DNA of 64,000 nucleotides from Ruminobacter sp. (GTDB lineage Bacteria > Pseudomonadota > Gammaproteobacteria > Enterobacterales > Succinivibrionaceae). The notes beneath the pieces are model-generated. The model was given only the letters and a program-made list of their open reading frames with translations, was not told where the DNA came from and ran no database searches. Shown here in pieces: positions 1-64,000 of the stretch. The translations under genes and the position numbers were made by a program. How positions within the stretch are numbered: the stretch's first letter is position 1; each line of letters begins with the position of its first letter. The stretch spans positions 27,797 to 91,796 of the forward strand of contig JAGAYS010000017.1 in the NCBI GenBank assembly GCA_017940385.1, given 5' to 3'.

Positions 1-518
1 CTGAGGGGGATCTCATTGGAGGCGACCACCATGCTCCGCAGCGGAGCTGAAACTATCCTGTTGCCGTTATGATAGGTTCTCTCGTTGATAAGGGTAAGAA
101 GAGTGTTCAGTACGGCCGGAGATGACTTCCAAATTTCGTCAAGAAAGGCAAAATCCGCATCGGCAAGATACCCTGCTGTTTTTCTTTCGTACTCATCCTG
201 CTTAAGCTTTGAAATGCTTATCGGGCCGAAAAGCTCCTCAGGAGTACAGAACCTGTGCATCAGATGCTCAAAGTACCTGCCGCCACCTGCAAAGATTTCA
301 TTAAGTCTGCGGCAGATTTTACTCTTTGCGGTTCCCGGAGGTCCGTACAGAAAGGTATTAAGTCCGCACAGTGTAGCGAGAACCGACGATCTTACGGTAT
401 CCGTTCTGTCGGTCAGCCCGTCAGCCACAAGCTCGGTCAGCCGTCTTATTCTGCGCTTTAAGGAAAGAGAAACTTGTGAGTTGTTATCAGCAGCCGCTGA
501 TTTGGAACCTGATTCCAT
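1..518 (-). CDS. ravA: RavA-type MoxR AAA+ ATPase, N-terminal part (cut by window edge)
   Basis: The minus-strand reading from an ATG at 518 gives about 172 residues before the window ends. A Walker A motif (GPPGTAKS) lies near residue 60. It is followed by an RFCTPEELFGPISI stretch and a Walker B motif (FLDEIWKSSP), then LNTLLTLINER, the pattern of the RavA/MoxR ATPase subfamily. The start is supported by a GGAGGG ribosome-binding site 4 bases upstream. In enterobacteria RavA is about 500 residues and acts with the VWA protein ViaA and the lysine decarboxylase LdcI in stress and respiratory maturation. Whether a viaA gene follows cannot be seen here. The family assignment is strong; the cellular role is inferred. 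Confidence 0.85.
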   Translation of the reverse strand, partial: MESGSKSAAADNNSQVSLSLKRRIRRLTELVADGLTDRTDTVRSSVLATLCGLNTFLYGPPGTAKSKICRRLNEIFAGGGRYFEHLMHRFCTPEELFGPISISKLKQDEYERKTAGYLADADFAFLDEIWKSSPAVLNTLLTLINERTYHNGNRIVSAPLRSMVVASNEIPL

Positions 519-975
519 AATCCCTCCGGTCGGTATGACGTTCCCGGAAAATATACGCCCCTCCTCCGGCATGCATATATACCGGAAGAAAGCGGATCGT
601 AAGCAGCAACATGCCGAATTTCTTCCTGACAGGGAGGAAAAACCAACCACATGACTCTGACGAAAAAGACTCCGTCCGGGAACAGTCTTATTAATGGATA
701 CAAACAATTATTATGGGATTATACATCTTAAGATAATTCGGGTCTGAGATCCCCGTCGAAGGGTTCGTGAATCACCTAAAGCTGATTGTCGACAGCCAGG
801 CAACCCTTGAAAAATAACGGATTGAGGCACTCTCGTTCATGACAAAACAGGCGTAAACGCAAAATATGCCACATAATTATTATCTTTTATTTAACATGAG
901 ATTAACACGTGAAAAATCAAACTGAACTTGACGGAACGGTGTCGTCCTGAATGCAGCCGGTCTCCGGCAGCATGA
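519..975. other. Intergenic region upstream of ravA
   Basis: No convincing gene. It holds the ravA ribosome-binding site. At about 764-814 a 7-bp inverted repeat (AAGGGTT / AACCCTT) encloses a loop of about 37 bases, with no T-run on either strand. The repeat may be a small structured element or chance. Confidence 0.4.
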
Positions 976-1185
976 CTATGTCGGGCAGGCTCCGGTACAG
1001 ACGCGACATCTGTTGCAGCCGTGTTTTCTGCGGGATGTTGACCGGACGTCCTTTCCCTCAGATCTCAGCCTTCTTATTTCACGTGCGGTAAGCAACATAA
1101 GCTCCTGAGCCTCATCGGGATTAACGGATTTATCCCTGAATGCGGCCTTCTGCTTTCTCGGCTTACGGATTATTTCACCGTCCAC
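976..1185 (-). CDS. Short protein ending in a CxxCxxCxxxCP motif
   Basis: A 69-residue reading frame downstream of uvrC. The GTG start at 1185 has GGGAG 8 bases upstream; an ATG at 1236 in the same frame would add 17 residues but has a weaker site. The body is basic and helical in character (RKPRKQK, then LLTAREIRRLRSEGKD). The last 13 residues contain C-x2-C-x2-C-x3-C-P, exactly the spacing of a bacterial-type [4Fe-4S] ferredoxin motif, but there is no second motif and no ferredoxin fold around it. I do not recognise the family. It could be a small metal- or cluster-binding protein, or a chance frame. The Cys motif and the ribosome-binding site are the only positive evidence. Confidence 0.35.
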   Translation of the reverse strand: MDGEIIRKPRKQKAAFRDKSVNPDEAQELMLLTAREIRRLRSEGKDVRSTSRRKHGCNRCRVCTGACPT

Positions 1186-1331
1186 TGCAGCTCTCCCAAA
1201 ATACTGAATGCGAACCTGACCGGGAAGGTTCCTCATGTTTCCACGAGGCGGAACACTCCCTTACTCTTATCTTATAACACAAAAAACACCGTTCTGACAG
1301 CATGAAAGCGTACGACAGTCCCGGGAACGCG

Positions 1332-3164
1332 TCACCCGTGAAGCCACTCATAAATCTGTTCCGCAAGTTTTCGGCTGATCCCTGGAACCTTGCTGATTTC
1401 ATCCGCACTTGCCCTAAGAAGCTCCTGCATGCCACCCATGTGTTTAAGCAGGGCCTGACGGCGTACGGAACCCACACCCGGAATATCCTGAAGCCTTGAG
1501 GTTACCCGGCTCTTTTCCCTGCGGTGTCTGTGTCCGGTTATGGCAAAACGGTGGGATTCGTCTCTTATGTGCAGCACCAGCTGCAGTGCCGGATTATCAA
1601 GGGTGAGATTATATTCCTCATGAGTGTATCCGGTTATCAGTGTTTCAAGTCCGGGTTTACGGCCTTCCCCCTTTGCTACGCCGATAAGAAAGGGAGGCAT
1701 GACGTCGGTAACGTCCCTGAATATTTCACCAATCATGCGTTCAGCCTCATGCAGCTGCCCCATTCCGCCGTCAATAAACAGAACCTGCGGAACCTTTCCG
1801 TCCGCGGTAATACCTCTGAACCTTCTCGTAAGAGCCTGATGCATGGCCGCGAAATCGTCCCCCGGCGTAATCCCCTCGATGTTGAATCTGCGGTATTCCG
1901 AAGTGTCCGGCCCCTCACGGTTAAATACCACGCAGGATGCCACGGTAAGCTCACCCATGGTATGGGAAATATCAAAGCACTCCATACGTTCTACATCGGA
2001 CAGTCCGAAAAGCTCCTCGAAACATTCGATTCTTTCAGCCATGGTATTCTCATGGGCAAGTCTTGATCTGAGTGAAGCTTCCGCATTGGCCCTGGCAAGA
2101 CGCAGATAGCCCGCACGTTCACCTCTGACGGTTGCCGTAAGTCTGACGTTTTTGGAAAGGGTTCTGTTCAGGGCCTCTTCGATTTCCCTGATGTTTTCAG
2201 GTTCAGCCGAAAGAATAATTTCATCCGGAATACTGCGTCCATGCCGGTCGATAAGATAAAACTGGCCGATAAATGACTCCAGCAGATATTCGGGCGAATT
2301 ATCGGCCGGCATTTTTGGAAAATAGCTTCTGGTTCCGAGGATCTTCCCGGTTCTGATAAACAGCACGTGCACACAGGCCAGGCCGTCCTCAACCGCACAT
2401 CCGAGGATATCAAGATCGCTTGATATTTCGCCGCTGACGCTCTGCTGCTCCTGAACCTTGCGCAGGTTTGTCAGCTGATCCCTGAACTTAATGGCTTTTT
2501 CAAAATCCAGATTTGCGGAAGCGGCATCCATCTCTTCAACCAGATCATTCAGAAGTTGCTGATTTTTTCCCTGCAGAAAAAGACGGCAGAGATGAACCTG
2601 TCTGGCATACTCCGCGTCATCACAGATCTCCGGCACGCACGGAGCCATGCATCTGCCCATCTGGTACATGAGGCACGGCCTTTTCCTGTTTCTGTATACG
2701 GTGTCACTGCACTGTCTTACGGGAAATATCTTCTGCAGAAGACGCAGAGACTCGCGCACGGCTCCCGAACTCGGATACGGTCCGAAATAGGTTCCCCGGC
2801 TTTTTTTGGCTCCGCGATGGGATGAAATCCTGGGATGTTTTTCATCGGTGAGGAGAATATATGGATATGACTTGTCGTCCTTAAGGAGAATATTGTATTT
2901 CGGCTGATACTGCTTAATAAGATTGCATTCCAGGATAAGCGCATCAGTTTCGGAAAAAGTGACGGTGAATTCGATATGATCAATGAGAGAAACCAGCTTT
3001 GCCGTCTTGACGTTCGGCAGATCCTTCATGAAATACTGGCCGAGACGCTTTCGGAGATCCTTCGCCTTACCGATGTAGATAATCACGCCGTCACTGTTAA
3101 ACATGCGGTACACGCCGCTCTGATGCGGTACCGTTGCCAGAAAGGCCTCACTGTCAAAACTCAT
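1332..3164 (-). CDS. uvrC: Excinuclease ABC subunit C
   Basis: UvrC makes the two incisions around a DNA lesion in nucleotide excision repair after UvrA/UvrB loading. At 610 residues it matches the E. coli length. The N-terminal GIY-YIG nuclease domain is clear (SGVYRMF, then IIYIGKAKDLRKRL, residues about 15-50). A UVR motif that contacts UvrB lies near residues 205-240. The RNase H-like C-terminal nuclease region carries ECFDISHTMGE and LFIDGGMGQ, and a helix-hairpin-helix pair ends the protein (LQDIPGVGSVRRQALLKHMG). In E. coli uvrC lies directly downstream of uvrY. Here uvrY is about 4 kb away, with a transporter and an opposite-strand FUSC pair between them, so that coupling has been lost. 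Confidence 0.97.
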   Translation of the reverse strand: MSFDSEAFLATVPHQSGVYRMFNSDGVIIYIGKAKDLRKRLGQYFMKDLPNVKTAKLVSLIDHIEFTVTFSETDALILECNLIKQYQPKYNILLKDDKSYPYILLTDEKHPRISSHRGAKKSRGTYFGPYPSSGAVRESLRLLQKIFPVRQCSDTVYRNRKRPCLMYQMGRCMAPCVPEICDDAEYARQVHLCRLFLQGKNQQLLNDLVEEMDAASANLDFEKAIKFRDQLTNLRKVQEQQSVSGEISSDLDILGCAVEDGLACVHVLFIRTGKILGTRSYFPKMPADNSPEYLLESFIGQFYLIDRHGRSIPDEIILSAEPENIREIEEALNRTLSKNVRLTATVRGERAGYLRLARANAEASLRSRLAHENTMAERIECFEELFGLSDVERMECFDISHTMGELTVASCVVFNREGPDTSEYRRFNIEGITPGDDFAAMHQALTRRFRGITADGKVPQVLFIDGGMGQLHEAERMIGEIFRDVTDVMPPFLIGVAKGEGRKPGLETLITGYTHEEYNLTLDNPALQLVLHIRDESHRFAITGHRHRREKSRVTSRLQDIPGVGSVRRQALLKHMGGMQELLRASADEISKVPGISRKLAEQIYEWLHG

Positions 3165-3277
3165 GTTCGTGTCCGTCCACGCCGTTAAAACACATCCGTA
3201 ACAACCGGTTTCCGTAGGCGCCCGTCACGGAGACTGTCCGGGCGTCTGTCACTTACGTATCCGACCATTACCGGTCT

Positions 3278-4657
3278 TTACATCACAAACTGGCTTACCA
3301 TGATGACCATAATCAGCACCGGAACGATGTATTTGATTATGAAAAGGAACATACTTGACCACTTGAATCTGAATGTTCCGCCGCTGGTGATTTCGTCTAT
3401 GACGTCATTTCTCTTCATTACCCAGCCTACAAAAATGGCAGAGCCAAGACCGGTAAGCGGAAGAATAATCTTAGAGGTTGTGTAGTCCAGAAAATCAACA
3501 AGATTCATGCCGAACGGTCTTATAAAATCCCACGGGCCGAGAGAAAGAGACGCAACGCACGCAATGATCAGTGAAGAAACGGATATTAACGTTGCGGACT
3601 TCTTTCTTGAATACCCTATCTTTTCCTGAACGAAGGCAGTAGCCACCTCATGCAGAAACATTGCTGAAGTTACGGCAGCCACAAAGAGAATGAAATAGAA
3701 AAGAGTCGGCACGAACCAGGTCAGAAACGCACTGCCGGATAATGCGGTGCTGAACACTTCCGGGAGCGACACAAACACCAGTCCGGCTCCGCTTGAAGGT
3801 GACAGTCCCGGAACGGAAAACACCGCCGGGAAAATTATCAGACCGGCAAGGATCGCAACCATGGTGTCAAGTCCGCCAACGGTGAGAGCCGTGCGGTTCA
3901 GATTTACGTTACGGCCGAAATATGATGCGTAGGTAACAAGACCCATACCTATGGAGAAAGAGTAGAAACACTGACCGAGGGCTGAAAGACAGACGCTTGG
4001 GGAAACCTGCTTCGGATCAAAGTCAAACAGAAATCTGTAGCCTTCCTCAGCACCAGGCATGAACATGGCAACAACTGTCAGCACCAGCAGGATGATAAAA
4101 AGTGCCGGCATAAGGAACTTTGACGATCTCTCAATCCCCTTTTCGACACCGGCCTGAATGATGAAATGGATAATCCCCATTGTTACCGCCGTGCAGATAA
4201 TAGGCCAGTACGGATCAGTGGTAAAGCCGGTAAACAGATCCTTAAAGTGAACTCCGGCGCCGCCTGCGGTGAGCTCTCCGGTAAGGCTCAGAACAAAATA
4301 GTACAAAACCCAGGCAACGATAATCACGTAATAACAGAAAATGGCGAATGCAACCAGGGAAGACCCCATGCCGACGATCCACCATCTGCTTCCCGGGGCA
4401 AGCTCGGTATAGGCACGGCCGACATTAGCCCTGGCCCTGCGTCCTATTACAAACTCAGACAGGAGCAGCGGTACGCCGAACAGCAGAATAATACCCATGT
4501 ATACGAGAAGAAAAGCCGAACCGCCGTTTTCTCCGACCTGTGTCGGAAAACGCCAGATATTACCCAGACCGACGGCGGAGCCCGCAACGGCAAGAAGCCC
4601 TCCGAGTTTAGAAACGAACGCGGCTCTTGAGTGCTGTGCAACCGTGTTATTAGACAT
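3278..4657 (-). CDS. Sodium-dependent symporter of the NSS/SNF family
   Basis: A 459-residue inner-membrane transporter with a typical bacterial NSS N terminus: AAFVSKLGGLLAVAGSAVGLG, NIWRFPTQVGENGGSAF in TM1, then FGVPLLLSEFVIGRR. The NIWRFP signature contributes the Na+ and substrate sites in LeuT-fold proteins. About 11-12 hydrophobic segments are visible. Members move amino acids or related small amines with Na+; the substrate cannot be told from sequence. A good ribosome-binding site (TTGGAG, 7-8 bases before ATG) supports the start. It appears monocistronic. The short gap to uvrC holds a GC hairpin (about 3217-3248) without a U-tract. Confidence 0.93.
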   Translation of the reverse strand: MSNNTVAQHSRAAFVSKLGGLLAVAGSAVGLGNIWRFPTQVGENGGSAFLLVYMGIILLFGVPLLLSEFVIGRRARANVGRAYTELAPGSRWWIVGMGSSLVAFAIFCYYVIIVAWVLYYFVLSLTGELTAGGAGVHFKDLFTGFTTDPYWPIICTAVTMGIIHFIIQAGVEKGIERSSKFLMPALFIILLVLTVVAMFMPGAEEGYRFLFDFDPKQVSPSVCLSALGQCFYSFSIGMGLVTYASYFGRNVNLNRTALTVGGLDTMVAILAGLIIFPAVFSVPGLSPSSGAGLVFVSLPEVFSTALSGSAFLTWFVPTLFYFILFVAAVTSAMFLHEVATAFVQEKIGYSRKKSATLISVSSLIIACVASLSLGPWDFIRPFGMNLVDFLDYTTSKIILPLTGLGSAIFVGWVMKRNDVIDEITSGGTFRFKWSSMFLFIIKYIVPVLIMVIMVSQFVM

Positions 4658-5144
4658 TATTTACTCCAATAAAAATATCTTTTTAAATTATGCTCTTACT
4701 GCCTGATTATTCATTTTTCCGGACTGATTAGCGCAGAATCCGCGGATCGTAATGAAGCTTTGGTCCCCGATATCACTTCAGACCGGAATATACCTTGTCA
4801 TAATCCATTAATTATAACATTCCTTCACTCTTATGACATCAGCTTACTGACGTCATTCACGAGCAGAATAACATATACTGCATGTATGACCTCTTTCCGC
4901 CCGAACGGGAAATTCCGTTCCGGCATCCCAGTTCCACCGAAAATATGAACGGTTTTTATCAGCAGAATTACCTTTTACCGTTAAAAACAGTCCCAAATAA
5001 AGCCTCAGATCCCGTTATTGCATCATAAAATGAGCAAACCACGGACGTAAATCGGATTATTATACGGTTTATTTGATTTTTGTGCCTGCGTTACATAGAA
5101 TTGAGGTATGGAGACCAATCTGCAACCAATGACCGGACAAAGCC
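4658..5144. other. Divergent promoter region between NSS transporter and FUSC pair
   Basis: AT-rich spacer between oppositely transcribed genes. No open frame here is convincing. It carries the forward promoter listed at 5073-5101. The reverse promoter for the transporter must also lie here but is not sharply recognisable. Confidence 0.6.
5073..5101 (+). promoter_or_regulatory. Sigma-70-type promoter for the FUSC pair
   Basis: TTGATT, a 17-base spacer and TAGAAT lie upstream of the first FUSC gene. The predicted transcript start is near 5108, giving a leader of about 37 bases. Seen by eye only. Confidence 0.5.
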
Positions 5145-6152
5145 ATGCTTGGAATAACTGACTACATCCGAAACGATCTGGAAGGCGTATACACCGCTGA
5201 ACTTCTCCGCGGTGCCATCAGCATGTTTTTTGCGGTTATTCTGACTCAGATTCTGGAACTGGGCGAAGCCCGGGCATATATTCTCATTGTGGCGCTTAAC
5301 GGTCTGAGATCAATGACCGGAGAAACGCTTCCGCGCAGACTGCTTAACATAATAATAAGTCTGTTTCTTCTCGTCGGCACAATCGGACTAAGCATCTGGT
5401 ACGGACACAACCACATGTACCTTGCACAGACCGTCACCGCCATCGTGCTTTCTTCGGCAACCGTTTACGCTCTTGCCGGACACAAATCCGCTTCGGGAAC
5501 GATCATGTTCATGAGCGTTTTTAACATCGTTAATTTCGGCATGGGCCTCCTCGACGTGAATCACGAGGTGAATCCGGCAAACTTCTCCGTTGCCGCCGGT
5601 TGCGGCTCACTATGCGTAATAACCTCGGTGCTTGCGGTACCGGTTCTTAAATTTCACTGGTGTCTGCTGATTAATCACTGCTTCTATCACGATCTGAAGC
5701 TCTACGCACGCATGATGTGCCGTTCCAGCTACTATGACTCATTTTCTGACCTCAGCGAAAAATCCAAAAACAGGCTGCTGATGCTGCAGAGCTCCCTCTA
5801 CAACATAACCAAACACGTTGACGATCCAGAGAGACGGGAAAGATACGTGAAAATTCTGAACGGCGTGGTTCTCATAACCTACTGGCCGACCACCGACACC
5901 GACAGCGTTCACGTGGCACACATAAACAGTCTGAGAAACAGTATCTTCAAACTCATGTACGGTCTGCTTTCCGCAGGGTCTGACGCTGACGTGAAAACCG
6001 CCGTCGATGAACTTAACTTCTTCCGTCTGAATCTGGCCATGGTGCCTGACGATCCCTTCTGCAACGGTGAAATGAAAAGACATGCGGGAGAAGTAATAGA
6101 AGCCATTACCGAACTAAAAATGAGGGAAATCAAAAATGCCTCATCAGAATAA
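5145..6152 (+). CDS. FUSC-family half-transporter, first gene
   Basis: 335 residues. About six hydrophobic segments lie in the first 175 residues (for example LLRGAISMFFAVILTQIL and LLNIIISLFLLVGTIGLSIW). A mostly helical cytoplasmic C-terminal region of about 160 residues follows. This is the arrangement of one half of a FUSC protein (the YccS/AaeB aromatic-acid efflux superfamily). Usual family members are 650-720 residues, with two TM bundles in one chain. Here the second bundle is a separate gene that starts 17 bases before this one ends, so the two are probably translationally coupled and assemble together. The likely role is export of small aromatic or organic acids, inferred from the family only. 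This N-terminal half is less conserved than its partner. Confidence 0.7.
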   Translation: MLGITDYIRNDLEGVYTAELLRGAISMFFAVILTQILELGEARAYILIVALNGLRSMTGETLPRRLLNIIISLFLLVGTIGLSIWYGHNHMYLAQTVTAIVLSSATVYALAGHKSASGTIMFMSVFNIVNFGMGLLDVNHEVNPANFSVAAGCGSLCVITSVLAVPVLKFHWCLLINHCFYHDLKLYARMMCRSSYYDSFSDLSEKSKNRLLMLQSSLYNITKHVDDPERRERYVKILNGVVLITYWPTTDTDSVHVAHINSLRNSIFKLMYGLLSAGSDADVKTAVDELNFFRLNLAMVPDDPFCNGEMKRHAGEVIEAITELKMREIKNASSE

Positions 6153-7194
6153 AAGTCCGCTTAAGGCGCAAATTAAGGTCATGGCCGTGTCAATGCTGAT
6201 TGCGGAGCTTGCCGCATGGGCGTATCCGGTGGATCAGAGCTTCTGGATACCGCTCACCACCTTCTGCGTCTGTCTCTACATCGACACGCCTCTTACGGCC
6301 CTGAGAAGAACGGTTCACCGCATAGGCGGAAGCATCTGCGGCGTTATCATCGCAGGTCTCATATGTCTGCTTTTTCCAAGCGAATCCGGACTCATGACGT
6401 TTCTGGTGATATTTGCGGGGCTTACCCTGTGGAGCCGGGCTTTCACCTCGCTTTACTATCTTTTTGTGTCCTGCATAACCGCCGCAACCATCATGCTTCT
6501 GGCCATTCTCATGAGACACACCGCCCTGACACCTAACTATCTCATTACGGAAAGGGTCATATTTACCACCATAGGTGCAATCATCTCTCTTGCCGTAAGT
6601 GCCGTGTTCATGCCCGCGACGGAAAAACCCGACATGCTGAGAACATACCGCCATTATCTGACAAGATTCTATCTTGAATACAGACTCTGCATTTACTCTC
6701 TCAGGAATCATCCGGACACTCCTGCGGAAAAGACCGACATCAGGGTAAATGAAATTTTAAAAAGCAGCCGGGTTTATCAGGAAAAGCTTCCGGTATGGCG
6801 CTATGCACTTTTCTTCAACGTATTCATCTTCAGATCCTTTACCAGATTCCTGCACCGCATTCACAAAATGAGAATCCTCAACATGGTTCTTATCTCGAGC
6901 ATCGGAAACCTGCCTGAGGATCTTGACTTCAGCGATGAAATCAAATCCCTTCTTGAAAGAAACAGAATTCTGACCAAGCGCATTCTGCTGAGTCTCATGA
7001 ATCTGGACAGAAAGCGCTGCGAACAGTATCTCAGCGAGCTTCATACGGTAAATAACGAACTGGAGACACTGATGCACGCCCACCGTTCCTGCACCACGAT
7101 CCTCATAGCCGTAAGGGATCTTGAACAGGATATGGTACATCTTAAGAACGGAGCCGTGCAGATCTACCTGGGGTACAGAAATCAGAAATACTGA
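6136..7194 (+). CDS. FUSC-family half-transporter, second gene
   Basis: 352 residues: an N-terminal bundle of about six membrane segments (residues 10-165), then a soluble helical domain. The segment DQSFWIPLTTFCVCLYIDTP followed by RRTVHRIGGSICGVIIAGL is typical of the FUSC/FUSC_2 domain of YccS and AaeB. The gene starts at ATG 6136 inside the end of the previous gene, in another frame. A GAGGGAAATC site before a nearby ATG suggests coupling. A stem-loop with a T-run at 7290-7335 ends the unit. The two proteins together have the length and topology of one normal FUSC exporter. Confidence 0.75.
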   Translation: MPHQNKSPLKAQIKVMAVSMLIAELAAWAYPVDQSFWIPLTTFCVCLYIDTPLTALRRTVHRIGGSICGVIIAGLICLLFPSESGLMTFLVIFAGLTLWSRAFTSLYYLFVSCITAATIMLLAILMRHTALTPNYLITERVIFTTIGAIISLAVSAVFMPATEKPDMLRTYRHYLTRFYLEYRLCIYSLRNHPDTPAEKTDIRVNEILKSSRVYQEKLPVWRYALFFNVFIFRSFTRFLHRIHKMRILNMVLISSIGNLPEDLDFSDEIKSLLERNRILTKRILLSLMNLDRKRCEQYLSELHTVNNELETLMHAHRSCTTILIAVRDLEQDMVHLKNGAVQIYLGYRNQKY

Positions 7195-7289
7195 CAAAAT
7201 AAAGGAAGCATTCAGAATATATAAATATCCGATGACTTAAAGTCATGTTTCATCAGTTGAATAAGCAGATCAGATAAAGCCTAAAAAAG

Positions 7290-7335
7290 CAAACAGATCT
7301 GTCAGGATGAACCATCCTTTACAGATCCGTTTTTG
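7290..7335 (+). terminator. Stem-loop terminator after the FUSC pair
   Basis: AACAGATCTGT pairs with ACAGATCCGTT around an inner AGGATG/CATCCT stem, followed by GTTTTT. A T-rich stretch also lies on the other side, so it may work in both directions between the convergent FUSC and uvrY units. Confidence 0.6.
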
Positions 7336-7365
7336 CGCATAAAGGTAAAAGTATGGTACGGGCCT

Positions 7366-8025
7366 TTACTTTAAGCCGTCAAGTCCGTATCTCAGTGCCA
7401 ATCTGGTAAGTTCAACGTCACCGTTGATTCCCAGCTTCTTAAACACTCTGTATCTGTAACTGTTTACGGTTTTAGGACTTATGGCGAGCCTGTCGGCGAT
7501 CTCGCTCACCTTCATGCCCTGAGAAATCATTGTGCTTATCTGCAGTTCTCTTTCAGCAAGGATCCCAAACGGATTACCGTCGTCTCCGACTTCCTTCTTG
7601 CCGTTTCCCGGGAAGCGTACGAGCGCCATCATCTGGGCGATGTTTGATTCAAGATAGCGATGGCCTGAAAAAACCTCATGAATTGCCTTCAGCATTTCTT
7701 CCGCTGAAGCGCCTTTGGTAAGAAATCCCCATGCACCGGCCTTCATCACCTGACTTGGGATTGGATCGTCAGTGTGAACGGTCAGCATAATAATTCTGGC
7801 CCCCGGATTATAGCGAAGTATTCTTTTTGTAGCCTCTATGCCGTCAATTCCCGGCATATTCATGTCCATGAATATAATGTCACACTGATGCTGTCTGCAC
7901 CACGCAACTGCTGCTTCCCCGCTTGAAGCTTCCCCAACAACGTTGATCCCCGTACATTCTTCTAAAATCTTTTTTATACCTGTTCGTACAAGGTCATGAT
8001 CATCCACTAAAAAAATATTTATCAA
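7366..8025 (-). CDS. uvrY: UvrY/GacA-type response regulator (LuxR-type HTH)
   Basis: 219 residues, collinear with E. coli UvrY. The receiver domain has the acidic pair VDDHD, the phospho-acceptor Asp in FMDMNMPGIDG (about residue 54), the T in MLTVHT and the K in LTKGAS. The C-terminal LuxR-type HTH reads LAERELQI, then LAISPKTVNSYRYRVFKKLG, close to UvrY. Partner kinases are BarA/GacS-type; outputs are usually CsrB/C-type sRNAs controlling CsrA. The start codon is TTG (8025), giving the M-I-N-I N terminus of the family. From memory E. coli uvrY also uses TTG. The ribosome-binding site (TAAGG) is about 10 bases away, so weak initiation may be a conserved control. uvrC is not adjacent. Confidence 0.93.
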   Translation of the reverse strand: MINIFLVDDHDLVRTGIKKILEECTGINVVGEASSGEAAVAWCRQHQCDIIFMDMNMPGIDGIEATKRILRYNPGARIIMLTVHTDDPIPSQVMKAGAWGFLTKGASAEEMLKAIHEVFSGHRYLESNIAQMMALVRFPGNGKKEVGDDGNPFGILAERELQISTMISQGMKVSEIADRLAISPKTVNSYRYRVFKKLGINGDVELTRLALRYGLDGLK

Positions 8026-8434
8026 CTTCTCAGCACCTTACCATAACCAGTTCATTAAAATGATTACGGATTATATTTAACAACTGCCGGAATATCATTT
8101 TTATTATAATCAGTTTATTAATATCCCACACATGGTAACAAGCAAATTATCTCCACTTAAAAGGATAACTTTTTACTAATAATCATTAAACTTAAGCAAT
8201 ATAATTTTTTGAAGTTTAGCAAAATAAAAAATTACTTTTGAGCAGAATGTAAGCGGTTCCACGCTAATCCGCGCATATTTTAACAAAAAAAAGAGACAAG
8301 AGTGCCCTAAATACAGGCATAACAACCTGAGTTATGGTTTTTTGCATATTTTTTGTACTTTTGTTGGATAAAACACAAAAAAAAGAGTGTCACCCGGAAA
8401 GCGACACTCAAATTGCTGGTTAATAAATTCTTGG
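8026..8434. other. AT-rich spacer between the giant gene and uvrY
   Basis: Contains the giant-gene terminator (8377-8409) and must hold the uvrY promoter. A small 5-bp hairpin followed by six Ts (about 8318-8340) faces the plus strand, where there is no gene. No coding signal seen. Confidence 0.5.
8377..8409 (-). terminator. Terminator of the giant gene
   Basis: Perfect 7-bp stem GAGTGTC/GACACTC with an 11-base loop and an eight-base U-tract on the minus strand, 26 bases past the stop codon. Confidence 0.85.
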
Positions 8435-11400
8435 TTATTTCTTGGTGATCATAGAGTCGACCTTGGCTTCAGCTTCCTTTTTCTTATCTCTTTCAGCCTT
8501 CAGACAGTCCTGACATCTTGAGTAGATTTCAGAACCGTACATCAGTTCATCACCTTCGGTTACAACGTAACTTCTGTTGCATTCATGACACTTACTGATT
8601 GTCTTGGTATGCATGAACTTGGTCTTGCATGACTGACAGAACTTAGGACTGTCATCACCGCCGACCTTGATGTCTCTGTAGCTTACCAGGAAGGTCTTAC
8701 CACAGCATGAGCACTTTGCAAGGCGACCTCTCTGATTGAAGCAGTGGTGACAGAATCCGTCAGTTACGCTGGCATCAATCTTTGAAACCGCTGAACGGCA
8801 GAGCTTACATTCAACACTGGTTGAAGAGTCTGCAGATGCCGCTCTTGAAGGAGAGAGCTCAAGTGCCATAGGAGCCACGGCAGGATTAGTAATCTCCGCC
8901 AGGAACTTGTTCATCAGAACAAGCCATTCGTTCACGGTCTTACGGCGATCTGATTCATGGTAACCGGTAGACAGTGAGGAAATGAACGCTTCCTTAATGT
9001 ACTGAGGCAGATAACTCCAGATGTAGAATGCTTCATCCTTTGGCGGAACCATCGGATCAAATACATTTTCAGGGAATCTGAAAGCGGTAAGCTTATCTAC
9101 CGGAACCCCCTGGAGATGGCTGGTTACATACGGACTTCTGCCCAGGAAAAGAAGCTTGAACAGTGTATATGCAACCACATATCTGTCGCTGATTTCGCCG
9201 GCCATGTTGGCTGAAAGCTCACTTGAAAGTTCAGGAGCAGTCACGGCATTCAGAACAGGCAGATAAGGATAATCACCAATCTGCATTCTTTCGAGGTTCA
9301 GGAAAGACACCTTCTTATAAGCATCAATCGCAATTGCATTAAGATCCTCAACACCGAGGAAGATGTTAAGTTCATGCAGCTTGGCAACCTTATTCAGGTA
9401 ATCCAGAGCCATCTTAACAAGATCAATGCGGTTATAGCCGTGGAAGTAGTACTCTCTTGAATTGCACATTACCTGCAGTGATGTGGTGTTTATCTTTCTC
9501 ATAACGCAGCCAACAATATCACCGGCAGCGTTCTTGATAAGAGCACGAGGCCACTCAATGCCGTCAATGTTAACCTGATTTTCCATCATGGTTTCAAGCT
9601 TTGCAATCATGGAAGCATTCAGAGAATTTCTGCCGAAGATCTTGATGATTGTTTCAGGATCCTTTTCATTGGCGTAAATTGCAAGGCTCTGGCTCATGAT
9701 AATAGGATTCGTCAGTTTAACTTCGGCACCGTTGATGAACACGCTGTCATTAAGCTTAGGAATCTCAACAATACCGAGACCTACGGTAACCTGATACGGA
9801 TTACCGGTTCTGGCGAACGGAGCCTGAGCGGAATTATCCTTTGAGGAAACCACGCTGCGATCCTCTGAAACCTGCTTAACGTCAATTGATTCCTCAACAC
9901 TGGAAGCTTCGGTTCTTACGGCAGCAACTTCCTTAACGGCACCGGCCTTCACGCCGTCCTGACTGCTGATGACAATATCAACGGTCTGGGACTGGGTTGA
10001 AGTTGCATCGGTTCTGGTCTGAGTCTGCTGAAGTGCAGCTTCAGGCTTTCTGCTTTCGAGTTCCCTGGTTCTTTCCTCGATCATCTGATTAACGCGTGCG
10101 TAATCCTGAGTACTTCTTTCAGGATTGGTCTTCTGCACGCTTGATGACTTAGGCTTGTCACTGAACAGTGAACTGTCAAAGCCGCGTACGTCAGCAACCT
10201 TTCTGGCAGTCTGACCGGCAGAGTTTACGGCATTGCCGTATCTGCTCTTGCGCTTGTCATTGGCATTATAGAAGCTTGCGGAATCCAGATTTCTTCTGAC
10301 TGAAACTTCGCTTCTCTGGCTTGCTTCATAGTTACGAAGCATTTCCTTGCGCTTTTCATTCATGTCGAAATCTTCAACAGGAGTATCATCCTTGATCTTT
10401 GAAGACTTGCCGTATACGTAATCAGCGTTTTCGCCTTCAAGTTCAAACTCCTCTATTGCCTTAACGGTGTTAACGTCTCTGGCATAATCGGCAGCTTCCT
10501 TTTCCTGACGGTTCTTCTCAGCCTTAAGAGCTTCAACGAGACCGATATTGTTGATACGGTGACGTTCCTGAAGTTCTTCGGCCTTGTCGGAAGTGATGTT
10601 GAATCCGCCGGTAGTCTTGTCCAGCTTAAAGTTCTGGGTAACATGAGGAACCTTGATCTTGCCGAGAGCAATATCCTCCTCACGCTGCTTGGCTTCCTGA
10701 GCAAGACGAGCCTTTTCTTCAGCTTCTCTTTCCTTCTGGATCTTTTCAAGTTCCTTTCCGGTCAGGTTGAAGCCTGCGGCACTAGGCTTGAGCTGTAAGG
10801 CAGCCGGAGTCTTGTCCTCATCACGGATTGCGTCAGATTCACCGAAGGAAGTGTTTGACTTCACCTGATCGATGGATGAGAGCATTTCATTAACTATTGA
10901 CTTACCCTTGGCGGCATACTCTTCCTTGGACATCTTCACTGGATTAAGTTTTTTGATCAGATCCTGAGCATTGTTTCTGCCGCTGTCGATACTGGTAACA
11001 TCAGCTCTTCTGACAGCTGATTCAGCTTCAGACTTAACCATTTCTGAAGCGAGCTCAACGGTCTTGGCAAATGACTTCTTAATCTCCTCGGTTCTCTCAG
11101 CCATTGAGGAAGCGCTGCCGACCATTACACTGTTTTCTGCCTTGGTCTTTCTGGCAAGTGTAGATACGGCATCCTTATATGAGGTAGATGAGCCTGCAGT
11201 AATGCTTTCTCCTGTTGAACCTGAATCAGTATCAGCCTTTTCAGCACGGTTACTGCTATCGATAATGCTGTCAGCTATATCTGATACTCTGAATCTGTTG
11301 AAGTCGTTAACGATATTCGTCTTGTCATCAACAGAAACGTTCTTCAGCACATCACTTGCGGTAATTCCGCTGTCATTGGTCTTAACATTCTGAGAAGCCT

Positions 11401-14400
11401 GAGCACCGTCATGGATCTTAACCGCATCAGCAAGAGACACGGAAGCACCCTTACTATCAAAACTGCTCTTCTTGACACTTGGCTTGGCAGGAACGTCACT
11501 GCTTACTGCAGTGCCTGAATCCAAAGCAATTCTGGTAGTTTCATGGCTTAAATTGAGAAGCTTCTTATCATCAGAGCTGATTGTCTCAGCCTTCTTTTCT
11601 TCGACCTTTGCAGGTGCTGCTTCGGCCTTCTTTTCTTCAGCCTTTGCAGGTGCTGCTTCAGTCTTCTTTTCTTCAGTATCTTCCGCTTTCTTCTTTACGG
11701 TAAACATGAAGTTTGAACCGCTGGAAACAAAGCTGTACTTGGCATGCTCGCCTGCATGAGTATCAGAATGTTCTTCTGATGCAACTGAATCATCATGCTT
11801 CTTCTTAAAGGTGAACTTATAGTTTGAACCGCTTGATACAAACTTTACTGCTTTTGCTTCATGTTCTGACGAATCATGTTCTGCAGGTGAATCATTCTTT
11901 GACTCGTGCTTCTTTGTAAAGTTGAAGCCCAGGCCGGAAGACATGAATTTCACCTTTTTGTTATGTTCATCGTTATCGTTAAGAATGTCAGTATCACCAA
12001 CTATACCGGCAATTGACTCCTTAATACTCTTCTGAGCCTTTATTGCATCTTCAGCAGATTCGCTGGCGCCGTTTGCAACACCTATAACCGGATCGACGCT
12101 CTTGGATTCTTCAGCTTTTTCGGCTACATCAGTCTTAACTTCTTCGATCTTTTCGGTTAATGAAGCCTTAACTTCGGCAGCCTTGTCTGCAACAGCAGTC
12201 TTAGCCTCGTCAACCTTAGCCTTGGCATCAGCAACCTTTTCAGCGGTTTCCGCCTTAACTGCTTCTACCTTTTCAGTTACGGCAGTCTTGGCTTCAACAG
12301 CCTTTTCTGCAACTGCAGTCTTAACCTCTTCAGCCTTAGCCTTGGCATCAGCAACCTTTTCAGCGGTTTCCGCCTTAACTGCTTCTACCTTTTCAGTTAC
12401 GGCAGTCTTGGCTTCAACAGCCTTTTCAGCAACTAAAGTCTTAACTTCAGCTACCTTTTCAGCAACATCAGCCTTAACTGCTTCAGCCTTTTCACTGATA
12501 TCTGACTTAATTTCTTCAACTTTGGCTTCTACTGTTTTCTGTACAGCTTCCACCTTTTCAGTCACATCATTTTTGACGGGTTCAACAACTTCCTTGCTCT
12601 CCGTCTTTACTTCTTTAGCATTTTCTTCGGCCTTATTCTTTTTACGACCAAAAAGTGAGAAACCGAAAAAACCTCTGTGCTTTTTTTCTTCCTTAACTAC
12701 AGGTTTGGCTTCTACCTTTTCAACGATCTTTTCTTCAGGCTTTTCTTCAACCTTTTCGACGGTCTTTTCTACAGGCTTTTCTTCAACCTTTTCGACGATC
12801 TTCTCTTCAGGCTTTACTTCAACCTTTTCGACGATCTTCTCTTCAGGCTTTACTTCAACCTTTTCGACGATCTTCTCTTCAGGCTTTACTTCAACCTTTT
12901 CAACGATCTTTTCTTCAGACTTGTTTTCAACCTTAGCATCAACCTTCACTTCCGTCTTTGCTTCCGGCTTAACGTCAGCCTTTACTTCAGGTTTTACTTC
13001 GACCTTTTGAGCTGCCTGCACCGGTTGCTTTTCAGGAGCGGATACTTCTGGCTTAACAATCTGTTCAGTTTTTGCCCCGGTGAAAACAGAGTCAAAAGAT
13101 TCAACCTTTGTGTCTTCCTGAGGCTCAATCTTTTCAACAGATACGGAATCGGCAACACTCTTGGCGGCACCGACAACGGAAACAGTAGTTTTGGTTCCGG
13201 TCACTGCAGGTTCAGTCTTCTTTTCCAGGGTGACAGGAGTTTCAATCTTCTTTCCAATCTGAGCCGGCTGCTGAACTCTATCAGCTATGGACGGCTTCTT
13301 TTCGTCACTCTTAACGAACTGAAGATTGTTGTTCTGATTAACCTGACGGATAACGCTGTCGTCAGTGGAGGCAACCTCAGGATTAATCGTGGAAGCCTTA
13401 ACTGATGAAGTGGCTAACGGAGCAACCACATCCTGAGACTTAGGCTGAACGACGGCCTTTGCAAAATCCTTGGATTTTGCAAACATCATTTCATTATTCT
13501 TTGTTGCATCGGATTCAACAACGAGATCGGAGAAATCAGAGTTATTTACCTTAATTATAGGATCGGCAACAGGCTTCTTTTCCTCTGCAGGCTTTGCCGG
13601 TGCTCTTTCAATCTGCTTCTTCTTTTCGTCTTCTTCAATGCTGGCTGCAGTACGCGCTTTGGAAAGTTCCGCGTACTTTGCAAAAGAATCCTCATTTGAG
13701 TTAAGGAAATCCTTCACCTTTGCGAAAAGGCTGTTTATATCATTTTTCCAAGGACTGGAAGGATAATCAGTGCAGGCATCTCCATCCTTAATCTTGAACG
13801 GACATACCCAGCGGCCTGAAAGATCAGGCTCGTTCATGTTGTAGAACTCACTTGCTCTGCTGTCACTGAAAGTCAGAACACCTACATTCTTTTCTGTTCT
13901 GAATTTTCTGACCGTGGCACTGTCGTCCTTGCCCTCAAGATGCGGATTGAACGTAATCGCACCAAACTCTCTGTCGAGTCGGCTGTAGCTGGAATCGGCA
14001 AAATGACTTATCTTGACTTCATTGTAGAATTTGTCAAGGTCAGGCTTACATATATAGAACTTGTACTTAAAACTCGGATTATTGAACAGATTCAGGTCAT
14101 CAAGGAAGAATGAGGTATTTTCAAAAAACAATGATGACATATCAATGATAATCGAATCCATCTTCGCAGCTTCGGCAGGAGAATTACCGAGGCTGGCATA
14201 CTTGTTTCTGATCCCCTTGAAATAATCCAGCGAAGCTTCAAGATTGATGCACTTTATAAACAGATTGTTACTGTCAAAAGTGTCCTCACTGTTCTTGATA
14301 CTGGTAGCCTGATCGTAGTTCTGAGTGATAAACAGTGTATTGCCGTCTGAATGATGACTGCTTATAAGATCACCGACCGAATCACAGTCCACGATGCTTA

Positions 14401-14659
14401 AACGACCGCTTCTCTGCAGAATATCAAGGTTATTCTTCAGGTTCTTCTCATTTGCCAGTACTTTACGGACATGTTTAATATAATCGCAGTTAACATTTAA
14501 CTTCTGATTATATTTACGAAGGGTCGGAACCACCAGATCAACGAACGGATTAAAGTCTTCCGGGCTCTTAAAGCATTCCTGATCTATATATATGATAAAG
14601 TCTCTTACAAGCGAGCTAATTATCTTCTGTTCATTATTTTTTTTGTCTGTATCGTTCAT
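8435..14659 (-). CDS. Giant repeat protein with C-terminal pseudokinase and three zinc ribbons
   Basis: About 2074 residues. The chosen ATG at 14659 has GGAAAGG 9 bases upstream; an ATG at 14713 in the same frame lacks a site. Four regions are visible. (1) Residues about 1-320 are globular and loosely reminiscent of PIN/NYN-like folds (IIYIDQECF, then TLFITQNYDQA, then SIIIDMSSLFF), low certainty. (2) About 1,300 residues are low-complexity and Lys/Glu/Ala/Val/Ser-rich, including 12-residue VEVKPEEKIVEK units and 40-residue Ala/Lys helical repeats. (3) Residues about 1630-1940 resemble the kinase domain of YegI/TerY-associated proteins: K in TIIKIF, a WPRALI...VGCVMRKI element, and LGVEDLNAIAI at the catalytic loop. 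The loop Asn is Ala and the DFG-equivalent acidic residues are replaced (LNLERMQI), so it is probably inactive. (4) Six CxxC pairs form three zinc ribbons in the last 125 residues. No signal peptide, so cytoplasmic. It stands alone, without the usual VWA or PP2C partners. Function unknown; a scaffold is plausible. Confidence 0.8.
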   Translation of the reverse strand: MNDTDKKNNEQKIISSLVRDFIIYIDQECFKSPEDFNPFVDLVVPTLRKYNQKLNVNCDYIKHVRKVLANEKNLKNNLDILQRSGRLSIVDCDSVGDLISSHHSDGNTLFITQNYDQATSIKNSEDTFDSNNLFIKCINLEASLDYFKGIRNKYASLGNSPAEAAKMDSIIIDMSSLFFENTSFFLDDLNLFNNPSFKYKFYICKPDLDKFYNEVKISHFADSSYSRLDREFGAITFNPHLEGKDDSATVRKFRTEKNVGVLTFSDSRASEFYNMNEPDLSGRWVCPFKIKDGDACTDYPSSPWKNDINSLFAKVKDFLNSNEDSFAKYAELSKARTAASIEEDEKKKQIERAPAKPAEEKKPVADPIIKVNNSDFSDLVVESDATKNNEMMFAKSKDFAKAVVQPKSQDVVAPLATSSVKASTINPEVASTDDSVIRQVNQNNNLQFVKSDEKKPSIADRVQQPAQIGKKIETPVTLEKKTEPAVTGTKTTVSVVGAAKSVADSVSVEKIEPQEDTKVESFDSVFTGAKTEQIVKPEVSAPEKQPVQAAQKVEVKPEVKADVKPEAKTEVKVDAKVENKSEEKIVEKVEVKPEEKIVEKVEVKPEEKIVEKVEVKPEEKIVEKVEEKPVEKTVEKVEEKPEEKIVEKVEAKPVVKEEKKHRGFFGFSLFGRKKNKAEENAKEVKTESKEVVEPVKNDVTEKVEAVQKTVEAKVEEIKSDISEKAEAVKADVAEKVAEVKTLVAEKAVEAKTAVTEKVEAVKAETAEKVADAKAKAEEVKTAVAEKAVEAKTAVTEKVEAVKAETAEKVADAKAKVDEAKTAVADKAAEVKASLTEKIEEVKTDVAEKAEESKSVDPVIGVANGASESAEDAIKAQKSIKESIAGIVGDTDILNDNDEHNKKVKFMSSGLGFNFTKKHESKNDSPAEHDSSEHEAKAVKFVSSGSNYKFTFKKKHDDSVASEEHSDTHAGEHAKYSFVSSGSNFMFTVKKKAEDTEEKKTEAAPAKAEEKKAEAAPAKVEEKKAETISSDDKKLLNLSHETTRIALDSGTAVSSDVPAKPSVKKSSFDSKGASVSLADAVKIHDGAQASQNVKTNDSGITASDVLKNVSVDDKTNIVNDFNRFRVSDIADSIIDSSNRAEKADTDSGSTGESITAGSSTSYKDAVSTLARKTKAENSVMVGSASSMAERTEEIKKSFAKTVELASEMVKSEAESAVRRADVTSIDSGRNNAQDLIKKLNPVKMSKEEYAAKGKSIVNEMLSSIDQVKSNTSFGESDAIRDEDKTPAALQLKPSAAGFNLTGKELEKIQKEREAEEKARLAQEAKQREEDIALGKIKVPHVTQNFKLDKTTGGFNITSDKAEELQERHRINNIGLVEALKAEKNRQEKEAADYARDVNTVKAIEEFELEGENADYVYGKSSKIKDDTPVEDFDMNEKRKEMLRNYEASQRSEVSVRRNLDSASFYNANDKRKSRYGNAVNSAGQTARKVADVRGFDSSLFSDKPKSSSVQKTNPERSTQDYARVNQMIEERTRELESRKPEAALQQTQTRTDATSTQSQTVDIVISSQDGVKAGAVKEVAAVRTEASSVEESIDVKQVSEDRSVVSSKDNSAQAPFARTGNPYQVTVGLGIVEIPKLNDSVFINGAEVKLTNPIIMSQSLAIYANEKDPETIIKIFGRNSLNASMIAKLETMMENQVNIDGIEWPRALIKNAAGDIVGCVMRKINTTSLQVMCNSREYYFHGYNRIDLVKMALDYLNKVAKLHELNIFLGVEDLNAIAIDAYKKVSFLNLERMQIGDYPYLPVLNAVTAPELSSELSANMAGEISDRYVVAYTLFKLLFLGRSPYVTSHLQGVPVDKLTAFRFPENVFDPMVPPKDEAFYIWSYLPQYIKEAFISSLSTGYHESDRRKTVNEWLVLMNKFLAEITNPAVAPMALELSPSRAASADSSTSVECKLCRSAVSKIDASVTDGFCHHCFNQRGRLAKCSCCGKTFLVSYRDIKVGGDDSPKFCQSCKTKFMHTKTISKCHECNRSYVVTEGDELMYGSEIYSRCQDCLKAERDKKKEAEAKVDSMITKK
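12214..12427 (-). repeat. Two near-perfect 120-bp tandem repeats inside the giant gene
   Basis: The blocks 12214-12307 and 12334-12427 are identical over about 94 bases, with a period of exactly 120 bases (40 codons). They encode Ala/Lys/Glu-rich helical units (EKVEAVKAETAEKVADAKAK). More diverged copies flank them from about 12100 to 12540. Confidence 0.9.
12713..12915 (-). repeat. 36-bp coding tandem repeats inside the giant gene
   Basis: At least three nearly identical 36-base units (12 codons, VEVKPEEKIVEK) plus diverged copies at both ends. The period is a multiple of three, so gain or loss of copies keeps the frame. Confidence 0.9.
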
Positions 14660-15033
14660 AGATCGCCTTTCCAAAAATACACAACCAGCCATTGTCATTA
14701 ATATCGGAGTCACACAGATGTCTGTTTCGCAGTCTCAATGTTGATGAATGATTCCTCTTGACTGCCCCAGAAGGAATCAGGAGCATCATGTGCAACCGTT
14801 CCTCTGACTTACTTATTACATCGATAGATAAAATCGACGCATCAGGGATATTTTAAATGTTTATCCGCAAAAAGACATTCAAAATTCCCAAAAATACTAA
14901 ACGACATCATTTGAACGCGACAACTGTCCAAATGTTAATCACGCGTAACTCTCCTATCTTTATAATGATTACATAAAACGCAAAATTAAAAAACTTACTG
15001 GATCACTAAATCAAAAAAAGATGTTGATTTTAC
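14660..15033. other. Spacer upstream of the giant gene
   Basis: No gene seen. It holds the ribosome-binding site and presumably the promoter of the giant gene, and the 3' side of nth. No clear -35/-10 pair and no strong terminator for nth is visible. Confidence 0.4.
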
Positions 15034-15678
15034 TCACTTTGAGGCCACTGAGACCTTTTTAAAAAAGTGACAGAGAGAGCTTACGGGACAGATGTCGCAT
15101 TTGGGCTTTCTGGCGGTGCAGACATAGCGCCCGTGAAGTATGAGGTGATGATGGGCATTTTTGAGAAAACGTGAAGGAATGCGACGTGCCAGAACATCAC
15201 TCATGAGGTCCGGAGTTTTGGCATGACTGAGCCCTATCCGGTCTGCAACCCGGAATATGTGAGTATCCACGGCAATGGTATTCATGCCGAAAGCAACATT
15301 AAGCACCACTCTGGCGGTTTTGACTCCGACACCCGGAAGAGACGTAAGTTCTGATTCGGTCATTGGAACCCTGCCTCCGAAATCGGAAACAAGTTTCCCT
15401 GACAGCCCCGAAAGATAACGGGCCTTAGCCCTGTAAAGACCTATTGAGGATATGATGCGTTCTATCTCCTCAACGGGAAGTACGGACATTGATTCAGGAT
15501 CCGGAGCAAGCATGAACAGTTCAGGCGTAACCCTGTTAACGGAAGCATCGGTTGCCTGAGCTGAAAGCACCACCGCACAGAGCAGCTCGAATGCGTTACT
15601 GTACTTAAGCTCCGATTGCGGACTGTCATTTATGGATTCGAATATTTCAAAAAGTTCCGTTATCTGTGCCCTGTTCAT
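15034..15678 (-). CDS. nth: Endonuclease III (DNA glycosylase/AP lyase)
   Basis: Removes oxidised pyrimidines in base excision repair and cleaves the abasic site. The protein is 214 residues, as usual. The HhH region carries the catalytic Lys in LPGVGVKTARVVLN, and the catalytic Asp lies in VDTHIFRV. The C-terminal [4Fe-4S] loop has C-x6-C-x2-C-x5-C spacing (CTARKPKCDICPVSSLC). I use ATG 15678, which has GAGGA 8 bases upstream and gives the family N terminus (MNRAQI). The frame is open 32 codons further upstream. It stands alone, unlike the rsx-nth operon of E. coli. Confidence 0.95.
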   Translation of the reverse strand: MNRAQITELFEIFESINDSPQSELKYSNAFELLCAVVLSAQATDASVNRVTPELFMLAPDPESMSVLPVEEIERIISSIGLYRAKARYLSGLSGKLVSDFGGRVPMTESELTSLPGVGVKTARVVLNVAFGMNTIAVDTHIFRVADRIGLSHAKTPDLMSDVLARRIPSRFLKNAHHHLILHGRYVCTARKPKCDICPVSSLCHFFKKVSVASK

Positions 15679-15954
15679 AGCGCAATCCTCAGGTAATGCC
15701 TCAATCCTTTTAATTATAAAACGTTTCGCATAGGAGAAACATGTCTCATGAATTAATTTATCGCAATAAAACAATATAAATTATAGTCGTTGTTTTATAT
15801 TCATTCCGGTGAGCACTCATAATTGATGTATAATAACCTTACTGAGAGAGAATTTTTGAGTCCGCACTGATAATAACAGAGTCTCTGAGATTTGCGGCAT
15901 TCGCTTTCAGAATAACATAAAATTTACACCCACAAACCCCCTGTCGGCAGTCAC

Positions 15955-17325
15955 ATGAGCATAATCAGATACACGGATCCGGACAAGGCCACGCCGGAAG
16001 ACATTTCAAGACTCAGGGCCTATGAAATGAACGCCTCCAGGCGTTATTTTGCCCTGGCTGACTGTAACAATTTCTTTGTGTCATGCGAAAGACTGTTCCG
16101 TCCGGATCTGAAAAACAGACCGGTAATTGTTCTCTCTAACAACGACGGATGCGTAATATCCAGATCAAATGAATCCAAGAAGCTGGGGATCCCCATGGGT
16201 ATTCCTCTGTTCAAGATTAAACATCTTGTCAGCCGGTACGGCATCGCTGTATTCAGCTCCAATTTCGGTCTTTATCTTGACATATCCAACAGAGTTTTTT
16301 CCAAACTCTGCGAGTACGCGGTAAACATTGAAAGATACAGTATAGATGAATCTTTCATCGATCTTACCGGACTTGGAAAAACACTGAACATACATGACCA
16401 CTGCATGGACATCAGGCATGCCGTAACCCATGATGTGGGAATTCCGATATGCGTGGGAGGAGCTTCCACCAAGACCCTGGCAAAAATTGCCAATCACTGT
16501 GCCAAAAAAGGACTTCTGCCGGGCGGAGTCATGACCATTGACACCGACGACGAGAGACTGTTTGCCCTTAAGCAGACTCCCCTTGACGACATATGGGGAA
16601 TCGGCCGTGCCCTTAATGAAAAATTCAGTCGTGATTACGGAATAAAAACCGCATACGATCTTTCCCTTCTGGATCCTGAAAAGGTAAAAAAAAGATTCAG
16701 CGTAACCGTCGCCAACATAATCAGGGAACTCAACGGCATATCATGTCTCACACTTGAAGATGAGCCTCGGCCCAAAAAGCAGATTATGTGGAGCAGAACC
16801 TTCGGACATCACATCGTGGATCTGTCCGAGCTGCGACAGATTGTTGCCGACTTTATCGCCAGAGCGGCGGAAAAACTCAGGGAGGATGGTCAGTATGCAG
16901 GACTTATCAGCATCTTCATCCAGACAAACCTGGCTTCCAAGGTTGACCGGAAATACGCCAAACAGGCCAATGCCAGTCTCAGCATAAAAACCTGCGACAC
17001 TACCGAACTTATGAACGCCGGAATCAGGGTGCTTGAAAGAATCTTTGTCCCAGGCTATCTCTACTATAAAGCTGGAGTCATTCTTGAAGATCTGTCCCCC
17101 GTAAGAGAGTCGCAGTCTGACATGTTCGATACTCCGTGCGAATCAGAGGAACTGCGTCAGAAAAGAGAAAAGCTTCAGAGTGCCGTTGACATTCTTAACC
17201 GAAAAAAACGCAACTCGGTATTTCTGGCCGCACAGGGAATGTATGCTCACTCACAGGTCTCAAAACAGGAACGGCGTTCCCCGTCATACACCACCAGCTG
17301 GGAGGATCTCCCGAAAGTAAAGTAA
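15955..17325 (+). CDS. umuC: Y-family DNA polymerase V catalytic subunit (UmuC-like)
   Basis: Translesion polymerase. The palm/fingers region shows FALADCNNFFVSCERLF, VIVLSNNDGCVISRS and YSIDESFIDLTG (the acidic active-site pair), and VGGASTKTLAKIANHCAKK. The C-terminal little-finger and UmuC tail are present (AGVILEDLSP, then LNRKKRN). Total length is 456 residues from ATG 15955. An alternative ATG at 16027, preceded by CAGGG, gives 432 residues and fits the family N terminus (E. coli UmuC has 422) better. No umuD lies immediately upstream and no canonical LexA box (CTGT-N8-ACAG) is visible. The polymerase is either paired with a UmuD elsewhere or regulated differently. A TATAAT at 15829-15834 may be its -10. 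Confidence 0.93.
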   Translation: MSIIRYTDPDKATPEDISRLRAYEMNASRRYFALADCNNFFVSCERLFRPDLKNRPVIVLSNNDGCVISRSNESKKLGIPMGIPLFKIKHLVSRYGIAVFSSNFGLYLDISNRVFSKLCEYAVNIERYSIDESFIDLTGLGKTLNIHDHCMDIRHAVTHDVGIPICVGGASTKTLAKIANHCAKKGLLPGGVMTIDTDDERLFALKQTPLDDIWGIGRALNEKFSRDYGIKTAYDLSLLDPEKVKKRFSVTVANIIRELNGISCLTLEDEPRPKKQIMWSRTFGHHIVDLSELRQIVADFIARAAEKLREDGQYAGLISIFIQTNLASKVDRKYAKQANASLSIKTCDTTELMNAGIRVLERIFVPGYLYYKAGVILEDLSPVRESQSDMFDTPCESEELRQKREKLQSAVDILNRKKRNSVFLAAQGMYAHSQVSKQERRSPSYTTSWEDLPKVK

Positions 17326-17490
17326 TCCATGAATGATCACTCCGCACATCCCGTTTACTGATTTTACCTTTGCACGTTACGCAATTCCGCAAAGTCCTGA
17401 GCCAATTTCCGGCATGGCTCCAGCTTCGATAACTGTCTGACATATTTTTGCTTTTATGTGACCGCCTGTTTAATGTACATTAAACTAATA

Positions 17491-17520
17491 TTGTACTGGC
17501 TATTTACTATAGTGTATATT
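17491..17520 (+). promoter_or_regulatory. Likely promoter of the tandem-HTH gene
   Basis: TTGTAC, an 18-base spacer and TATATT. The predicted start near 17527 favours the internal ATG at 17582 over the upstream one at 17522. Confidence 0.4.
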
Positions 17521-17581
17521 TTTGATACTATATAAAAACCAAATCAGTACATTTAATTTTTCTACTAATATCAAAATTAAC

Positions 17582-17932
17582 ATGACAGGAAAAAAGACCA
17601 GCATTACCGTTCGCGGAAAAACTTTCGAATCCGTATCAGAGATGTGCAGACACTACGGAATCGGAAGATCAAGATGGAACAACGTTATCAGAAAAACCGG
17701 AAATGCCGAGAAGGCTCTGGAATTATGTCTGTCATACGAATCAGACAGCATGAAAAAGGTAAGCATTAACGGAATGACGTTCAACTCCATCATTGAGGCT
17801 TCAGCATACTTCGGTCTGAACCCTACCAGTGTCTACACCAAAATCTGCCGTCATAAGATCTCGGCAGAGGATGCCATATCATCTCTCATCAGAAACGGAA
17901 AAGCCGGCAGCGAACAGGAAGACTCCGAATAA
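17582..17932 (+). CDS. Small protein of two tandem HTH-like modules
   Basis: 116 residues from ATG 17582 (an in-frame ATG at 17522 would begin at or before the predicted transcript start). The sequence is an internal duplication: residues about 8-50 (ITVRGKTFESVSEMCRHYGI, then WNNVIRK...AEKALELCLS) match residues about 60-102 (VSINGMTFNSIIEASAYFGL, then VYTKICRHKISAEDAISSLI). The G-x-x-F/Y-x-S-[IV]-x-E-[AM] pattern, followed by a helix-turn-helix and a closing E/D-A-[IL] helix, resembles NUMOD1-like or phage-type DNA-binding modules. No nuclease domain is attached. A small DNA-binding regulator is the reasonable guess. The gene stands alone between umuC and dapB. Confidence 0.65.
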   Translation: MTGKKTSITVRGKTFESVSEMCRHYGIGRSRWNNVIRKTGNAEKALELCLSYESDSMKKVSINGMTFNSIIEASAYFGLNPTSVYTKICRHKISAEDAISSLIRNGKAGSEQEDSE

Positions 17933-18377
17933 CCGCATATCCAGCAGGATGTTCTGATCAGGCTGTAATAATGCATGCGACTGCTTTGATGACTCCCCGT
18001 GGTTCTGTTTTATCATTTCGACAAAAACATTATTTAAGCTGTTTTCACCTGACTAAATTTAACATTTTTCTTTATGCCCCGGTCATGAGCCAACTCATAC
18101 TCCAAACTGAAGACAGACAGAAAGAATGACAAACAGTCTTACAGTTTACTGTTGTTTTTTGACCATTTTTAGTTATATTCAGCTTCCTCATTTGTGATCA
18201 AATAAAAAACACATTCCTTATATCATTACAATTGCACAGCGAATATCTAATCCGAAAGCAATTATGCGCTTCTTAGTAAAAATGACTCTCTCCTGGCGAG
18301 CGCATAAAAAAGGAGAAACGGCATTACTACCGTTTCTCCTTAAGATTCCAGTCACACTTCAGCAATGCGGCTTTAAA
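17933..18377. other. Spacer between the tandem-HTH gene and dapB
   Basis: Convergent region. Apart from the dapB terminator (18306-18341) no gene or structure is recognised. Confidence 0.5.
18306..18341 (-). terminator. dapB terminator
   Basis: Perfect 12-bp stem AAGGAGAAACGG/CCGTTTCTCCTT with an 8-base loop and a U-tract on the minus strand, about 40 bases past the dapB stop. Confidence 0.9.
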
Positions 18378-19241
<864 letters not shown>

Positions 19242-19448
19242 TCAGAAGCCCGTTTTATCGGGCATCCTTCCAAAGAGACCTGAAAACACTGCCGTTTCAG
19301 ATCTTCTGTGCAGGCTTAAATTTCCGTATGTCATACGGTATCTTAAACTTAAGGCGGGAATCCTGATGCGTTTTGCACTGCACCATAGGACTTCCCGCCA
19401 CCCCGGAATTATGTAAGCCTGAAGGCTCACTTACCGCATGCTTAACGC

Positions 19449-20057
19449 TTACTTAACGATATCGAGAAGTTCTACTTCAAATACGAGAACGCTGCATGGT
19501 GGAATAGAACCGGCTCCGTTTTCACCGTAAGCAAGTTCATAAGGGATTGTTAAACGGTACTTTGAACCGACCTTCATTAACTGAAGACCTTCAACCCAGC
19601 CCTTGATAACCTGATTTACGCCGAACTGTGCAGGTTCGCCTCTTAATACGGATGAATCAAATACGGTACCGTCAATGAGAGTGCCATGGTAATGAACCTT
19701 AACCACGTTATTTTCATTTGGAACCGCACCGTTACCTTCTGAAAGAACTTCATACTGAAGACCTGACGGAGTTACTACTACAGATTCCTTCTTGGCATTT
19801 TCGGCAAGGTATTCAGCACCCTTCTTCTTGGCAACTTCAGCAAGAGCGGCCTGTTCCTTTGCGAGCTTTTCATTTAATTCCTTGAAAGCATCCATGAGGT
19901 CCTGCTGGCTGAGCTGTAACTTGCCTGCAAGAGAATCCTTCACGCCTTCAATCACTGCATCAACGTTGAATGCAGGAAACATGCTGTGTTTTAACTGATC
20001 GCCAACCTGAGTACCGATACCGTAACAAACCTTATCTTCAGTAGTTTTGAATTCCAT
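19449..20057 (-). CDS. fklB: FKBP-type peptidyl-prolyl isomerase, FklB/FkpA-like
   Basis: 202 residues, the size of E. coli FKBP22 (FklB). The N-terminal dimerisation arm is helical (residues 1-90, VCYGIGTQVGDQL and LNEKLAKEQAALAEVAKKKG). The FKBP catalytic domain follows: VTPSGLQYEVL, VKVHYHGTLIDGTVFDSS, VIKGWVEGLQLMKVGSKYRLTIP and LAYGENGAGSIPP. No signal peptide, so cytoplasmic (FklB rather than FkpA). An AAGGA site precedes the ATG. It catalyses proline cis-trans isomerisation and may act as a chaperone. Confidence 0.93.
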   Translation of the reverse strand: MEFKTTEDKVCYGIGTQVGDQLKHSMFPAFNVDAVIEGVKDSLAGKLQLSQQDLMDAFKELNEKLAKEQAALAEVAKKKGAEYLAENAKKESVVVTPSGLQYEVLSEGNGAVPNENNVVKVHYHGTLIDGTVFDSSVLRGEPAQFGVNQVIKGWVEGLQLMKVGSKYRLTIPYELAYGENGAGSIPPCSVLVFEVELLDIVK

Positions 20058-20436
20058 TAAAATAAATCCTTATTTTTGATTTCCCGGCCGGACAAATTTC
20101 CAGCCACCATACTTGAAAACCGGATAACACGTCAACATTCAGCCGTGCTCCCAGCCGGAGCCGCACAACAGCTCTCCGTTAACTGACACCTGCAATTATT
20201 ACCGTTGTGCCTGTGAACGTCCCCTACAGTCTGCAACCGAACGACACCGGCAAACGGCATCATGACAGACAGAGCAGAAGCAGTCTGAACAGCCACGTGT
20301 AAGAAACTCACGTCATGTTACAACAGCACATATCTTTAGTCAACCGTATTGACGCTAAAACACGCATGGACAGGGCTGAGAAGCACCACCGTAACGATCC
20401 GGACAGGATGATTCATCACACAAAAAAAATGGTTCT
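20058..20436. other. Spacer between fklB and the IS remnant
   Basis: No gene recognised. It should contain the fklB promoter and one end of the decayed insertion sequence. No clear terminal inverted repeat or target duplication could be identified by eye. Confidence 0.4.
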
Positions 20437-22849
20437 TCACGGAATTGTTGGGAGACCGAGAGACGACAGGTATCTAATCAGGGGGAAGAAATACTCTTCA
20501 TCCCGGTACCCAAAAGCTATTCTTTCAGCTACCTTAATCCTATTATTTGTACCCTCCAGTTTTCCGGTACTGATGGGATGGGTAGCGTGAGCAACCAGTC
20601 CTCTCAGACGTCTTTCTTTCAACTCTGCAAATTTCTGAGGTTGCGGTATTCCACTTTCCTTCGCGCCGTAAACCATTTCATCCATCCGTAGTAGGCTTCT
20701 TCTTTGTCACGTAATTCAAATAGGCGGTTCATTTCTTCCTTCATTGCATAACAGGTGGCTAGATCATTATGCGTTTGAAGTATTTCACCTAAGACTTCTT
20801 CTCCGGATCTGCTAAGATTCCGACTGTTGGTTAACACGGTCCAGCAGGCTCTTTTCAGTCTGGTGTACCTCTGGCTTTCATTACGAATATTATGTTTTAG
20901 TTCCTGCAGGACTTCTTTATCCGTTATGGTTTCAACCTGTTTTTTTAATTCGTTGGCTTTGGTCTGATGCTTTCTTGCCTCCTCAAGTCTGACGGAACCG
21001 AGAACATCCTTTCCGTACTGTGCCTACATATGATAACGGTCATAGACAATCTCTGTTTTAGGCATGTATTTTTCAACAAGACGGTTAAATAAAGCGTTCA
21101 TGTCCATGGCAAATGCCTTTACGTTACTCAGACGTTCCATGTCATACTCCTCGAAGAACTTTCTGAAATTCTCCATGCCACGCCTTTCCCCACCCACAGG
21201 ATTTCTCCGGTTTCCAGATCCATTACGCAGGATGCATAGCTGTGGCCTTTGTGTATTGCAAATTCATCAACCTCAAGGTACGTAGGTTTGTATCCTGAAC
21301 GCTGAAGTTCCTCTTTACGCTTTCTGAGGAATTCATCCATGATGCCAATCGGATGGGATTATTCAGCTTAAGTCTGTTGTCCCCTGTTTCGTACCAAAAC
21401 CGTATATTTGCGGATAACAGTTACTTTCGAACAGTAGTAAAATAATCTTTTATTCCGTTATCGGTTATATAAAGATTTAGTTCTTCTGCGGGCTTCGAGA
21501 ACCGAAATTGCCAGGGACCTACAAAAAAGATTGTCCTGTCCTTTTTTTGTGACGGACATTTTTTCGGATTTTTTAATGGTATGCCAGCCGCTTTTATCAG
21601 CTCACTTTCTTTAATTGCGTATAAGTAACAATGCATTATGTTGCTGAACGGTCTTACTTGCCGCATTCTTACACAGACGTTATTGCGTCTGGTTACGTAA
21701 AAATTATGGAATCTTTCAAATCTCGGTCTGGAATTAAACCAGAATCCGACTCTTGATTTTGTTCTCCTGTGATGAACTATCCGTTTTAGATTAGGCGTAA
21801 GTTCAATTTCTGCTTCCTCCTTTTCAGAATCAGAAAGGAGTTCAACCTGACAAGACCCCAACCCATTGAAATCTTCCACTTTCAGAAGGTGCAGAACCAG
21901 AGGTTCATATCTGTTTATGGCATCACGGCGTCTTATGCTGAGTATCGGCATTTCAGCAAAAAACAGCACAAACCAGATAATATAGACAGAAATCATAACC
22001 AGGAAAAGCAAATCTGAAAAAACATCACGTTTTTCATGCCTATCAACAATCTGAGCGGTTGAAGGATCGTCTGTTTTATAAATAAATGTAACTGCCGTAC
22101 CTTTAGGTAAGTTGCAATAAAGACCGCGGAGTTTCAACTGCTGAGGAATATTATGATTGGGAGATGATTTTTTAATTGATGTTACCTGTACAATATAAGA
22201 ACAACTATCCCCGCTTCTCGAATGTTGACTATCCCAAAATTTAATGATTTGTCCCCTTCCCTCAGCATAGCCGTATCCGTCTACCGACATGTTTAAATAG
22301 TATTTCAATACCCCCGGTAAACTAGCATTCCTGTAACCCGCATAGATAATAAGTATTACCATCGCAAACACAAGACATATAAATATAATGAAAGAAGGCT
22401 CATGACGAATTGTCGAATTAGAAAAATATCCACGTTTTTTACTGGAAATAATTGATTGAAGAACATCGATACAATATGGTTTTCTACACATATCCCACAC
22501 CACATATAAAAATACATGTAAATTATAGACGTTTTTCTTTAATGATGCCAAGATGAATTTTCTTAACTGTTTCCCAATGAAAACCGGTAATCTCAGCAAC
22601 TGCGGAAACAGGCATGTTCCGGGATAACAGCCCTTTAATCCATTTGGTTGCCCGTATGGTTATTCTGGCATTCGGAACTTTTGCGGGTATGGGTTCCATA
22701 AAATGATGTCCGCATTCTCTGCATTTATAACCATGGTAGTGAAAAACAAGACTTTGTCTGTGTTTTGGAAGGAACGGAAAATCCTTAATTTCCGTGGCAT
22801 GTCAGGCATGAACATACACGTTCATTTTCCCGCAATAAGGACATCTCAT
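20437..22849 (-). pseudogene. Decayed ISL3-type transposase, interrupted
   Basis: Read on the minus strand, 22849 to about 22523 encodes the N-terminal zinc-finger/HTH part (CPYCGK, then YHGYKCRECGHHF, then VSAVAEITGFHWETVKKIH), with an in-frame TGA after about 15 codons. The remainder resumes near 21395 with the catalytic domain (LEVDEFAIHKGHSYA, then VKAFAMDMNALF, then EIVYDRYHM). It ends at 20437 with the family C terminus (ISTGKLEGTNNRIKVAERIA, then GYRDEEYFF). At least one TAG after DRYHM and two frameshifts (near 21200 and 20660) break it. The 1.1 kb between the two parts carries an unrelated membrane-protein gene. The element is not mobile on its own. Confidence 0.85.
21421..22491 (-). 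CDS. Membrane protein with DUF3592-like core, inserted in the ISL3 remnant
   Basis: About 356 residues from ATG 22491. The frame is open back to 22599, but that part overlaps transposase sequence in another frame. Two hydrophobic segments (FIIFICLVFAMVILIIYAGY near residue 35, and LLFLVMISVYIIWFVLFFAE near residue 170) flank a beta-rich extracytoplasmic loop ending in VTFIYKTDDPSTAQIVD. This layout resembles DUF3592 proteins. A basic soluble C-terminal half follows (RTKSRVGFWFNSRPRFERF). I see no enzyme motif. It is intact while the surrounding transposase is dead, so it is either cargo or a recent insertion. Family assignment is tentative. Confidence 0.55.
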   Translation of the reverse strand: MCRKPYCIDVLQSIISSKKRGYFSNSTIRHEPSFIIFICLVFAMVILIIYAGYRNASLPGVLKYYLNMSVDGYGYAEGRGQIIKFWDSQHSRSGDSCSYIVQVTSIKKSSPNHNIPQQLKLRGLYCNLPKGTAVTFIYKTDDPSTAQIVDRHEKRDVFSDLLFLVMISVYIIWFVLFFAEMPILSIRRRDAINRYEPLVLHLLKVEDFNGLGSCQVELLSDSEKEEAEIELTPNLKRIVHHRRTKSRVGFWFNSRPRFERFHNFYVTRRNNVCVRMRQVRPFSNIMHCYLYAIKESELIKAAGIPLKNPKKCPSQKKDRTIFFVGPWQFRFSKPAEELNLYITDNGIKDYFTTVRK

Positions 22850-23154
22850 GTCCGACGTTTGGCTGTTGCTTTCGAAAGAATAAACGGATTTTAAGGTTTT
22901 GGGGGCAAAGCTGTTTGAAACAGCAGTAAATGGTTGGCAAACTGAGTCTATCTGTGTATCACATGTCTGAAGGGGCATAAAGTATCTCTATTTGTTTTTT
23001 GTGTGGTAACTTAAATACCAGAATACTTTTGCGCCTTCTTCAATATCTACATTCCCAACAATTCCGTGAAGAACCAAAAAAATCACCGTTCCCATGGATG
23101 AGGAACGGTGACTGATTATAAGGAAGGAACCGGGCTCCGGCTCACCCTCCGTAA
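22850..23154. other. Spacer between ISL3 remnant and ppiD
   Basis: Contains the outer end of the ISL3 remnant and the ppiD terminator (23076-23111). No gene seen. Confidence 0.5.
23076..23111 (-). terminator. ppiD terminator
   Basis: Perfect 10-bp stem TCACCGTTCC/GGAACGGTGA with a 9-base loop and a seven-base U-tract on the minus strand. Confidence 0.9.
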
Positions 23155-25122
23155 CTATTCTCCCTTATCGGAAGAATTCTTAAGGTATTTCTTTGTACGG
23201 TTATACTCGATCTTGGCATCGGAACGTGCGGAATCGGTTAGTACAAAGGTATCCGCTCTGGACTTCATTACGGTGATCTGCTGGGTAAGGAAGTCATCAC
23301 GTGATACATCCTGTTCAGCCTTGTGTTCAACTGAATCAAGAATCAGAACATACACATCACCGTTCTTACCGGTATATCTGCCGAAATTGATATTACCCTT
23401 TTCAGCATGAGCCAGTTCAAATACGTTCTTTGAAACTTCCTCGTCAACCTTGTTTTCGAGACGGGAAATTGTTCTTGGACTGTCGATGGTAATCTTTCCG
23501 GAAGCGACTTCGTTTTCAATGGACTCACCATTTGAAAGAGAAGCAAGAAGTCCGTTTACGTATTCGTCAATCTTGGACTTTGCAGCTTCATCACTGATGT
23601 CAGCCTTAATCACATCCTTGACTTCTTCAAGCTTCTTAGGAGTTTTTGCTACATAATCCTCGATATGAACAACAACAAAGGCATTCTGACCGAGTTCAAT
23701 AACATCGGAATTCACACCTGTTTCACGGAGTTCCGGATCAAAAATCTTATCCATGACTGCCTTTTCGCTGAACGGGAACGGAAGATCCTTCGCGTCAGAA
23801 GCGATATAGTCATGAACCTGAACCTTAACGGTTTCAGAAGGATGCTCCTTGTCTGAAGCATTTGCCTCCTTGGCGGCAAGATCCAGGGAATCAGGATTTT
23901 CGAAAGAAATATCTGAAACAATCTGACGCTTGTCAAGGAACACTTCCTGACTCAGCTGCTTAACGTATCTTCTGATTACGTCATCCTTTGATTCACTGAA
24001 AGTCTTTGATGTGGCAGGAATGATGGTGTTGAGCTTGATAATGTGCACACCGAAATCAGACTGAACAGGATCACTCACGTCACCAGGCTTTACAAGAGCA
24101 AATGTTGCGTTGGCAATACTCTTATCCTGATTAGTTGAAGCGAATGCAGGAAGTCTGCCGCCGTTCTGTGCGGAAGAAGGGTCCTGAGAATACTGCTTGG
24201 CAAGCTCCGCAAAGTCTGCACCGGCATCCAGCTTAGCCTTTACTTCCTTTGCCTTTTCCACTGCATCGTCACCGGTTAAAAGGATATGGGAAATTTCACG
24301 CTTTTCTGGAACGGTGTAGATTTCAGAATGGAGATTATAGTAGTTAAGCAGATCGTCATCAGTGTAGTGCACGTCTGACTTAACATCATCTGAAGTCAGA
24401 TAGATGTAAGAGAACTTTACCTTATCAGCCTGCAGATAGTTATTCTTATTCGCTTCGTAGTAATCAGCGATTTCCTTGTCTGAAACTGAAATATTTTCGG
24501 TAAACTTGGCTTTGTTTACGTTTACCATGGTATAGGTACGTTTTTCGGTCAAAAGATCCGTAAGATGGCTGACTTCACCCGGTAAGGCAAACTCAGCTTC
24601 AATAACAGGCTTAAAGAAGGTTTCTTTTGCAAGATCGGTTCTTAAGGCTTCGCCGTATACGTCAGGGCTCTGGAATCCTGCCATGGCAAGAACCTTTTCG
24701 TACTGTTCCTGATTAAACTTACCGTCAACCATAAATTCAGGCATGCTCTTAATCTTAGCCTTCACGATGGCAGCAGGGATTTCAACGCCGTCTCTGGCAA
24801 TAAGCTGGGTAAGAACCTCATCGTTAATCATCTTTTCAAGGATGGATGCCTTGAACTTGTTATTAAAGTTCTCATCAGCTGCCATCTGCTGTTCGAAGAA
24901 CTGCTTACCGAACTGTCTTTCAAGCTTGTTCTTTTCAAGGCGAACCTGATTTTCAAGCTCATATTCAGGAATTTTAACCTTGTTAACCTTTACAGGCTCT
25001 TCATTACGATCTGGAATTAAATAAGAGCCGACACCGGCAACGGCGAAGGAAACAATGATGATGCCGAACAGTATCTTGGCTGCCGGACCGGTTGAACCTT
25101 CGCGGAGTTTATCAGTAAACAT
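23155..25122 (-). CDS. ppiD: Periplasmic folding factor PpiD (SurA_N/parvulin)
   Basis: 655 residues (E. coli 623). An N-terminal membrane anchor (AAKILFGIIIVSFAVAGVGSYL, residues 13-36) leaves the bulk in the periplasm. A SurA_N-like chaperone region follows (VLTQLIARDGVEIPAAIV, then GKFNQEQYEKVLAMAGFQ). One parvulin domain lies at about residues 265-365 (EKREISHILL, then ADFAELAKQYSQDPSSAQNGG, then GDVSDPVQSDFGVHIIKL), and a second, degenerate repeat region follows. PpiD works at the SecYEG exit on emerging outer-membrane and periplasmic proteins. In E. coli the parvulin domain is reported to be inactive; that cannot be judged here. It sits downstream of hupB as in other gammaproteobacteria. 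GGAG precedes the start. Confidence 0.95.
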   Translation of the reverse strand: MFTDKLREGSTGPAAKILFGIIIVSFAVAGVGSYLIPDRNEEPVKVNKVKIPEYELENQVRLEKNKLERQFGKQFFEQQMAADENFNNKFKASILEKMINDEVLTQLIARDGVEIPAAIVKAKIKSMPEFMVDGKFNQEQYEKVLAMAGFQSPDVYGEALRTDLAKETFFKPVIEAEFALPGEVSHLTDLLTEKRTYTMVNVNKAKFTENISVSDKEIADYYEANKNNYLQADKVKFSYIYLTSDDVKSDVHYTDDDLLNYYNLHSEIYTVPEKREISHILLTGDDAVEKAKEVKAKLDAGADFAELAKQYSQDPSSAQNGGRLPAFASTNQDKSIANATFALVKPGDVSDPVQSDFGVHIIKLNTIIPATSKTFSESKDDVIRRYVKQLSQEVFLDKRQIVSDISFENPDSLDLAAKEANASDKEHPSETVKVQVHDYIASDAKDLPFPFSEKAVMDKIFDPELRETGVNSDVIELGQNAFVVVHIEDYVAKTPKKLEEVKDVIKADISDEAAKSKIDEYVNGLLASLSNGESIENEVASGKITIDSPRTISRLENKVDEEVSKNVFELAHAEKGNINFGRYTGKNGDVYVLILDSVEHKAEQDVSRDDFLTQQITVMKSRADTFVLTDSARSDAKIEYNRTKKYLKNSSDKGE

Positions 25123-25360
25123 GTATTCTTTACTCCGAAATATACACTATGCAATCAAATAAATTACAAAACTAAAAAAGTTAAAAAATTGTGATTATTA
25201 TAAATGAAAATGTTTTAATAATCTCACTATTATTATTTCATTTTTATTATTTATCACGGTTAGAAATGGAGACTGTACAAAAAATAACAGATTTACTGTG
25301 TGCTGACACACGGGTATTCTGCTGCTTTTTTAGACGTCTCGCATTTTCAGCCGTCCATAA

Positions 25361-25388
25361 ATGAAAAGCACACATAAATGTGTGCTTT
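25361..25388 (-). terminator. hupB terminator
   Basis: Perfect 10-bp stem AAAGCACACA/TGTGTGCTTT with a 4-base loop about 30 bases past the hupB stop; the U-tract is short. Confidence 0.75.
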
Positions 25389-25416
25389 CTTGTAATGGAT
25401 TAGCCGATTCCGCAGC

Positions 25417-25689
25417 TTACTTTAAAGCATCCTTTAAAGCTTTGCCTGGACGGAACTTAGGTACCTTGCGGGCGTCAATCTTAACGACTTCACCGGTTCT
25501 TGGGTTACGGCCTTCACGGCTCTTACGCTCGCTGGCTTCAAAAGTACCAAAACCAACAAGGGTAATGGTCTCATCGTTGCCAAGAGTTTCAGTTACTACA
25601 GATTCGAATGCCTTAAGAGCTTCATCAGCCTTCTTCTTGGTAATGTTTGCTCTTTCAGCAATCTTCTCAACTAGCTGGGTCTTATTCAT
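25417..25689 (-). CDS. hupB: DNA-binding protein HU
   Basis: 90 residues, the standard HU length. All family marks are present: MNKTQLVEKIAERA at the N terminus, VGFGTFEASERKSREGRNPRTGE leading into the DNA-inserting arm with the Pro, and VPKFRPGKALKDALK at the end. It binds and bends DNA as a homo- or heterodimer in the nucleoid. It sits between lon and ppiD, the usual position of hupB. It has GAGGGC before the start and its own terminator. Confidence 0.98.
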   Translation of the reverse strand: MNKTQLVEKIAERANITKKKADEALKAFESVVTETLGNDETITLVGFGTFEASERKSREGRNPRTGEVVKIDARKVPKFRPGKALKDALK

Positions 25690-26160
25690 CTTTGCCCTCT
25701 TTTCACGTTATTGTTTTAGACTTTCCTCTCAGCGTCAGCACAAAGGCTACGCTAAACGTTTATAATTATCAGTGGATAAACAATGTTGGGCAATGTGTAA
25801 TAAACAAAATTAAGTTATTGATCACTAAATTCAGGCCTATTTGACTTTTTTTTCACAATTATTGGGACATAAACGGCTCTAAATACCAGTTTCAGGCTTT
25901 GCCGCCTAACAACTTCTGCATCTCAGACATTTTCTAAAAAATGAGTTTTTCATACTCAAAATCGCCCTATCCGTCATCAGTGAATTCATAATCAGGCATC
26001 GCCCTACTTTGACACAGACCGGGATTAAAGTAAAAAATGCGCAAAGTACTGATTTGTTATTATCCGCTGAAACTTACAGTAATCCGCTGCCGGAGGCATG
26101 CGGAACGCACTGCTTGGCGGCGTGATGCTTTTTTAATTTTTCATTGGTAAGCCGAGACAC
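25690..26160. other. AT-rich hupB upstream region
   Basis: No gene seen. It should hold the hupB promoters, but no sharp -35/-10 pair was singled out. Confidence 0.5.
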
Positions 26161-26197
26161 AAAAAAACCCCTTCACGCACTTATGCCGTAAAGGGGC
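26161..26197 (-). terminator. lon terminator
   Basis: Stem CCCCTTTACG/CGTGAAGGGG (one mismatch) followed by seven Us on the minus strand, about 30 bases past the lon stop. Confidence 0.88.
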
Positions 26198-26225
26198 CTT
26201 CATTCATGATAACCTACGCAGGGGC

Positions 26226-29048
26226 CTATGAAATCTCTACACTGTCGTTATCCAGACCGTCGGTAAACTCCTCGGAGGATCTTGTAAGATCATCGCCGCC
26301 ACGGACAAACTCATCCTTTGCTGAAGAAATTCCGTCCTCTGCACCTGCATCAAGCTTATCATCAGACTTTACGGTCTTCTTTGCAGGCTTCGATGCGGTT
26401 GATGTCTTCTTTACGCCTGTGGTCTTTTTGGCTGACGTCTTTGCGGCGGAACCGCCCTTACCGGTCTTAGACGTACCTGAGGCTTTGGATGCAGTTTTCT
26501 TCACCGTCTTTTTCTTTGTGACGGCTTTTTCCTTTTCCTCATCAAAGACTTCACCGAACTCGTTTTCATCATCAGGATTTGGCGGGAGTTCTTCGGAGTC
26601 ATCGCCAGCCTTTGGCTTAAACTTCTTTATCGGACCGCTCAGAGCCTCCTTGAACACCTCGGTAATATGCTTAACAGGCACAACGGTAAGAGCCTTAAGG
26701 GTTGATTCAGGAACTTCTTCAAGATCCTTCACGTTACCGTGAGGAATAAGAACCTTCCTTACTCCGCCTCTTACGGCACCAATAAGCTTCTCCTTAACTC
26801 CACCGATAGGAAGAACCTCTCCGCGAAGGGTGATTTCACCGGTCATGGCAACGTCACCCCTTACCGGAGTTCCTGTAATGGCGCTTATGATGGCGGTACA
26901 CATTGCGATACCGGCACTAGGTCCGTCCTTCGGAATCGCACCTTCAGGACAGTGGATATGGAAATCATTCTGTCTGAAGTATTTAGGCGTATAGCCGAGT
27001 CCGGCAATGTATGAACGCACAACGGTAAAGGCCGCTGAAATTGATTCTCTCATTACCTCACCGAGCTTACCGGTATAGACCTGCTTGCCGAATCCCGGAA
27101 TGCTTGAAGCCTCAATGGTAAGAATCTCACCACCGACTGAGGTATAGGCAAGGCCGTTCACGATACCGACCTTGTTGTCCAGAGTAATATCAGTGTGGTC
27201 GAACACCCATGGTCCGAGCATCTTCTTGACGGCTTCTCCGGTAATGTCGATATGGGTAATCTTTCCGGAGCTCAGCATGATTTCCTTAACGGTCTTTCTG
27301 CAGAGTCTGCCGATTTCCCTTTCAAGATTACGCACGCCAGCTTCACTGGTATAGTTTCTTATAAGAGAGAGTATGGCTTCATCGGTAAAGGTGATTTCAT
27401 CATCCTTCACGTTGTTGTCAGTCATCTGCTTAGGAATAAGATGATTTCTGGCAATGTGCAGCTTTTCCTCTTCCGTATAACTGCTCAGATTGATTATTTC
27501 CATTCGGTCACGAAGTGCCGGCGGAATGTTCAGACTGTTTGACGTTGCGACGAACATAACGTCTGACAGGTCAAAATCAACCTCAAGATAGTTATCGGTA
27601 AAGCTCTTGTTCTGTTCAGGATCAAGTACCTCAAGCAGAGCTGATGCAGGATCGCCCCTGTAGCTGTCGGTGGAAATCTTATCGATCTCATCCAGCAGGA
27701 ACAGAGGATTCTTAACTCCGCACTTCATGAGCTTCTGAATGATCTTTCCCGGAAGAGCACCGACGTAGGTACGTCTGTGACCTCTGATTTCAGCCTCATC
27801 ACGCATACCGCCAAGGGCGACGCGTACATAGGTTCTGCCGGTAGCCTTGGCAATTGACACACCGAGAGAGGTCTTGCCGACACCAGGAGGTCCGACAAGG
27901 CAGATAATAGGAGCATGAAGTCTGTCAGCTCGGTTCTGTACGGCAAGGTATTCCAGAATTCTTTCCTTAACCTTGTCCAGACCGTAATGATCATGATCCA
28001 GTATTTCTTCTGCCCCTTTAAGATCCTTTTTCAGTTCGGAACTCTTATTCCATGGAAGGGCAAGAATGGTTTCAATGTAGTTTCTGCTGATTGCGGCGTC
28101 CTGACTGAATCCCGGCTGCATTGCAAGCTTACGGAGTTCGGCATTGCACTTCTCGGCAACGTCTTCAGGCATGTCTGCTTCTTTAATCTTGGTGCGCAGA
28201 ACAGCAACTTCGTCCACGTTCTCCTGCAGTCCGTCATCGGCAAAAGACGCTTCCTGACCACCGTCAATCTGGGCCCTGCTGTTCTTCAGATTCTTAAGCT
28301 CCTGCTGGGCAGACTTAAGATGTTCGCTCAGAAAATAAATCTTCTGATTTATTTCAATGCTTTCCTTTGCCCTGTCACGAATCTGCTCCATCATCTGCTG
28401 GTTTTTGGCATCCATTGACATGACGGTCATAAGGAATTCGGCAAGTTCGTTCTCGCTCTTTAAGGAAATGTATTCCGCTCTCTGCTTTTCATCAAAGAGA
28501 ACGGTTGAGGCTATACTGTCACAGAAAAGAGTGAAGGAAGGAGCCCCCTCCTCAATAACCTTAATCATTTCTGAATTAATGTGACCGTTATGGCTCAGTG
28601 CGAACTTCTTGTACTCCATGAGCATATCCTGACGCATCATGGCCTCACTAACCGTTTCATTGTCATAAGGTACAAGGAAAAGAGGTTTGTAGGTTGCTAG
28701 CAGCTCGAAGTTTGACTCTTCCACAAAATCGGTTATGCGATTGACATCGTCGACAGTCACCCTGCCTTTGACACAGACGATGTACGCATGGGAACCGTCA
28801 CTGAAGTTCTCTCTGCTGGAAACGGATGCAAGACAGGCATAACATTCCTGCAGTTCCTCAACGGAACAGTCCTTCAGGGATTCATCCGGATGATACACCA
28901 TAATAAAATCCGTGTTCTTTGAGCAGGATTCCTCGAGAATCTTTTCAATTCGCGGATACGGGGTTATCGGCAGCATAGACATTGAGATGACCGGATAACT
29001 TACTCCCAACACCGGTATGAACTTGGTTTTTTTTCTTCTTTGAACCAT
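26226..29048 (-). CDS. lon: ATP-dependent protease Lon with a long basic C-terminal tail
   Basis: 940 residues against 784 in E. coli. The N domain is diverged (residues 1-200). A coiled coil follows at about 225-260. The AAA+ module has Walker [10 protein letters not shown], Walker [11 protein letters not shown] and the sensor region [19 protein letters not shown]. The protease domain has the catalytic Ser in [11 protein letters not shown] and the Lys in [10 protein letters not shown]. The family normally ends soon after this; here about 130 extra residues follow. They are first acidic ([20 protein letters not shown]), then a Lys/Thr/Ala/Ser stretch like histone H1 tails, then acidic again. 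AAGGA precedes the ATG. The gene lies between clpX and hupB in the canonical order, with a sigma-32-like promoter upstream. Confidence 0.97.
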
Positions 29049-29133
29049 AAACGATTCCTTACTGTCCGTAATTCATTACTGCAAATGAATTTTTATACAT
29101 GATTAATCATAAAATATAATATACAGTAACTAA

Positions 29134-29160
29134 ATATGGTTGATAATAGCTGATTTCAAG
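29134..29160 (-). promoter_or_regulatory. Sigma-32 (heat-shock) promoter of lon
   Basis: Minus strand CTTGAAA, a 13-base spacer and ACCATAT, against the sigma-32 consensus CTTGAAA / CCCATNT (one mismatch). It lies about 85 bases before the lon ATG. Lon is a sigma-32 regulon member in E. coli. Confidence 0.65.
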
Positions 29161-29297
29161 AACGATGCCACATTTTTTACATTCGTTTGTACATTATTCA
29201 ACCTATCTGACTGAACAACGGTTCACGCTCCGCCGTTAAAACCCGCTCAGTGTCTCCGTTTGTCAGGCTGACACGCATGACAGCACACTCAGAAAAT

Positions 29298-29335
29298 GAA
29301 AGCCCGCCACGCTTTATGCGGGACGGGCTTTTTCG
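29298..29335 (-). terminator. clpX terminator hairpin
   Basis: AAGCCCG/CGGGCTT stem with partial inner pairing just past clpX. T-rich sequence on both sides; the better run is on the plus side. Confidence 0.55.
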
Positions 29336-29391
29336 GATATCATCACCGAATCATTCCGAAGCCGTTACCCTCGGTCGAAACGGGGAGCTTC

Positions 29392-30678
29392 CTATTTTTT
29401 AAAGAACTCATCATCTCTTATGAGCACAGGATCCTTAACGCCGTTTACAACATCACCGTCAATGATAACCTTGGCAACCTCGGTGCTGGACGGCAGATCA
29501 TACATGGTATCGAGAAGCATTGATTCAACTATTGAACGCAGACCTCTGGCACCGGTATGACGTTCCATTGCCTTCTCGGCCATTGCCGTAAGCGCATCTG
29601 GAGTAAAATCAAGGGTAACCTTGTTAAGCTTGAACAGAGCCTTGAACTGCCGGGTAATCGCATTCTTTGGTTCAGTAAGAACATTGATTAAGGCTTCCAG
29701 GCCTAATTCGTCAAGTGTGGCTATAACCGGCAGACGACCGATGAATTCAGGAATGAGACCGAACTTGGTAAGATCGTCAGGCTCAACCTTGGCAATCTTC
29801 TCACTCAGATTAAGTTCGTCCTGCTTACCGTAAACGGTAGCGTTAAAACCTATACCTGAATTCTTTTCAACACGCTTTTCAACAATCTTGTCAATGCCTG
29901 CAAAGGCACCGCCGCAGATAAACAGAATCTTGGAAGTATCAACCTGCACAAAATCCTGCTGAGGGTGCTTTCTGCCGCCCTGAGGAGGTACGGAAGCGAT
30001 GGTACCTTCAATAAGCTTAAGCAGAGCCTGCTGTACGCCTTCACCGCTTACGTCTCTGGTAATTGACGGATTGTCAGACTTACGGGAAATCTTGTCGATT
30101 TCATCGATGAACACAATACCGCGCTGAGCCTTCTCCACGTCATAATCGCAGTTCTGCAGAAGCTTCTGTATAATGTTTTCCACGTCCTCACCCACGTAAC
30201 CAGCTTCGGTAAGAGTGGTGGCATCAGCCATTGCGAACGGAACATTCAGCAGTCTTGCCAAAGTCTGGGCAAGCAGAGTCTTACCTGAACCGGTAGGACC
30301 GATAAGCAGAATATTTGACTTATTGAGTTCAACCCCGTCGTACTTATCGTTTACGAGCTGACGCTTGTAGTGATTGTACACGGCAACTGACAGAATCTTC
30401 TTGGCCCTTTCCTGACCGATAACGTAATCATCAAGATGTTCCTTGATCTCATGAGGTGTAGGCAGAGCCTCAAGTTCCTTGGATATATCTCCCTTGCGTT
30501 CGTTGGCTTCTGACTTCAGGCGATCCTTGGTGATAATGTCATTACACAGGTCAATACATTCGTTGCAGATGTATACCCCCTGATCAACACCTTTAATCAG
30601 CTTCCGTACCTCAAACTGCGACTTATTACAGAATGAGCAACGCAACGGTTCGTTCTTGTTATCTTTGTTATTTGACAT
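29392..30678 (-). CDS. clpX: ATP-dependent unfoldase ClpX
   Basis: 428 residues. The N-terminal zinc-binding domain ([14 protein letters not shown], then [10 protein letters not shown]) recognises adaptors. The AAA+ domain follows: Walker [13 protein letters not shown], the [10 protein letters not shown] pore-proximal element, Walker [11 protein letters not shown], and sensor 2 in [10 protein letters not shown]. The IGF loop that docks to ClpP is seen as SGIGFNA. It unfolds tagged substrates and feeds them to ClpP. The start follows clpP by only 17 bases, so the two are one operon. Confidence 0.98.
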
Positions 30679-30695
30679 TTACTAACCTTTATGAA

Positions 30696-31310
30696 TTATG
30701 GGCGCTTGGTAATCACATCGTCAATCAGACCGAAACTCTTGGCTTCCTCCGCTGACATAAAATTATCCCTGTCCGTGGCCAGAAGAATTTCCTCATAGGT
30801 TCTGCCTGTATGCAGAGCCAGTTTTCTGTTCAGTTCTTCCTTGATTCTCAAAGTTTCACGGGCATGGATTTCAATATCTGAAGCCTGTCCCTTGAAACCG
30901 CCGAGAGGCTGATGAATCATGATTCTTGAACTTGGGAGGGAATATCTCTTACCCTTTGCTCCCGCGGTAAGCAGAAACGATCCCATTGAACAGGCCTGTC
31001 CCATGCACACGGTAACAACGTCAGGTCTGATAAACTGCATTGTATCATATATGCTCATACCTGCAGTCACAACCCCGCCTGGTGAATTGATATACATGTA
31101 GATGTCTTTATCGGGATCTTCTGATTCAAGGAAAAGCAACTGGGCACAAATCAGATTAGCCATGTGATCCTCTACCTCACCGGTGAGGAATATAATACGA
31201 TCTTTGAGCAGACGTGAGTAGATGTCATAGGATCTCTCACCCTTGGCAGTCTGTTCTATAACATAGGGAACCAGTGTGGACATGGTGGTTGCATCAGCGG
31301 TTGCGGACAT
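30696..31310 (-). CDS. clpP: ATP-dependent Clp protease proteolytic subunit
   Basis: 204 residues. The Ser-His-Asp triad is visible: Ser in [11 protein letters not shown], His in [13 protein letters not shown], and Asp in [12 protein letters not shown]. The short N-terminal propeptide ([10 protein letters not shown]) is typical. It forms the double-heptamer chamber served by ClpX (and ClpA). GAGGAA precedes the ATG. A possible promoter (TGTAAA, 17 bases, TATAAT, around 31400-31432 on the minus strand) lies in the gap after tig. Confidence 0.98.
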
Positions 31311-31617
31311 AATCCAATTCCTCTATCAACATTAAATAAATTCTGTCTTGGTAAACGACACGGAACTTCTCCGCGAGCGTAAATATCTGAGGCATAATTA
31401 TATATGAAAACGTTAAATTTTTACACTGTGCGGACGTTAAAACATCTCACAGGACACATAATAAATACCACATTCCGGCAATTTGTCTAAAATTAAAACA
31501 CCTACCGGACATTACTCATACGGAACACCTCATTCAGTGTGCCAAATGAACCAAAACATGTTTTCGCAGCCCGGTTAGCCGCAGCACTGTCTGAAAACCT
31601 GCGGCCCTTTGACAAAT
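31311..31617. other. clpP upstream region
   Basis: No gene. A TATAAT near 31403 on the minus strand with a weak -35 17 bases further up is the likely clpP promoter. No sigma-32 signature (CTTGAAA) was found here. Confidence 0.45.
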
Positions 31618-31646
31618 AAAAAAACCCGGCATAAACCGGGTTTTTT
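31618..31646 (-). terminator. tig terminator
   Basis: Symmetric AAAAACCCGG-CATAA-CCGGGTTTTTT stem with T-runs on both strands, 47 bases past tig. It should work in both directions. Confidence 0.88.
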
Positions 31647-31692
31647 ATTCATAAAATCGCTAATGTCACTGCCTCACTGAGGCTCAGACATA

Positions 31693-32970
31693 TTAGAAGT
31701 TATGGTTAACGAGTTCGTAGAAGCTCTTGGTTTCTTCGGTAACCTTGCCCTTTGCAAGAACTTCATCAACGATCTGTTCGAACATGGCACGGTTACGGAT
31801 GTTCTGGAGCTGTTCAGGGTTCTTTGCCAGAGCCTTCTTGAATTCATCAGCCTGATCGTATGCTGAAGCGATTGAATCGATGAAGGCATTTACACGAGCT
31901 TCGTCAAGGGTAATACCGTACTTTCTGCATACAGCACCAACTACGATCTTCTGCTTGATCATGTTTTCGCAAGAAGCCTTTAACTTAGCTTCGTCAGCAT
32001 TCTTCTGATCCTTCTTCACGTTGTTGAACAGGTTTTCAACTTCTCTTGAAGGTAATTCGAAGTTACCGTACTTGGCAACGAGCTTGCCGATAACTTCATC
32101 GCTGTTTTCTCTGAACACAACCTGATTGAGTTCGCGTTCCATGTTCTTCTTAACGTCAGCGCGGAATGCATCAACGCCGCCGTCAACGCCGAAGCTCTTT
32201 ACGAGTTCGTCATTTAATTCTGCAGGCTTGCGAATCATTACTTCGTTAACCTTAACCTTGAAGAGAACTTCAACACCTGCGAGATCTTCAGCATGGTAGT
32301 CAGCAGGGAAAGTGATGTTGAATTCAAATTCATCGTTAACCTTGTGACCGATTAACTGATCTTCGAAACCAGGGATCATGCGGCTTGAACCGATGATGAT
32401 TGGGTAGTTGTCAGCCTTAGTCTTGTCGATGGCCTGACCGTCCTTGAAACCTTCGAAGTTGATACGTACGAGGTTTTCCTTGGCGATTTCAGCTTCTGAA
32501 GCTTCCCATGAACCCTGCTGACGGCAGAGGGTGTCAATCATCTTATCGATGTCAGCTTCGGTGATGTTGCCAACAACCTTCTTGAACTCAACGCTTTCAA
32601 CGCCTTCTGAGAAGTCTACTTCAGGATATACTTCTACTGAGAAGGTATATGCGAAATCATTGCTGATACCGGTATCTTCAATGCTTTCAATTAAAGGCAT
32701 TGAATCTGCAATATTTTCGATCTTTGCTTCATTAAGAGCCTGGTACATTGACTTGCTGATGATATCATTAACTGATTCATCCTTAATCTGATAGCCGAAC
32801 TGCTTAATAACTACATCATCAGGTACCTTACCCTTTCTGAAACCAGGGATACGGCTGGTCTTACCGATTTTGCGTACTACGGCATAATATGTCTTCTTGT
32901 ATTCTTCAGCCGGAATAACAACTTTGATCTTACGATTTAAACCTTCTGATGATTCAACGGAAACTTGCAT
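31693..32970 (-). CDS. tig: Trigger factor (ribosome-associated chaperone/PPIase)
   Basis: 425 residues. The N-terminal ribosome-binding domain carries SRIPGFRKGKVPDDVV, the variant of the GFRxGxxP ribosome-docking signature. The FKBP-like PPIase domain spans about 150-245 (NLVRINFEGFKDGQAID, then FEFNITFPADYHAEDLAG), and the helical C-terminal cradle follows. It captures nascent chains at the tunnel exit. It is first in the minus-strand cluster tig, clpP, clpX, lon, hupB, ppiD and is separated from clpP by its own terminator. Confidence 0.97.
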   Translation of the reverse strand: MQVSVESSEGLNRKIKVVIPAEEYKKTYYAVVRKIGKTSRIPGFRKGKVPDDVVIKQFGYQIKDESVNDIISKSMYQALNEAKIENIADSMPLIESIEDTGISNDFAYTFSVEVYPEVDFSEGVESVEFKKVVGNITEADIDKMIDTLCRQQGSWEASEAEIAKENLVRINFEGFKDGQAIDKTKADNYPIIIGSSRMIPGFEDQLIGHKVNDEFEFNITFPADYHAEDLAGVEVLFKVKVNEVMIRKPAELNDELVKSFGVDGGVDAFRADVKKNMERELNQVVFRENSDEVIGKLVAKYGNFELPSREVENLFNNVKKDQKNADEAKLKASCENMIKQKIVVGAVCRKYGITLDEARVNAFIDSIASAYDQADEFKKALAKNPEQLQNIRNRAMFEQIVDEVLAKGKVTEETKSFYELVNHNF

Positions 32971-33399
32971 GTTTTCACCTCAATAATAGTAGTTAAATTT
33001 TAAAAACCTTATCAAACAATTTTTAAAATAATTTAAGTATTGCATTCCAGCACCTTTAAAACGGACGTGCAGGAAAAAATAAACCTTATTAAAAATTACC
33101 GCATTATAATGCGACAAACGGCCTCTGTAAACTCAAAAATACCCTCTAACCCCCTGACCTGCTTCACAAAAAGAAATATTTGAAAGCTTTTTTCGTAAAT
33201 ATGAGCAAGAAATATACACAGGTCAAAACAAAAACGTCTTCATAAGCAAATTCAAAACGCAGTCCATGCTTTTTCACACCTTTGCTGATATCATTCCGAA
33301 TTAGTGACGGCTTCGGGAAGAAGCCGTTCCAACCTGCAGTGTTTCCTTATGCATACAGGCGGAAAACAGCCGTTTTCATTTAAGACTCCGGGGGCAGTC
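32971..33399. other. Divergent region between tig and the GH84 gene
   Basis: AT-rich. No gene recognised, though an in-frame GTG at 33304 and ATG at 33349 extend the GH84 frame upstream without good ribosome-binding sites. Confidence 0.45.
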
Positions 33400-34599
33400 A
33401 TGACAGCAACAGGCTCACAGAATTCATTACCGGTTCCGCAGGATTTTCCTGTCGGAATCATCGAAGGCTTTTTCGGAACTCCATGGGACATGCGGTCACG
33501 CATGACATTTATCGAAAGGATCCCACGCATGGGGCTCAATTTCTACATCTATGCTCCGAAGAACGACCCGTGTCTCAGATCCCGCTGGAGCGGGGATTTC
33601 TCAGCCGAATACACGGCCGGACTTAAACAACTTGCCTTAAAGGTTAAATCGGCAGGCATGAAGTTTGGCATCGGCTTCTCGCCGCTCGGAGCCACTGCGG
33701 ACAGCGCCAAAAGTCTGCCGGTGTTCAGACGCCAGATAAAGCTTCTGGCAGAAGAACTCCGTCCCGACTACCTTGCCCTGCTGTTTGACGACATGAAAAT
33801 CTCCCTCGAACATGAAGGTGTTCTGCAGAATGCCTTTATCAGGGAATGTCTAGACGTTCTGACTCCCTACGGAGTACGCCTGATTACCTGTTCAAGCTTT
33901 TATACCACTGACCCGATTCTTGAAAAGGTGTTCGGAAAGATGCCCGAGTGCTACTATTCCGATTTGCTCAGGGGGCTGCCGGACAGCGTTGATTTTTTTT
34001 GGACCGGTGCAAAGGTCATAAGCACTGAATATACGGAGAAGGATCTCCGGCTGGCGGCGGACATTCTCGGACGCAAGCCATTTATCTGGGACAACTATCC
34101 GGTAAACGACGGCAGAAAGGCAAGCGACCATCTCTACCTTAAACCGTTCTCCGGCCGAAACCTGATTCCGTCACTGGCATCGGGACTTGCCGTAAATCCA
34201 ATGAAACAGACTTTTCTGAATCTTTTTCCTCTCGCCTCTCTGCGAAAAGCACTTGAAACCGACAACGCCGAACTGATATCGAAGGCCGCTGCCGAAAATC
34301 TGAATTTCTGTCACGACGGCAGTTTCACCGACTTCGTGGGAACATGCACCGAGCTTTTTGCTTCCACGCCGCTGGGTGAAATCACGACCGCAAAAAGAAA
34401 CAGCCTGCTCCGCCTTCTTGATGAAATGCTTCCGGAAAAGGAACACGCCCTTCACAAGACGGATCCTGCTGACGGCAGCGCCGCAGATGCGGACACCGGT
34501 GAAACAGAAAAAATCCGCAATGAAATTGCCGAAATAAATGAAATCAGGGATTTTCTTAACGGAAAATATGTCTTTGATCCGGCCTGTCTCACCGGCTGA
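33400..34599 (+). CDS. GH84 beta-N-acetylglucosaminidase (hyaluronidase/O-GlcNAcase-like)
   Basis: 399 residues from ATG 33400, which follows a G-rich site (GGGGG). The catalytic domain begins GIIEGFFGTPWDMRSR and continues with NFYIYAPKNDP. It carries the adjacent Asp pair of substrate-assisted catalysis in LALLFDDMKIS, then FFWTGAKVIS and IWDNYPVND, all GH84 hallmarks. The family removes terminal beta-GlcNAc, from mucin glycans or O-GlcNAc proteins. No signal peptide is seen and no extra binding modules follow, unlike the large secreted clostridial forms. It therefore appears to be cytoplasmic and may act on imported saccharides. The last 60 residues are charged and helical. Confidence 0.88.
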   Translation: MTATGSQNSLPVPQDFPVGIIEGFFGTPWDMRSRMTFIERIPRMGLNFYIYAPKNDPCLRSRWSGDFSAEYTAGLKQLALKVKSAGMKFGIGFSPLGATADSAKSLPVFRRQIKLLAEELRPDYLALLFDDMKISLEHEGVLQNAFIRECLDVLTPYGVRLITCSSFYTTDPILEKVFGKMPECYYSDLLRGLPDSVDFFWTGAKVISTEYTEKDLRLAADILGRKPFIWDNYPVNDGRKASDHLYLKPFSGRNLIPSLASGLAVNPMKQTFLNLFPLASLRKALETDNAELISKAAAENLNFCHDGSFTDFVGTCTELFASTPLGEITTAKRNSLLRLLDEMLPEKEHALHKTDPADGSAADADTGETEKIRNEIAEINEIRDFLNGKYVFDPACLTG

Positions 34600-34623
34600 C
34601 ATCTCAGGTTTCACTGAAACAAT

Positions 34624-34654
34624 AAAAAAACGCAGCCGGATAATTCCGACTGCG
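34624..34654 (-). terminator. Stem-loop terminator, minus strand
   Basis: CGCAG-CGGA / TCCG-CTGCG stem with one mismatch and a seven-base U-tract on the minus strand. It lies about 190 bases past the secreted-protein gene at 34840 and just after the GH84 gene. Confidence 0.6.
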
Positions 34655-34839
34655 CTTCAGTGCTAAACTCCCATACATCCGGCAGAAAATCGTACGAGTA
34701 AAATGCCAATACAATAAAAATTATATTTTCAGACAAACAGGATTATTCCTTTGCAGAAACTCTCCCTTAAATAATTTTCCGCGGAAGCAATACAGGAAGC
34801 TAACAATGATCATGTTATACCATCAGTGGCGTCCGTGTC

Positions 34840-35253
34840 TTATTTATTTGCAAAGTTTTTTGCAAAAGTCACAACCTCTGACTCGTTAACCTTATCATTG
34901 ACGGATACGGAATGAATAAGATCACGTCCGTTGTCCAGATACAGAACGATGTTAACCGGAGTACCGCCGTCAAAATAGCAACCGGTTCCGATAAGCTTAT
35001 GAGGATTCATGAGGACACCTTCGCGACAACTGAAGGAAGTGATGATTTCAGTAATGTCATTCTCTACGAATGACTTCTTGCCTTCTGCAGAAAATCTGTT
35101 GTAAGACATCAGACCTGAGGTTGAGGCATTGGCAATAACGACGGACGCTTTTTCTGAAGAAACTACTTCGTATCCGTCAGGCAAATTCATTTCACCGGCA
35201 AGAGAAGCTGCTGCCAGCATGCAGCCGACCGCAGAGATTATTATATTTTTCAT
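34840..35253 (-). CDS. Small secreted protein, unknown function
   Basis: 137 residues from ATG 35253 (AGGA about 9 bases upstream). A clear signal peptide (MKNIIISAVGCMLAAASLAG) probably ends near residue 20. The mature part is about 115 residues with two Cys (SCREGV and GTGCYFDG) that could form a disulfide in the periplasm. It has a mixed alpha/beta character and no motif I recognise. Monocistronic. Confidence 0.75.
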   Translation of the reverse strand: MKNIIISAVGCMLAAASLAGEMNLPDGYEVVSSEKASVVIANASTSGLMSYNRFSAEGKKSFVENDITEIITSFSCREGVLMNPHKLIGTGCYFDGGTPVNIVLYLDNGRDLIHSVSVNDKVNESEVVTFAKNFANK

Positions 35254-35904
35254 TACAAACATTCCTGTATTAAACCAAAATAAATTCAGTTCATTAGATG
35301 ATTGTCAGAATAATTATATTCGTACCAGCAGTTCACCGGAGGACACCGTCTGATTCCGATATAATTTTAATTATTATAAAACACACACCGTAAGACTATC
35401 ATGGAACACAGAATGCGGCTTTACACCGTGGCAATTAAGCATAATGACGTTCCACGTATATTCTTAAACCAGTAAAACGTATAATTAAATATACGATTTG
35501 CAGATTATAACAGCAAAAATGTTAAAATGATCATGAAAATTTATTCATTTCATACATTTTAATTTGACAAAATTTTTCGCTTAAAAAACATCTCTTTTTC
35601 CGCCGGCAGGTTCAGGCGGCAGGTAACATGTCATACGGATCTTACGAAAGGCATAACCTTTTCAGTAATCAGTCCGCAATGCAAATGAATTGTAATTGAA
35701 ATGCGTATACTGTATTATAAGCCACGTTTCGTAATGTTCCCTCATGACGCTGAAAAGCCGCTGCAACATGTCACGGAGCACTGCACCATAACAACAACGA
35801 TGCATGCCGGAACGGGCCGTCATGCACGCGGGACGGAGAGAGGCCAATGCGCTTCGGCATAGCCGACGCCCCGAAACACGCAAGAATAAATCGAAGGCAG
35901 AAAC
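35254..35904. other. Spacer and long leader upstream of rnt
   Basis: No convincing gene. A minus-strand frame at 35662-35883 has atypical composition and no ribosome-binding site. The forward promoter at 35690-35718 implies a leader of about 180 bases before rnt, with GC-rich segments after 35800. Confidence 0.5.
35690..35718 (+). promoter_or_regulatory. Likely rnt promoter
   Basis: TTGTAA, a 17-base spacer and TATTAT; predicted start near 35725. Confidence 0.5.
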
Positions 35905-36681
35905 ATGTCAGAAAGTACAGCATCTGAAAATAACGTAAGTATTCAGGATATATCCCAGAGATTCAGGGGCTACTACCCTGTAGTGGTAGATGTGGAAACG
36001 GCGGGATTTGATCCCAAAACAAGTGCCCTTCTGGAAGTTGCGTTCTGTACCTTAAAGATTAATGAGAACGGGGATTTCGAAAAGGACGAGCTTATACACT
36101 GCAATCTCAAGCCGTTCCCGAATTCAGTAATCGAAGAAGCAAACATACGTTTTCTGGGAATTGATCCGTTTGATCCTGAAAGAAAGGCCGTAGATGAAAA
36201 AACAGGGCTGCTCCCGATTTTAAAGCAGCTCAACAAGAAGGTTAAGGCGGCAGGATGCAAAAGAGCCGTTCTTATCGGTCATAACGCCCATTTTGACCAC
36301 TCTTTCATAATGGCAGCCGCTGAAAGACTCAAATACAAGCGCAATCCGTTCCACCCTTTTACCGTTATTGATACCGCAACGCTTGCCTCACTGTTTCTGG
36401 GACATTCCGTTCTCTCCGTGGCCTGTGACTCCGCAGGCATTCCGTTTGAGGCTGACAGCGCCCACGATGCCGCATATGATACGGATCGTGAAGCGGAACT
36501 CTTCTGCTACTTCGTAAACAAATTCAGACGTCTCGGCGGATGGCCTTTAAGCGGAGAGGATCTTGAACGTTCTAACGAAGCAAGGACAAAATACGACAAC
36601 AGAAACGCCGTAACCGAAAACGGTGCTGAAAAAAAGAACGGCGAAGAACAGCCGCAACAGGCTGAGAATACACAGAACTGA
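35905..36681 (+). CDS. rnt: Ribonuclease T
   Basis: A DEDDh 3'-5' exonuclease that trims tRNA and other stable RNA 3' ends. 258 residues (E. coli 215). The acidic motifs are all present: VVDVETAGFD, then HNAHFDHSF, and the closing His/Asp in AHDAAYDTDREAE. The family-specific stretches FRGYYPVVVDVETAGF and FHPFTVIDTATLA are clear. The extra length is a charged, probably disordered C-terminal tail of about 35 residues (ENGAEKKNGEEQPQQ). AAGG precedes the start. Confidence 0.96.
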   Translation: MSESTASENNVSIQDISQRFRGYYPVVVDVETAGFDPKTSALLEVAFCTLKINENGDFEKDELIHCNLKPFPNSVIEEANIRFLGIDPFDPERKAVDEKTGLLPILKQLNKKVKAAGCKRAVLIGHNAHFDHSFIMAAAERLKYKRNPFHPFTVIDTATLASLFLGHSVLSVACDSAGIPFEADSAHDAAYDTDREAELFCYFVNKFRRLGGWPLSGEDLERSNEARTKYDNRNAVTENGAEKKNGEEQPQQAENTQN

Positions 36682-36739
36682 CATTCCGTTTCCGTGTTAA
36701 TTATAAACGGCGCATAAAAACGCCGCACCGGAAAAATGA

Positions 36740-36790
36740 AATCCCGTCACCCGCAGTATGTACGACGGAGTGCTGGGATTATCTTTTTTT
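36740..36790 (+). terminator. rnt terminator
   Basis: AATCCC...GGGATT stem with further partial pairing, followed by seven Ts. Confidence 0.5.
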
Positions 36791-36803
36791 GATTTGCAGG
36801 AAA

Positions 36804-37643
36804 CTATCTTGATCTTACTCTGGACTTTTTCTGTTCCTCCGACACCCTGGCAAACTCTTCCTTGGCTTCAGCAAGGGCCCTGTTGAAATTATCCAGGGTA
36901 TGAAGCTCCGCAACAATGTAGGATGCAAGAGTACGTCCCCAGTCAACGTCGGACTGCCAGTGGAACCCGCAGATAACCCTGTTCTGCCCCATTCTCAGTC
37001 CTGTTTCAAGAATCTGATTACTTCTCTTCGGATTGATTTCGGTAAGAATCAGAGCCACTCCCCAGCCATAGGTTGAATACCCTGACGGATAGGAACCGTC
37101 TCTTTCATGCTTAAGATCCTCATCGGGAGTTGAGCATGTACGATCGTCGAAGTACACGAAAGGACGCTTGCGCTTGTAATACCGCTTTGCATTGTTACCC
37201 GGTTCCAGAAAGTCACCGAGGGTATTTTCAATAAGGAACACCAGCTTAGGCGTGGTGCTTCTGCTCATTCTTATCCCCATGGCAGAAGAAAAGAATTCAG
37301 CAACTGATTCTCCGTCAATCTTAGCAGCATTCTTTGCCTCTTCCCAGACTCTGGTTCCCCTGTACTTTTCCATGTTTTCACGATAAACATCCTTGTCTAT
37401 CTCAAAACGCTTGGAGTTTTCCGCAGGAGGCGCAGGCAGAAGCATAATTGCATCGGCGTAATCCCTTTTCGGGGAGTCGGCGAATGACGGGTACTTAGAC
37501 TTGCTTTTATGTCTTGAATCCGCACCGGCCACATCATACCCCACACTGTTTCTGGACACTTTCTTCACCGTATCCGCATAGGCAGTCTGGCCCAAAGCAA
37601 GCACGGCCGCGGCCAAAAGACATAAAAAACGGTGTTTCTGCAT
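36804..37643 (-). CDS. Class A (PhoN-like) acid phosphatase, PAP2 fold, altered motif
   Basis: 279 residues from ATG 37643 (GGGGG 8 bases upstream). Signal peptide MQKHRFLCLLAAAVLALGQTAYA, so periplasmic. Motif 1 K-x6-R-P (KRYYKRKRP) is present. Motif 2, normally PSGH, reads PSGY (DGSYPSGYSTYGWG). Motif 3, normally SR-x5-H-x3-D, reads NRVICGFHWQSD, so the nucleophile His and the Asp are kept but the Ser is Asn. The overall match (CSTPDEDLKHERDGSYPSG, then HWQSDVDWGR) is to bacterial class A nonspecific acid phosphatases. The motif 2 His normally protonates the leaving group, so activity may be reduced or changed. Confidence 0.85.
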   Translation of the reverse strand: MQKHRFLCLLAAAVLALGQTAYADTVKKVSRNSVGYDVAGADSRHKSKSKYPSFADSPKRDYADAIMLLPAPPAENSKRFEIDKDVYRENMEKYRGTRVWEEAKNAAKIDGESVAEFFSSAMGIRMSRSTTPKLVFLIENTLGDFLEPGNNAKRYYKRKRPFVYFDDRTCSTPDEDLKHERDGSYPSGYSTYGWGVALILTEINPKRSNQILETGLRMGQNRVICGFHWQSDVDWGRTLASYIVAELHTLDNFNRALAEAKEEFARVSEEQKKSRVRSR

Positions 37644-37838
37644 AAACATTCCCCCTTTTGAACATACGGTGCATGAAAGTATGCACAAAACAACAAGAGA
37701 TAATGTAATTTTAGCGTCCCCGGTCTTCCCCTTAAAGGAAAGGTTTCAGTAAACTCACGGGCTGTCACAAAAACAGAGAGGCTTATGCACCGTTACGTGA
37801 CGGAGGACATATCCTGAAAACCGGTCTGAAATCCGTGC

Positions 37839-38762
37839 TTACCGTGAGTTCTTCAGGCAATTCAGAATATTTTCGACAATCATAGCCTTCTTAAGACAGA
37901 ATGCACCAGCCTTAAGCGTATCATCCATACTCTGCTCATGAGAGAAATAACGCAGGATGCAGTCAATGGAATTCCTGTTAGCCGTATACCAGGGATCCTC
38001 CTCGGGCCAGTATTCGCCGGAAACAGGCCTGCCGTTGAACATAACAGGAAGATAGTGCCAGTTTGAGCCTAAGGTAAATCCTCCTGAAAGAACCAGTTCA
38101 TCGGATCCCTTCACCGTCACTCTGTGCCTTATTCCCTTAATGGAATCCTCCTTTCTGCAGACGATGCAGATTTCAGTTCCACCTGAAGATTCAGCCAGAA
38201 CTGACGTCTCGGAGGTTCTCACGGCAGATACAATGTCAGGAACGGCATGAACCACAAGAGCCACAGGATGTGAAACGGTCTCAAAAAACATTTCCTCCGT
38301 ACTCATTCCCTCGTTCAGGGGAAGGTTATAGAGGCATTCTATTTCAATTCTCCCAAGCTTTCCCATGCCTTTAAGTTTTTCGTAAAACACACCGATATCC
38401 CGCAAAAACGGATAAGCATAGTTAAAAAAGATATCGTCACGAAGTCCGTCGTACATGTCCTGCGATGCAGTGAACCCAAGAACCGGTTTCTCACAGATAA
38501 CGGCACAGCCGAGCTTCATCACCTTTCTCAGAACTTCATTGTGATGTTTAGCCGGAACAACTACCGAAACCACGTCAACCTTAAGATTCTGAAGTTCATC
38601 AGCCGAGGAATATCTTAAAGGGATCCCGTACATGTCCCCGACCTTATTACAGTAATCATAATCCGCGTCGGCAACAGCTACCACATCATGTCCGAGAGCC
38701 CTGTATGCGTTTATGTGCACATGCCCCCAATGCAATCCTATAACAGCAACTCTCATAATCAT
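37839..38762 (-). CDS. Gfo/Idh/MocA-family oxidoreductase
   Basis: About 307 residues. The Rossmann NAD(P) site has the family-like start VAVIGLHWGHVHINAYRA, then VVAVADADYDYC. The signature EKP is present (GCAVICEKPVL), where the Lys is the usual catalytic residue. The C-terminal half is the alpha/beta substrate domain. The substrate is unknown, probably a sugar, inositol or similar polyol. The ATG at 38762 overlaps the stop of the upstream cupin gene by 4 bases (ATGA), so the two are coupled. A second ATG two codons on (38756) is also well placed behind GAGGG. Confidence 0.88.
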   Translation of the reverse strand: MIMRVAVIGLHWGHVHINAYRALGHDVVAVADADYDYCNKVGDMYGIPLRYSSADELQNLKVDVVSVVVPAKHHNEVLRKVMKLGCAVICEKPVLGFTASQDMYDGLRDDIFFNYAYPFLRDIGVFYEKLKGMGKLGRIEIECLYNLPLNEGMSTEEMFFETVSHPVALVVHAVPDIVSAVRTSETSVLAESSGGTEICIVCRKEDSIKGIRHRVTVKGSDELVLSGGFTLGSNWHYLPVMFNGRPVSGEYWPEEDPWYTANRNSIDCILRYFSHEQSMDDTLKAGAFCLKKAMIVENILNCLKNSR

Positions 38763-39271
38763 CCGGCCCTCACAATAATCGCCAGAAATCTGACACCTTC
38801 GGAACCGGCTTTCGCATAGTGACTCATGCCGGCCGAGATGCGGTGCAGATCACCGGCCTTAAGCTCCTTACCGTAAACAGAACCGTTTTTGTCACGGCAT
38901 TCCACAAAAACTTCCCCATCAAGGATGTAGTAGTATTCCTCCGTATCATAATGGGTATGCAGACCGAGAGAAGCTCCCGGTTCAAGACGGCTTTCAATTA
39001 TCGCATTAAGATTGCCGTTAGAGGAAAAATGCTCTGCCGTTCCGGACTGTTCGGAAGTAATCCACCTGCAGAAATTCAATCCGGCTCCGTGTCTGGGATC
39101 ATCTTCCGGAAAATCCGCATTCTCGTGGGAATTGCGGTACACGACTCTTGCCATACCCGAAGCCGATTTGAAATAGCGTCCGTCATCGGCATCAGTTCCG
39201 GAATATACGGATGAATCAGAAGAATGGAACACGGAACCATCCGTGTAACCATCAGCATTAACGTTATTCAT
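38759..39271 (-). CDS. Cupin-domain protein
   Basis: 170 residues. The single cupin barrel sits in the C-terminal two thirds. Motif 1 reads LGLHTHYDTEEYYYILDGE (His-x-His...Glu metal ligands), and motif 2 reads GDLHRISAGMSHYAKA with the last His. The first 45 residues are Asp/Ser-rich and probably disordered. GAGG precedes the start. It is translationally coupled to the following Gfo/Idh gene, which suggests a shared pathway, perhaps sugar modification or catabolism (inference). Confidence 0.85.
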   Translation of the reverse strand: MNNVNADGYTDGSVFHSSDSSVYSGTDADDGRYFKSASGMARVVYRNSHENADFPEDDPRHGAGLNFCRWITSEQSGTAEHFSSNGNLNAIIESRLEPGASLGLHTHYDTEEYYYILDGEVFVECRDKNGSVYGKELKAGDLHRISAGMSHYAKAGSEGVRFLAIIVRAG

Positions 39272-39345
39272 GGCTGTTCACCTCTCTTAACCGGACATTC
39301 CGGAACAGAATTCAACATACGGCACACTGCAGGCAGTGCGAATCG

Positions 39346-40572
39346 TTAAAGCACATGCAGGAAGCCCGTTATTATTATGGCGTTGACAAAATCGATAATC
39401 AGGGAACCGACTATGGACACCACGAAAAACGCCCGGGGAGCCTCACCGTAGTAAGATGACAGCGTGGCCATGTTGGCCAAAGCATTTGGAGTTGCCCCCA
39501 TTCCGAAACCGCACTGACCGCAGCACAGCACGGCCGACTCATAGGATTTTCCCATTATTCTGAACGTCACAAAATAAACAAACATCACCAGCACGACACA
39601 CTGAACAAAAAGCGTTGCGACTATCGGCAGTGCCAGACTCTTCAGATCCCACAGATGCAGATTCATCAGCGCAAATGCCAGAAAATACTGCAGGGCTAAA
39701 CTGCCGCTGACCCTGACAGCATGATCCGGAACCGGACGTCTGAACAAATCAGCCATGTTTCGGATAAAGCATGCGACAACCATTGGTCCGAGATATGCGG
39801 GAAGCACGATTCCCAGTTCACTGAGTTCCCTCATGATAAGGTTGCCGCAGGCTATTGCCGTAAATATGCATATCAGTGCGACACCGAGAGAATCCTCATG
39901 AAGAAGCTTTATCTCTTCAACCGGTGCCCCTACGGAATCTGAGTCATCATCATTTTTGCCGTGACGGACGGCTTCGTCTGCGTATGTCTTTAGTCTGTGT
40001 CTTTTTATAATAAACTTTCCGAGAGGGCCTCCTATAAGCGAACCGGAAATAAGGCCGAAGGTGGCACATGTAACGGCAGCCGACACGGCACCGGCAAGAC
40101 CGGCCTTTTCCAGCTCAACACCGAACGCCGCTGAAGTACCGTGGCCTCCGATCAGGGAAATCGAACCTGTTGCAAGACCCAAAAGAGGATTCTCGTGAAA
40201 AAGCCATGCCATACCTATCCCGGTGCAATTCTGGAAGAATATAAGCAGAACGGTACAGACGGCAAAAAGGAAGACCTCTTTCCCCCCCTTGAGCAGCATC
40301 TTCAACGAAGCCATGTAACCAATTGACGTGAAGAACATCATCATTGTCAGATCCTTCAGCTGTCCGTCAAAAGAAAATTCTATATAAAAGTATTCATGGG
40401 CGAAGAAAACAAGCGTGGCAAAAAATATTCCTCCAATCACCGGTTCCGGAATAAAAAACTTACCGAGAAACGGAATGAGCCTCTTGAAGAAATAACCGGC
40501 AATAAGAACCAGTGTGGCACATATAAGGGAGGACATCATGTCCAGAGTGTAGATTGTGGCGTGTATGCTCAT
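39346..40572 (-). CDS. gltS: Sodium/glutamate symporter GltS
   Basis: 408 residues from ATG 40572 (AGG about 9 bases upstream; an earlier in-frame ATG has no site). A polytopic inner-membrane protein with the GltS hallmarks FIPEPVIGGIFFA, LIGGHGTSAAFG and CGQCGFGMGATPNALANM, the last being the conserved re-entrant loop pair. It takes up glutamate with Na+. The loop around residues 220-250 is acidic and soluble. Confidence 0.94.
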   Translation of the reverse strand: MSIHATIYTLDMMSSLICATLVLIAGYFFKRLIPFLGKFFIPEPVIGGIFFATLVFFAHEYFYIEFSFDGQLKDLTMMMFFTSIGYMASLKMLLKGGKEVFLFAVCTVLLIFFQNCTGIGMAWLFHENPLLGLATGSISLIGGHGTSAAFGVELEKAGLAGAVSAAVTCATFGLISGSLIGGPLGKFIIKRHRLKTYADEAVRHGKNDDDSDSVGAPVEEIKLLHEDSLGVALICIFTAIACGNLIMRELSELGIVLPAYLGPMVVACFIRNMADLFRRPVPDHAVRVSGSLALQYFLAFALMNLHLWDLKSLALPIVATLFVQCVVLVMFVYFVTFRIMGKSYESAVLCCGQCGFGMGATPNALANMATLSSYYGEAPRAFFVVSIVGSLIIDFVNAIIITGFLHVL

Positions 40573-40708
40573 GTATTTGCCTAAAATTGTAAAAGGAATG
40601 TAAACATGAAACAGACATGTAAACATGTGACTGACCGTATATTATAGGTCAGTCAGGTAAAACGTTAAACATTATTCTTAATTTTACCGTACCGACACGA
40701 ATAAAGAA

Positions 40709-40766
40709 TGCCGCACCTGTCAGACCACTCCGTGGACGAAAATCTGTCTTACATGATGTGCGGCAT
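40709..40766 (-). terminator. Long hairpin past the acetolactate decarboxylase gene
   Basis: Nine-bp stem ATGCCGCAC/GTGCGGCAT enclosing about 40 bases, followed by a T-rich stretch on the minus strand. Terminator or processed 3' end. Confidence 0.45.
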
Positions 40767-40776
40767 ACAGGAATCA

Positions 40777-41622
40777 TCAGTCCTTTGAACCGGTTTCGGT
40801 TACTCTGATGGCCTCATCAACGTTCTTTTCAAGATTCATCTTCTGGTAATCACCGTCCTTCGGCATAAGCATCCTGAATTCATCAGCCACGTCGATTCCG
40901 GCGACGGCACTGTCAAAGCCTACGTCCATTACGTGCCCGCCCTTCGTACGGTCTTCAGTAATGAAATGGAAATGCCAGCCCGCAGCATTAAGCTTGTCCA
41001 TAAATCCAGGGAAATACATGCCTACGATCGTGCCCCTCTGATTCCTGAAGGCAAATTCAATCTGATCCCTCGCCATAACCTCGTCAAGAGGAATGTAAGG
41101 CTTCTTCTGCGGTCTTTCACTTCTCGCCTTCACGTACGCAAACTCACCGGTTATCCTGACGGTATAGAAAAGATTCTTTCCGTGGGAAGAAACAAACGCA
41201 TCCAGCGAATCCTTCAGTTCAGCCATACTGCCTATATTCTTCAGTTCAATGGAGGCATCCTCATCGAAGAACGTAACATTTGAAAACGGCACGGTTTCGG
41301 AATCCGAAGGCAAAACCACGGTTCCGTCACTGACGGCCTGATACACGGTTCCGTCAAGAACAATCATTTCACCGTTCACTCCCTGAAATGTTCCCAGACC
41401 GATGTTGCCGTGCTTTCTGAGCTCACCGACGGTTATGACGCCGTCATAATAGCCCTGAATAAGAGAATGAAGCTGTGCAACCTGATAGACGGTATCATTA
41501 CCGGCACTGCAATCTTCGGAATCAGCATATGCCCCGTTCTGACTGGAACATGCAGAAAAACAGAAACATGAAGCCATTAAACACAGTCCGGGCAGTCCGG
41601 CTCTGATAAAATTCATTTTCAT
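40777..41622 (-). CDS. Acetolactate decarboxylase with a lipoprotein-like signal
   Basis: 281 residues from ATG 41622, preceded by AAGGAG. The enzyme turns alpha-acetolactate into acetoin (AlsD/BudA family). Family marks are YYDGVITVGELRKHGNIGLGTF, ARSERPQKKPY, and the zinc-binding cluster WHFHFITEDRTKGGHVMD with three His. Unusually, the N terminus is a secretion signal (IRAGLPGLCLMASCFCFSAC) with a possible lipobox F-S-A-C-S-S, so the mature protein would be an envelope-anchored or periplasmic lipoprotein. Most bacterial versions are cytoplasmic; some Gram-positive ones are exported. It is monocistronic, with no acetolactate synthase beside it. Confidence 0.88.
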   Translation of the reverse strand: MKMNFIRAGLPGLCLMASCFCFSACSSQNGAYADSEDCSAGNDTVYQVAQLHSLIQGYYDGVITVGELRKHGNIGLGTFQGVNGEMIVLDGTVYQAVSDGTVVLPSDSETVPFSNVTFFDEDASIELKNIGSMAELKDSLDAFVSSHGKNLFYTVRITGEFAYVKARSERPQKKPYIPLDEVMARDQIEFAFRNQRGTIVGMYFPGFMDKLNAAGWHFHFITEDRTKGGHVMDVGFDSAVAGIDVADEFRMLMPKDGDYQKMNLEKNVDEAIRVTETGSKD

Positions 41623-42305
41623 AGGCATCTCCTTACTTATCACGAAATGAAACGGCGGCAAAGGATTCAGACTTGTTTTATGTCTTCCCTTCCATGTTCC
41701 ACTGCCGTTAAAAATAATGATAACACCGTGCCTGCACGGATAATGTTATGTACATAAAATAACCGGTAGTTATTATTCTGAAATACGTTTTATGCGATGC
41801 AGAGCATGAAATACGGACATACAGACGGCTCCAGGTCAATCATACCGGCGGCAGCCGGGAAGGAAAAACATGCCCGAGAGACTCATTTATCAGCAACATT
41901 GAGCCGCTGAAGGCTTCGGTTCGACGGGAACCTGCCTTCAGGCCTTACGGGGCAACGATTCAGATACGGAGAAAAACACAATCCCTGAACAATTTTCTGA
42001 AATGTGTACGTTAATTACATAAATTCTGATAGGAAATAAACTAAAATATGGATTTACCTCCTAATTCACAAAATCTTAACTTGTAAATTCCTATCTATTA
42101 ATAGTAATATTACCTGACGTTTTTTAATAATAATAAAAAACAATATTTTAAGAATAATAAGAATAATTTATTTATATTCTTTTGTTATACTTATATTATA
42201 AACATATAAAAATTTTTACTATAAATTACCATATGATTTAAAACATATTATTTTAGTATGTATTTACTCTATGAGAAAACACATTTCCAGACATAAGGAG
42301 TCAGT
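41623..42305. other. Long AT-rich region upstream of the Rrf2 regulator
   Basis: No gene. From about 42000 to 42240 the sequence is extremely AT-rich with runs of AATAATAA, resembling UP-element or nucleoid-protein-bound DNA. It probably carries the divergent promoters of the flanking genes. Confidence 0.5.
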
Positions 42306-42752
42306 ATGAAGATTTCAACCAAAGGCAGATATGCACTTCGTCTCATGATTGAGCTGGCAAAATTTGACCAGACAACCCCGGTTCGTCTCAAGGAACTGGC
42401 AGAAAGACAGAGCATATCAGAAAAATATGCCGAACAGATAATCGGTCTGATGCGTCGCGGCGGAGTTGTAAACGCCAAAAGAGGCACACAGGGCGGCTAT
42501 GAGCTGGCCAAGAATCCGAAAGACATTACCGTCGGAACCATTCTCAGACTGACGGAAGGTGATCTTTCCCCGGTACCTTGTCTTGAAAACAACGGCATAC
42601 CGTGTGAAAGAAAATACTCCTGTGCGACATATCATCTCTGGGAAAAGCTTAACCAGAGCATTAACGATGTGGTTGACAACACCTCCATTGCGGATCTGGC
42701 CGAAATCGACCGCATTAACCTGAATGAGATGATGATGGGAGCAGGCATCTGA
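42306..42752 (+). CDS. Rrf2-family (IscR-like) regulator
   Basis: 148 residues. The N-terminal winged HTH (MKISTKGRYALRLMIELA, then QIIGLMRRGGVVNAKRGTQGGYEL) is typical Rrf2. Three Cys at C-x7-C-x5-C (PCLENNGIPCERKYSC) sit where IscR binds its [2Fe-2S] cluster with C-x5-C-x5-C, so a cluster is possible. The wider first spacing and overall match are closer to Rrf2 proteins of anaerobes than to E. coli IscR. No isc, suf or cys genes are adjacent. A strong ribosome-binding site (AAGGAG) precedes the ATG. Confidence 0.88.
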   Translation: MKISTKGRYALRLMIELAKFDQTTPVRLKELAERQSISEKYAEQIIGLMRRGGVVNAKRGTQGGYELAKNPKDITVGTILRLTEGDLSPVPCLENNGIPCERKYSCATYHLWEKLNQSINDVVDNTSIADLAEIDRINLNEMMMGAGI

Positions 42753-43091
42753 TCCCTACATAACACAAGGACAGAGACCTGACATTTTCAGTCTGATGTG
42801 CAGTCGGCACATTTTTATCATATACCACATGCTCAGGTCGTCCCCCGTCGCCGCCGTTCGCGGCTGCCGCAATCCCGCACTTGCCATCCTTTCCCTCTCC
42901 CGTCCTCCTGAATTCCATCCGCACAAAACCATATAAAACACAGGCATTTTGCCGCCGTTTCACTGATATTCTGCTGCCGTTTCACGGATATCCTGCTTTT
43001 CATGATGAAAATAAACAGTGGCTGAGAGTTCCGACAAAAAGAAAAAATAGTTATATAATTAACAGATAAACTAAAACTATCAGGAGAAAGC
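42753..43091. other. Spacer before the DUF3737 gene
   Basis: Contains a short imperfect tandem repeat (CTGCCGTTTCAC-GATAT-CTGCT) at about 42950-42998 and the AGGAG site of the next gene. No gene seen. Confidence 0.5.
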
Positions 43092-43943
43092 ATGTCAAAA
43101 ATTGTTAATCAGGAGCTTTTAACCGGAGAACGAGCCCTGTTCCAGGCCAAAAACATTGAAATCATAAATACAACCTTCGCGGACGGAGAATCACCACTCA
43201 AGGAAGCTTCGGACATTTCCCTGAGAAATTCCTTCTTCAAATGGAAGTATCCCATGTGGTACGGCAGAAGGTTCACCCTGAAGAACTGTACCCTGTTTGA
43301 TACCGCCAGAGCCGGCATATGGTATACGGACGGCATTGACATGACCGACTGCATCATTGAAGCTCCCAAGACATTCAGAAGAAGCTCGAACATCAGACTC
43401 GACGGCGTATCGATTCCAAATGCGGATGAAACACTGTGGCACTGCCGCGACGTCATTATGAACAGGGTACATGCCAAGGGAAACTACTTTGCCATGAATA
43501 GTGAAAACATGGAAATCAATGACTTTGAACTGATAGGCAACTACTCGTTTGACGGAGCCAGAAACATAGTCATCAGCAATGCCCGCATGCTTTCCAAGGA
43601 TTCATTCTGGAACGCCGAGAACGTAGAAGTGAGAAACTCTTTCATTTCCGGTGAATACATCGGATGGAACGCCAAAAACGTAAAGTTCGTAAACTGTATC
43701 ATTGAAAGTCTGCAGGGCTTCTGCTACATGGATAACGTTATTCTTGAAGACTGCACCCTGCTTAACACCAACCTGGCTTTCGAGTACTCCACGGTGGATG
43801 CCGACATAAACAGCGTCATCGACAGCATCAAAAATCCGATTTCCGGCAGAATAAAGGCTGAAGACATCAGAGAAATCATTTTTGATGATCCTGCAAGATC
43901 CGACAGATCCCGCACCGAAATCATAACAGAAAAAAAGGACTAA
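43092..43943 (+). CDS. DUF3737 protein, right-handed beta-helix
   Basis: 283 residues. Repeating short beta units fill the protein (for example IEIINTTFADGESPLKEA, IWYTDGIDMTDCIIEAPK, VEVRNSFISGEYIGWNAKNV), the pattern of a pectate-lyase-like single-stranded beta-helix and of DUF3737. No signal peptide. Members are common in gut bacteria and have no established function. The last 40 residues are charged. AGGAG is placed before the ATG. Monocistronic. Confidence 0.85.
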   Translation: MSKIVNQELLTGERALFQAKNIEIINTTFADGESPLKEASDISLRNSFFKWKYPMWYGRRFTLKNCTLFDTARAGIWYTDGIDMTDCIIEAPKTFRRSSNIRLDGVSIPNADETLWHCRDVIMNRVHAKGNYFAMNSENMEINDFELIGNYSFDGARNIVISNARMLSKDSFWNAENVEVRNSFISGEYIGWNAKNVKFVNCIIESLQGFCYMDNVILEDCTLLNTNLAFEYSTVDADINSVIDSIKNPISGRIKAEDIREIIFDDPARSDRSRTEIITEKKD

Positions 43944-44027
43944 AAGGCAGACTTCCCGCGGGACGTCCCGTCACTGCCGGTAATCCGCAGTCACGGGATC
44001 ATTCACGTCTCATCCGGGAAAGTCCCG

Positions 44028-44519
44028 CTATGCCAACGGATCGACGCCGTATTTATTGGCCTCAGGAGTTCCCCTGAAGCAGAAACAGAACATCAGGAGC
44101 AGCGTGTACAGGAAACCGAGATAAGGAATGAACACCGGAAGCACCCAAAGTCCGCTCCGATCCTTGTCATGAAGTCTTCTGACCGCAACCGCCACCACGG
44201 AAATATTCAGAACATATTCAATAATCATGACTACAATGTTATTGGATAACAGGTGCGGAATAAGCGGAATCACCAGTATCCATACAACCAGCATATACCA
44301 CCAGAACTCGGATCTGCATGCCCGTCCCCTGATGATGAAAAGCTTGTTTATGCAGGTTTTCAGGGCGTCAATAACCGAATAGCCGCGGTTGTGTCCGGGA
44401 CTTCTTATAAAATTGACGTTAAAGATGCCGAGTCCGGGATCCCGATGGGAGACAAAACCGAAATCCCAGTACTGATCATCAAAATCCGCATCCCTGGCGC
44501 CGTTATTCTGCTGATTCAT
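44028..44519 (-). CDS. DUF805 inner-membrane protein
   Basis: 163 residues from ATG 44519 (GGAG 8-9 bases upstream). The DUF805 core is clear: GRACRSEFWWYMLVVWI, then VRRLHDKDRSGLWVLP, then LLLMFCFCFRGTPEANKYG. About three to four hydrophobic segments follow a 65-residue soluble N-terminal region rich in Asn/Asp/Gly. Function is unknown in the family. Confidence 0.85.
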   Translation of the reverse strand: MNQQNNGARDADFDDQYWDFGFVSHRDPGLGIFNVNFIRSPGHNRGYSVIDALKTCINKLFIIRGRACRSEFWWYMLVVWILVIPLIPHLLSNNIVVMIIEYVLNISVVAVAVRRLHDKDRSGLWVLPVFIPYLGFLYTLLLMFCFCFRGTPEANKYGVDPLA

Positions 44520-44668
44520 GTTAATTCTCCGGATACTGTCATTTATAGCCATGATTTCATTGTACGACTTTTTTTAGCATTCAGCCAAAACTGCAGCCTG
44601 TTTGCACGATTTATAAGAAAGCCGTCACTAATACGGAGGAACCGTCTCTGAGTATACCGCACAAAGGC

Positions 44669-46231
44669 TCAGTCCGCATCTGGCTGATTCACCTCCGCAG
44701 CATTGCGGACGTCTGATCCGCTCCCGCCGGAGTAATTCCACCCGCCGCCGAGAGCCTTGTAAAGATCTATCAGCCTTACTATTCTGTTAAACCCGGTCTC
44801 GCAGATTTTTTCATCAAAGGAGATAATTCTGTTTCTGGCCTCAACCTTTTTGTCAAATTCGGCCATGCCGTATTTAAAGAGCTTTTCCGCTTCCGCAAGC
44901 ATTTGTTCCGCTTCCTCACGGCCCTTTTCCAGCCTTTCTGCCCGTTCTCCGAGCTTCATAACTCCGTAATAGCCGTCATCCACCTCCCTTAGGGCATTCA
45001 GAATGAGCCCGTCATATTCGGCAAGCGCAGCCTTCATGGCGGCGTTTTCCGCCTCTATGCGTGCCCTGATTCTCCCGTTTGTAAAAACGGGAACGGATAC
45101 TGAACCGGTGATGAATCCGACACCGAAGTCAATGTCGGGTCTTGAGTGCATCTCTATTCTGCCGAGCTGTCCCAGAAAGCTTATCTCGAAGCGGGGATAC
45201 AGATCGGCCATGGCCGCTGCCGTCATGGAAGCCGCGGCATTCACCTCATTTCTTTTTGAAAGGAGATCCGGGCGTCGCAGCAGCAGCTCTCCGGGAACCG
45301 CCCCCGCCGGAGGAAGAGGAATATTCCGTGGCAGACCTGCGGGCATTTTTTCGGGATTGAACGTCTGCGGCGTCTCTCCGGCAAGAACGGCAACCGCTCT
45401 GACAGCCGAAGCCTCGGCATCGTCAAGAACCGCAAGTCCGGCCTCCATATCCGTTATCCGTGCATCTATGTCGGTAACGTCATACATCGTGGTCTGTCCG
45501 GCACTGAACCTGCCTGCCGCATAGTTCCTCAGACTCTTAAGGTTTGCAATGCCGTCGTAAAGCACCGCCTTTCTCTCCTTAAGATACAGTATCTCGAAAT
45601 ACTTGCGGGCAAGCAGGGCCGTAACTGAAGTTCTGACGGCATTGACAGCGTCCTGAGCCGCCAGAGCCCTGTATCTTGCAGCGTCAAGCTTACTCTGCTT
45701 CTCACCGAAGAAATCCGGCTCCCATGAGGCCTGGAGCCCCGTCATAAGAACGGCCTGACTGTCCGTGGAATCATACATTCTGCCAGAGGATTCCACATCG
45801 CTTCGCCCACCGGCACCCATGCCGTGAAGAACGGCCGAAGGACCGCGATCGGCTTCCCTGAAACCAGCCTCATGCAGGGCTTTGCCGTACCTCATTCGTG
45901 CCGTTCTGATGTCCGTGTTGCTGATAACGGCCTTTTCAATCAGGGAACTGAGATAGTCATCGTTGAAAAGCCGCCACCACTCGTTAAGTTCCTTCTCATT
46001 CATTTCCCCCGGGATAAAGCCCGCATAACCTTCAGGAATCGTCACCTCCGGGGTATTGTCAACGGAAAGTGGCGCACAGCCAGCGGAGCAGAATGACAGG
46101 GCCGTTCCGATAATGAGTTCCGTCAGAAGGAGACGTCCACGGTTTCCGGCTGATGCACGCGGATTTCGTCCGCCGCGTTTCCGGCATTCACGGATTTCTT
46201 CCTTCAAAATAATGTCATTGCCATTTTTCAT
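44669..46231 (-). CDS. Outer-membrane efflux lipoprotein (OprM/NodT/TolC family)
   Basis: 520 residues from ATG 46231 (GGGGGG upstream). The signal ends in a lipobox S-A-G-C (LSFCSAGCAPLS). The two OEP repeats are clear (WWRLFNDDYLSSLIEKAVISN, then MTGLQASWEPDFFGEKQSKL, and LLLRRPDLLSKRNEVNAA), and coiled-coil tunnel helices are visible. It is the last gene of the exporter operon, 47 bases after the ABC-2 permease gene. It supplies the outer-membrane channel, so the operon encodes a whole tripartite pump; in E. coli the yhiI-rbbA-yhhJ set has no adjacent channel gene. Confidence 0.92.
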   Translation of the reverse strand: MKNGNDIILKEEIRECRKRGGRNPRASAGNRGRLLLTELIIGTALSFCSAGCAPLSVDNTPEVTIPEGYAGFIPGEMNEKELNEWWRLFNDDYLSSLIEKAVISNTDIRTARMRYGKALHEAGFREADRGPSAVLHGMGAGGRSDVESSGRMYDSTDSQAVLMTGLQASWEPDFFGEKQSKLDAARYRALAAQDAVNAVRTSVTALLARKYFEILYLKERKAVLYDGIANLKSLRNYAAGRFSAGQTTMYDVTDIDARITDMEAGLAVLDDAEASAVRAVAVLAGETPQTFNPEKMPAGLPRNIPLPPAGAVPGELLLRRPDLLSKRNEVNAAASMTAAAMADLYPRFEISFLGQLGRIEMHSRPDIDFGVGFITGSVSVPVFTNGRIRARIEAENAAMKAALAEYDGLILNALREVDDGYYGVMKLGERAERLEKGREEAEQMLAEAEKLFKYGMAEFDKKVEARNRIISFDEKICETGFNRIVRLIDLYKALGGGWNYSGGSGSDVRNAAEVNQPDAD

Positions 46232-46278
46232 GATAAATTCCCCCCTGCCGAATACAATCCTGCCTGCCGACACATCTT

Positions 46279-47424
46279 CTACTGTCTGGACAGCATCGAT
46301 TTAAATCTGGAAAGAGCCAGAATCAGAAAGAACAGTCCCTGTCCGAGCATGATGAGCATCCGGCGGTATACGTCCTCAAGCCCCGACCCACGGTGCACCA
46401 CATCCTGAACAAATGACACGAACTGTGCGGTCGGTGATATCTGAATTATCTTCTGCATGGTCTCAGGCATGCTCTCCACGGGACTGGTGGCACCGGCAAG
46501 TAGGTATACCAGCATGTATACGGGAATGCAGAGAAGCCCGAACTGTGGCATTGACGGAGCCAGAACCGCAAGAAAAATTCCGAGGGACGCAAAGCTCAGC
46601 ACGTATATCAGCATTCCTGACACCAGCAGTCCTATGTTGCCTTCTATCGGCACTCCCAGGCAGGTATGCACGATGCACCAGAGTGAAACCAGAGCCAGCA
46701 GCACAATGACGGAGCCGTTGGCACAGACCTTGGCAATGGCTATTTCCGAAGCGGAAACAGGCATCACCAGAAGATGCTCGATCGTCCCCCTTTCCTTTTC
46801 GCGAATAACCGCAGCTCCGGAAAGCATGAGCGTCAGCAGGGTGAGATTGCCGATAATCTGTACCACGCCCATGTGCCAGATGGCTGAGGAATTGGGATTG
46901 AACATCACGTTTATGACGGGCTCGGCCTTCAGAACGGCGGGCTCCGCCGGACTCTGTCCGGTTCTGCCGTAAGCAGCCGAGGTTTTGCCGAGTTCATCCG
47001 CAAGAACCGAGCTCAGGTACCCTGTTCCCGTTCCCGCAAGAGTCATGGCCGTGGCATCAACCAGAATCTGAATGCGGGGATTTCTGCCGTCAAGATAATC
47101 CTTTTCGTAGTTAGGGGGAATGTCGAGCACAAAATAATAATCACCGAGATCCATGTGACGCTGCACGGCATCGTCGGAAACCGACTCAGGGATCTTGAAG
47201 TGCGGAGGTCTTACTGCATCCATGAGTCTGAGTGACAGAGCTGAAACGTCATGATCAGCAACGGCCACGGGAGCGTTTCGGACCTCCTGGCTGGCGCCTT
47301 TGGCTGCCACCACAACTGCCACGGTAAAGAAATAAACCATAAGTGCGACCAGAATGAGGTCACTAAGGAGACTCTTTACCTCCTTGAGGCTCAGAATGAA
47401 GATGTTGGACAGCCAGATGTACAT
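46279..47424 (-). CDS. ABC-2 type permease (YhhJ-like)
   Basis: 381 residues from ATG 47424, with AGGAGG 10 bases upstream. One N-terminal TM segment, a large periplasmic domain (about residues 45-180, VAVADHDVSALSLRLMDA), then five C-terminal TM segments containing IREKERGTIEHLLVMPVSASEI and ATSPVESMPETMQ, the ABC2_membrane_3 pattern of YhhJ/YbhR. It starts 13 bases past the stop of the rbbA-like gene and pairs with its membrane part as a permease. Confidence 0.92.
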   Translation of the reverse strand: MYIWLSNIFILSLKEVKSLLSDLILVALMVYFFTVAVVVAAKGASQEVRNAPVAVADHDVSALSLRLMDAVRPPHFKIPESVSDDAVQRHMDLGDYYFVLDIPPNYEKDYLDGRNPRIQILVDATAMTLAGTGTGYLSSVLADELGKTSAAYGRTGQSPAEPAVLKAEPVINVMFNPNSSAIWHMGVVQIIGNLTLLTLMLSGAAVIREKERGTIEHLLVMPVSASEIAIAKVCANGSVIVLLALVSLWCIVHTCLGVPIEGNIGLLVSGMLIYVLSFASLGIFLAVLAPSMPQFGLLCIPVYMLVYLLAGATSPVESMPETMQKIIQISPTAQFVSFVQDVVHRGSGLEDVYRRMLIMLGQGLFFLILALSRFKSMLSRQ

Positions 47425-47437
47425 ATTCCCGTGCCTC

Positions 47438-50269
47438 CTATTTTTCCTGCTTCCGGAGAAGCATGCAGGCAAGCAGCAGATAAGTCAGAGCCATGCTGCC
47501 TATTATCACATAGATTCTGAGAAAGCTTTCAGCTCCGAGTCCCTTGGTAAAGCTTCCGAGACATATAATCTGAAACCATGAACACGGAAATAACCGGCCC
47601 ATATGGTAGGCTGCACCCTCAAGAGTGGACAGCGGGTACAGAAAGCCTGAAAAATTGATGGCCGGAAGAATGGACAGAATGGCCGAACCGAATATCGCCG
47701 CCACCTGCGTTCTTACAAAGCATGAGACCAGAAGGCCGAATGATGACGAGGCGGCAATCATCAGAAAGGCTCCGAAAAAGAGAGCCCAGAATGATCCGCG
47801 TATTGGCACGTTCAGCATAAAGACGGCACAGCCGGTCATAAGCAGGAAGCTTATCAGGGAAAGAATGATGTAGGGAATCTGCTTTCCTATGAGAAAATGA
47901 TAGACTGAGGCCGGAGATGTATACAGATTGCTGATGGTTCCCAGATCCTTTTCACGCACCACGCCGAGTGCCGTCATCATCGCAGGGAACATCACCATGG
48001 CAAGCATTATCAGACCGGGAACCATCACGTAGACGCTCCTGAAGATCTCGTTGTACATGAACCTTATCTCAAACGGATAGCCCGCATCAGCCTTCTCAGC
48101 TCCGCGGATGTCTGAGAGCCTTGCGTTATACTTCGCCATTATACCGTTCACGTACCCCCTGACGTTGTTTGACACAACGGGGAAGGCTCCGTCTATCATA
48201 AACCCGACCTCAGGTTTCTCCCCCTTGAGGAGCGAACTTCCGTATCCTTCCGGTATGTCTATCAGAAGCTTGACGTGCTCCTTCTGAAAGATATTCACCG
48301 GGGCCATGGATGCGTCAACCTGCTTTTCATATAAATAGGCGGAACCGCCAAACTCCCTCACAAGAGCCCTGCTTTCCGGACTCCAGTCGTGGTCAATAAC
48401 TCCGAACGGCATTGCGGTCATGTCGAATGAAATTCCGTATGACGCCGATATTTCAAAAATAAGGGCGCCGAAGATGACAAAGAACATGCGGATCCTGTCG
48501 CGAAGGATTTCCCTGGCCTCCCTTACGGCAAAAGCACGTATCATGGACATGGCATAAAAAAGTCCTGTTCGTTTTTTCCCTGAAGAGCCGGCAGAAGATA
48601 TGTAACCTGCGGTTCCGCCCTTATCCTGAGGATTATCCCTTAGGTCGGTTACGGAAAGGTCTTCTCCTGCGGAAGCCTGTTCTCGTGACTTATTCTCCTC
48701 TTCCTCCTGTTCCTCCAGACGGCGGATGAACGAGTTCTCCAGTGATTCATCTCCGCTGCTGCGCTTAAGCTCCTCCGGAGTACCTACGGCAAGAACCCTT
48801 CCGCGGTGCATCAGGGAAATGCGGTCACATCTTTCAGCCTCATTCATAAAGTGGGTGGACACAAAAATTGTCACACGGTCTTCCCGGGACAGCTTTATGA
48901 GATAATCCCAGAACATGTCTCTTGCCGACGGATCCACTCCCGACGTAGGTTCGTCAAGAATAAGGATTTCCGGCTCATGGAGACAGGCGGCCGCAAGCTG
49001 CAGACGCTGCCTGATGCCGAGAGACAGCGATGCCGGTTTTTCATGACGGAGATTATAAAGACTGAATCTGTCGAGCACCTTTCTGATGGTCTCAACGCGC
49101 CGTTTAAGCGGAATATGATAGAGTTTGGCATGAAGATAGAGATTCTCGGTAACCGTCAGCTCTTCATAAAGGGAAAAGGCCTGAGACATGTATCCCACCT
49201 TCATCTTTATGTCCGAATCACCGGCGGCAAACTCTCTTCCCAGAATTCTGGCGGTACCTGCCGTAGGTTCCAGCAGTCCCGTCAGCATTTTCATGGTGGT
49301 GGACTTACCGCAGCCGTTGGATCCCAGAAACCCGAAAATCTCCCCCCTGCCGATTTCAAAGCTTACGCCGTCCACGGCAGTAAAATCACCGAACCTTTTG
49401 GTCAGTCCCGAAGCGGTTATGGCACAGGCTTCATTCGCGTCCCTCCGGTACGGAGGAATGTTGAAACCGCCTTCCTTGCCCCGCTTATCGGCAGGCAGAA
49501 GCCTCATGTATGCCTCTTCAAGAGTGGCGGCTCCCATCCTGTCCATGAGCTCCCGCGTTCCCTCATCGGCAAGAACCGTTCCGTCATTCATTATTATGGT
49601 ATGCTGAAAGCCTTCGGCCTCATCGATATAGGCGGTTGAAACAATCACGGTCATGCCGGGAGATTCCCGGCGCAGATCGTCAACCAGCGTCCAGAACCTG
49701 CGCCTTGACAGAGGGTCCACACCGGTGGTCGGCTCATCAAGAATAAGAAGATCGGGACTGTGTATGAGAGCACAGCAGAGAGACAGCTTCTGCTTCATGC
49801 CTCCGGAAAGATGGCCGGCATCCCTGTCGGCAAAAGGAGTCAGGGACGTGGCATCCATAAGTCGTAAGATGCGCTCCGTCTTGTCTTTTCCGGACAGCCC
49901 GAAAAGGTCGGCATGAAACGCCAGATTCTCCCTGACCGACAGGGTCGGATAAAGATTCCGCCCCAGACCCTGAGGCATGAATGCCACCCTGAGGGCCAGA
50001 CGATCCCTTGCGGCTCCGTCCGCAATATCGCAGCCGAATACACTGATGCTGCCCTGCTGGATGATTCTGGTTCCGGCAATAAGTGACAGAAGCGTTGACT
50101 TACCGACACCGTCTGATCCGACAAGCCCCACGGTAAGACCGCGGCCGATGCTTAAGGAAACATCGCTGAGTGCGGTAACCCTGCCGTAACGGTGACTTAC
50201 ACGGTTCACCCTTACCGCAAGGGAGTTATCCTCCTTTTCATTGCCGTTCAGTTCCGCTGTCATAATCAT
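47438..50269 (-). CDS. rbbA: RbbA-type ABC protein: two ATPase domains fused to an ABC-2 permease
   Basis: 943 residues. ABC domain 1 (residues about 20-250) has Walker A GSDGVGKST, signature LSGGMKQ and Walker B LLILDEP. ABC domain 2 (about 285-510) has GSNGCGKST, a degenerate signature SLGIRQR and ILILDEP. A charged linker follows (EEQEEEENKSREQ), then an ABC2_membrane_3 module with an extracytoplasmic loop and six TM segments. This is the layout of E. coli RbbA (YhiH), described as ribosome-associated. The gene order with an HlyD-type adaptor upstream and YhhJ downstream says exporter. It starts 28 bases after the adaptor gene. Confidence 0.92.
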   Translation of the reverse strand: MIMTAELNGNEKEDNSLAVRVNRVSHRYGRVTALSDVSLSIGRGLTVGLVGSDGVGKSTLLSLIAGTRIIQQGSISVFGCDIADGAARDRLALRVAFMPQGLGRNLYPTLSVRENLAFHADLFGLSGKDKTERILRLMDATSLTPFADRDAGHLSGGMKQKLSLCCALIHSPDLLILDEPTTGVDPLSRRRFWTLVDDLRRESPGMTVIVSTAYIDEAEGFQHTIIMNDGTVLADEGTRELMDRMGAATLEEAYMRLLPADKRGKEGGFNIPPYRRDANEACAITASGLTKRFGDFTAVDGVSFEIGRGEIFGFLGSNGCGKSTTMKMLTGLLEPTAGTARILGREFAAGDSDIKMKVGYMSQAFSLYEELTVTENLYLHAKLYHIPLKRRVETIRKVLDRFSLYNLRHEKPASLSLGIRQRLQLAAACLHEPEILILDEPTSGVDPSARDMFWDYLIKLSREDRVTIFVSTHFMNEAERCDRISLMHRGRVLAVGTPEELKRSSGDESLENSFIRRLEEQEEEENKSREQASAGEDLSVTDLRDNPQDKGGTAGYISSAGSSGKKRTGLFYAMSMIRAFAVREAREILRDRIRMFFVIFGALIFEISASYGISFDMTAMPFGVIDHDWSPESRALVREFGGSAYLYEKQVDASMAPVNIFQKEHVKLLIDIPEGYGSSLLKGEKPEVGFMIDGAFPVVSNNVRGYVNGIMAKYNARLSDIRGAEKADAGYPFEIRFMYNEIFRSVYVMVPGLIMLAMVMFPAMMTALGVVREKDLGTISNLYTSPASVYHFLIGKQIPYIILSLISFLLMTGCAVFMLNVPIRGSFWALFFGAFLMIAASSSFGLLVSCFVRTQVAAIFGSAILSILPAINFSGFLYPLSTLEGAAYHMGRLFPCSWFQIICLGSFTKGLGAESFLRIYVIIGSMALTYLLLACMLLRKQEK

Positions 50270-50296
50270 GAGAATCGTCCATTTACTTTACGAACA

Positions 50297-51391
50297 CTAG
50301 GATTTCATGGAATTATCCGGTTCCTTTCCGTCAGAGGATGACTCGGTTCCGGCCGAACCTCCGGTTTTAACGTTTTCGTCTTTTCCCGGAGCATTCGTGT
50401 CGGAATCCGCCGAAAATCCCCGGCTTACAGTCAGACTCTGAGGCCAGACTTCACCGGAACAGTTGACGTATCCCACGGCTGGCATGCCGCCCCTGAAACC
50501 GAAACGGTGTTTTTTCGTGATTTCTTCCGGAATTCTGAGAGTAACCCTGAACAGAAGCTTGGCCCTCTCCTCTCCGGTTTCCACATATTTAGGCGTAAAC
50601 TGGGCGTCACCCGCTATGAAATCAACCTTTGCCGGTATCACTGTTCCCGTTCCGTCAAGAACTATGCGTGCATCATCGCCTACCTTTACCGAAGCAACAC
50701 GGTTGGTCGGAAGAAAAACGTCGAGAGTCACGTCATCAGGATTAAGCAGGGATATCACCCTGCCTCCGGCCCCGACCACGTTCCCCGGCTCTGCCAGGCG
50801 GTATTCGACGATACCGTCGAAAGGAGCCTTTACCGTCATGTCACTGTTACGGGAAGCCGCTTCCGCAAGCTGGGCATCAGCCCTGTCGATTTCCAGAACG
50901 GCTTCCTGCTTTTCCCGAAGGATAATCTCCCTGGCTGATTTTTTGACGGCAAGAGCCGTCTTCCGGCGCTCGAGCTCCGTGGCGGATATAAGCCTGTCCT
51001 TAAAAAGATGTTCGGCATCTTTGAGTTCAATTGACGCCAGTCTTATTTCCTCATCGATCTGAGTGATTCTGGCATCCGTCTTCCGCAGATTTTCCAAAAC
51101 CATGTCACGCCTTACGGATGCCGATTTAAGCTGGGATTCGGTAACGGTTGAGGACAGGGTGACAAGTGTGTCCCCGGTGAGGACCGACCGGCCCCTGTCG
51201 ACGGCAACGGATTCGACGCGTCCGGCATAGAGACTCGCCACGTCCACCCGCTTCACTTCAAGGCGGCCGTTACAGGAATAGATTCCGGGAGGCATCCCTG
51301 AGGCATTTTCTTCGTGTCCGTTCAGATAAACAACGCCGGCAACAAGTCCGGCAAGTATCGTCAGAGGAAGTGCCAGTTTGAAGATTTTCAT
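50297..51391 (-). CDS. HlyD-family membrane fusion protein (YhiI-like)
   Basis: 364 residues from ATG 51391 (AAGGAG site). One N-terminal anchor (MKIFKLALPLTILAGLVAGVVYL). Then come a lipoyl half (ASLYAGRVESVAVDRGRSVLTG), a coiled-coil hairpin (about 85-165), the second lipoyl half (VKAPFDGIVEYRLAEPGNVV) and a beta-barrel. The last 40 residues are Ser/Gly/Glu-rich. It is first in the operon with the RbbA-like ABC protein, the YhhJ-like permease and the outer-membrane factor, and bridges inner and outer membranes. The exported substrate is unknown. Confidence 0.93.
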   Translation of the reverse strand: MKIFKLALPLTILAGLVAGVVYLNGHEENASGMPPGIYSCNGRLEVKRVDVASLYAGRVESVAVDRGRSVLTGDTLVTLSSTVTESQLKSASVRRDMVLENLRKTDARITQIDEEIRLASIELKDAEHLFKDRLISATELERRKTALAVKKSAREIILREKQEAVLEIDRADAQLAEAASRNSDMTVKAPFDGIVEYRLAEPGNVVGAGGRVISLLNPDDVTLDVFLPTNRVASVKVGDDARIVLDGTGTVIPAKVDFIAGDAQFTPKYVETGEERAKLLFRVTLRIPEEITKKHRFGFRGGMPAVGYVNCSGEVWPQSLTVSRGFSADSDTNAPGKDENVKTGGSAGTESSSDGKEPDNSMKS

Positions 51392-51866
51392 ATTATTCTC
51401 CTTAAAGGAAACGGCCATCCGTTCCCTTTCAGGTACATGTATATAATTTCATTCTATCAGATCGGAACAGTACACGCAGACAAACAGCCAACTGACATGC
51501 CGTTTTGTGACATTGCGGGATTTTCGGGAAAAAGGAACGCCACGGCAGATGCCTGCTCCGCACCGGAAAATTCCGGTCGCGTGACAGGCGTAAATTAACA
51601 CGGAGTCAGACGGGAGCATTCCGCCCGTGTATTTACTCCCTGACTCTGATGTTGTCCGGAAAACAAACAACATGAAATGACTTATATTTTTAACATGATG
51701 ACAGATCTTATTTGTGAAATACATATAACCTTTAAATAAAAAACGTACATTAAAGTACCCCGTGAGTTAAAATCAGTATACATATACGTTTTTTTAGATC
51801 TGTCCGTTAATTCAGAGACCTGATTCACTGCATGAATAATCAAGCCTTATATTGAGAGTTTTATAA
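51392..51866. other. Divergent promoter region (exporter operon / SNase-like gene)
   Basis: No gene recognised. A string of AT-rich segments after 51650 is likely to hold the promoters; none is sharp enough to list. Confidence 0.4.
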
Positions 51867-52544
51867 ATGAATCGTTACGTCAAGAAAGTGCTGACAATAA
51901 TCGCCGTATCATCAGCAATGATGGTACCGACGGCTGATGCCAGGCCCTGGACGCGACAGAATTATCTTACGTGTCAGGTAACTCTGGTTCTCAGCGGCAA
52001 CTACTTCATGTGCCAGACCCGCAAAGGCAACGAATATCTCATAAAAATGGCCGACATTGAGGCTCCGGAAATAGGCCAGTATTACGGCAAGGAATCAAGA
52101 AACTATCTCAAATCCATAATATCCGGTAAAAAAATCAGCATTAAGGTCAGGGATGTCACCAGCAAATACGTGGTGGGAGAACTTTATTTCCAGAGACAGA
52201 ACATAAACAGGGAAATGATAAGACAGGGGTACGCCTGGGCTGACAGAAACAACTCGTCCTCAATCTACCTGAGAATAGAAAGAGACGCCCACTCCTACGG
52301 TTTCGGTCTGTGGGAGGACGTGGATGCGGTATATCCTGCGGACTACAGAGAGGAAAACCCGGTAAACATTACCACCCTCAAGCAGACAGCCCTGAAACTT
52401 GACGGAATTAAAACCAAGGTTCTTCCCGCTGAAACCTCACCCGCATTTGAAGACGATGGCAGTGATTTACGCGAACAGATCACTCTAAACGGAGATCTTC
52501 CCCCACTCAGACCGAAAGAAAAAACAGCCAGGCCGCAACAGTAA
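51867..52544 (+). CDS. Secreted SNase-fold protein, active site apparently lost
   Basis: 225 residues. Signal peptide (VLTIIAVSSAMMVPTADA). The SNase (thermonuclease) fold is recognisable from ADIEAPE, GKESRNYLKSIISGKKISI, INREMIRQGYAWAD and SYGFGLWED. Against staphylococcal nuclease, the calcium Asp is replaced (SGNYF for DGDTV), the first catalytic Arg is Lys, the second Asp is Glu, and the YGR motif carrying the second catalytic Arg is deleted (SKYVVGELYF). Only the catalytic Glu remains. Two Cys near residues 36 and 49 may form a disulfide. The C-terminal 45 residues are Pro/Glu-rich. It is probably a binding protein rather than a nuclease. Confidence 0.8.
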   Translation: MNRYVKKVLTIIAVSSAMMVPTADARPWTRQNYLTCQVTLVLSGNYFMCQTRKGNEYLIKMADIEAPEIGQYYGKESRNYLKSIISGKKISIKVRDVTSKYVVGELYFQRQNINREMIRQGYAWADRNNSSSIYLRIERDAHSYGFGLWEDVDAVYPADYREENPVNITTLKQTALKLDGIKTKVLPAETSPAFEDDGSDLREQITLNGDLPPLRPKEKTARPQQ

Positions 52545-53035
52545 AAACTTCTGAATCCCTTTTTTCAAACTGATGTTTTTTATTCTCCCTACCGACTTTT
52601 CATTTAATCCCATCCCCAAATGCCTCAACCGTCCAAAACTCCAAAAACCAGGTTTTCATCACAAAAATACCGTGCACGGGTAACATTTTTGGAGATGTTT
52701 AACATTCGGTTTACATTTATACTATCTTTTTACAACACTATTTACCGTCAAATGCGTGATCTGTCTCAATTTTAAAATTGCGGTATCCAAACATTTTCAT
52801 AAGTGTTAGAATTCGTGTATGGAGAAATGCCGAATGCCGTTTTAACAGGCTTTGAACGGATTTCCGGTTCTCCTGAGCGATAGAATAAACATAATAAACG
52901 TTCATTGATAATATTTATCATTGAAATAAGGGTGTACCTGTTGTATATTCTGAGCCGTCTTTCGGCATCACAATATGCAGTGTGCGTCCCTGACGCTCCC
53001 GCATCACACACTATATTGAGGTTTAACTGAATTAA
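52545..53035. other. Spacer with promoter for the small secreted protein
   Basis: No gene recognised apart from the promoter at 52921-52949. Confidence 0.5.
52921..52949 (+). promoter_or_regulatory. Sigma-70-type promoter
   Basis: TTGAAA, a 17-base spacer and TATATT; predicted start near 52956, giving an 80-base leader for the gene at 53036. Confidence 0.6.
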
Positions 53036-53500
53036 ATGAGAAAGCTTAACATTTTATCTTCTCTGATGCTATTTGCCGGACTTGGAGTAGCTCACGCATC
53101 TCTTCTCGATGCAACATCAAACAAACTTGAAACCACTTCTCAGACCATCACCACTACCAAACAGGCCGTAGACGGTTCAAAGCAGGTAGCCGATGCACTG
53201 AGTCCTGTATCAACCACTGCAGGTACCGCTTCAGACACTCTTAACAAGGCATCAGACACCCTGAATTCAGCACAGCAGACGGTTGATTCCGCAAAGGAAA
53301 GCTTAAACGCCGCACAGAACAATCTTAATACCGCCGCTGCTCTTTCCGACGCCGTAAGCAGCGTTTCAGGAAATTCAGGCGATATTCTCAACTCAGCAGC
53401 CGAAGCAGCTACGGAAGCCGCAAAAAAGACCGCTGAAGAAAAAGCAAAGCAGAAGGCAGCTGAAGCCGCGTCAAACGCAGTCGGCAGTCTCTTCAACTAA
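53036..53500 (+). CDS. Small secreted Ala/Thr/Ser-rich coiled-coil protein
   Basis: 154 residues. Signal peptide MRKLNILSSLMLFAGLGVAHA. The mature chain is almost all Ala, Ser, Thr, Asn, Asp, Gln and Lys in heptad-like order (SKQVADALSPVSTTAGTASD, LNSAQQTVDSAKESLNAAQN), ending in an Ala/Lys/Glu helix (EAATEAAKKTAEEKAKQK). No Cys. It resembles periplasmic or surface helical proteins of the Lpp/OmpH-like sort only in composition. The ribosome-binding site is poor (GAGG 14 bases away), but the clear promoter and terminator make it a real transcription unit. Confidence 0.75.
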   Translation: MRKLNILSSLMLFAGLGVAHASLLDATSNKLETTSQTITTTKQAVDGSKQVADALSPVSTTAGTASDTLNKASDTLNSAQQTVDSAKESLNAAQNNLNTAAALSDAVSSVSGNSGDILNSAAEAATEAAKKTAEEKAKQKAAEAASNAVGSLFN

Positions 53501-53565
53501 ATTTTGGCATCCGGTGGCCGCACGGTCAGCGGATAAACCAGAATACCTTCGTTAACAGTATTTTC

Positions 53566-53592
53566 ACGGGAGATAAATTCTCCCGTTTTTTT
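53566..53592 (+). terminator. Terminator of the small secreted protein gene
   Basis: Perfect 8-bp stem ACGGGAGA/TCTCCCGT with a 5-base loop and seven Ts. Confidence 0.9.
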
Positions 53593-53728
53593 ATTACGTT
53601 TTGTTTTTCCCCATATCATGGCCGTTCTCCGCTTTTTCTGATTCTCATTGTAAGCCTTTCCTGACATTTACCCGCCCAATGTGTGCTATAATACCGGCTG
53701 TCTAACGAACGAAAGGAAGAGGGATTTC

Positions 53729-55117
53729 ATGATACGGGATAGGATTATAAATTTTCTGTCAACGCATTCAGATATTAATACTCCCCGCCCCCTTCAGCAG
53801 TCAGAGACTGAAAGCTATACGGACCGTGACAAACTTGCCGGCATCGTGGCTGCGGTAACAGGATGCGCAGCATGTCAGGAAATCACGGTAACCTCCGACG
53901 TAAACGGCAGACTGTATCTCGGTTTCGGCAGATCTGAAAAAACGGATCCCGGGACATGTTTCTTCAGAAGCGCCTTTAAGGTTCCGGTATCGGTCGACTC
54001 CTACACCCCGGCAATACTCATTGTCGCGGATCCTCAAAACCTGACCGTCACGGCGGAGTGCCATGCCGGCACCGCAAATGATAAACCCCGTAATCAGGTC
54101 ATGTTCGATAAGAAGGCTCTTGACGCTCTTCCGGCAGGCGGACAATACTGCCTGACACAGCATCCTGAACATGTCCGTCTGGACGAAATCCTGAAAAATG
54201 CGGACATAAGACTTATTCCGGAACATGACGTCTTCATTGACAGGGTAAGCCGCATCCGCGGAGCGATAAACACAACGGGCAGCCGCCTTAAAAAAGCCGT
54301 TACGGCCAGAAAGGCCGTATTTACTCTTAATGAGGAAACGACAGAGAATGAATCGTTCCTGTCCGAAACTCTTACCGGACTGGTATACGACAGACTCTCC
54401 GAACCTGACAGCGAATGCCATTTTTACGCATCATACGGGTCTCCGTCAGCTGCTGACGGCGGAGCGCAAAAAGCAGGCCTTTTCGTGTCATTCACTCCGG
54501 AAAAGCTCTTCAGCATAAAATCACGCTCCGTCAGCTGCGATGCCCTGGCAGGATCGGTTTCCGCCGAAGAATCCGACTCACTGCTTCATGACCGCAAGAA
54601 TCTCACGGAAAACAGAATTGTGGCTGACTATGTCTGCTCAAAGCTTTCAGGAATATGCACCGACGTGAGACAGTCAGAACAGAAGCTCCGGAAGCTTTCA
54701 TACATAACTCACCTGCTGGTCGAAATCAACGGCACGCACAGGGATACTCCCGATACCGGTGAAATGATTAAGCTTCTCCATCCGACGCCGGCCACTCTCG
54801 GATATCCGACGGAGGAGGCTCTTAAAATTCTTGATGAATGCGGAGCCCTCATCAGCGGGGATTACGCCGGAATCGGCGGAATCCGCCATCATGATGAGTC
54901 CACGGCCCTTGTCCTTCTCAGAAGCGTCACCGTCACCGGTGATTCCATAACGCTTTACGGCGGAGCCGGCATCATGGGAGAGTCGGATCCGGAATCCGAA
55001 TGGAAGGAAACAGGACTTAAAATGACGGCTGTTCTGCGCAGAATATCGCATGAAGGCACCGTCAGAATGCTGCTGGATAAAATCAACTGCAGCAAACAAT
55101 CAACAAGGTTACGATAA
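53729..55117 (+). CDS. menF: Isochorismate synthase
   Basis: 462 residues from ATG 53729, chosen because GGAAGAGGG lies 6-8 bases upstream; the frame is open for 16 more codons. It converts chorismate to isochorismate, the first committed step to menaquinone. The C-terminal chorismate-binding domain shows the general-base Lys in RLKKAVTARKAVFTL and the Glu in SFTPEKLF. ALAGS, the HPTPATLGYPTEEAL signature, DYAGIGGI, and the metal-binding Glu in GAGIMGESDPESEWKETGLK are also present. The SxPE and YAG elements are conservative variants. It is followed by two menD-like genes, which points to MenF rather than a siderophore EntC. Confidence 0.9.
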   Translation: MIRDRIINFLSTHSDINTPRPLQQSETESYTDRDKLAGIVAAVTGCAACQEITVTSDVNGRLYLGFGRSEKTDPGTCFFRSAFKVPVSVDSYTPAILIVADPQNLTVTAECHAGTANDKPRNQVMFDKKALDALPAGGQYCLTQHPEHVRLDEILKNADIRLIPEHDVFIDRVSRIRGAINTTGSRLKKAVTARKAVFTLNEETTENESFLSETLTGLVYDRLSEPDSECHFYASYGSPSAADGGAQKAGLFVSFTPEKLFSIKSRSVSCDALAGSVSAEESDSLLHDRKNLTENRIVADYVCSKLSGICTDVRQSEQKLRKLSYITHLLVEINGTHRDTPDTGEMIKLLHPTPATLGYPTEEALKILDECGALISGDYAGIGGIRHHDESTALVLLRSVTVTGDSITLYGGAGIMGESDPESEWKETGLKMTAVLRRISHEGTVRMLLDKINCSKQSTRLR

Positions 55118-55165
55118 ACGGAATACAGACCGGCTGTCCTAAAATCCCCAACGGCGGAATCAGGG

Positions 55166-57136
55166 ATGCCCGGCACGGAATACAGACACATGATTAAATC
55201 AATTATTGAATACGGTCATAAATCCATCTACAGAGACGCGGAACTGGTTTACGTACTGAACTGTCTGGGCGTGCGGGATGTTTTCTGTGACAACGGTCTG
55301 CTGGAATCATACATGGAACTGACGCTCCAGCACTTCAGCAGTCCGGTTCCGCATATGGGATATGACGAAAGAATCACCGGCTTTCAGGCCATGGGATGCC
55401 TCAAGGCATCGGAATCCCCCGTCGCCGTTATCGTGTCCACAGCCCACGGTCTGGTAAATCTGGCGCCGATGCTGATGGAAATTCAGGGACAGCGAACCCC
55501 GCTTATCGTTATCAGCTCCGATGAGGGACGCGACGTTCCAGAATCCTTTACCGGCAGTGTTTCCAGAACGGATCCGTATCTTGCAAACTTCTGCGAATAC
55601 GTGCAGATTAACTACGCCAACGAACATCTGACACCAACGGCCAGAACCCACAGAATAATAAATGCCTACAGACTTGCCGAGGCCAGACACAAGCCTCTTC
55701 ACGTGAGAATCTCACCTGAACTCGGCATGTTCAGCAGAATTACCCTCGACGAGTTCACTGATGACGTCAATTCATTCTTCAACGAGGAATTCATCAGCAG
55801 ACTCATGGATCTTCGAGAGGAAGTGTACTCCTGTTTTGCGGAACAGTTTTTCAGACTGCCGGACGGCGGTAAATCCGACGAAGCCCTGCTTACGGAAAGC
55901 AACAGAAATCTTAAGGACAACCTTAACTCCATGTCCCGCAACATGACGGACACGGATCCTAAACTCAATCTGCTTAGACAGATTACGGATTCAAGAACCC
56001 TGGTTTTTGCCGGGGCGCTGACCGCAACCGAGGCGGAACCGGTTGAAAAATATCTGGCCGGGACAGGATTTCCGGTATATGCGGATGTCCAGTCAAACTT
56101 AAGGGGCCGAAAGAATCTCAACCTTATTACGGATTTTGACAAATGGTACAGAGACCATCCGCCGGTGGCATATCTCAACGGACAGAAGTTTGCCGACACA
56201 AGGCCTGAGGACATAAAGGCCATGATTGGCTACAACAGTCTGCCTTTCGACTACATTCTTATCCTCGGAGGCAGATTCATCTCCAAAACCGTACCGGAAT
56301 TTCTGTCCGCGAAAAAAGAAAACATTGTTCAGGTATTCATGAACGATGACGTCACCACCCTTAACGCGTCAGGCTGCAGGGGCGTGGAATTGAAGGACAG
56401 CTACGAGGTTCTGCCTTATCTTCTTCCGGTATCGGACGGAGTCACGAGGAAGCTGCCGGTTTACGGTTCCGGGATGAGCACAGGCGATGTGGAATCAAAG
56501 GAGCTGAGTACGCTTAAACGAAGTACCATTGCCGATGAGGAAAGCTTCTACAGACTTCTTAACCTCATCCTTTCGCCAAAGCAGCGGGTCTTTCTCGGAA
56601 ACAGTCTCTCCGTCAGAATGGCAGAAAAGAGACTTCACACCGCGAACAGAATTCTCACAAACCGGGTTGTTTCAGGAATTGACGGTCTCATCGCAACTGC
56701 CGCCGGCATTGCCATGACCGGAGAAACCGTGGCCGTCATAGGCGATACTTCGGCTTTATATGACCTCGGATCCCTGGGACTTCTCAGAAACGTCGGCCTG
56801 AAGCTTATAATCCTTAACAACAACGGCGGAAGAATCTTTACGAGATTCCCTCTCCCAACCGAAAAACTGATGAAGGAATCCTTCATCAACCCGCACGGGC
56901 TGAACTTCTCGCATTTCTGCCGAGCCTTCGGCATCAGCTACGCATGTGTCACGAAATTCAGCGAGCTGAAGGACGCTTTTACCGGGAGCGGAGCGGGATC
57001 CTGTGTCATAGAGGTGGATCTTACCCCGAAAAAAACAGCCAGAAAGGCCACCGGAAAAAGCAGGAACGGTAACACGGAGAAAACCTTGGCCGACGACTAT
57101 TTCAGCAGATTCCACAGAGCGGACAGATCACGCTGA
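55166..57136 (+). CDS. menD: MenD-like ThDP protein A: intact PP domain, degenerate PYR domain
   Basis: 656 residues from ATG 55166 (ATG 55190, with GGAA upstream, is also possible). MenD adds 2-oxoglutarate to isochorismate to give SEPHCHC. The C-terminal half matches MenD closely: FLGNSLSVRMAEKRL, TNRVVSGIDGLIATAAG, and the ThDP/metal motif GDTSALYDLG...ILNNNGGRIF. The N-terminal PYR domain keeps only YDER with the catalytic Glu. The substrate motifs are gone: CDNGLLESYM stands for APGSRSTPL and SSDEGRDVPES for TADRPPELIDCGANQ. Inserts in the middle domain and a basic 45-residue tail (KKTARKATGKSRNGN) make it about 100 residues longer than E. coli MenD. It must pair with a partner supplying PYR; the next gene encodes just that. 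Confidence 0.85.
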   Translation: MPGTEYRHMIKSIIEYGHKSIYRDAELVYVLNCLGVRDVFCDNGLLESYMELTLQHFSSPVPHMGYDERITGFQAMGCLKASESPVAVIVSTAHGLVNLAPMLMEIQGQRTPLIVISSDEGRDVPESFTGSVSRTDPYLANFCEYVQINYANEHLTPTARTHRIINAYRLAEARHKPLHVRISPELGMFSRITLDEFTDDVNSFFNEEFISRLMDLREEVYSCFAEQFFRLPDGGKSDEALLTESNRNLKDNLNSMSRNMTDTDPKLNLLRQITDSRTLVFAGALTATEAEPVEKYLAGTGFPVYADVQSNLRGRKNLNLITDFDKWYRDHPPVAYLNGQKFADTRPEDIKAMIGYNSLPFDYILILGGRFISKTVPEFLSAKKENIVQVFMNDDVTTLNASGCRGVELKDSYEVLPYLLPVSDGVTRKLPVYGSGMSTGDVESKELSTLKRSTIADEESFYRLLNLILSPKQRVFLGNSLSVRMAEKRLHTANRILTNRVVSGIDGLIATAAGIAMTGETVAVIGDTSALYDLGSLGLLRNVGLKLIILNNNGGRIFTRFPLPTEKLMKESFINPHGLNFSHFCRAFGISYACVTKFSELKDAFTGSGAGSCVIEVDLTPKKTARKATGKSRNGNTEKTLADDYFSRFHRADRSR

Positions 57137-57221
57137 ACGGCGTAAGCTGATTATGAACGGTACGGACACATAAATCATTAAAAAAACGGAAGCAACCAGA
57201 AAGAACGCCGGAGCGGAACGG

Positions 57222-58520
57222 ATGAAAGAACAGGTTTACATTAAAAACACACAGACTTTATCAGCATACAGACTGCTGTACACCTTAAAGAAACTCGGAT
57301 GCAGTGAGATATGCTACGCACCGGGATCAAGAAGTGCGCCACTTGTCATGGCCATGTCCGCGATTACGGGGTTCCGCAAGCACGTTCACTACGATGAAAG
57401 AGGTCTTGGCTGGTATGCTCTCGGTATTGCCAGAGCAACCCGAAAACCGGTAATCGTGTTCACCACCTCAGGCAGTGCCGTAGCCAATCTGTATCCCTCC
57501 GTGCTTGCGGCGGAACTCTACAATCTGCCGCTGATAGTAATCACCGCCGACCGACCTGACGAACTTATTGACTGCGGAGCCAACCAGGCGACTCTTCAGG
57601 ACAGAATATTCGGCAGCGAAACGGAATTTCTGGAGCTGTCCGCGGATAATGACATCTGTCATTCGGCAGGTCACCAGCATCTGATATGCCTCGCCTTCAA
57701 CAGAGCCAGAACAAGACTGCGCCCGTTCCACATAAACATATCCTTCAGGGAACCTCTTTATGATACCGAGGAACGTTTTTCGGATGAAGACGAACTTAAG
57801 AAGATGCTTACCGCAGTCAGGAAGGATACTGAAAAGTACATTGAAACAATGGGACTCAACCGTGAACTTCCGGGAATAAGTCTTGCTGAAATAACCATGC
57901 CTACCCACCATGAAAAGAACGTAGAACCGCCGTTCTACGTAGTCTGCGGCAACAGTGAGCTTGATGAAAGATTTCTGGACTACCTGCCGGAAACCGAAGC
58001 ACCGAACTACCTGTACTTCACCTATGAATCGGTAATAAAGAACCAGATTTACGCAAGCATTGTCAGACCGTTCGGAGATGAAAGTCTGCGCAACATCATC
58101 ATTCAGGCGGAACATGACGCAAACTCAGGCATACTCGAAGGCATTCAGCGTCTTCAGAACACCAGAATGGCATGTCACAACGGTCTTACGGCAGTAGCTG
58201 CCGGAGCCGGTCTTAAGAGCAACGTCCTGCTTCTGGCGGATCTTCCGGAAATTCTAGCCGACCTGAATTCCCTGCCGCTCATAAAAAATTCAGGCACAAA
58301 AGTAATGGTCATCAATCAGCATTACTCCGGAAACAGACATCTGGCGAAATTTGTTCCTGCCGTGGACATTCGGGAGATTGCCGAAGGTTTTGGCCTGCCG
58401 TACCGCAGAATAAACAGCAAAAATGAGTTCGGAAAATTTGTGGAGGAATACTGCACGACAGGACAGAAATGGATACCAGAAATAATAGAAGTATCCGATT
58501 TTGCCGATGAAAAGGAATAA
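57222..58520 (+). CDS. menD: MenD-like protein B: intact PYR domain, degenerate PP domain
   Basis: 432 residues against about 556 for normal MenD. The N-terminal PYR domain is canonical: CYAPGSRSAPLVMAMS, HYDERGLGWYALG with the catalytic Glu, TSGSAVANLYPSVL, ITADRPDELIDCGANQA and HINISFREPLYD. After residue about 190 the central domain is much shortened. The C-terminal PP-like domain is decayed: HNGLTAVAAGAGL stands for GIDGLLSTAAGV, and ADLPEILADL...VINQHYSGN for GDLSALYDL...VNNNGG, so the Gly-Asp and Asn ligands of ThDP-Mg are missing. A GGAGCGGAACGG site precedes the ATG. It follows gene A by 85 bases on the same strand. Alone it could not hold ThDP. Confidence 0.87.
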   Translation: MKEQVYIKNTQTLSAYRLLYTLKKLGCSEICYAPGSRSAPLVMAMSAITGFRKHVHYDERGLGWYALGIARATRKPVIVFTTSGSAVANLYPSVLAAELYNLPLIVITADRPDELIDCGANQATLQDRIFGSETEFLELSADNDICHSAGHQHLICLAFNRARTRLRPFHINISFREPLYDTEERFSDEDELKKMLTAVRKDTEKYIETMGLNRELPGISLAEITMPTHHEKNVEPPFYVVCGNSELDERFLDYLPETEAPNYLYFTYESVIKNQIYASIVRPFGDESLRNIIIQAEHDANSGILEGIQRLQNTRMACHNGLTAVAAGAGLKSNVLLLADLPEILADLNSLPLIKNSGTKVMVINQHYSGNRHLAKFVPAVDIREIAEGFGLPYRRINSKNEFGKFVEEYCTTGQKWIPEIIEVSDFADEKE

Positions 58521-58896
58521 ATCCTGGCATCTGCGGAATCCGGCACGCTCATGACACCGCACACTGACGGCTGCGAACCGGGAACTTTCACAGGCCGGAT
58601 GATAATCAGTAATTCGGCAGGATTTTCGTGATAATAAAAGACTTAATACCAGGAAAAAACCACGGCACGTTCTTCAACAGGTCTGCCCCTGTCGCCGGAC
58701 ACCGGCGGTCAGGCCGTCCGGCGTAAAAACCTGCCGAAATCTTTTATTTAACGTCCTGAATATTCCGGTACGGCATCAACTCTTGTAAAAAGATCATAAA
58801 CTCACTATCATCTTATCCTGAACGGGACAGAGTGCAATCCGATCATGACTGCCCTTCTCACGTACTCTCAGAACATTACGGACGGATACCCCACTT
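58521..58896. other. Spacer between the second menD-like gene and menH
   Basis: No gene. A GC-rich hairpin (GCCGGAC/GTCCGGC, about 58695-58723) without a T-run may be a processing or pausing site. AT-rich sequence near 58790-58810 may be a menH promoter. Confidence 0.45.
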
Positions 58897-59649
58897 ATGC
58901 TACAGATAGTCTTTCTGCCGGGATTTCTCGGCTCTGCTCATGAATTTCTGACCTTCGCGGATAAAATACCTGTAGGAGCCCAGATCCTGTCACTTCCCGG
59001 CTCAGGATGCAGTGATGCGGAAGTTGACTTCTCCAGCATCAACGACTGGATGGAAGAACAGCTTATAGGACTCAAGGTAAAGGAGTGCATCCTTTACGGG
59101 TATTCCATGGGAGGCAGAATAGCCGCTCATTACGCCCTCACCGCCGAAAGACCCAAAATCGCGGTGAAGGGACTTATTCTGGAAAGTGCAGGTTTTGGTA
59201 TTGCCGACAAGCAGACAAGAAAGGAAAGATACAGGGCTGACTGTGCCTGGGCTGAAAAATTCGCCACTGAACCGATGAAGGACGTGGTGACGGAATGGTA
59301 TGACCAGCCGGTATTTGCCGAACTCACCGACGGTGAAAAAGAAAAGCTGATAGCCATGCGCTCCAGAAACATAGGCGTAAGGATGGCCAAAACCATGATG
59401 GGACTCAGTACCGGCAAAATGCCGTATCTGGGTGAAGCCATAAGGAAGACATCCCTGCCTCTTCTCTACCTGTACGGAGAGAAAGACGCAAAATACGGCG
59501 AACTGGCCTCCGGACTTAAAAAAGCCGGAAATCCTGCCGTGAGCATTGCCGGAATTTCTGAATGCGGTCATAACATCCACATGAAAAAACCTGAAGCAAT
59601 AATTATAGAGATTAATAAATATCTTAACAAAAATTTCGGAATCCAATAA
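58897..59649 (+). CDS. menH: SHCHC synthase MenH (alpha/beta hydrolase)
   Basis: 250 residues. MenH eliminates pyruvate from the MenD product (SEPHCHC) to give SHCHC. The alpha/beta-hydrolase features are VFLPGFLGSAHEF (oxyanion region), the nucleophile elbow GYSMGGRIAAHYA, and the acid and His in LYLYGEKDAKYGEL and ECGHNIHMKKPE. Length and the FLPGFLGS start are typical of MenH. It is downstream of menF and the menD-like pair on the same strand, so the menF-menD-menH steps are kept together; menB, menC, menE and menA are not in the window. Confidence 0.9.
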   Translation: MLQIVFLPGFLGSAHEFLTFADKIPVGAQILSLPGSGCSDAEVDFSSINDWMEEQLIGLKVKECILYGYSMGGRIAAHYALTAERPKIAVKGLILESAGFGIADKQTRKERYRADCAWAEKFATEPMKDVVTEWYDQPVFAELTDGEKEKLIAMRSRNIGVRMAKTMMGLSTGKMPYLGEAIRKTSLPLLYLYGEKDAKYGELASGLKKAGNPAVSIAGISECGHNIHMKKPEAIIIEINKYLNKNFGIQ

Positions 59650-59686
59650 AAAAACATCTTTATTTTATTACGTATTCCATGTCTAT

Positions 59687-59713
59687 ACCGGCACGTCATC
59701 AGATGCCGGTTTC
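59687..59713 (+). terminator. Possible menH terminator
   Basis: ACCGGCA/TGCCGGT stem with a 10-base loop and a short T-run. Confidence 0.45.
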
Positions 59714-60235
59714 ACATAAATATTTGACGCACGACGAAAATAATCACGAATAATATGCCAGTATATTGAAATATAATCCGTTTGGTGTCATAAATATAAA
59801 CATGAGGCGGAGATCTCCGCCATGCGGTCACGGATCGGATCGCTTACTGATAAAGCATCAGATTACGTACTGCCGCCACGTTTTTTAAAACCTTAATCGT
59901 CTTAAATAACAGCCGGCTTCTGTCGGAAACGTTGAGGACAGTTGATCTGTTGCCTGAATGTTCCGACTGAATCAAAAGAAATTATAAAAATTGCAATTTT
60001 CTGTCGAACATGACGGCACCTGGATAACTCATTCAACGTTCAAAATAATTATCAGTCATAATATTTTGTCTGACGAAAGACCTACTGATAATCAAAAATT
60101 ACTAATCAAAATTAATAATCATAACAAACGGATATCCGGCAACATAATGTGTGTACTCAGAAGACGATGATGCAGGTTTTAAATACGGTTCCGGTGATTT
60201 CCGGTTTGAATTCCGGAAAACAGAAGGAGAATATT
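59714..60235. other. Spacer upstream of the small/Doc-like gene pair
   Basis: No gene recognised. AT-rich stretches at 59980-60130 probably include the promoter of the next unit. Confidence 0.4.
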
Positions 60236-60481
60236 ATGAGTGTACACTACAAGGACATCATGACTGAGGAAATGATTTACGGTTTTATTAAAACCCTGAA
60301 ACGCTTCCATATGACCGATGCCGAGATCGATTCGATAATGGCCGACTATCATAAATTGGATTATTTTCCGAAAATGCTGCTGAACATCCCGAGGGAAATT
60401 AAAAACCCGGATCTGATAAAAGCGGTGGTCATGGCCATGAACTCGAATTTCGGGGTATATTCCAAACTTATACGAAAGTAG
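60236..60481 (+). CDS. Small protein upstream of the Doc-like gene
   Basis: 81 residues from ATG 60236, which has a strong AAGGAG site (the frame is open further upstream without one). Composition is balanced and helical (EEMIYGFIKTLKRFHMTDAE, then LDYFPKMLLNIPREIKNPDL). No Cys pair, no HTH or Phd-type N terminus. Not recognised. It precedes the Doc-like gene by 88 bases in the same direction, the position of an antitoxin, but sequence alone does not support that role. Confidence 0.6.
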   Translation: MSVHYKDIMTEEMIYGFIKTLKRFHMTDAEIDSIMADYHKLDYFPKMLLNIPREIKNPDLIKAVVMAMNSNFGVYSKLIRK

Positions 60482-60569
60482 CATAGCCTGAGTTATGATT
60501 ATTTTATCTGTTCTTTTACCGGACATCAGCTAATCGCTATTACGAGTGACCGGTAATAAGGAGCAAAAC

Positions 60570-61034
60570 ATGAAATATCTGTTATCAGTAAACGAGCTTA
60601 TAGGACTAAACAAATTTCTGTGCGGTTCTGACGAAGTTGAAATAAGAGATTACAACATTCTGGAAAAAATTGTTCAGAGCTGTTCAAAGCTGGATGACTC
60701 TGACAAATACTACACCAGTATGGCCGCAATCATTCTCTACAGTATTCTGAGGGAACATCCTTTTGTCTACAACAACCGGGAAACCGCGTTACTTGCGACC
60801 TGTGCCACCATGCTCATGAACGGATGCAGCATACATGCAAGCGACAGCGAACTGCTGGCAGAGGCACGAAGGATAGAACTCGGAGAACTGACGAGAGAAG
60901 AGGTAAGAAAATGGATCTTTGATCATTACAGGGTACATGCATTTACCGTGATTGAAGCCGAAAAGCGACAGAAAGAAAGCCACGACGAATCACTTTTTGG
61001 ACATCTCCCCCATAAGGTGTGGGCCATTCCGTAA
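60570..61034 (+). CDS. Doc/Fic-fold protein with a degenerate Fic motif
   Basis: 154 residues from ATG 60570 (AAGGAG 6 bases upstream; an in-frame GTG at 60546 lacks a site). The Doc-like order is plain: MKYLLSVNELIGLNKFL, VEIRDYNILEKIV, MAAIILYSILREHPF, then TALLATCATMLMNGCSI and ARRIELGELTREEVRKWI. The Fic/Doc active-site motif HPFxDGNKRT reads HPFVYNNRETA. The His and Phe remain, but the acidic residue, Gly, Lys and Arg that handle the nucleotide phosphates are changed. Doc proteins phosphorylate EF-Tu as toxins; this one may be inactive, altered, or a repurposed regulator. Confidence 0.72.
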   Translation: MKYLLSVNELIGLNKFLCGSDEVEIRDYNILEKIVQSCSKLDDSDKYYTSMAAIILYSILREHPFVYNNRETALLATCATMLMNGCSIHASDSELLAEARRIELGELTREEVRKWIFDHYRVHAFTVIEAEKRQKESHDESLFGHLPHKVWAIP

Positions 61035-61078
61035 TCTGCGCTCGGGGAGCCCCCGGCCACATACATTACATTAAGAAT

Positions 61079-61099
61079 GAAAGCTCCGCCGGAGCTTTC
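61079..61099. terminator. Hairpin between convergent genes
   Basis: Perfect 9-bp stem GAAAGCTCC/GGAGCTTTC with a 3-base loop between the Doc-like gene and the minus-strand secreted gene; no strong T-run on either strand. Confidence 0.4.
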
Positions 61100-61110
61100 T
61101 CATTACGTAA

Positions 61111-61971
61111 TCACCTGTCTGAACCGTCGATATTGCTGATTATCAGTGAAACAATATCATCCATCTCGTGTTCATTTACCTTACCGGATATTCTGCTGTA
61201 AACCGAATTCACCTTCAGGGCAAGCTCACTGTTGTTCATCCTGTATATGGCTCTGCCTCCAAGATCGGCATCGTCAAATGAATACATGATGGATCTGTAT
61301 ACCCTGTCATCATCAGGATTACGTTCCGCAAAATTCACGCCAGATACAACACCGAGAATCTTATTGAAATCATGTTTACCCATCAGATTCTGGATATTCG
61401 AAAGACTGTTGAGGTAAAGATCGTCATAAACTATTTCAGCTTCCGTGTCATATCTGAATTTCAGATCAGCTACCGGATACCTGAAAAACTCATCTGAATC
61501 ATCATCAGAAACGGCAATAATGTTTCCGCCGCTGACAACTTTTCTGTCGACCGTAACGTCACTCCAGGCAAGAATATGATAACCGAGTGAATCCGTCAGA
61601 CCAGTGGTCAGTTCATCCTCGCAGCTGTCGTCATAATCCGTATCAAGGCAGACCACATAAACACCGGGAAAAGTCTTGGCGGACAGCACGTCACTCATCT
61701 CTGAATGATTATGCCGACCGTTGATTCTCACTACGATACTGTAGGACATTACGTCATCATAATCCGTGTTCGGAACATATGAAGGAAGAGGATAACGGTA
61801 AACAGCCGTGTCGGACGCCATACGCTCGTCAGTCGGCACACTGATACCGAAGTTCCCCGAAACAGAGCTTTCTCCGTTTTCAACAGCAGAAGCGTTCAAT
61901 GTGTCGTCTGAATATACCTCAGAACACATAAATGCCACGGCGACCGGAATCGCAAGGGCAGTATTCTTCAT
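61111..61971 (-). CDS. Secreted Asp-rich protein, unknown function
   Basis: 286 residues from ATG 61971 (GAGAAG upstream). Signal peptide MKNTALAIPVAVAFMCSEVYS. The mature chain is acidic, with Asp clusters (LDTDYDDSCEDE, VSDDDSDEFF). It has two Cys about 12 residues apart and a periodic beta-like middle (YSIVVRINGRHNH, FRYDTEAEIVYDDLYL). The Asp clusters could bind calcium, but no canonical repeat is seen. Not recognised. Probably periplasmic. Confidence 0.7.
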   Translation of the reverse strand: MKNTALAIPVAVAFMCSEVYSDDTLNASAVENGESSVSGNFGISVPTDERMASDTAVYRYPLPSYVPNTDYDDVMSYSIVVRINGRHNHSEMSDVLSAKTFPGVYVVCLDTDYDDSCEDELTTGLTDSLGYHILAWSDVTVDRKVVSGGNIIAVSDDDSDEFFRYPVADLKFRYDTEAEIVYDDLYLNSLSNIQNLMGKHDFNKILGVVSGVNFAERNPDDDRVYRSIMYSFDDADLGGRAIYRMNNSELALKVNSVYSRISGKVNEHEMDDIVSLIISNIDGSDR

Positions 61972-63062
61972 TAAGCTTCTCTTTCCGTGAAACATTTCAG
62001 ATAATCCACTCTTCTCATCATTTCGACCGTGGTTGCCAGCGTCGTATTATTAAACCGTTTTTAACAAAAACATTACCAACATATAACACAAGGATATACT
62101 GACACCCGACAAATTACCTTTAAACATCTCACAATTAATAAAAAAACTCCCGGTACGGCAACCGGGAGTAAAACTTGGACAAAAAATAACTTTAGTTGAG
62201 GACTAAGGAAATAAACGCCCTTAACCAAAATCATAGAATAGAGTCTGTCTATTGCTATCGAGCACATAATACACAAAAAACGTTTTCAGAAATATATTAT
62301 TAATCACATTTTTGTAACATGATATTTACACATTCATGCAAACTCCAACTGAACAGATATTAAACGCTCGTAAAAGTTGTTCACCTTAACAAATAAAAAA
62401 TGATGCAGAACGTGAACTTCCGGTCTGTCTGAGACAAGTCGTCAGGCGTACCGGTGAAATTATACGATTTAAGCCGCCATGGCAAATAAAAGATATCAGT
62501 GTTTTCATTATTGGTTTTAATAATTGCAGGGACATGCTCATTTCTGCATGTTTTTCCGGCTCTAAATCAGGACGGAAGTACCTTTTTGAAGTTTATAAAA
62601 AATGCCTTAGACAGCCATGATTAAGCAATTTGTAGCAGTGAAAGCAGTCAAATGGCAGTAAAGATTTTGCTGTCAGCTACTCGGATGTTTATTTTATTTA
62701 AATTAATGTTTTCCGCACTTTTATCCAGAAAGAACCAATCATCACTCAGATAACTTTCCACGATCTCTAGAAAAGCATCAACATCTAGTAAGATGATTTT
62801 CTTTTGTAACTATATGTTGTTGTGGTTTTACGTTTATTCCATCGATTTTTTGCTTTTTATGACTTTTTGCAACCAAAGTGCAACCGGTAACATCATCCAT
62901 CGACACTCCTACCCACGTCTGCAAATGAGGCATCTCTCTGTTTACAAACTATAAATTAGACCAATTGCCATTTTCATCACTATCATAATTCCATCATTTA
63001 AATGATGTGTTTTAACATCTAGCCTGATTACACTAGTATTAAACAGATTCTTGTCCACATTA
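61972..63062. other. AT-rich gene-poor region
   Basis: About 1.1 kb with no intact gene. It holds the candidate sRNA (62141-62275). On the minus strand between 62648 and about 62900 short readable stretches in two frames (LLDVDAFLEIVESYLSDDW, and VTGCTLVAKSHKKQKIDGI) look like remnants of decayed genes. Base composition drops here, suggesting acquired DNA. Confidence 0.45.
62141..62275 (-). ncRNA. Candidate small RNA with intrinsic terminator
   Basis: On the minus strand a perfect 9-bp terminator stem (ACTCCCGGT/ACCGGGAGT, 6-base loop) followed by six Us ends a segment with no plausible protein gene. About 30 bases before it lies another hairpin (CTTAGT-CCTCA-ACTAAAG). A TATTAT at about 62265-62270 could be the -10. 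The secreted-protein gene lies downstream, so this could instead be a leader or an orphan terminator. No match to a named sRNA was recognised. Confidence 0.35.
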
Positions 63063-63863
63063 TTATACTTCTCTTAGAAGTGTAAATAATTCTGGCATAT
63101 TAGTTCCAATTTTTCCGCATTTAGAATCATCTGATTTATTACTACCAATAAGGTCATCTAAATCAGTTGCAAAATTACTATTTGCCTGACTTATAGCATA
63201 GTCTACTTTGTTTAAATAAAACTTTTTAAACACAGCATCACTTATGCCCTTTGCATGACCGGCAATCTCAGATACCAGCTTACTTGTATATGTATGCTTA
63301 TCTGAAACCTTTGCATTCAGCATAATATCACGCAGATTATTAGAATACTCTCTTTTAACATCAACTAAATGTAATAATAACCAAAATTCAAATAATGGTG
63401 TCGAAATAAAACACCTATAGTTTTTATTCTTACACTCATCAATAATTCTCTTCATCTGTTCAACTGAATGATTTTTATAATCTCGATCTATCACTATTCC
63501 AAATACGTCGTCATTTCCTTTATAATCCCGCAAAAAAAGATTATAAGCTAAATCAATACCGGCCTCTCTAAGCAAAAATTCAAACTCTTCTACATCTTTG
63601 TCTCTTCCCAATTCACCATTTAAATATTTCTTAACAAATTCATATGAATACTTTTGGAGAACAGCATCCTTAAGTCTTTGTGGCAACACTTGCGGATCTC
63701 TCAGTTCAACATATTCATCTAGTAATTCTAAAACTCGTTCTGGCGCACTACTATTATCATCCTTTGCGCGTTTTAATGGACAAATATGAACACCTTTTTT
63801 TATTTTTAAATCTGAACGATATTTTTCAATCAGGTCAAAGTATTGGCATTCTGTTTTATTCCG
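63063..63863 (-). pseudogene. rloB: RloB-like gene, broken near its 5' end
   Basis: The open frame from 63863 to 63063 encodes about 266 residues. It begins within the N-terminal motif of RloB proteins (NKTECQYFDLIEKY, the KTExxYF element) and contains DDVFGIVIDRDY and FISTPLFEFWLLLHLVD, the S/T-P-x-F-E-x-W-L-L-L-H signature. A TAG (63864-63866) directly precedes RNKTEC. The expected lead-in appears in another frame (FYRSKIAE), so a frameshift is likely; the first usable start in frame is a GTG at 63689. RloB is usually found beside the ATPase RloA in restriction or defence loci. The sequence is AT-rich relative to the rest of the window. Confidence 0.6.
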
Positions 63864-63908
63864 CTATTTTGGATCTATAAAAACCTATAAAATAAATTTT
63901 TTACCAAA

Positions 63909-64000
63909 TTAAGCCTTCATCGCCAGATTTGCCAGCTGATTCTTATTTAAGTCAGCCAGTATTGATCTCAGCTCCGGACTCCTGACGGCGTTAGCTACAC
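63909..64000 (-). CDS. C-terminal end of an unidentified gene (cut by window edge)
   Basis: About 29 residues (VANAVRSPELRSILADLNKN, then QLANLAMKA) and a TAA. Amphipathic helical character; GC content is higher than the adjoining rloB remnant. Not recognised. It ends just upstream of the broken rloB on the same strand. Confidence 0.35.
   Translation of the reverse strand, partial: VANAVRSPELRSILADLNKNQLANLAMKA

Follow-up and report, generated by a model that had tools for sequence, protein, structure and literature searches.

Adjacent MenD paralogues with complementary domain losses in Ruminobacter: a candidate heteromeric menaquinone enzyme

In the window (the whole 64,000-nucleotide stretch of Ruminobacter sp. 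DNA analysed here), two adjacent MenD paralogues, named A and B below, display complementary losses and are flanked by menF-like and menH-like genes. Ruminobacter is a genus of rumen bacteria, and MenD, as a rule assembled from identical chains, is an enzyme for menaquinone (vitamin K2). MenD structures have each site made of the PYR domain of one subunit and the PP domain of the other (PMC2914249, excerpt). The locus raises the question whether two chains, each with one decayed catalytic domain, could together form one working MenD.

Organization of the locus and of its two MenD-like proteins

The sequence-only reading had announced two consecutive MenD-like open reading frames; both are open and their coordinates were exact. 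The features are as follows.

53681..55117, + strand: menF-like isochorismate synthase (478 aa), 48 nt upstream of A (TIGR00543, PF00425)
55166..57136, + strand: protein A, MenD paralogue with putatively live PP and dead PYR (656 aa; TIGR00173)
55223..55735, + strand: degenerate PYR domain of A, about aa 20-190 (hhalign, residue tables, dN/dS)
55961..56485, + strand: TH3 middle domain of A, about aa 266-440, boundary approximate (alignments)
56486..57025, + strand: intact PP domain of A, about aa 441-620 (phmmer, conserved cells)
57222..58520, + strand: protein B, MenD paralogue with putatively live PYR and dead PP (432 aa; TIGR00173)
57255..57767, + strand: intact PYR domain of B, about aa 12-182 (phmmer, conserved cells)
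57768..58151, + strand: shrunken TH3 remnant of B, about aa 183-310 (alignment, conserved cells)
58152..58517, + strand: degenerate PP remnant of B, about aa 311-432 (hhalign, conserved cells, dN/dS)
58897..59649, + strand: menH-like gene (250 aa; TIGR03695)

Gene B starts 85 nt after A; the terminator scan listed no + strand terminator between them, and no direct repeats of at least 20 bases were found inside 55166-58520.

Protein A reached 121.1 bits over three stretches against TIGR00173 (menD), below the cut-off of 244.2. In Pfam, TPP_enzyme_N and TPP_enzyme_C were over their cut-offs and the middle domain, with 22.5 bits, was below its own (30.1). Alignments bore out the motifs claimed for it, GNS..R, NR..SGIDG, GDTSALYD and NNNGG being kept and GSRS, TADRP and CGANQ gone. 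The PP motifs read GNSLSVR, NRVVSGIDG, GDTSALYD (with Asp527), NNNGG (551-555) and GRIF; this domain matched the PP domain of MenD chain 2jlc with 90 bits (phmmer) and retained 80 of 84 conserved cells over four orthologues. The PYR domain of A matched canonical MenD at E 8e-23 (hhalign), and the whole GSRS motif as well as the Arg107 and Gln118 equivalents were missing from it in all four genomes of the genus. The earlier account of its decay was thus right about the motif losses but overlooked a retained catalytic Glu (Glu68, in YDERITG), present in the window's genome and in three of the four orthologues overall; in genome G025 it is replaced by Ser. Because this Glu persists in three genomes, an A:A pair would not be entirely devoid of catalytic PYR residues. 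The Lys292 equivalent in TH3 of A was likewise retained in three of four orthologues.

Protein B scored 197.7 bits against TIGR00173 in one stretch (residues 15-199), again below 244.2, and only TPP_enzyme_N was found in Pfam. Its alignments agreed with the motifs first read from the sequence: GSRSAPL, YDERGLG, TADRP and DCGANQ are kept, ADLPEIL...NQH takes the place of the Mg/diphosphate motif, and the middle domain is shrunken. Key PYR residues are Glu59 (YDERGLG), Arg111 (TADRP) and Gln122 (DCGANQ). This domain matched PYR of 2jlc with 122 bits (phmmer) and kept 108 of 116 conserved cells over four orthologues, including all 20 cells of the five PYR site residues. Conservation was far lower in the TH3 remnant (2/16 cells; identity of 0.11-0.25 among the more distant orthologues) and in the PP remnant (24/84), where the equivalents of Asp442 and NNNGG are gone and some Gly, Ala, Asp and Glu remain. 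To judge from a single profile-profile comparison of about aa 320-425 with canonical MenD (hhalign, E 8e-9, probability 95.8), the C-terminal part of B is a degenerate PP domain and not an unrelated sequence.

Complementary halves of one active site

Canonical MenDs served as the reference. Among 46 MenD-like rows, eight were A or B, 28 were used and ten were excluded: D_G021 (L028), without Ser391 and Arg395 equivalents, and L040, L041, L042, L043, L044, L045, L046, L048 and L049, which are paralogues, fusions or partial frames (in L042, a contig end truncates a MenD fragment). No row came from family genomes lacking a MenD locus. Over columns with a conservation of 90% or more among the 28 sequences, losses were domain-specific in each of four genomes, beyond what chance would give (per-genome Fisher p between 2e-7 and 2e-6, although residues are not truly independent), which upholds the complementary decay originally proposed. 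The eleven PP site residues were retained in 44/44 cells of A and in 2/44 of B. PYR of B together with TH3 and PP of A kept 50, 51, 50 and 49 of 54 conserved positions in the four genomes, against 19, 19, 19 and 22 for the reverse pairing (PYR of A with the PP side of B). Canonical MenDs keep 48-54 of these positions, and E. coli MenD 50. Neither chain by itself has the residues of a MenD, A missing most of the PYR set and B the PP set; counted as one enzyme, they have 49-51 of the 54.

In known MenD structures, a single active site is composed of the same two halves that are intact here: in the B. subtilis enzyme, one subunit supplies Arg32 and Arg106 and the other Arg409, Arg428 and Lys299. 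The live pairing kept the residues to which the same source assigns binding of isochorismate and 2-oxoglutarate (PMC2914249, excerpt). From the sequence evidence, we consider it highly probable that A and B form an obligate heteromeric MenD in which each pair has one SEPHCHC synthase site that works and one that is dead; neither protein probably works without the other. The chains would pair like canonical MenD chains. To the live site, B would bring Ser and Arg of GSRS, the catalytic Glu, Arg of TADRP and Gln of CGANQ; A would bring Ser and Arg of GNSxxxR, Arg of NR, Ile of SGID, the Mg-binding Asp and Asn, Ile-Phe of GxIF and a Lys (PP/TH3). Such a site would bind ThDP-Mg, decarboxylate 2-oxoglutarate and add the product to isochorismate. 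The site between PYR of A and PP of B would be dead and retained as structure or for regulation, and A:A and B:B should lack SEPHCHC synthase activity.

Between two species, purifying selection acts on both genes, dead domains included. For G000-G024, dN/dS was 0.143 for A and 0.169 for B; the dead domains displayed 0.106 (PP of B) and 0.054 (PYR of A, the lowest value). At longer distances, each live domain was more conserved than its dead counterpart in the other chain: PYR identities of G000 to G023 and G025 were 0.62 and 0.47 in B against 0.41 and 0.29 in A, and PP identities 0.50 and 0.47 in A against 0.31 and 0.23 in B. The close pair G000-G024 breaks this order (PYR 0.97 in A and 0.90 in B; PP 0.87 in A and 0.86 in B). 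It is conceivable, and we suggest it with some reserve, that the obligate heteromer became fixed with one site per dimer and that its dead site was remodelled into a structural or allosteric one instead of drifting.

The origin may lie in the tandem duplication of one menD in a Ruminobacter ancestor, followed by complementary loss. Trees were built from 36 and 32 rows, then from 21, 18 and 21. They neither established nor excluded a single clade of A and B (p-AU 0.243 and 0.281, with long branches), and p-AU was 0.071 for a clade of B with D_G055. In the PP tree, G055, which has a single canonical menD between menF and menH, was sister to A. PYR of A and PP of B, on long branches, were poorly placed.

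Other readings, pathway context and distribution

A different reading gives the work to A alone, either as a homo-oligomer whose PYR pocket has been redesigned, with B as a regulatory or stabilising pseudo-subunit, or as an A:A plain 2-oxoglutarate decarboxylase. The complete PP set of A and its PYR Glu fit this reading, as do the strong constraint on its PYR domain (between G000 and G024, the highest of any domain in A or B) and genus-invariant residues there that are uncommon in canonical MenDs (e.g. D136, P137, N141). Yet the PYR losses of A are common to all four genomes and extend to the Glu in G025, and B holds in all four exactly the set that A misses, for which a simple scaffold would have no use. 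We regard this reading as improbable.

Somewhat less probable still is a heteromeric ThDP enzyme with a changed reaction, menaquinone being made from imported intermediates or not at all. Both chains are indeed below the MenD equivalog cut-off, and among 37 family genomes with menB, seven, which all belong to genus code g11, have no clear MenD, their weak TIGR00173 matches being acetolactate synthase-like; menB by itself is for that reason no proof of a local MenD. Against a changed reaction stand the substrate-binding residues of the live pairing, as named in the excerpt of PMC2914249, and the neighbours, whose products would catalyse the steps flanking MenD. The order menF-A-B-menH is the same in three of the four genomes; G023 has menF next to the pair and its menH on a different contig.

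The rest of the classical pathway also accompanies the pair. The genes menA and menB (over cut-off), menC-like, menE-like and menH-like were each found in all four genomes, the MenF-, MenH-, MenE- and MenC-like assignments resting on scores below curated cut-offs. The menF-like protein reached 172.6 bits for TIGR00543 (cut-off 224.75) and, over cut-off, 133.7 bits for PF00425; the menH-like one, with 202 bits for TIGR03695, was slightly below 208.55. Equivalents of K190, E240, E284 and E416, which we take to be the MenF catalytic residues, were retained in all four genomes, as were the presumed catalytic residues of the MenC-like protein, so the pathway does not seem dead. A futalosine route was discarded for Ruminobacter, family PF02621 being missing from all four genomes (control rings, 4/14).

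The expectation that A and B co-occur held, as they stand side by side in all four Ruminobacter genomes, with gaps of 85, 84, 33 and 145 nt and identities down to 35-38%; this sample consists of draft genomes of one genus, 92-97% complete, two of them closely related. L035, the one locus found by a scan of genome contigs, was not counted as a fifth genome, being identical to G024 across the 9.8 kb compared. The B profile at E 1e-60 matched two of 247 sampled genomes of the order, both Ruminobacter, and the A profile at E 1e-70 one of 369 sampled genomes of the class, the window's own, a draw that evidently omitted the other three of the genus. At E 1e-28, TIGR00173 matched 39 of 398 sampled phylum genomes, 37 over cut-off; the other two were G000, with a half-length match, and G966, with a full-span one.

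A canonical menD elsewhere had been named among the findings that would refute the heteromer. No MenD over the TIGR00173 cut-off was found in the four Ruminobacter genomes, compared with 27 of 52 other family genomes (56 searched in all). In the window's genome, a PF02776 search gave one further TPP_enzyme_N gene besides A and B, an acetolactate synthase (TIGR00118, 847.1 bits), a function to which neither A (unlisted) nor B (29.7 bits) could be assigned with a cut-off of 538.35. A canonical menD hidden in a sequencing gap, with the pair as an accessory, is compatible with the incomplete drafts but would have to be missing from all four, and the pair occupies the place of menD in G055 and E. 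coli, beside menF and menH; we consider this very unlikely.

Two decaying pseudogenes, or one gene split by an assembly error, would suit the scores below the family cut-off and the extensive loss in B, but are just as unlikely and already contradicted by conservation, since the frames are open in all four genomes at 35-90% identity with dN/dS of 0.14-0.17 and since A and B each carry a PYR and a PP domain and so are not two fragments of one gene.

Relation to known ThDP enzymes and significance

The proposed heteromer is closest to canonical MenD (TIGR00173), with structures from E. coli, B. subtilis, Listeria, S. aureus and M. tuberculosis: A has the same PYR-TH3-PP order, the pair has the same operon place, and PYR of B with PP of A gives the same active-site residues. 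The MenD structures described in excerpts of PMC12312563 and PMC9835592 are dimers of dimers of one chain type. Ruminobacter, in contrast, has two genes and apparently one dead catalytic domain in each chain, which therefore leaves one possible site per pair. M. tuberculosis MenD also displays asymmetric structures and half-sites cofactor occupancy (PMC9835592, excerpt); there the asymmetry is conformational within one kind of chain, whereas in Ruminobacter the sequences themselves would impose it.

A likeness to ComDE had been drawn and is loose. The ComDE sulfopyruvate and RhiEF phosphonopyruvate decarboxylases do share two adjacent genes, a heteromeric state and a cofactor at the interface, but one of their chains is PYR and the other PP, with no dead copy (PMC12141560, excerpt). 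A split of this type was rejected for A and B, since A has both domains and the C-terminus of B is homologous to PP; both look descended from full-length MenD. E1 alpha2beta2 of 2-oxo acid dehydrogenases is likewise a ThDP enzyme of unlike subunits, its domains are divided between alpha and beta, and its reaction differs from that of MenD. It also differs in having two active sites per heterotetramer (PMC2663715, excerpt). No heteromeric MenD was found in a literature search, a weak negative given that 'mend' also matches ordinary words, nor did literature on heteromeric ThDP enzymes and pseudoenzyme pairs yield a MenD case (also weakly negative).

A pipeline dependent on TIGR00173 would miss MenD in Ruminobacter, because A and B are both below its cut-off. 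If the heteromer is real, it would show cleanly, in a bacterium, how complementary loss after duplication can convert a homomer into an obligate heteromer. It would also touch the debated half-of-the-sites or 'proton wire' behaviour of ThDP enzymes. Pyruvate dehydrogenase E1 displays half-of-the-sites reactivity, explained by a proton-wire model in which each cofactor serves the opposite site, and a title cited in the same source speaks of independent sites in a related enzyme (PMC2663715, excerpt). A dimer with one dead site would then offer a natural way to ask if ThDP enzymes depend on communication between two active sites, or on a second working site at all.

Complementary decay of two adjacent MenD paralogues

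The MenD-like proteins A (656 aa) and B (432 aa) are encoded by the second and third of four consecutive genes in the window:

53681-55117, + strand, menF-like gene
55166-57136, + strand, protein A
57222-58520, + strand, protein B
58897-59649, + strand, menH-like gene

A and B are spaced by 85 nt, in which a terminator scan found no + strand terminator, and the ATG of B is preceded by GGAG. The genus was sampled through four drafts: G000 (that of the window, 2.45 Mb in 70 contigs), G023, G024 and G025; G000 and G024 are closely related. Protein A is also encoded, at 91% identity, by contig CACWVT010000024.1 (RUG10948, uncultured Ruminobacter sp.), identical to G024 over the 9.8 kb compared.

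Domain scores, with approximate borders, were taken against PDB chain 2jlc, given as E. coli MenD in PMC2914249. Protein A displayed 90 bits for PP and 28 for PYR; B displayed 122 for PYR and 4.5 for PP. With a profile built from 28 canonical MenDs (27 from the family plus E. coli), A orthologues matched over almost their full length (228-279 bits); B orthologues matched in PYR (178-193 bits), with a weak second stretch (5-12 bits). Single profile comparisons related the C-terminus of B to PP (E 8e-9, probability 95.8) and the N-terminus of A to PYR (E 8e-23). TPP_enzyme_N (PF02776) was above cut-off in both proteins and TPP_enzyme_C (PF02775) in A alone; the middle-domain (TH3) family fell below cut-off in A and had no match listed in B.

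Columns at least 90% conserved (29 PYR, 4 TH3, 21 PP) were picked from the 28 canonical MenDs, blind to A and B. Conserved PYR cells were kept in 108/116 cases by B versus 53/116 by A, TH3 cells in 12/16 by A versus 2/16 by B, and PP cells in 80/84 by A versus 24/84 by B. Fisher p-values for this domain-specific loss (2e-7 to 2e-6 per genome) treat residues as independent. The PP columns kept by all four B copies (G420, A425, G427, D448, E534) are taken to be structural. Combining B-PYR with the rest from A retained 50, 51, 50 and 49 of the 54 columns (G000, G024, G023, G025), and the reverse pairing 19, 19, 19 and 22; canonical rows kept 48-54 and E. coli 50.

E. coli residue numbers were placed on A and B by motif, and most roles assigned to these positions are presumed or transferred from B. 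subtilis or Listeria. S32, R33, E55, R107 and Q118 were kept in all 20 cells of the four B orthologues. In A, R107 and Q118 were lost from all four, R33 from three (the remaining one adjoins a gap), S32 from two and E55 from one (G025). Conversely, eleven PP-side residues (S391, R395, R413, G417, I418, G441, D442, N469, G471, I474, F475) were kept in 44/44 cells of A and 2/44 of B, both of the latter from G025, whose alignment there is uncertain. K292 was kept in three of four A copies, at a position also variable among canonical MenDs of the family. The sequence-only reading that A had decayed in PYR and B in PP was thus borne out by residue cells and column counts alike. Transferred roles followed B. 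subtilis and Listeria numbering in PMC2914249 and PMC12312563.

A putative heteromeric active site

In known MenDs, as described in the same two papers (PMC2914249, PMC12312563), each site combines PYR of one chain with PP of the other. A complete site between A and B would be possible only as B-PYR with A-PP. Since A:A would lack the isochorismate arginines and B:B the ThDP-Mg ligands, the A:B pair would be obligate, with one site per pair. The assembly is probably A2B2; from the sequences, we infer its contact geometry and SEPHCHC synthase activity. The matches listed among open-licence PMC papers, a weak negative in each case, included no heteromeric or split MenD, no such case in Succinivibrionaceae and no paper on split MenD under Ruminobacter with menaquinone or quinone. 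Heteromeric ThDP decarboxylases are known, namely ComDE and RhiEF (PMC12141560), albeit differently built.

Conservation and origin of the pair

Identities among orthologues were 90, 47 and 38% for A and 87, 42 and 35% for B. Between G000 and G024, whole-gene dN/dS (Nei-Gojobori; intervals from 300 bootstraps) was 0.143 for A and 0.169 for B. Constraint between these genomes is not relaxed in the dead domains: A-PYR displayed 0.054 (0.017-0.112) and B-PP 0.106 (0.054-0.175), the live A-PP and B-PYR 0.212 and 0.146, and the B-TH3 remnant 0.298 (0.151-0.533). Only the interval of the A C-terminal tail (36 codons; 0.326, 0.094-1.002) reached 1. At larger distances the live halves were more conserved than the dead ones, an order that failed between G000 and G024 (identity 0.97 for A-PYR, 0.90 for B-PYR). 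Long-distance divergence together with low G000-G024 dN/dS indicates that the dead halves drifted across the genus and are now held. Five genus-invariant A-PYR residues (D136, P137, N141, P157, R163) each occurred in at most 2 of the 28 canonical MenDs.

Between G000 and G024, menF, A, B and menH have a synonymous difference of 0.35-0.48, against 0.07 for menB and 0.03 for the menC-like gene (L061 5556-7798 versus L063 5480-7722); these low values suggest recent exchange of the menBC locus.

In trees, the A PP clade (99/95) was sister to the MenD of the relative G055 (96/81), within family MenDs, and the B PYR clade (94/88) grouped, at weak support (81/84), with those relatives as well. G055 has a single canonical menD, between menF and menH. 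Forcing A and B into one clade was neither rejected nor demonstrated (p-AU 0.243 for PYR, 0.281 for PP). Tandem duplication followed by complementary loss would be the simplest origin. The G055 men cluster (L065) displayed an intact menD, a menB with an in-frame TAA, and menF, menC and an apparent menE as short or split frames, reflecting either sequencing errors or decay.

MenD and menaquinone synthesis in the family

The proposed heteromer would have been refuted by a canonical menD elsewhere, and none was found: TIGR00173 (cut-off 244.2 bits) was exceeded in 0/4 genus genomes versus 27/52 remaining family genomes. The TPP_enzyme_N genes shown in G000 were three: A, B and one acetolactate synthase.

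Elsewhere in the family, MenD-like proteins follow a polysaccharide pyruvyl transferase domain at L040 3282-6869 (G051; PF04230 98.5 bits, PF02776 71.3 bits) and L041 4692-6986 (G052; fusion judged by eye, gene cut by the contig end), possibly a glycan-related MenD relative. L043 2684-5812 (G001) and L045 445-3516 (G008) encode a second MenD-like protein (1042 and 1023 aa) whose PYR catalytic residues are lost, and each adjoins a second isochorismate-synthase-like gene; G001 carries an intact menD about 8 kb away. These could be further cases of MenD with a degenerate partner. Paralogues at L028 (G021, 577 aa) and L049 (G016, 557 aa) lost the Ser391/Arg395 equivalents, and both genomes also carry a MenD in which every listed residue is present (L050, L022).

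All four genus genomes had menB and menA above cut-off, a MenH homologue (window copy slightly below, 202 versus 208.55), a MenE-like protein (274-306 bits versus 330) and, adjoining menB, a MenC-like protein (65-81 bits versus 130.55) keeping the Lys/Asp/Glu set expected of MenC. The window MenF was below cut-off (172.6 versus 224.75), and PF02621, of the futalosine route, was found in 0/4. Pathway presence gives limited support for a local MenD, since 7 of 37 menB-bearing family genomes displayed no clear MenD match. Their TIGR00173 matches were no stronger than about 1e-20, the level of the verified acetolactate synthase in G000, and by match strength are ALS-like. All seven (G029-G032, G039, G043, G045) belong to genus code g11, where cross-feeding on menaquinone intermediates is possible; the family may also be living on intermediates from other organisms.
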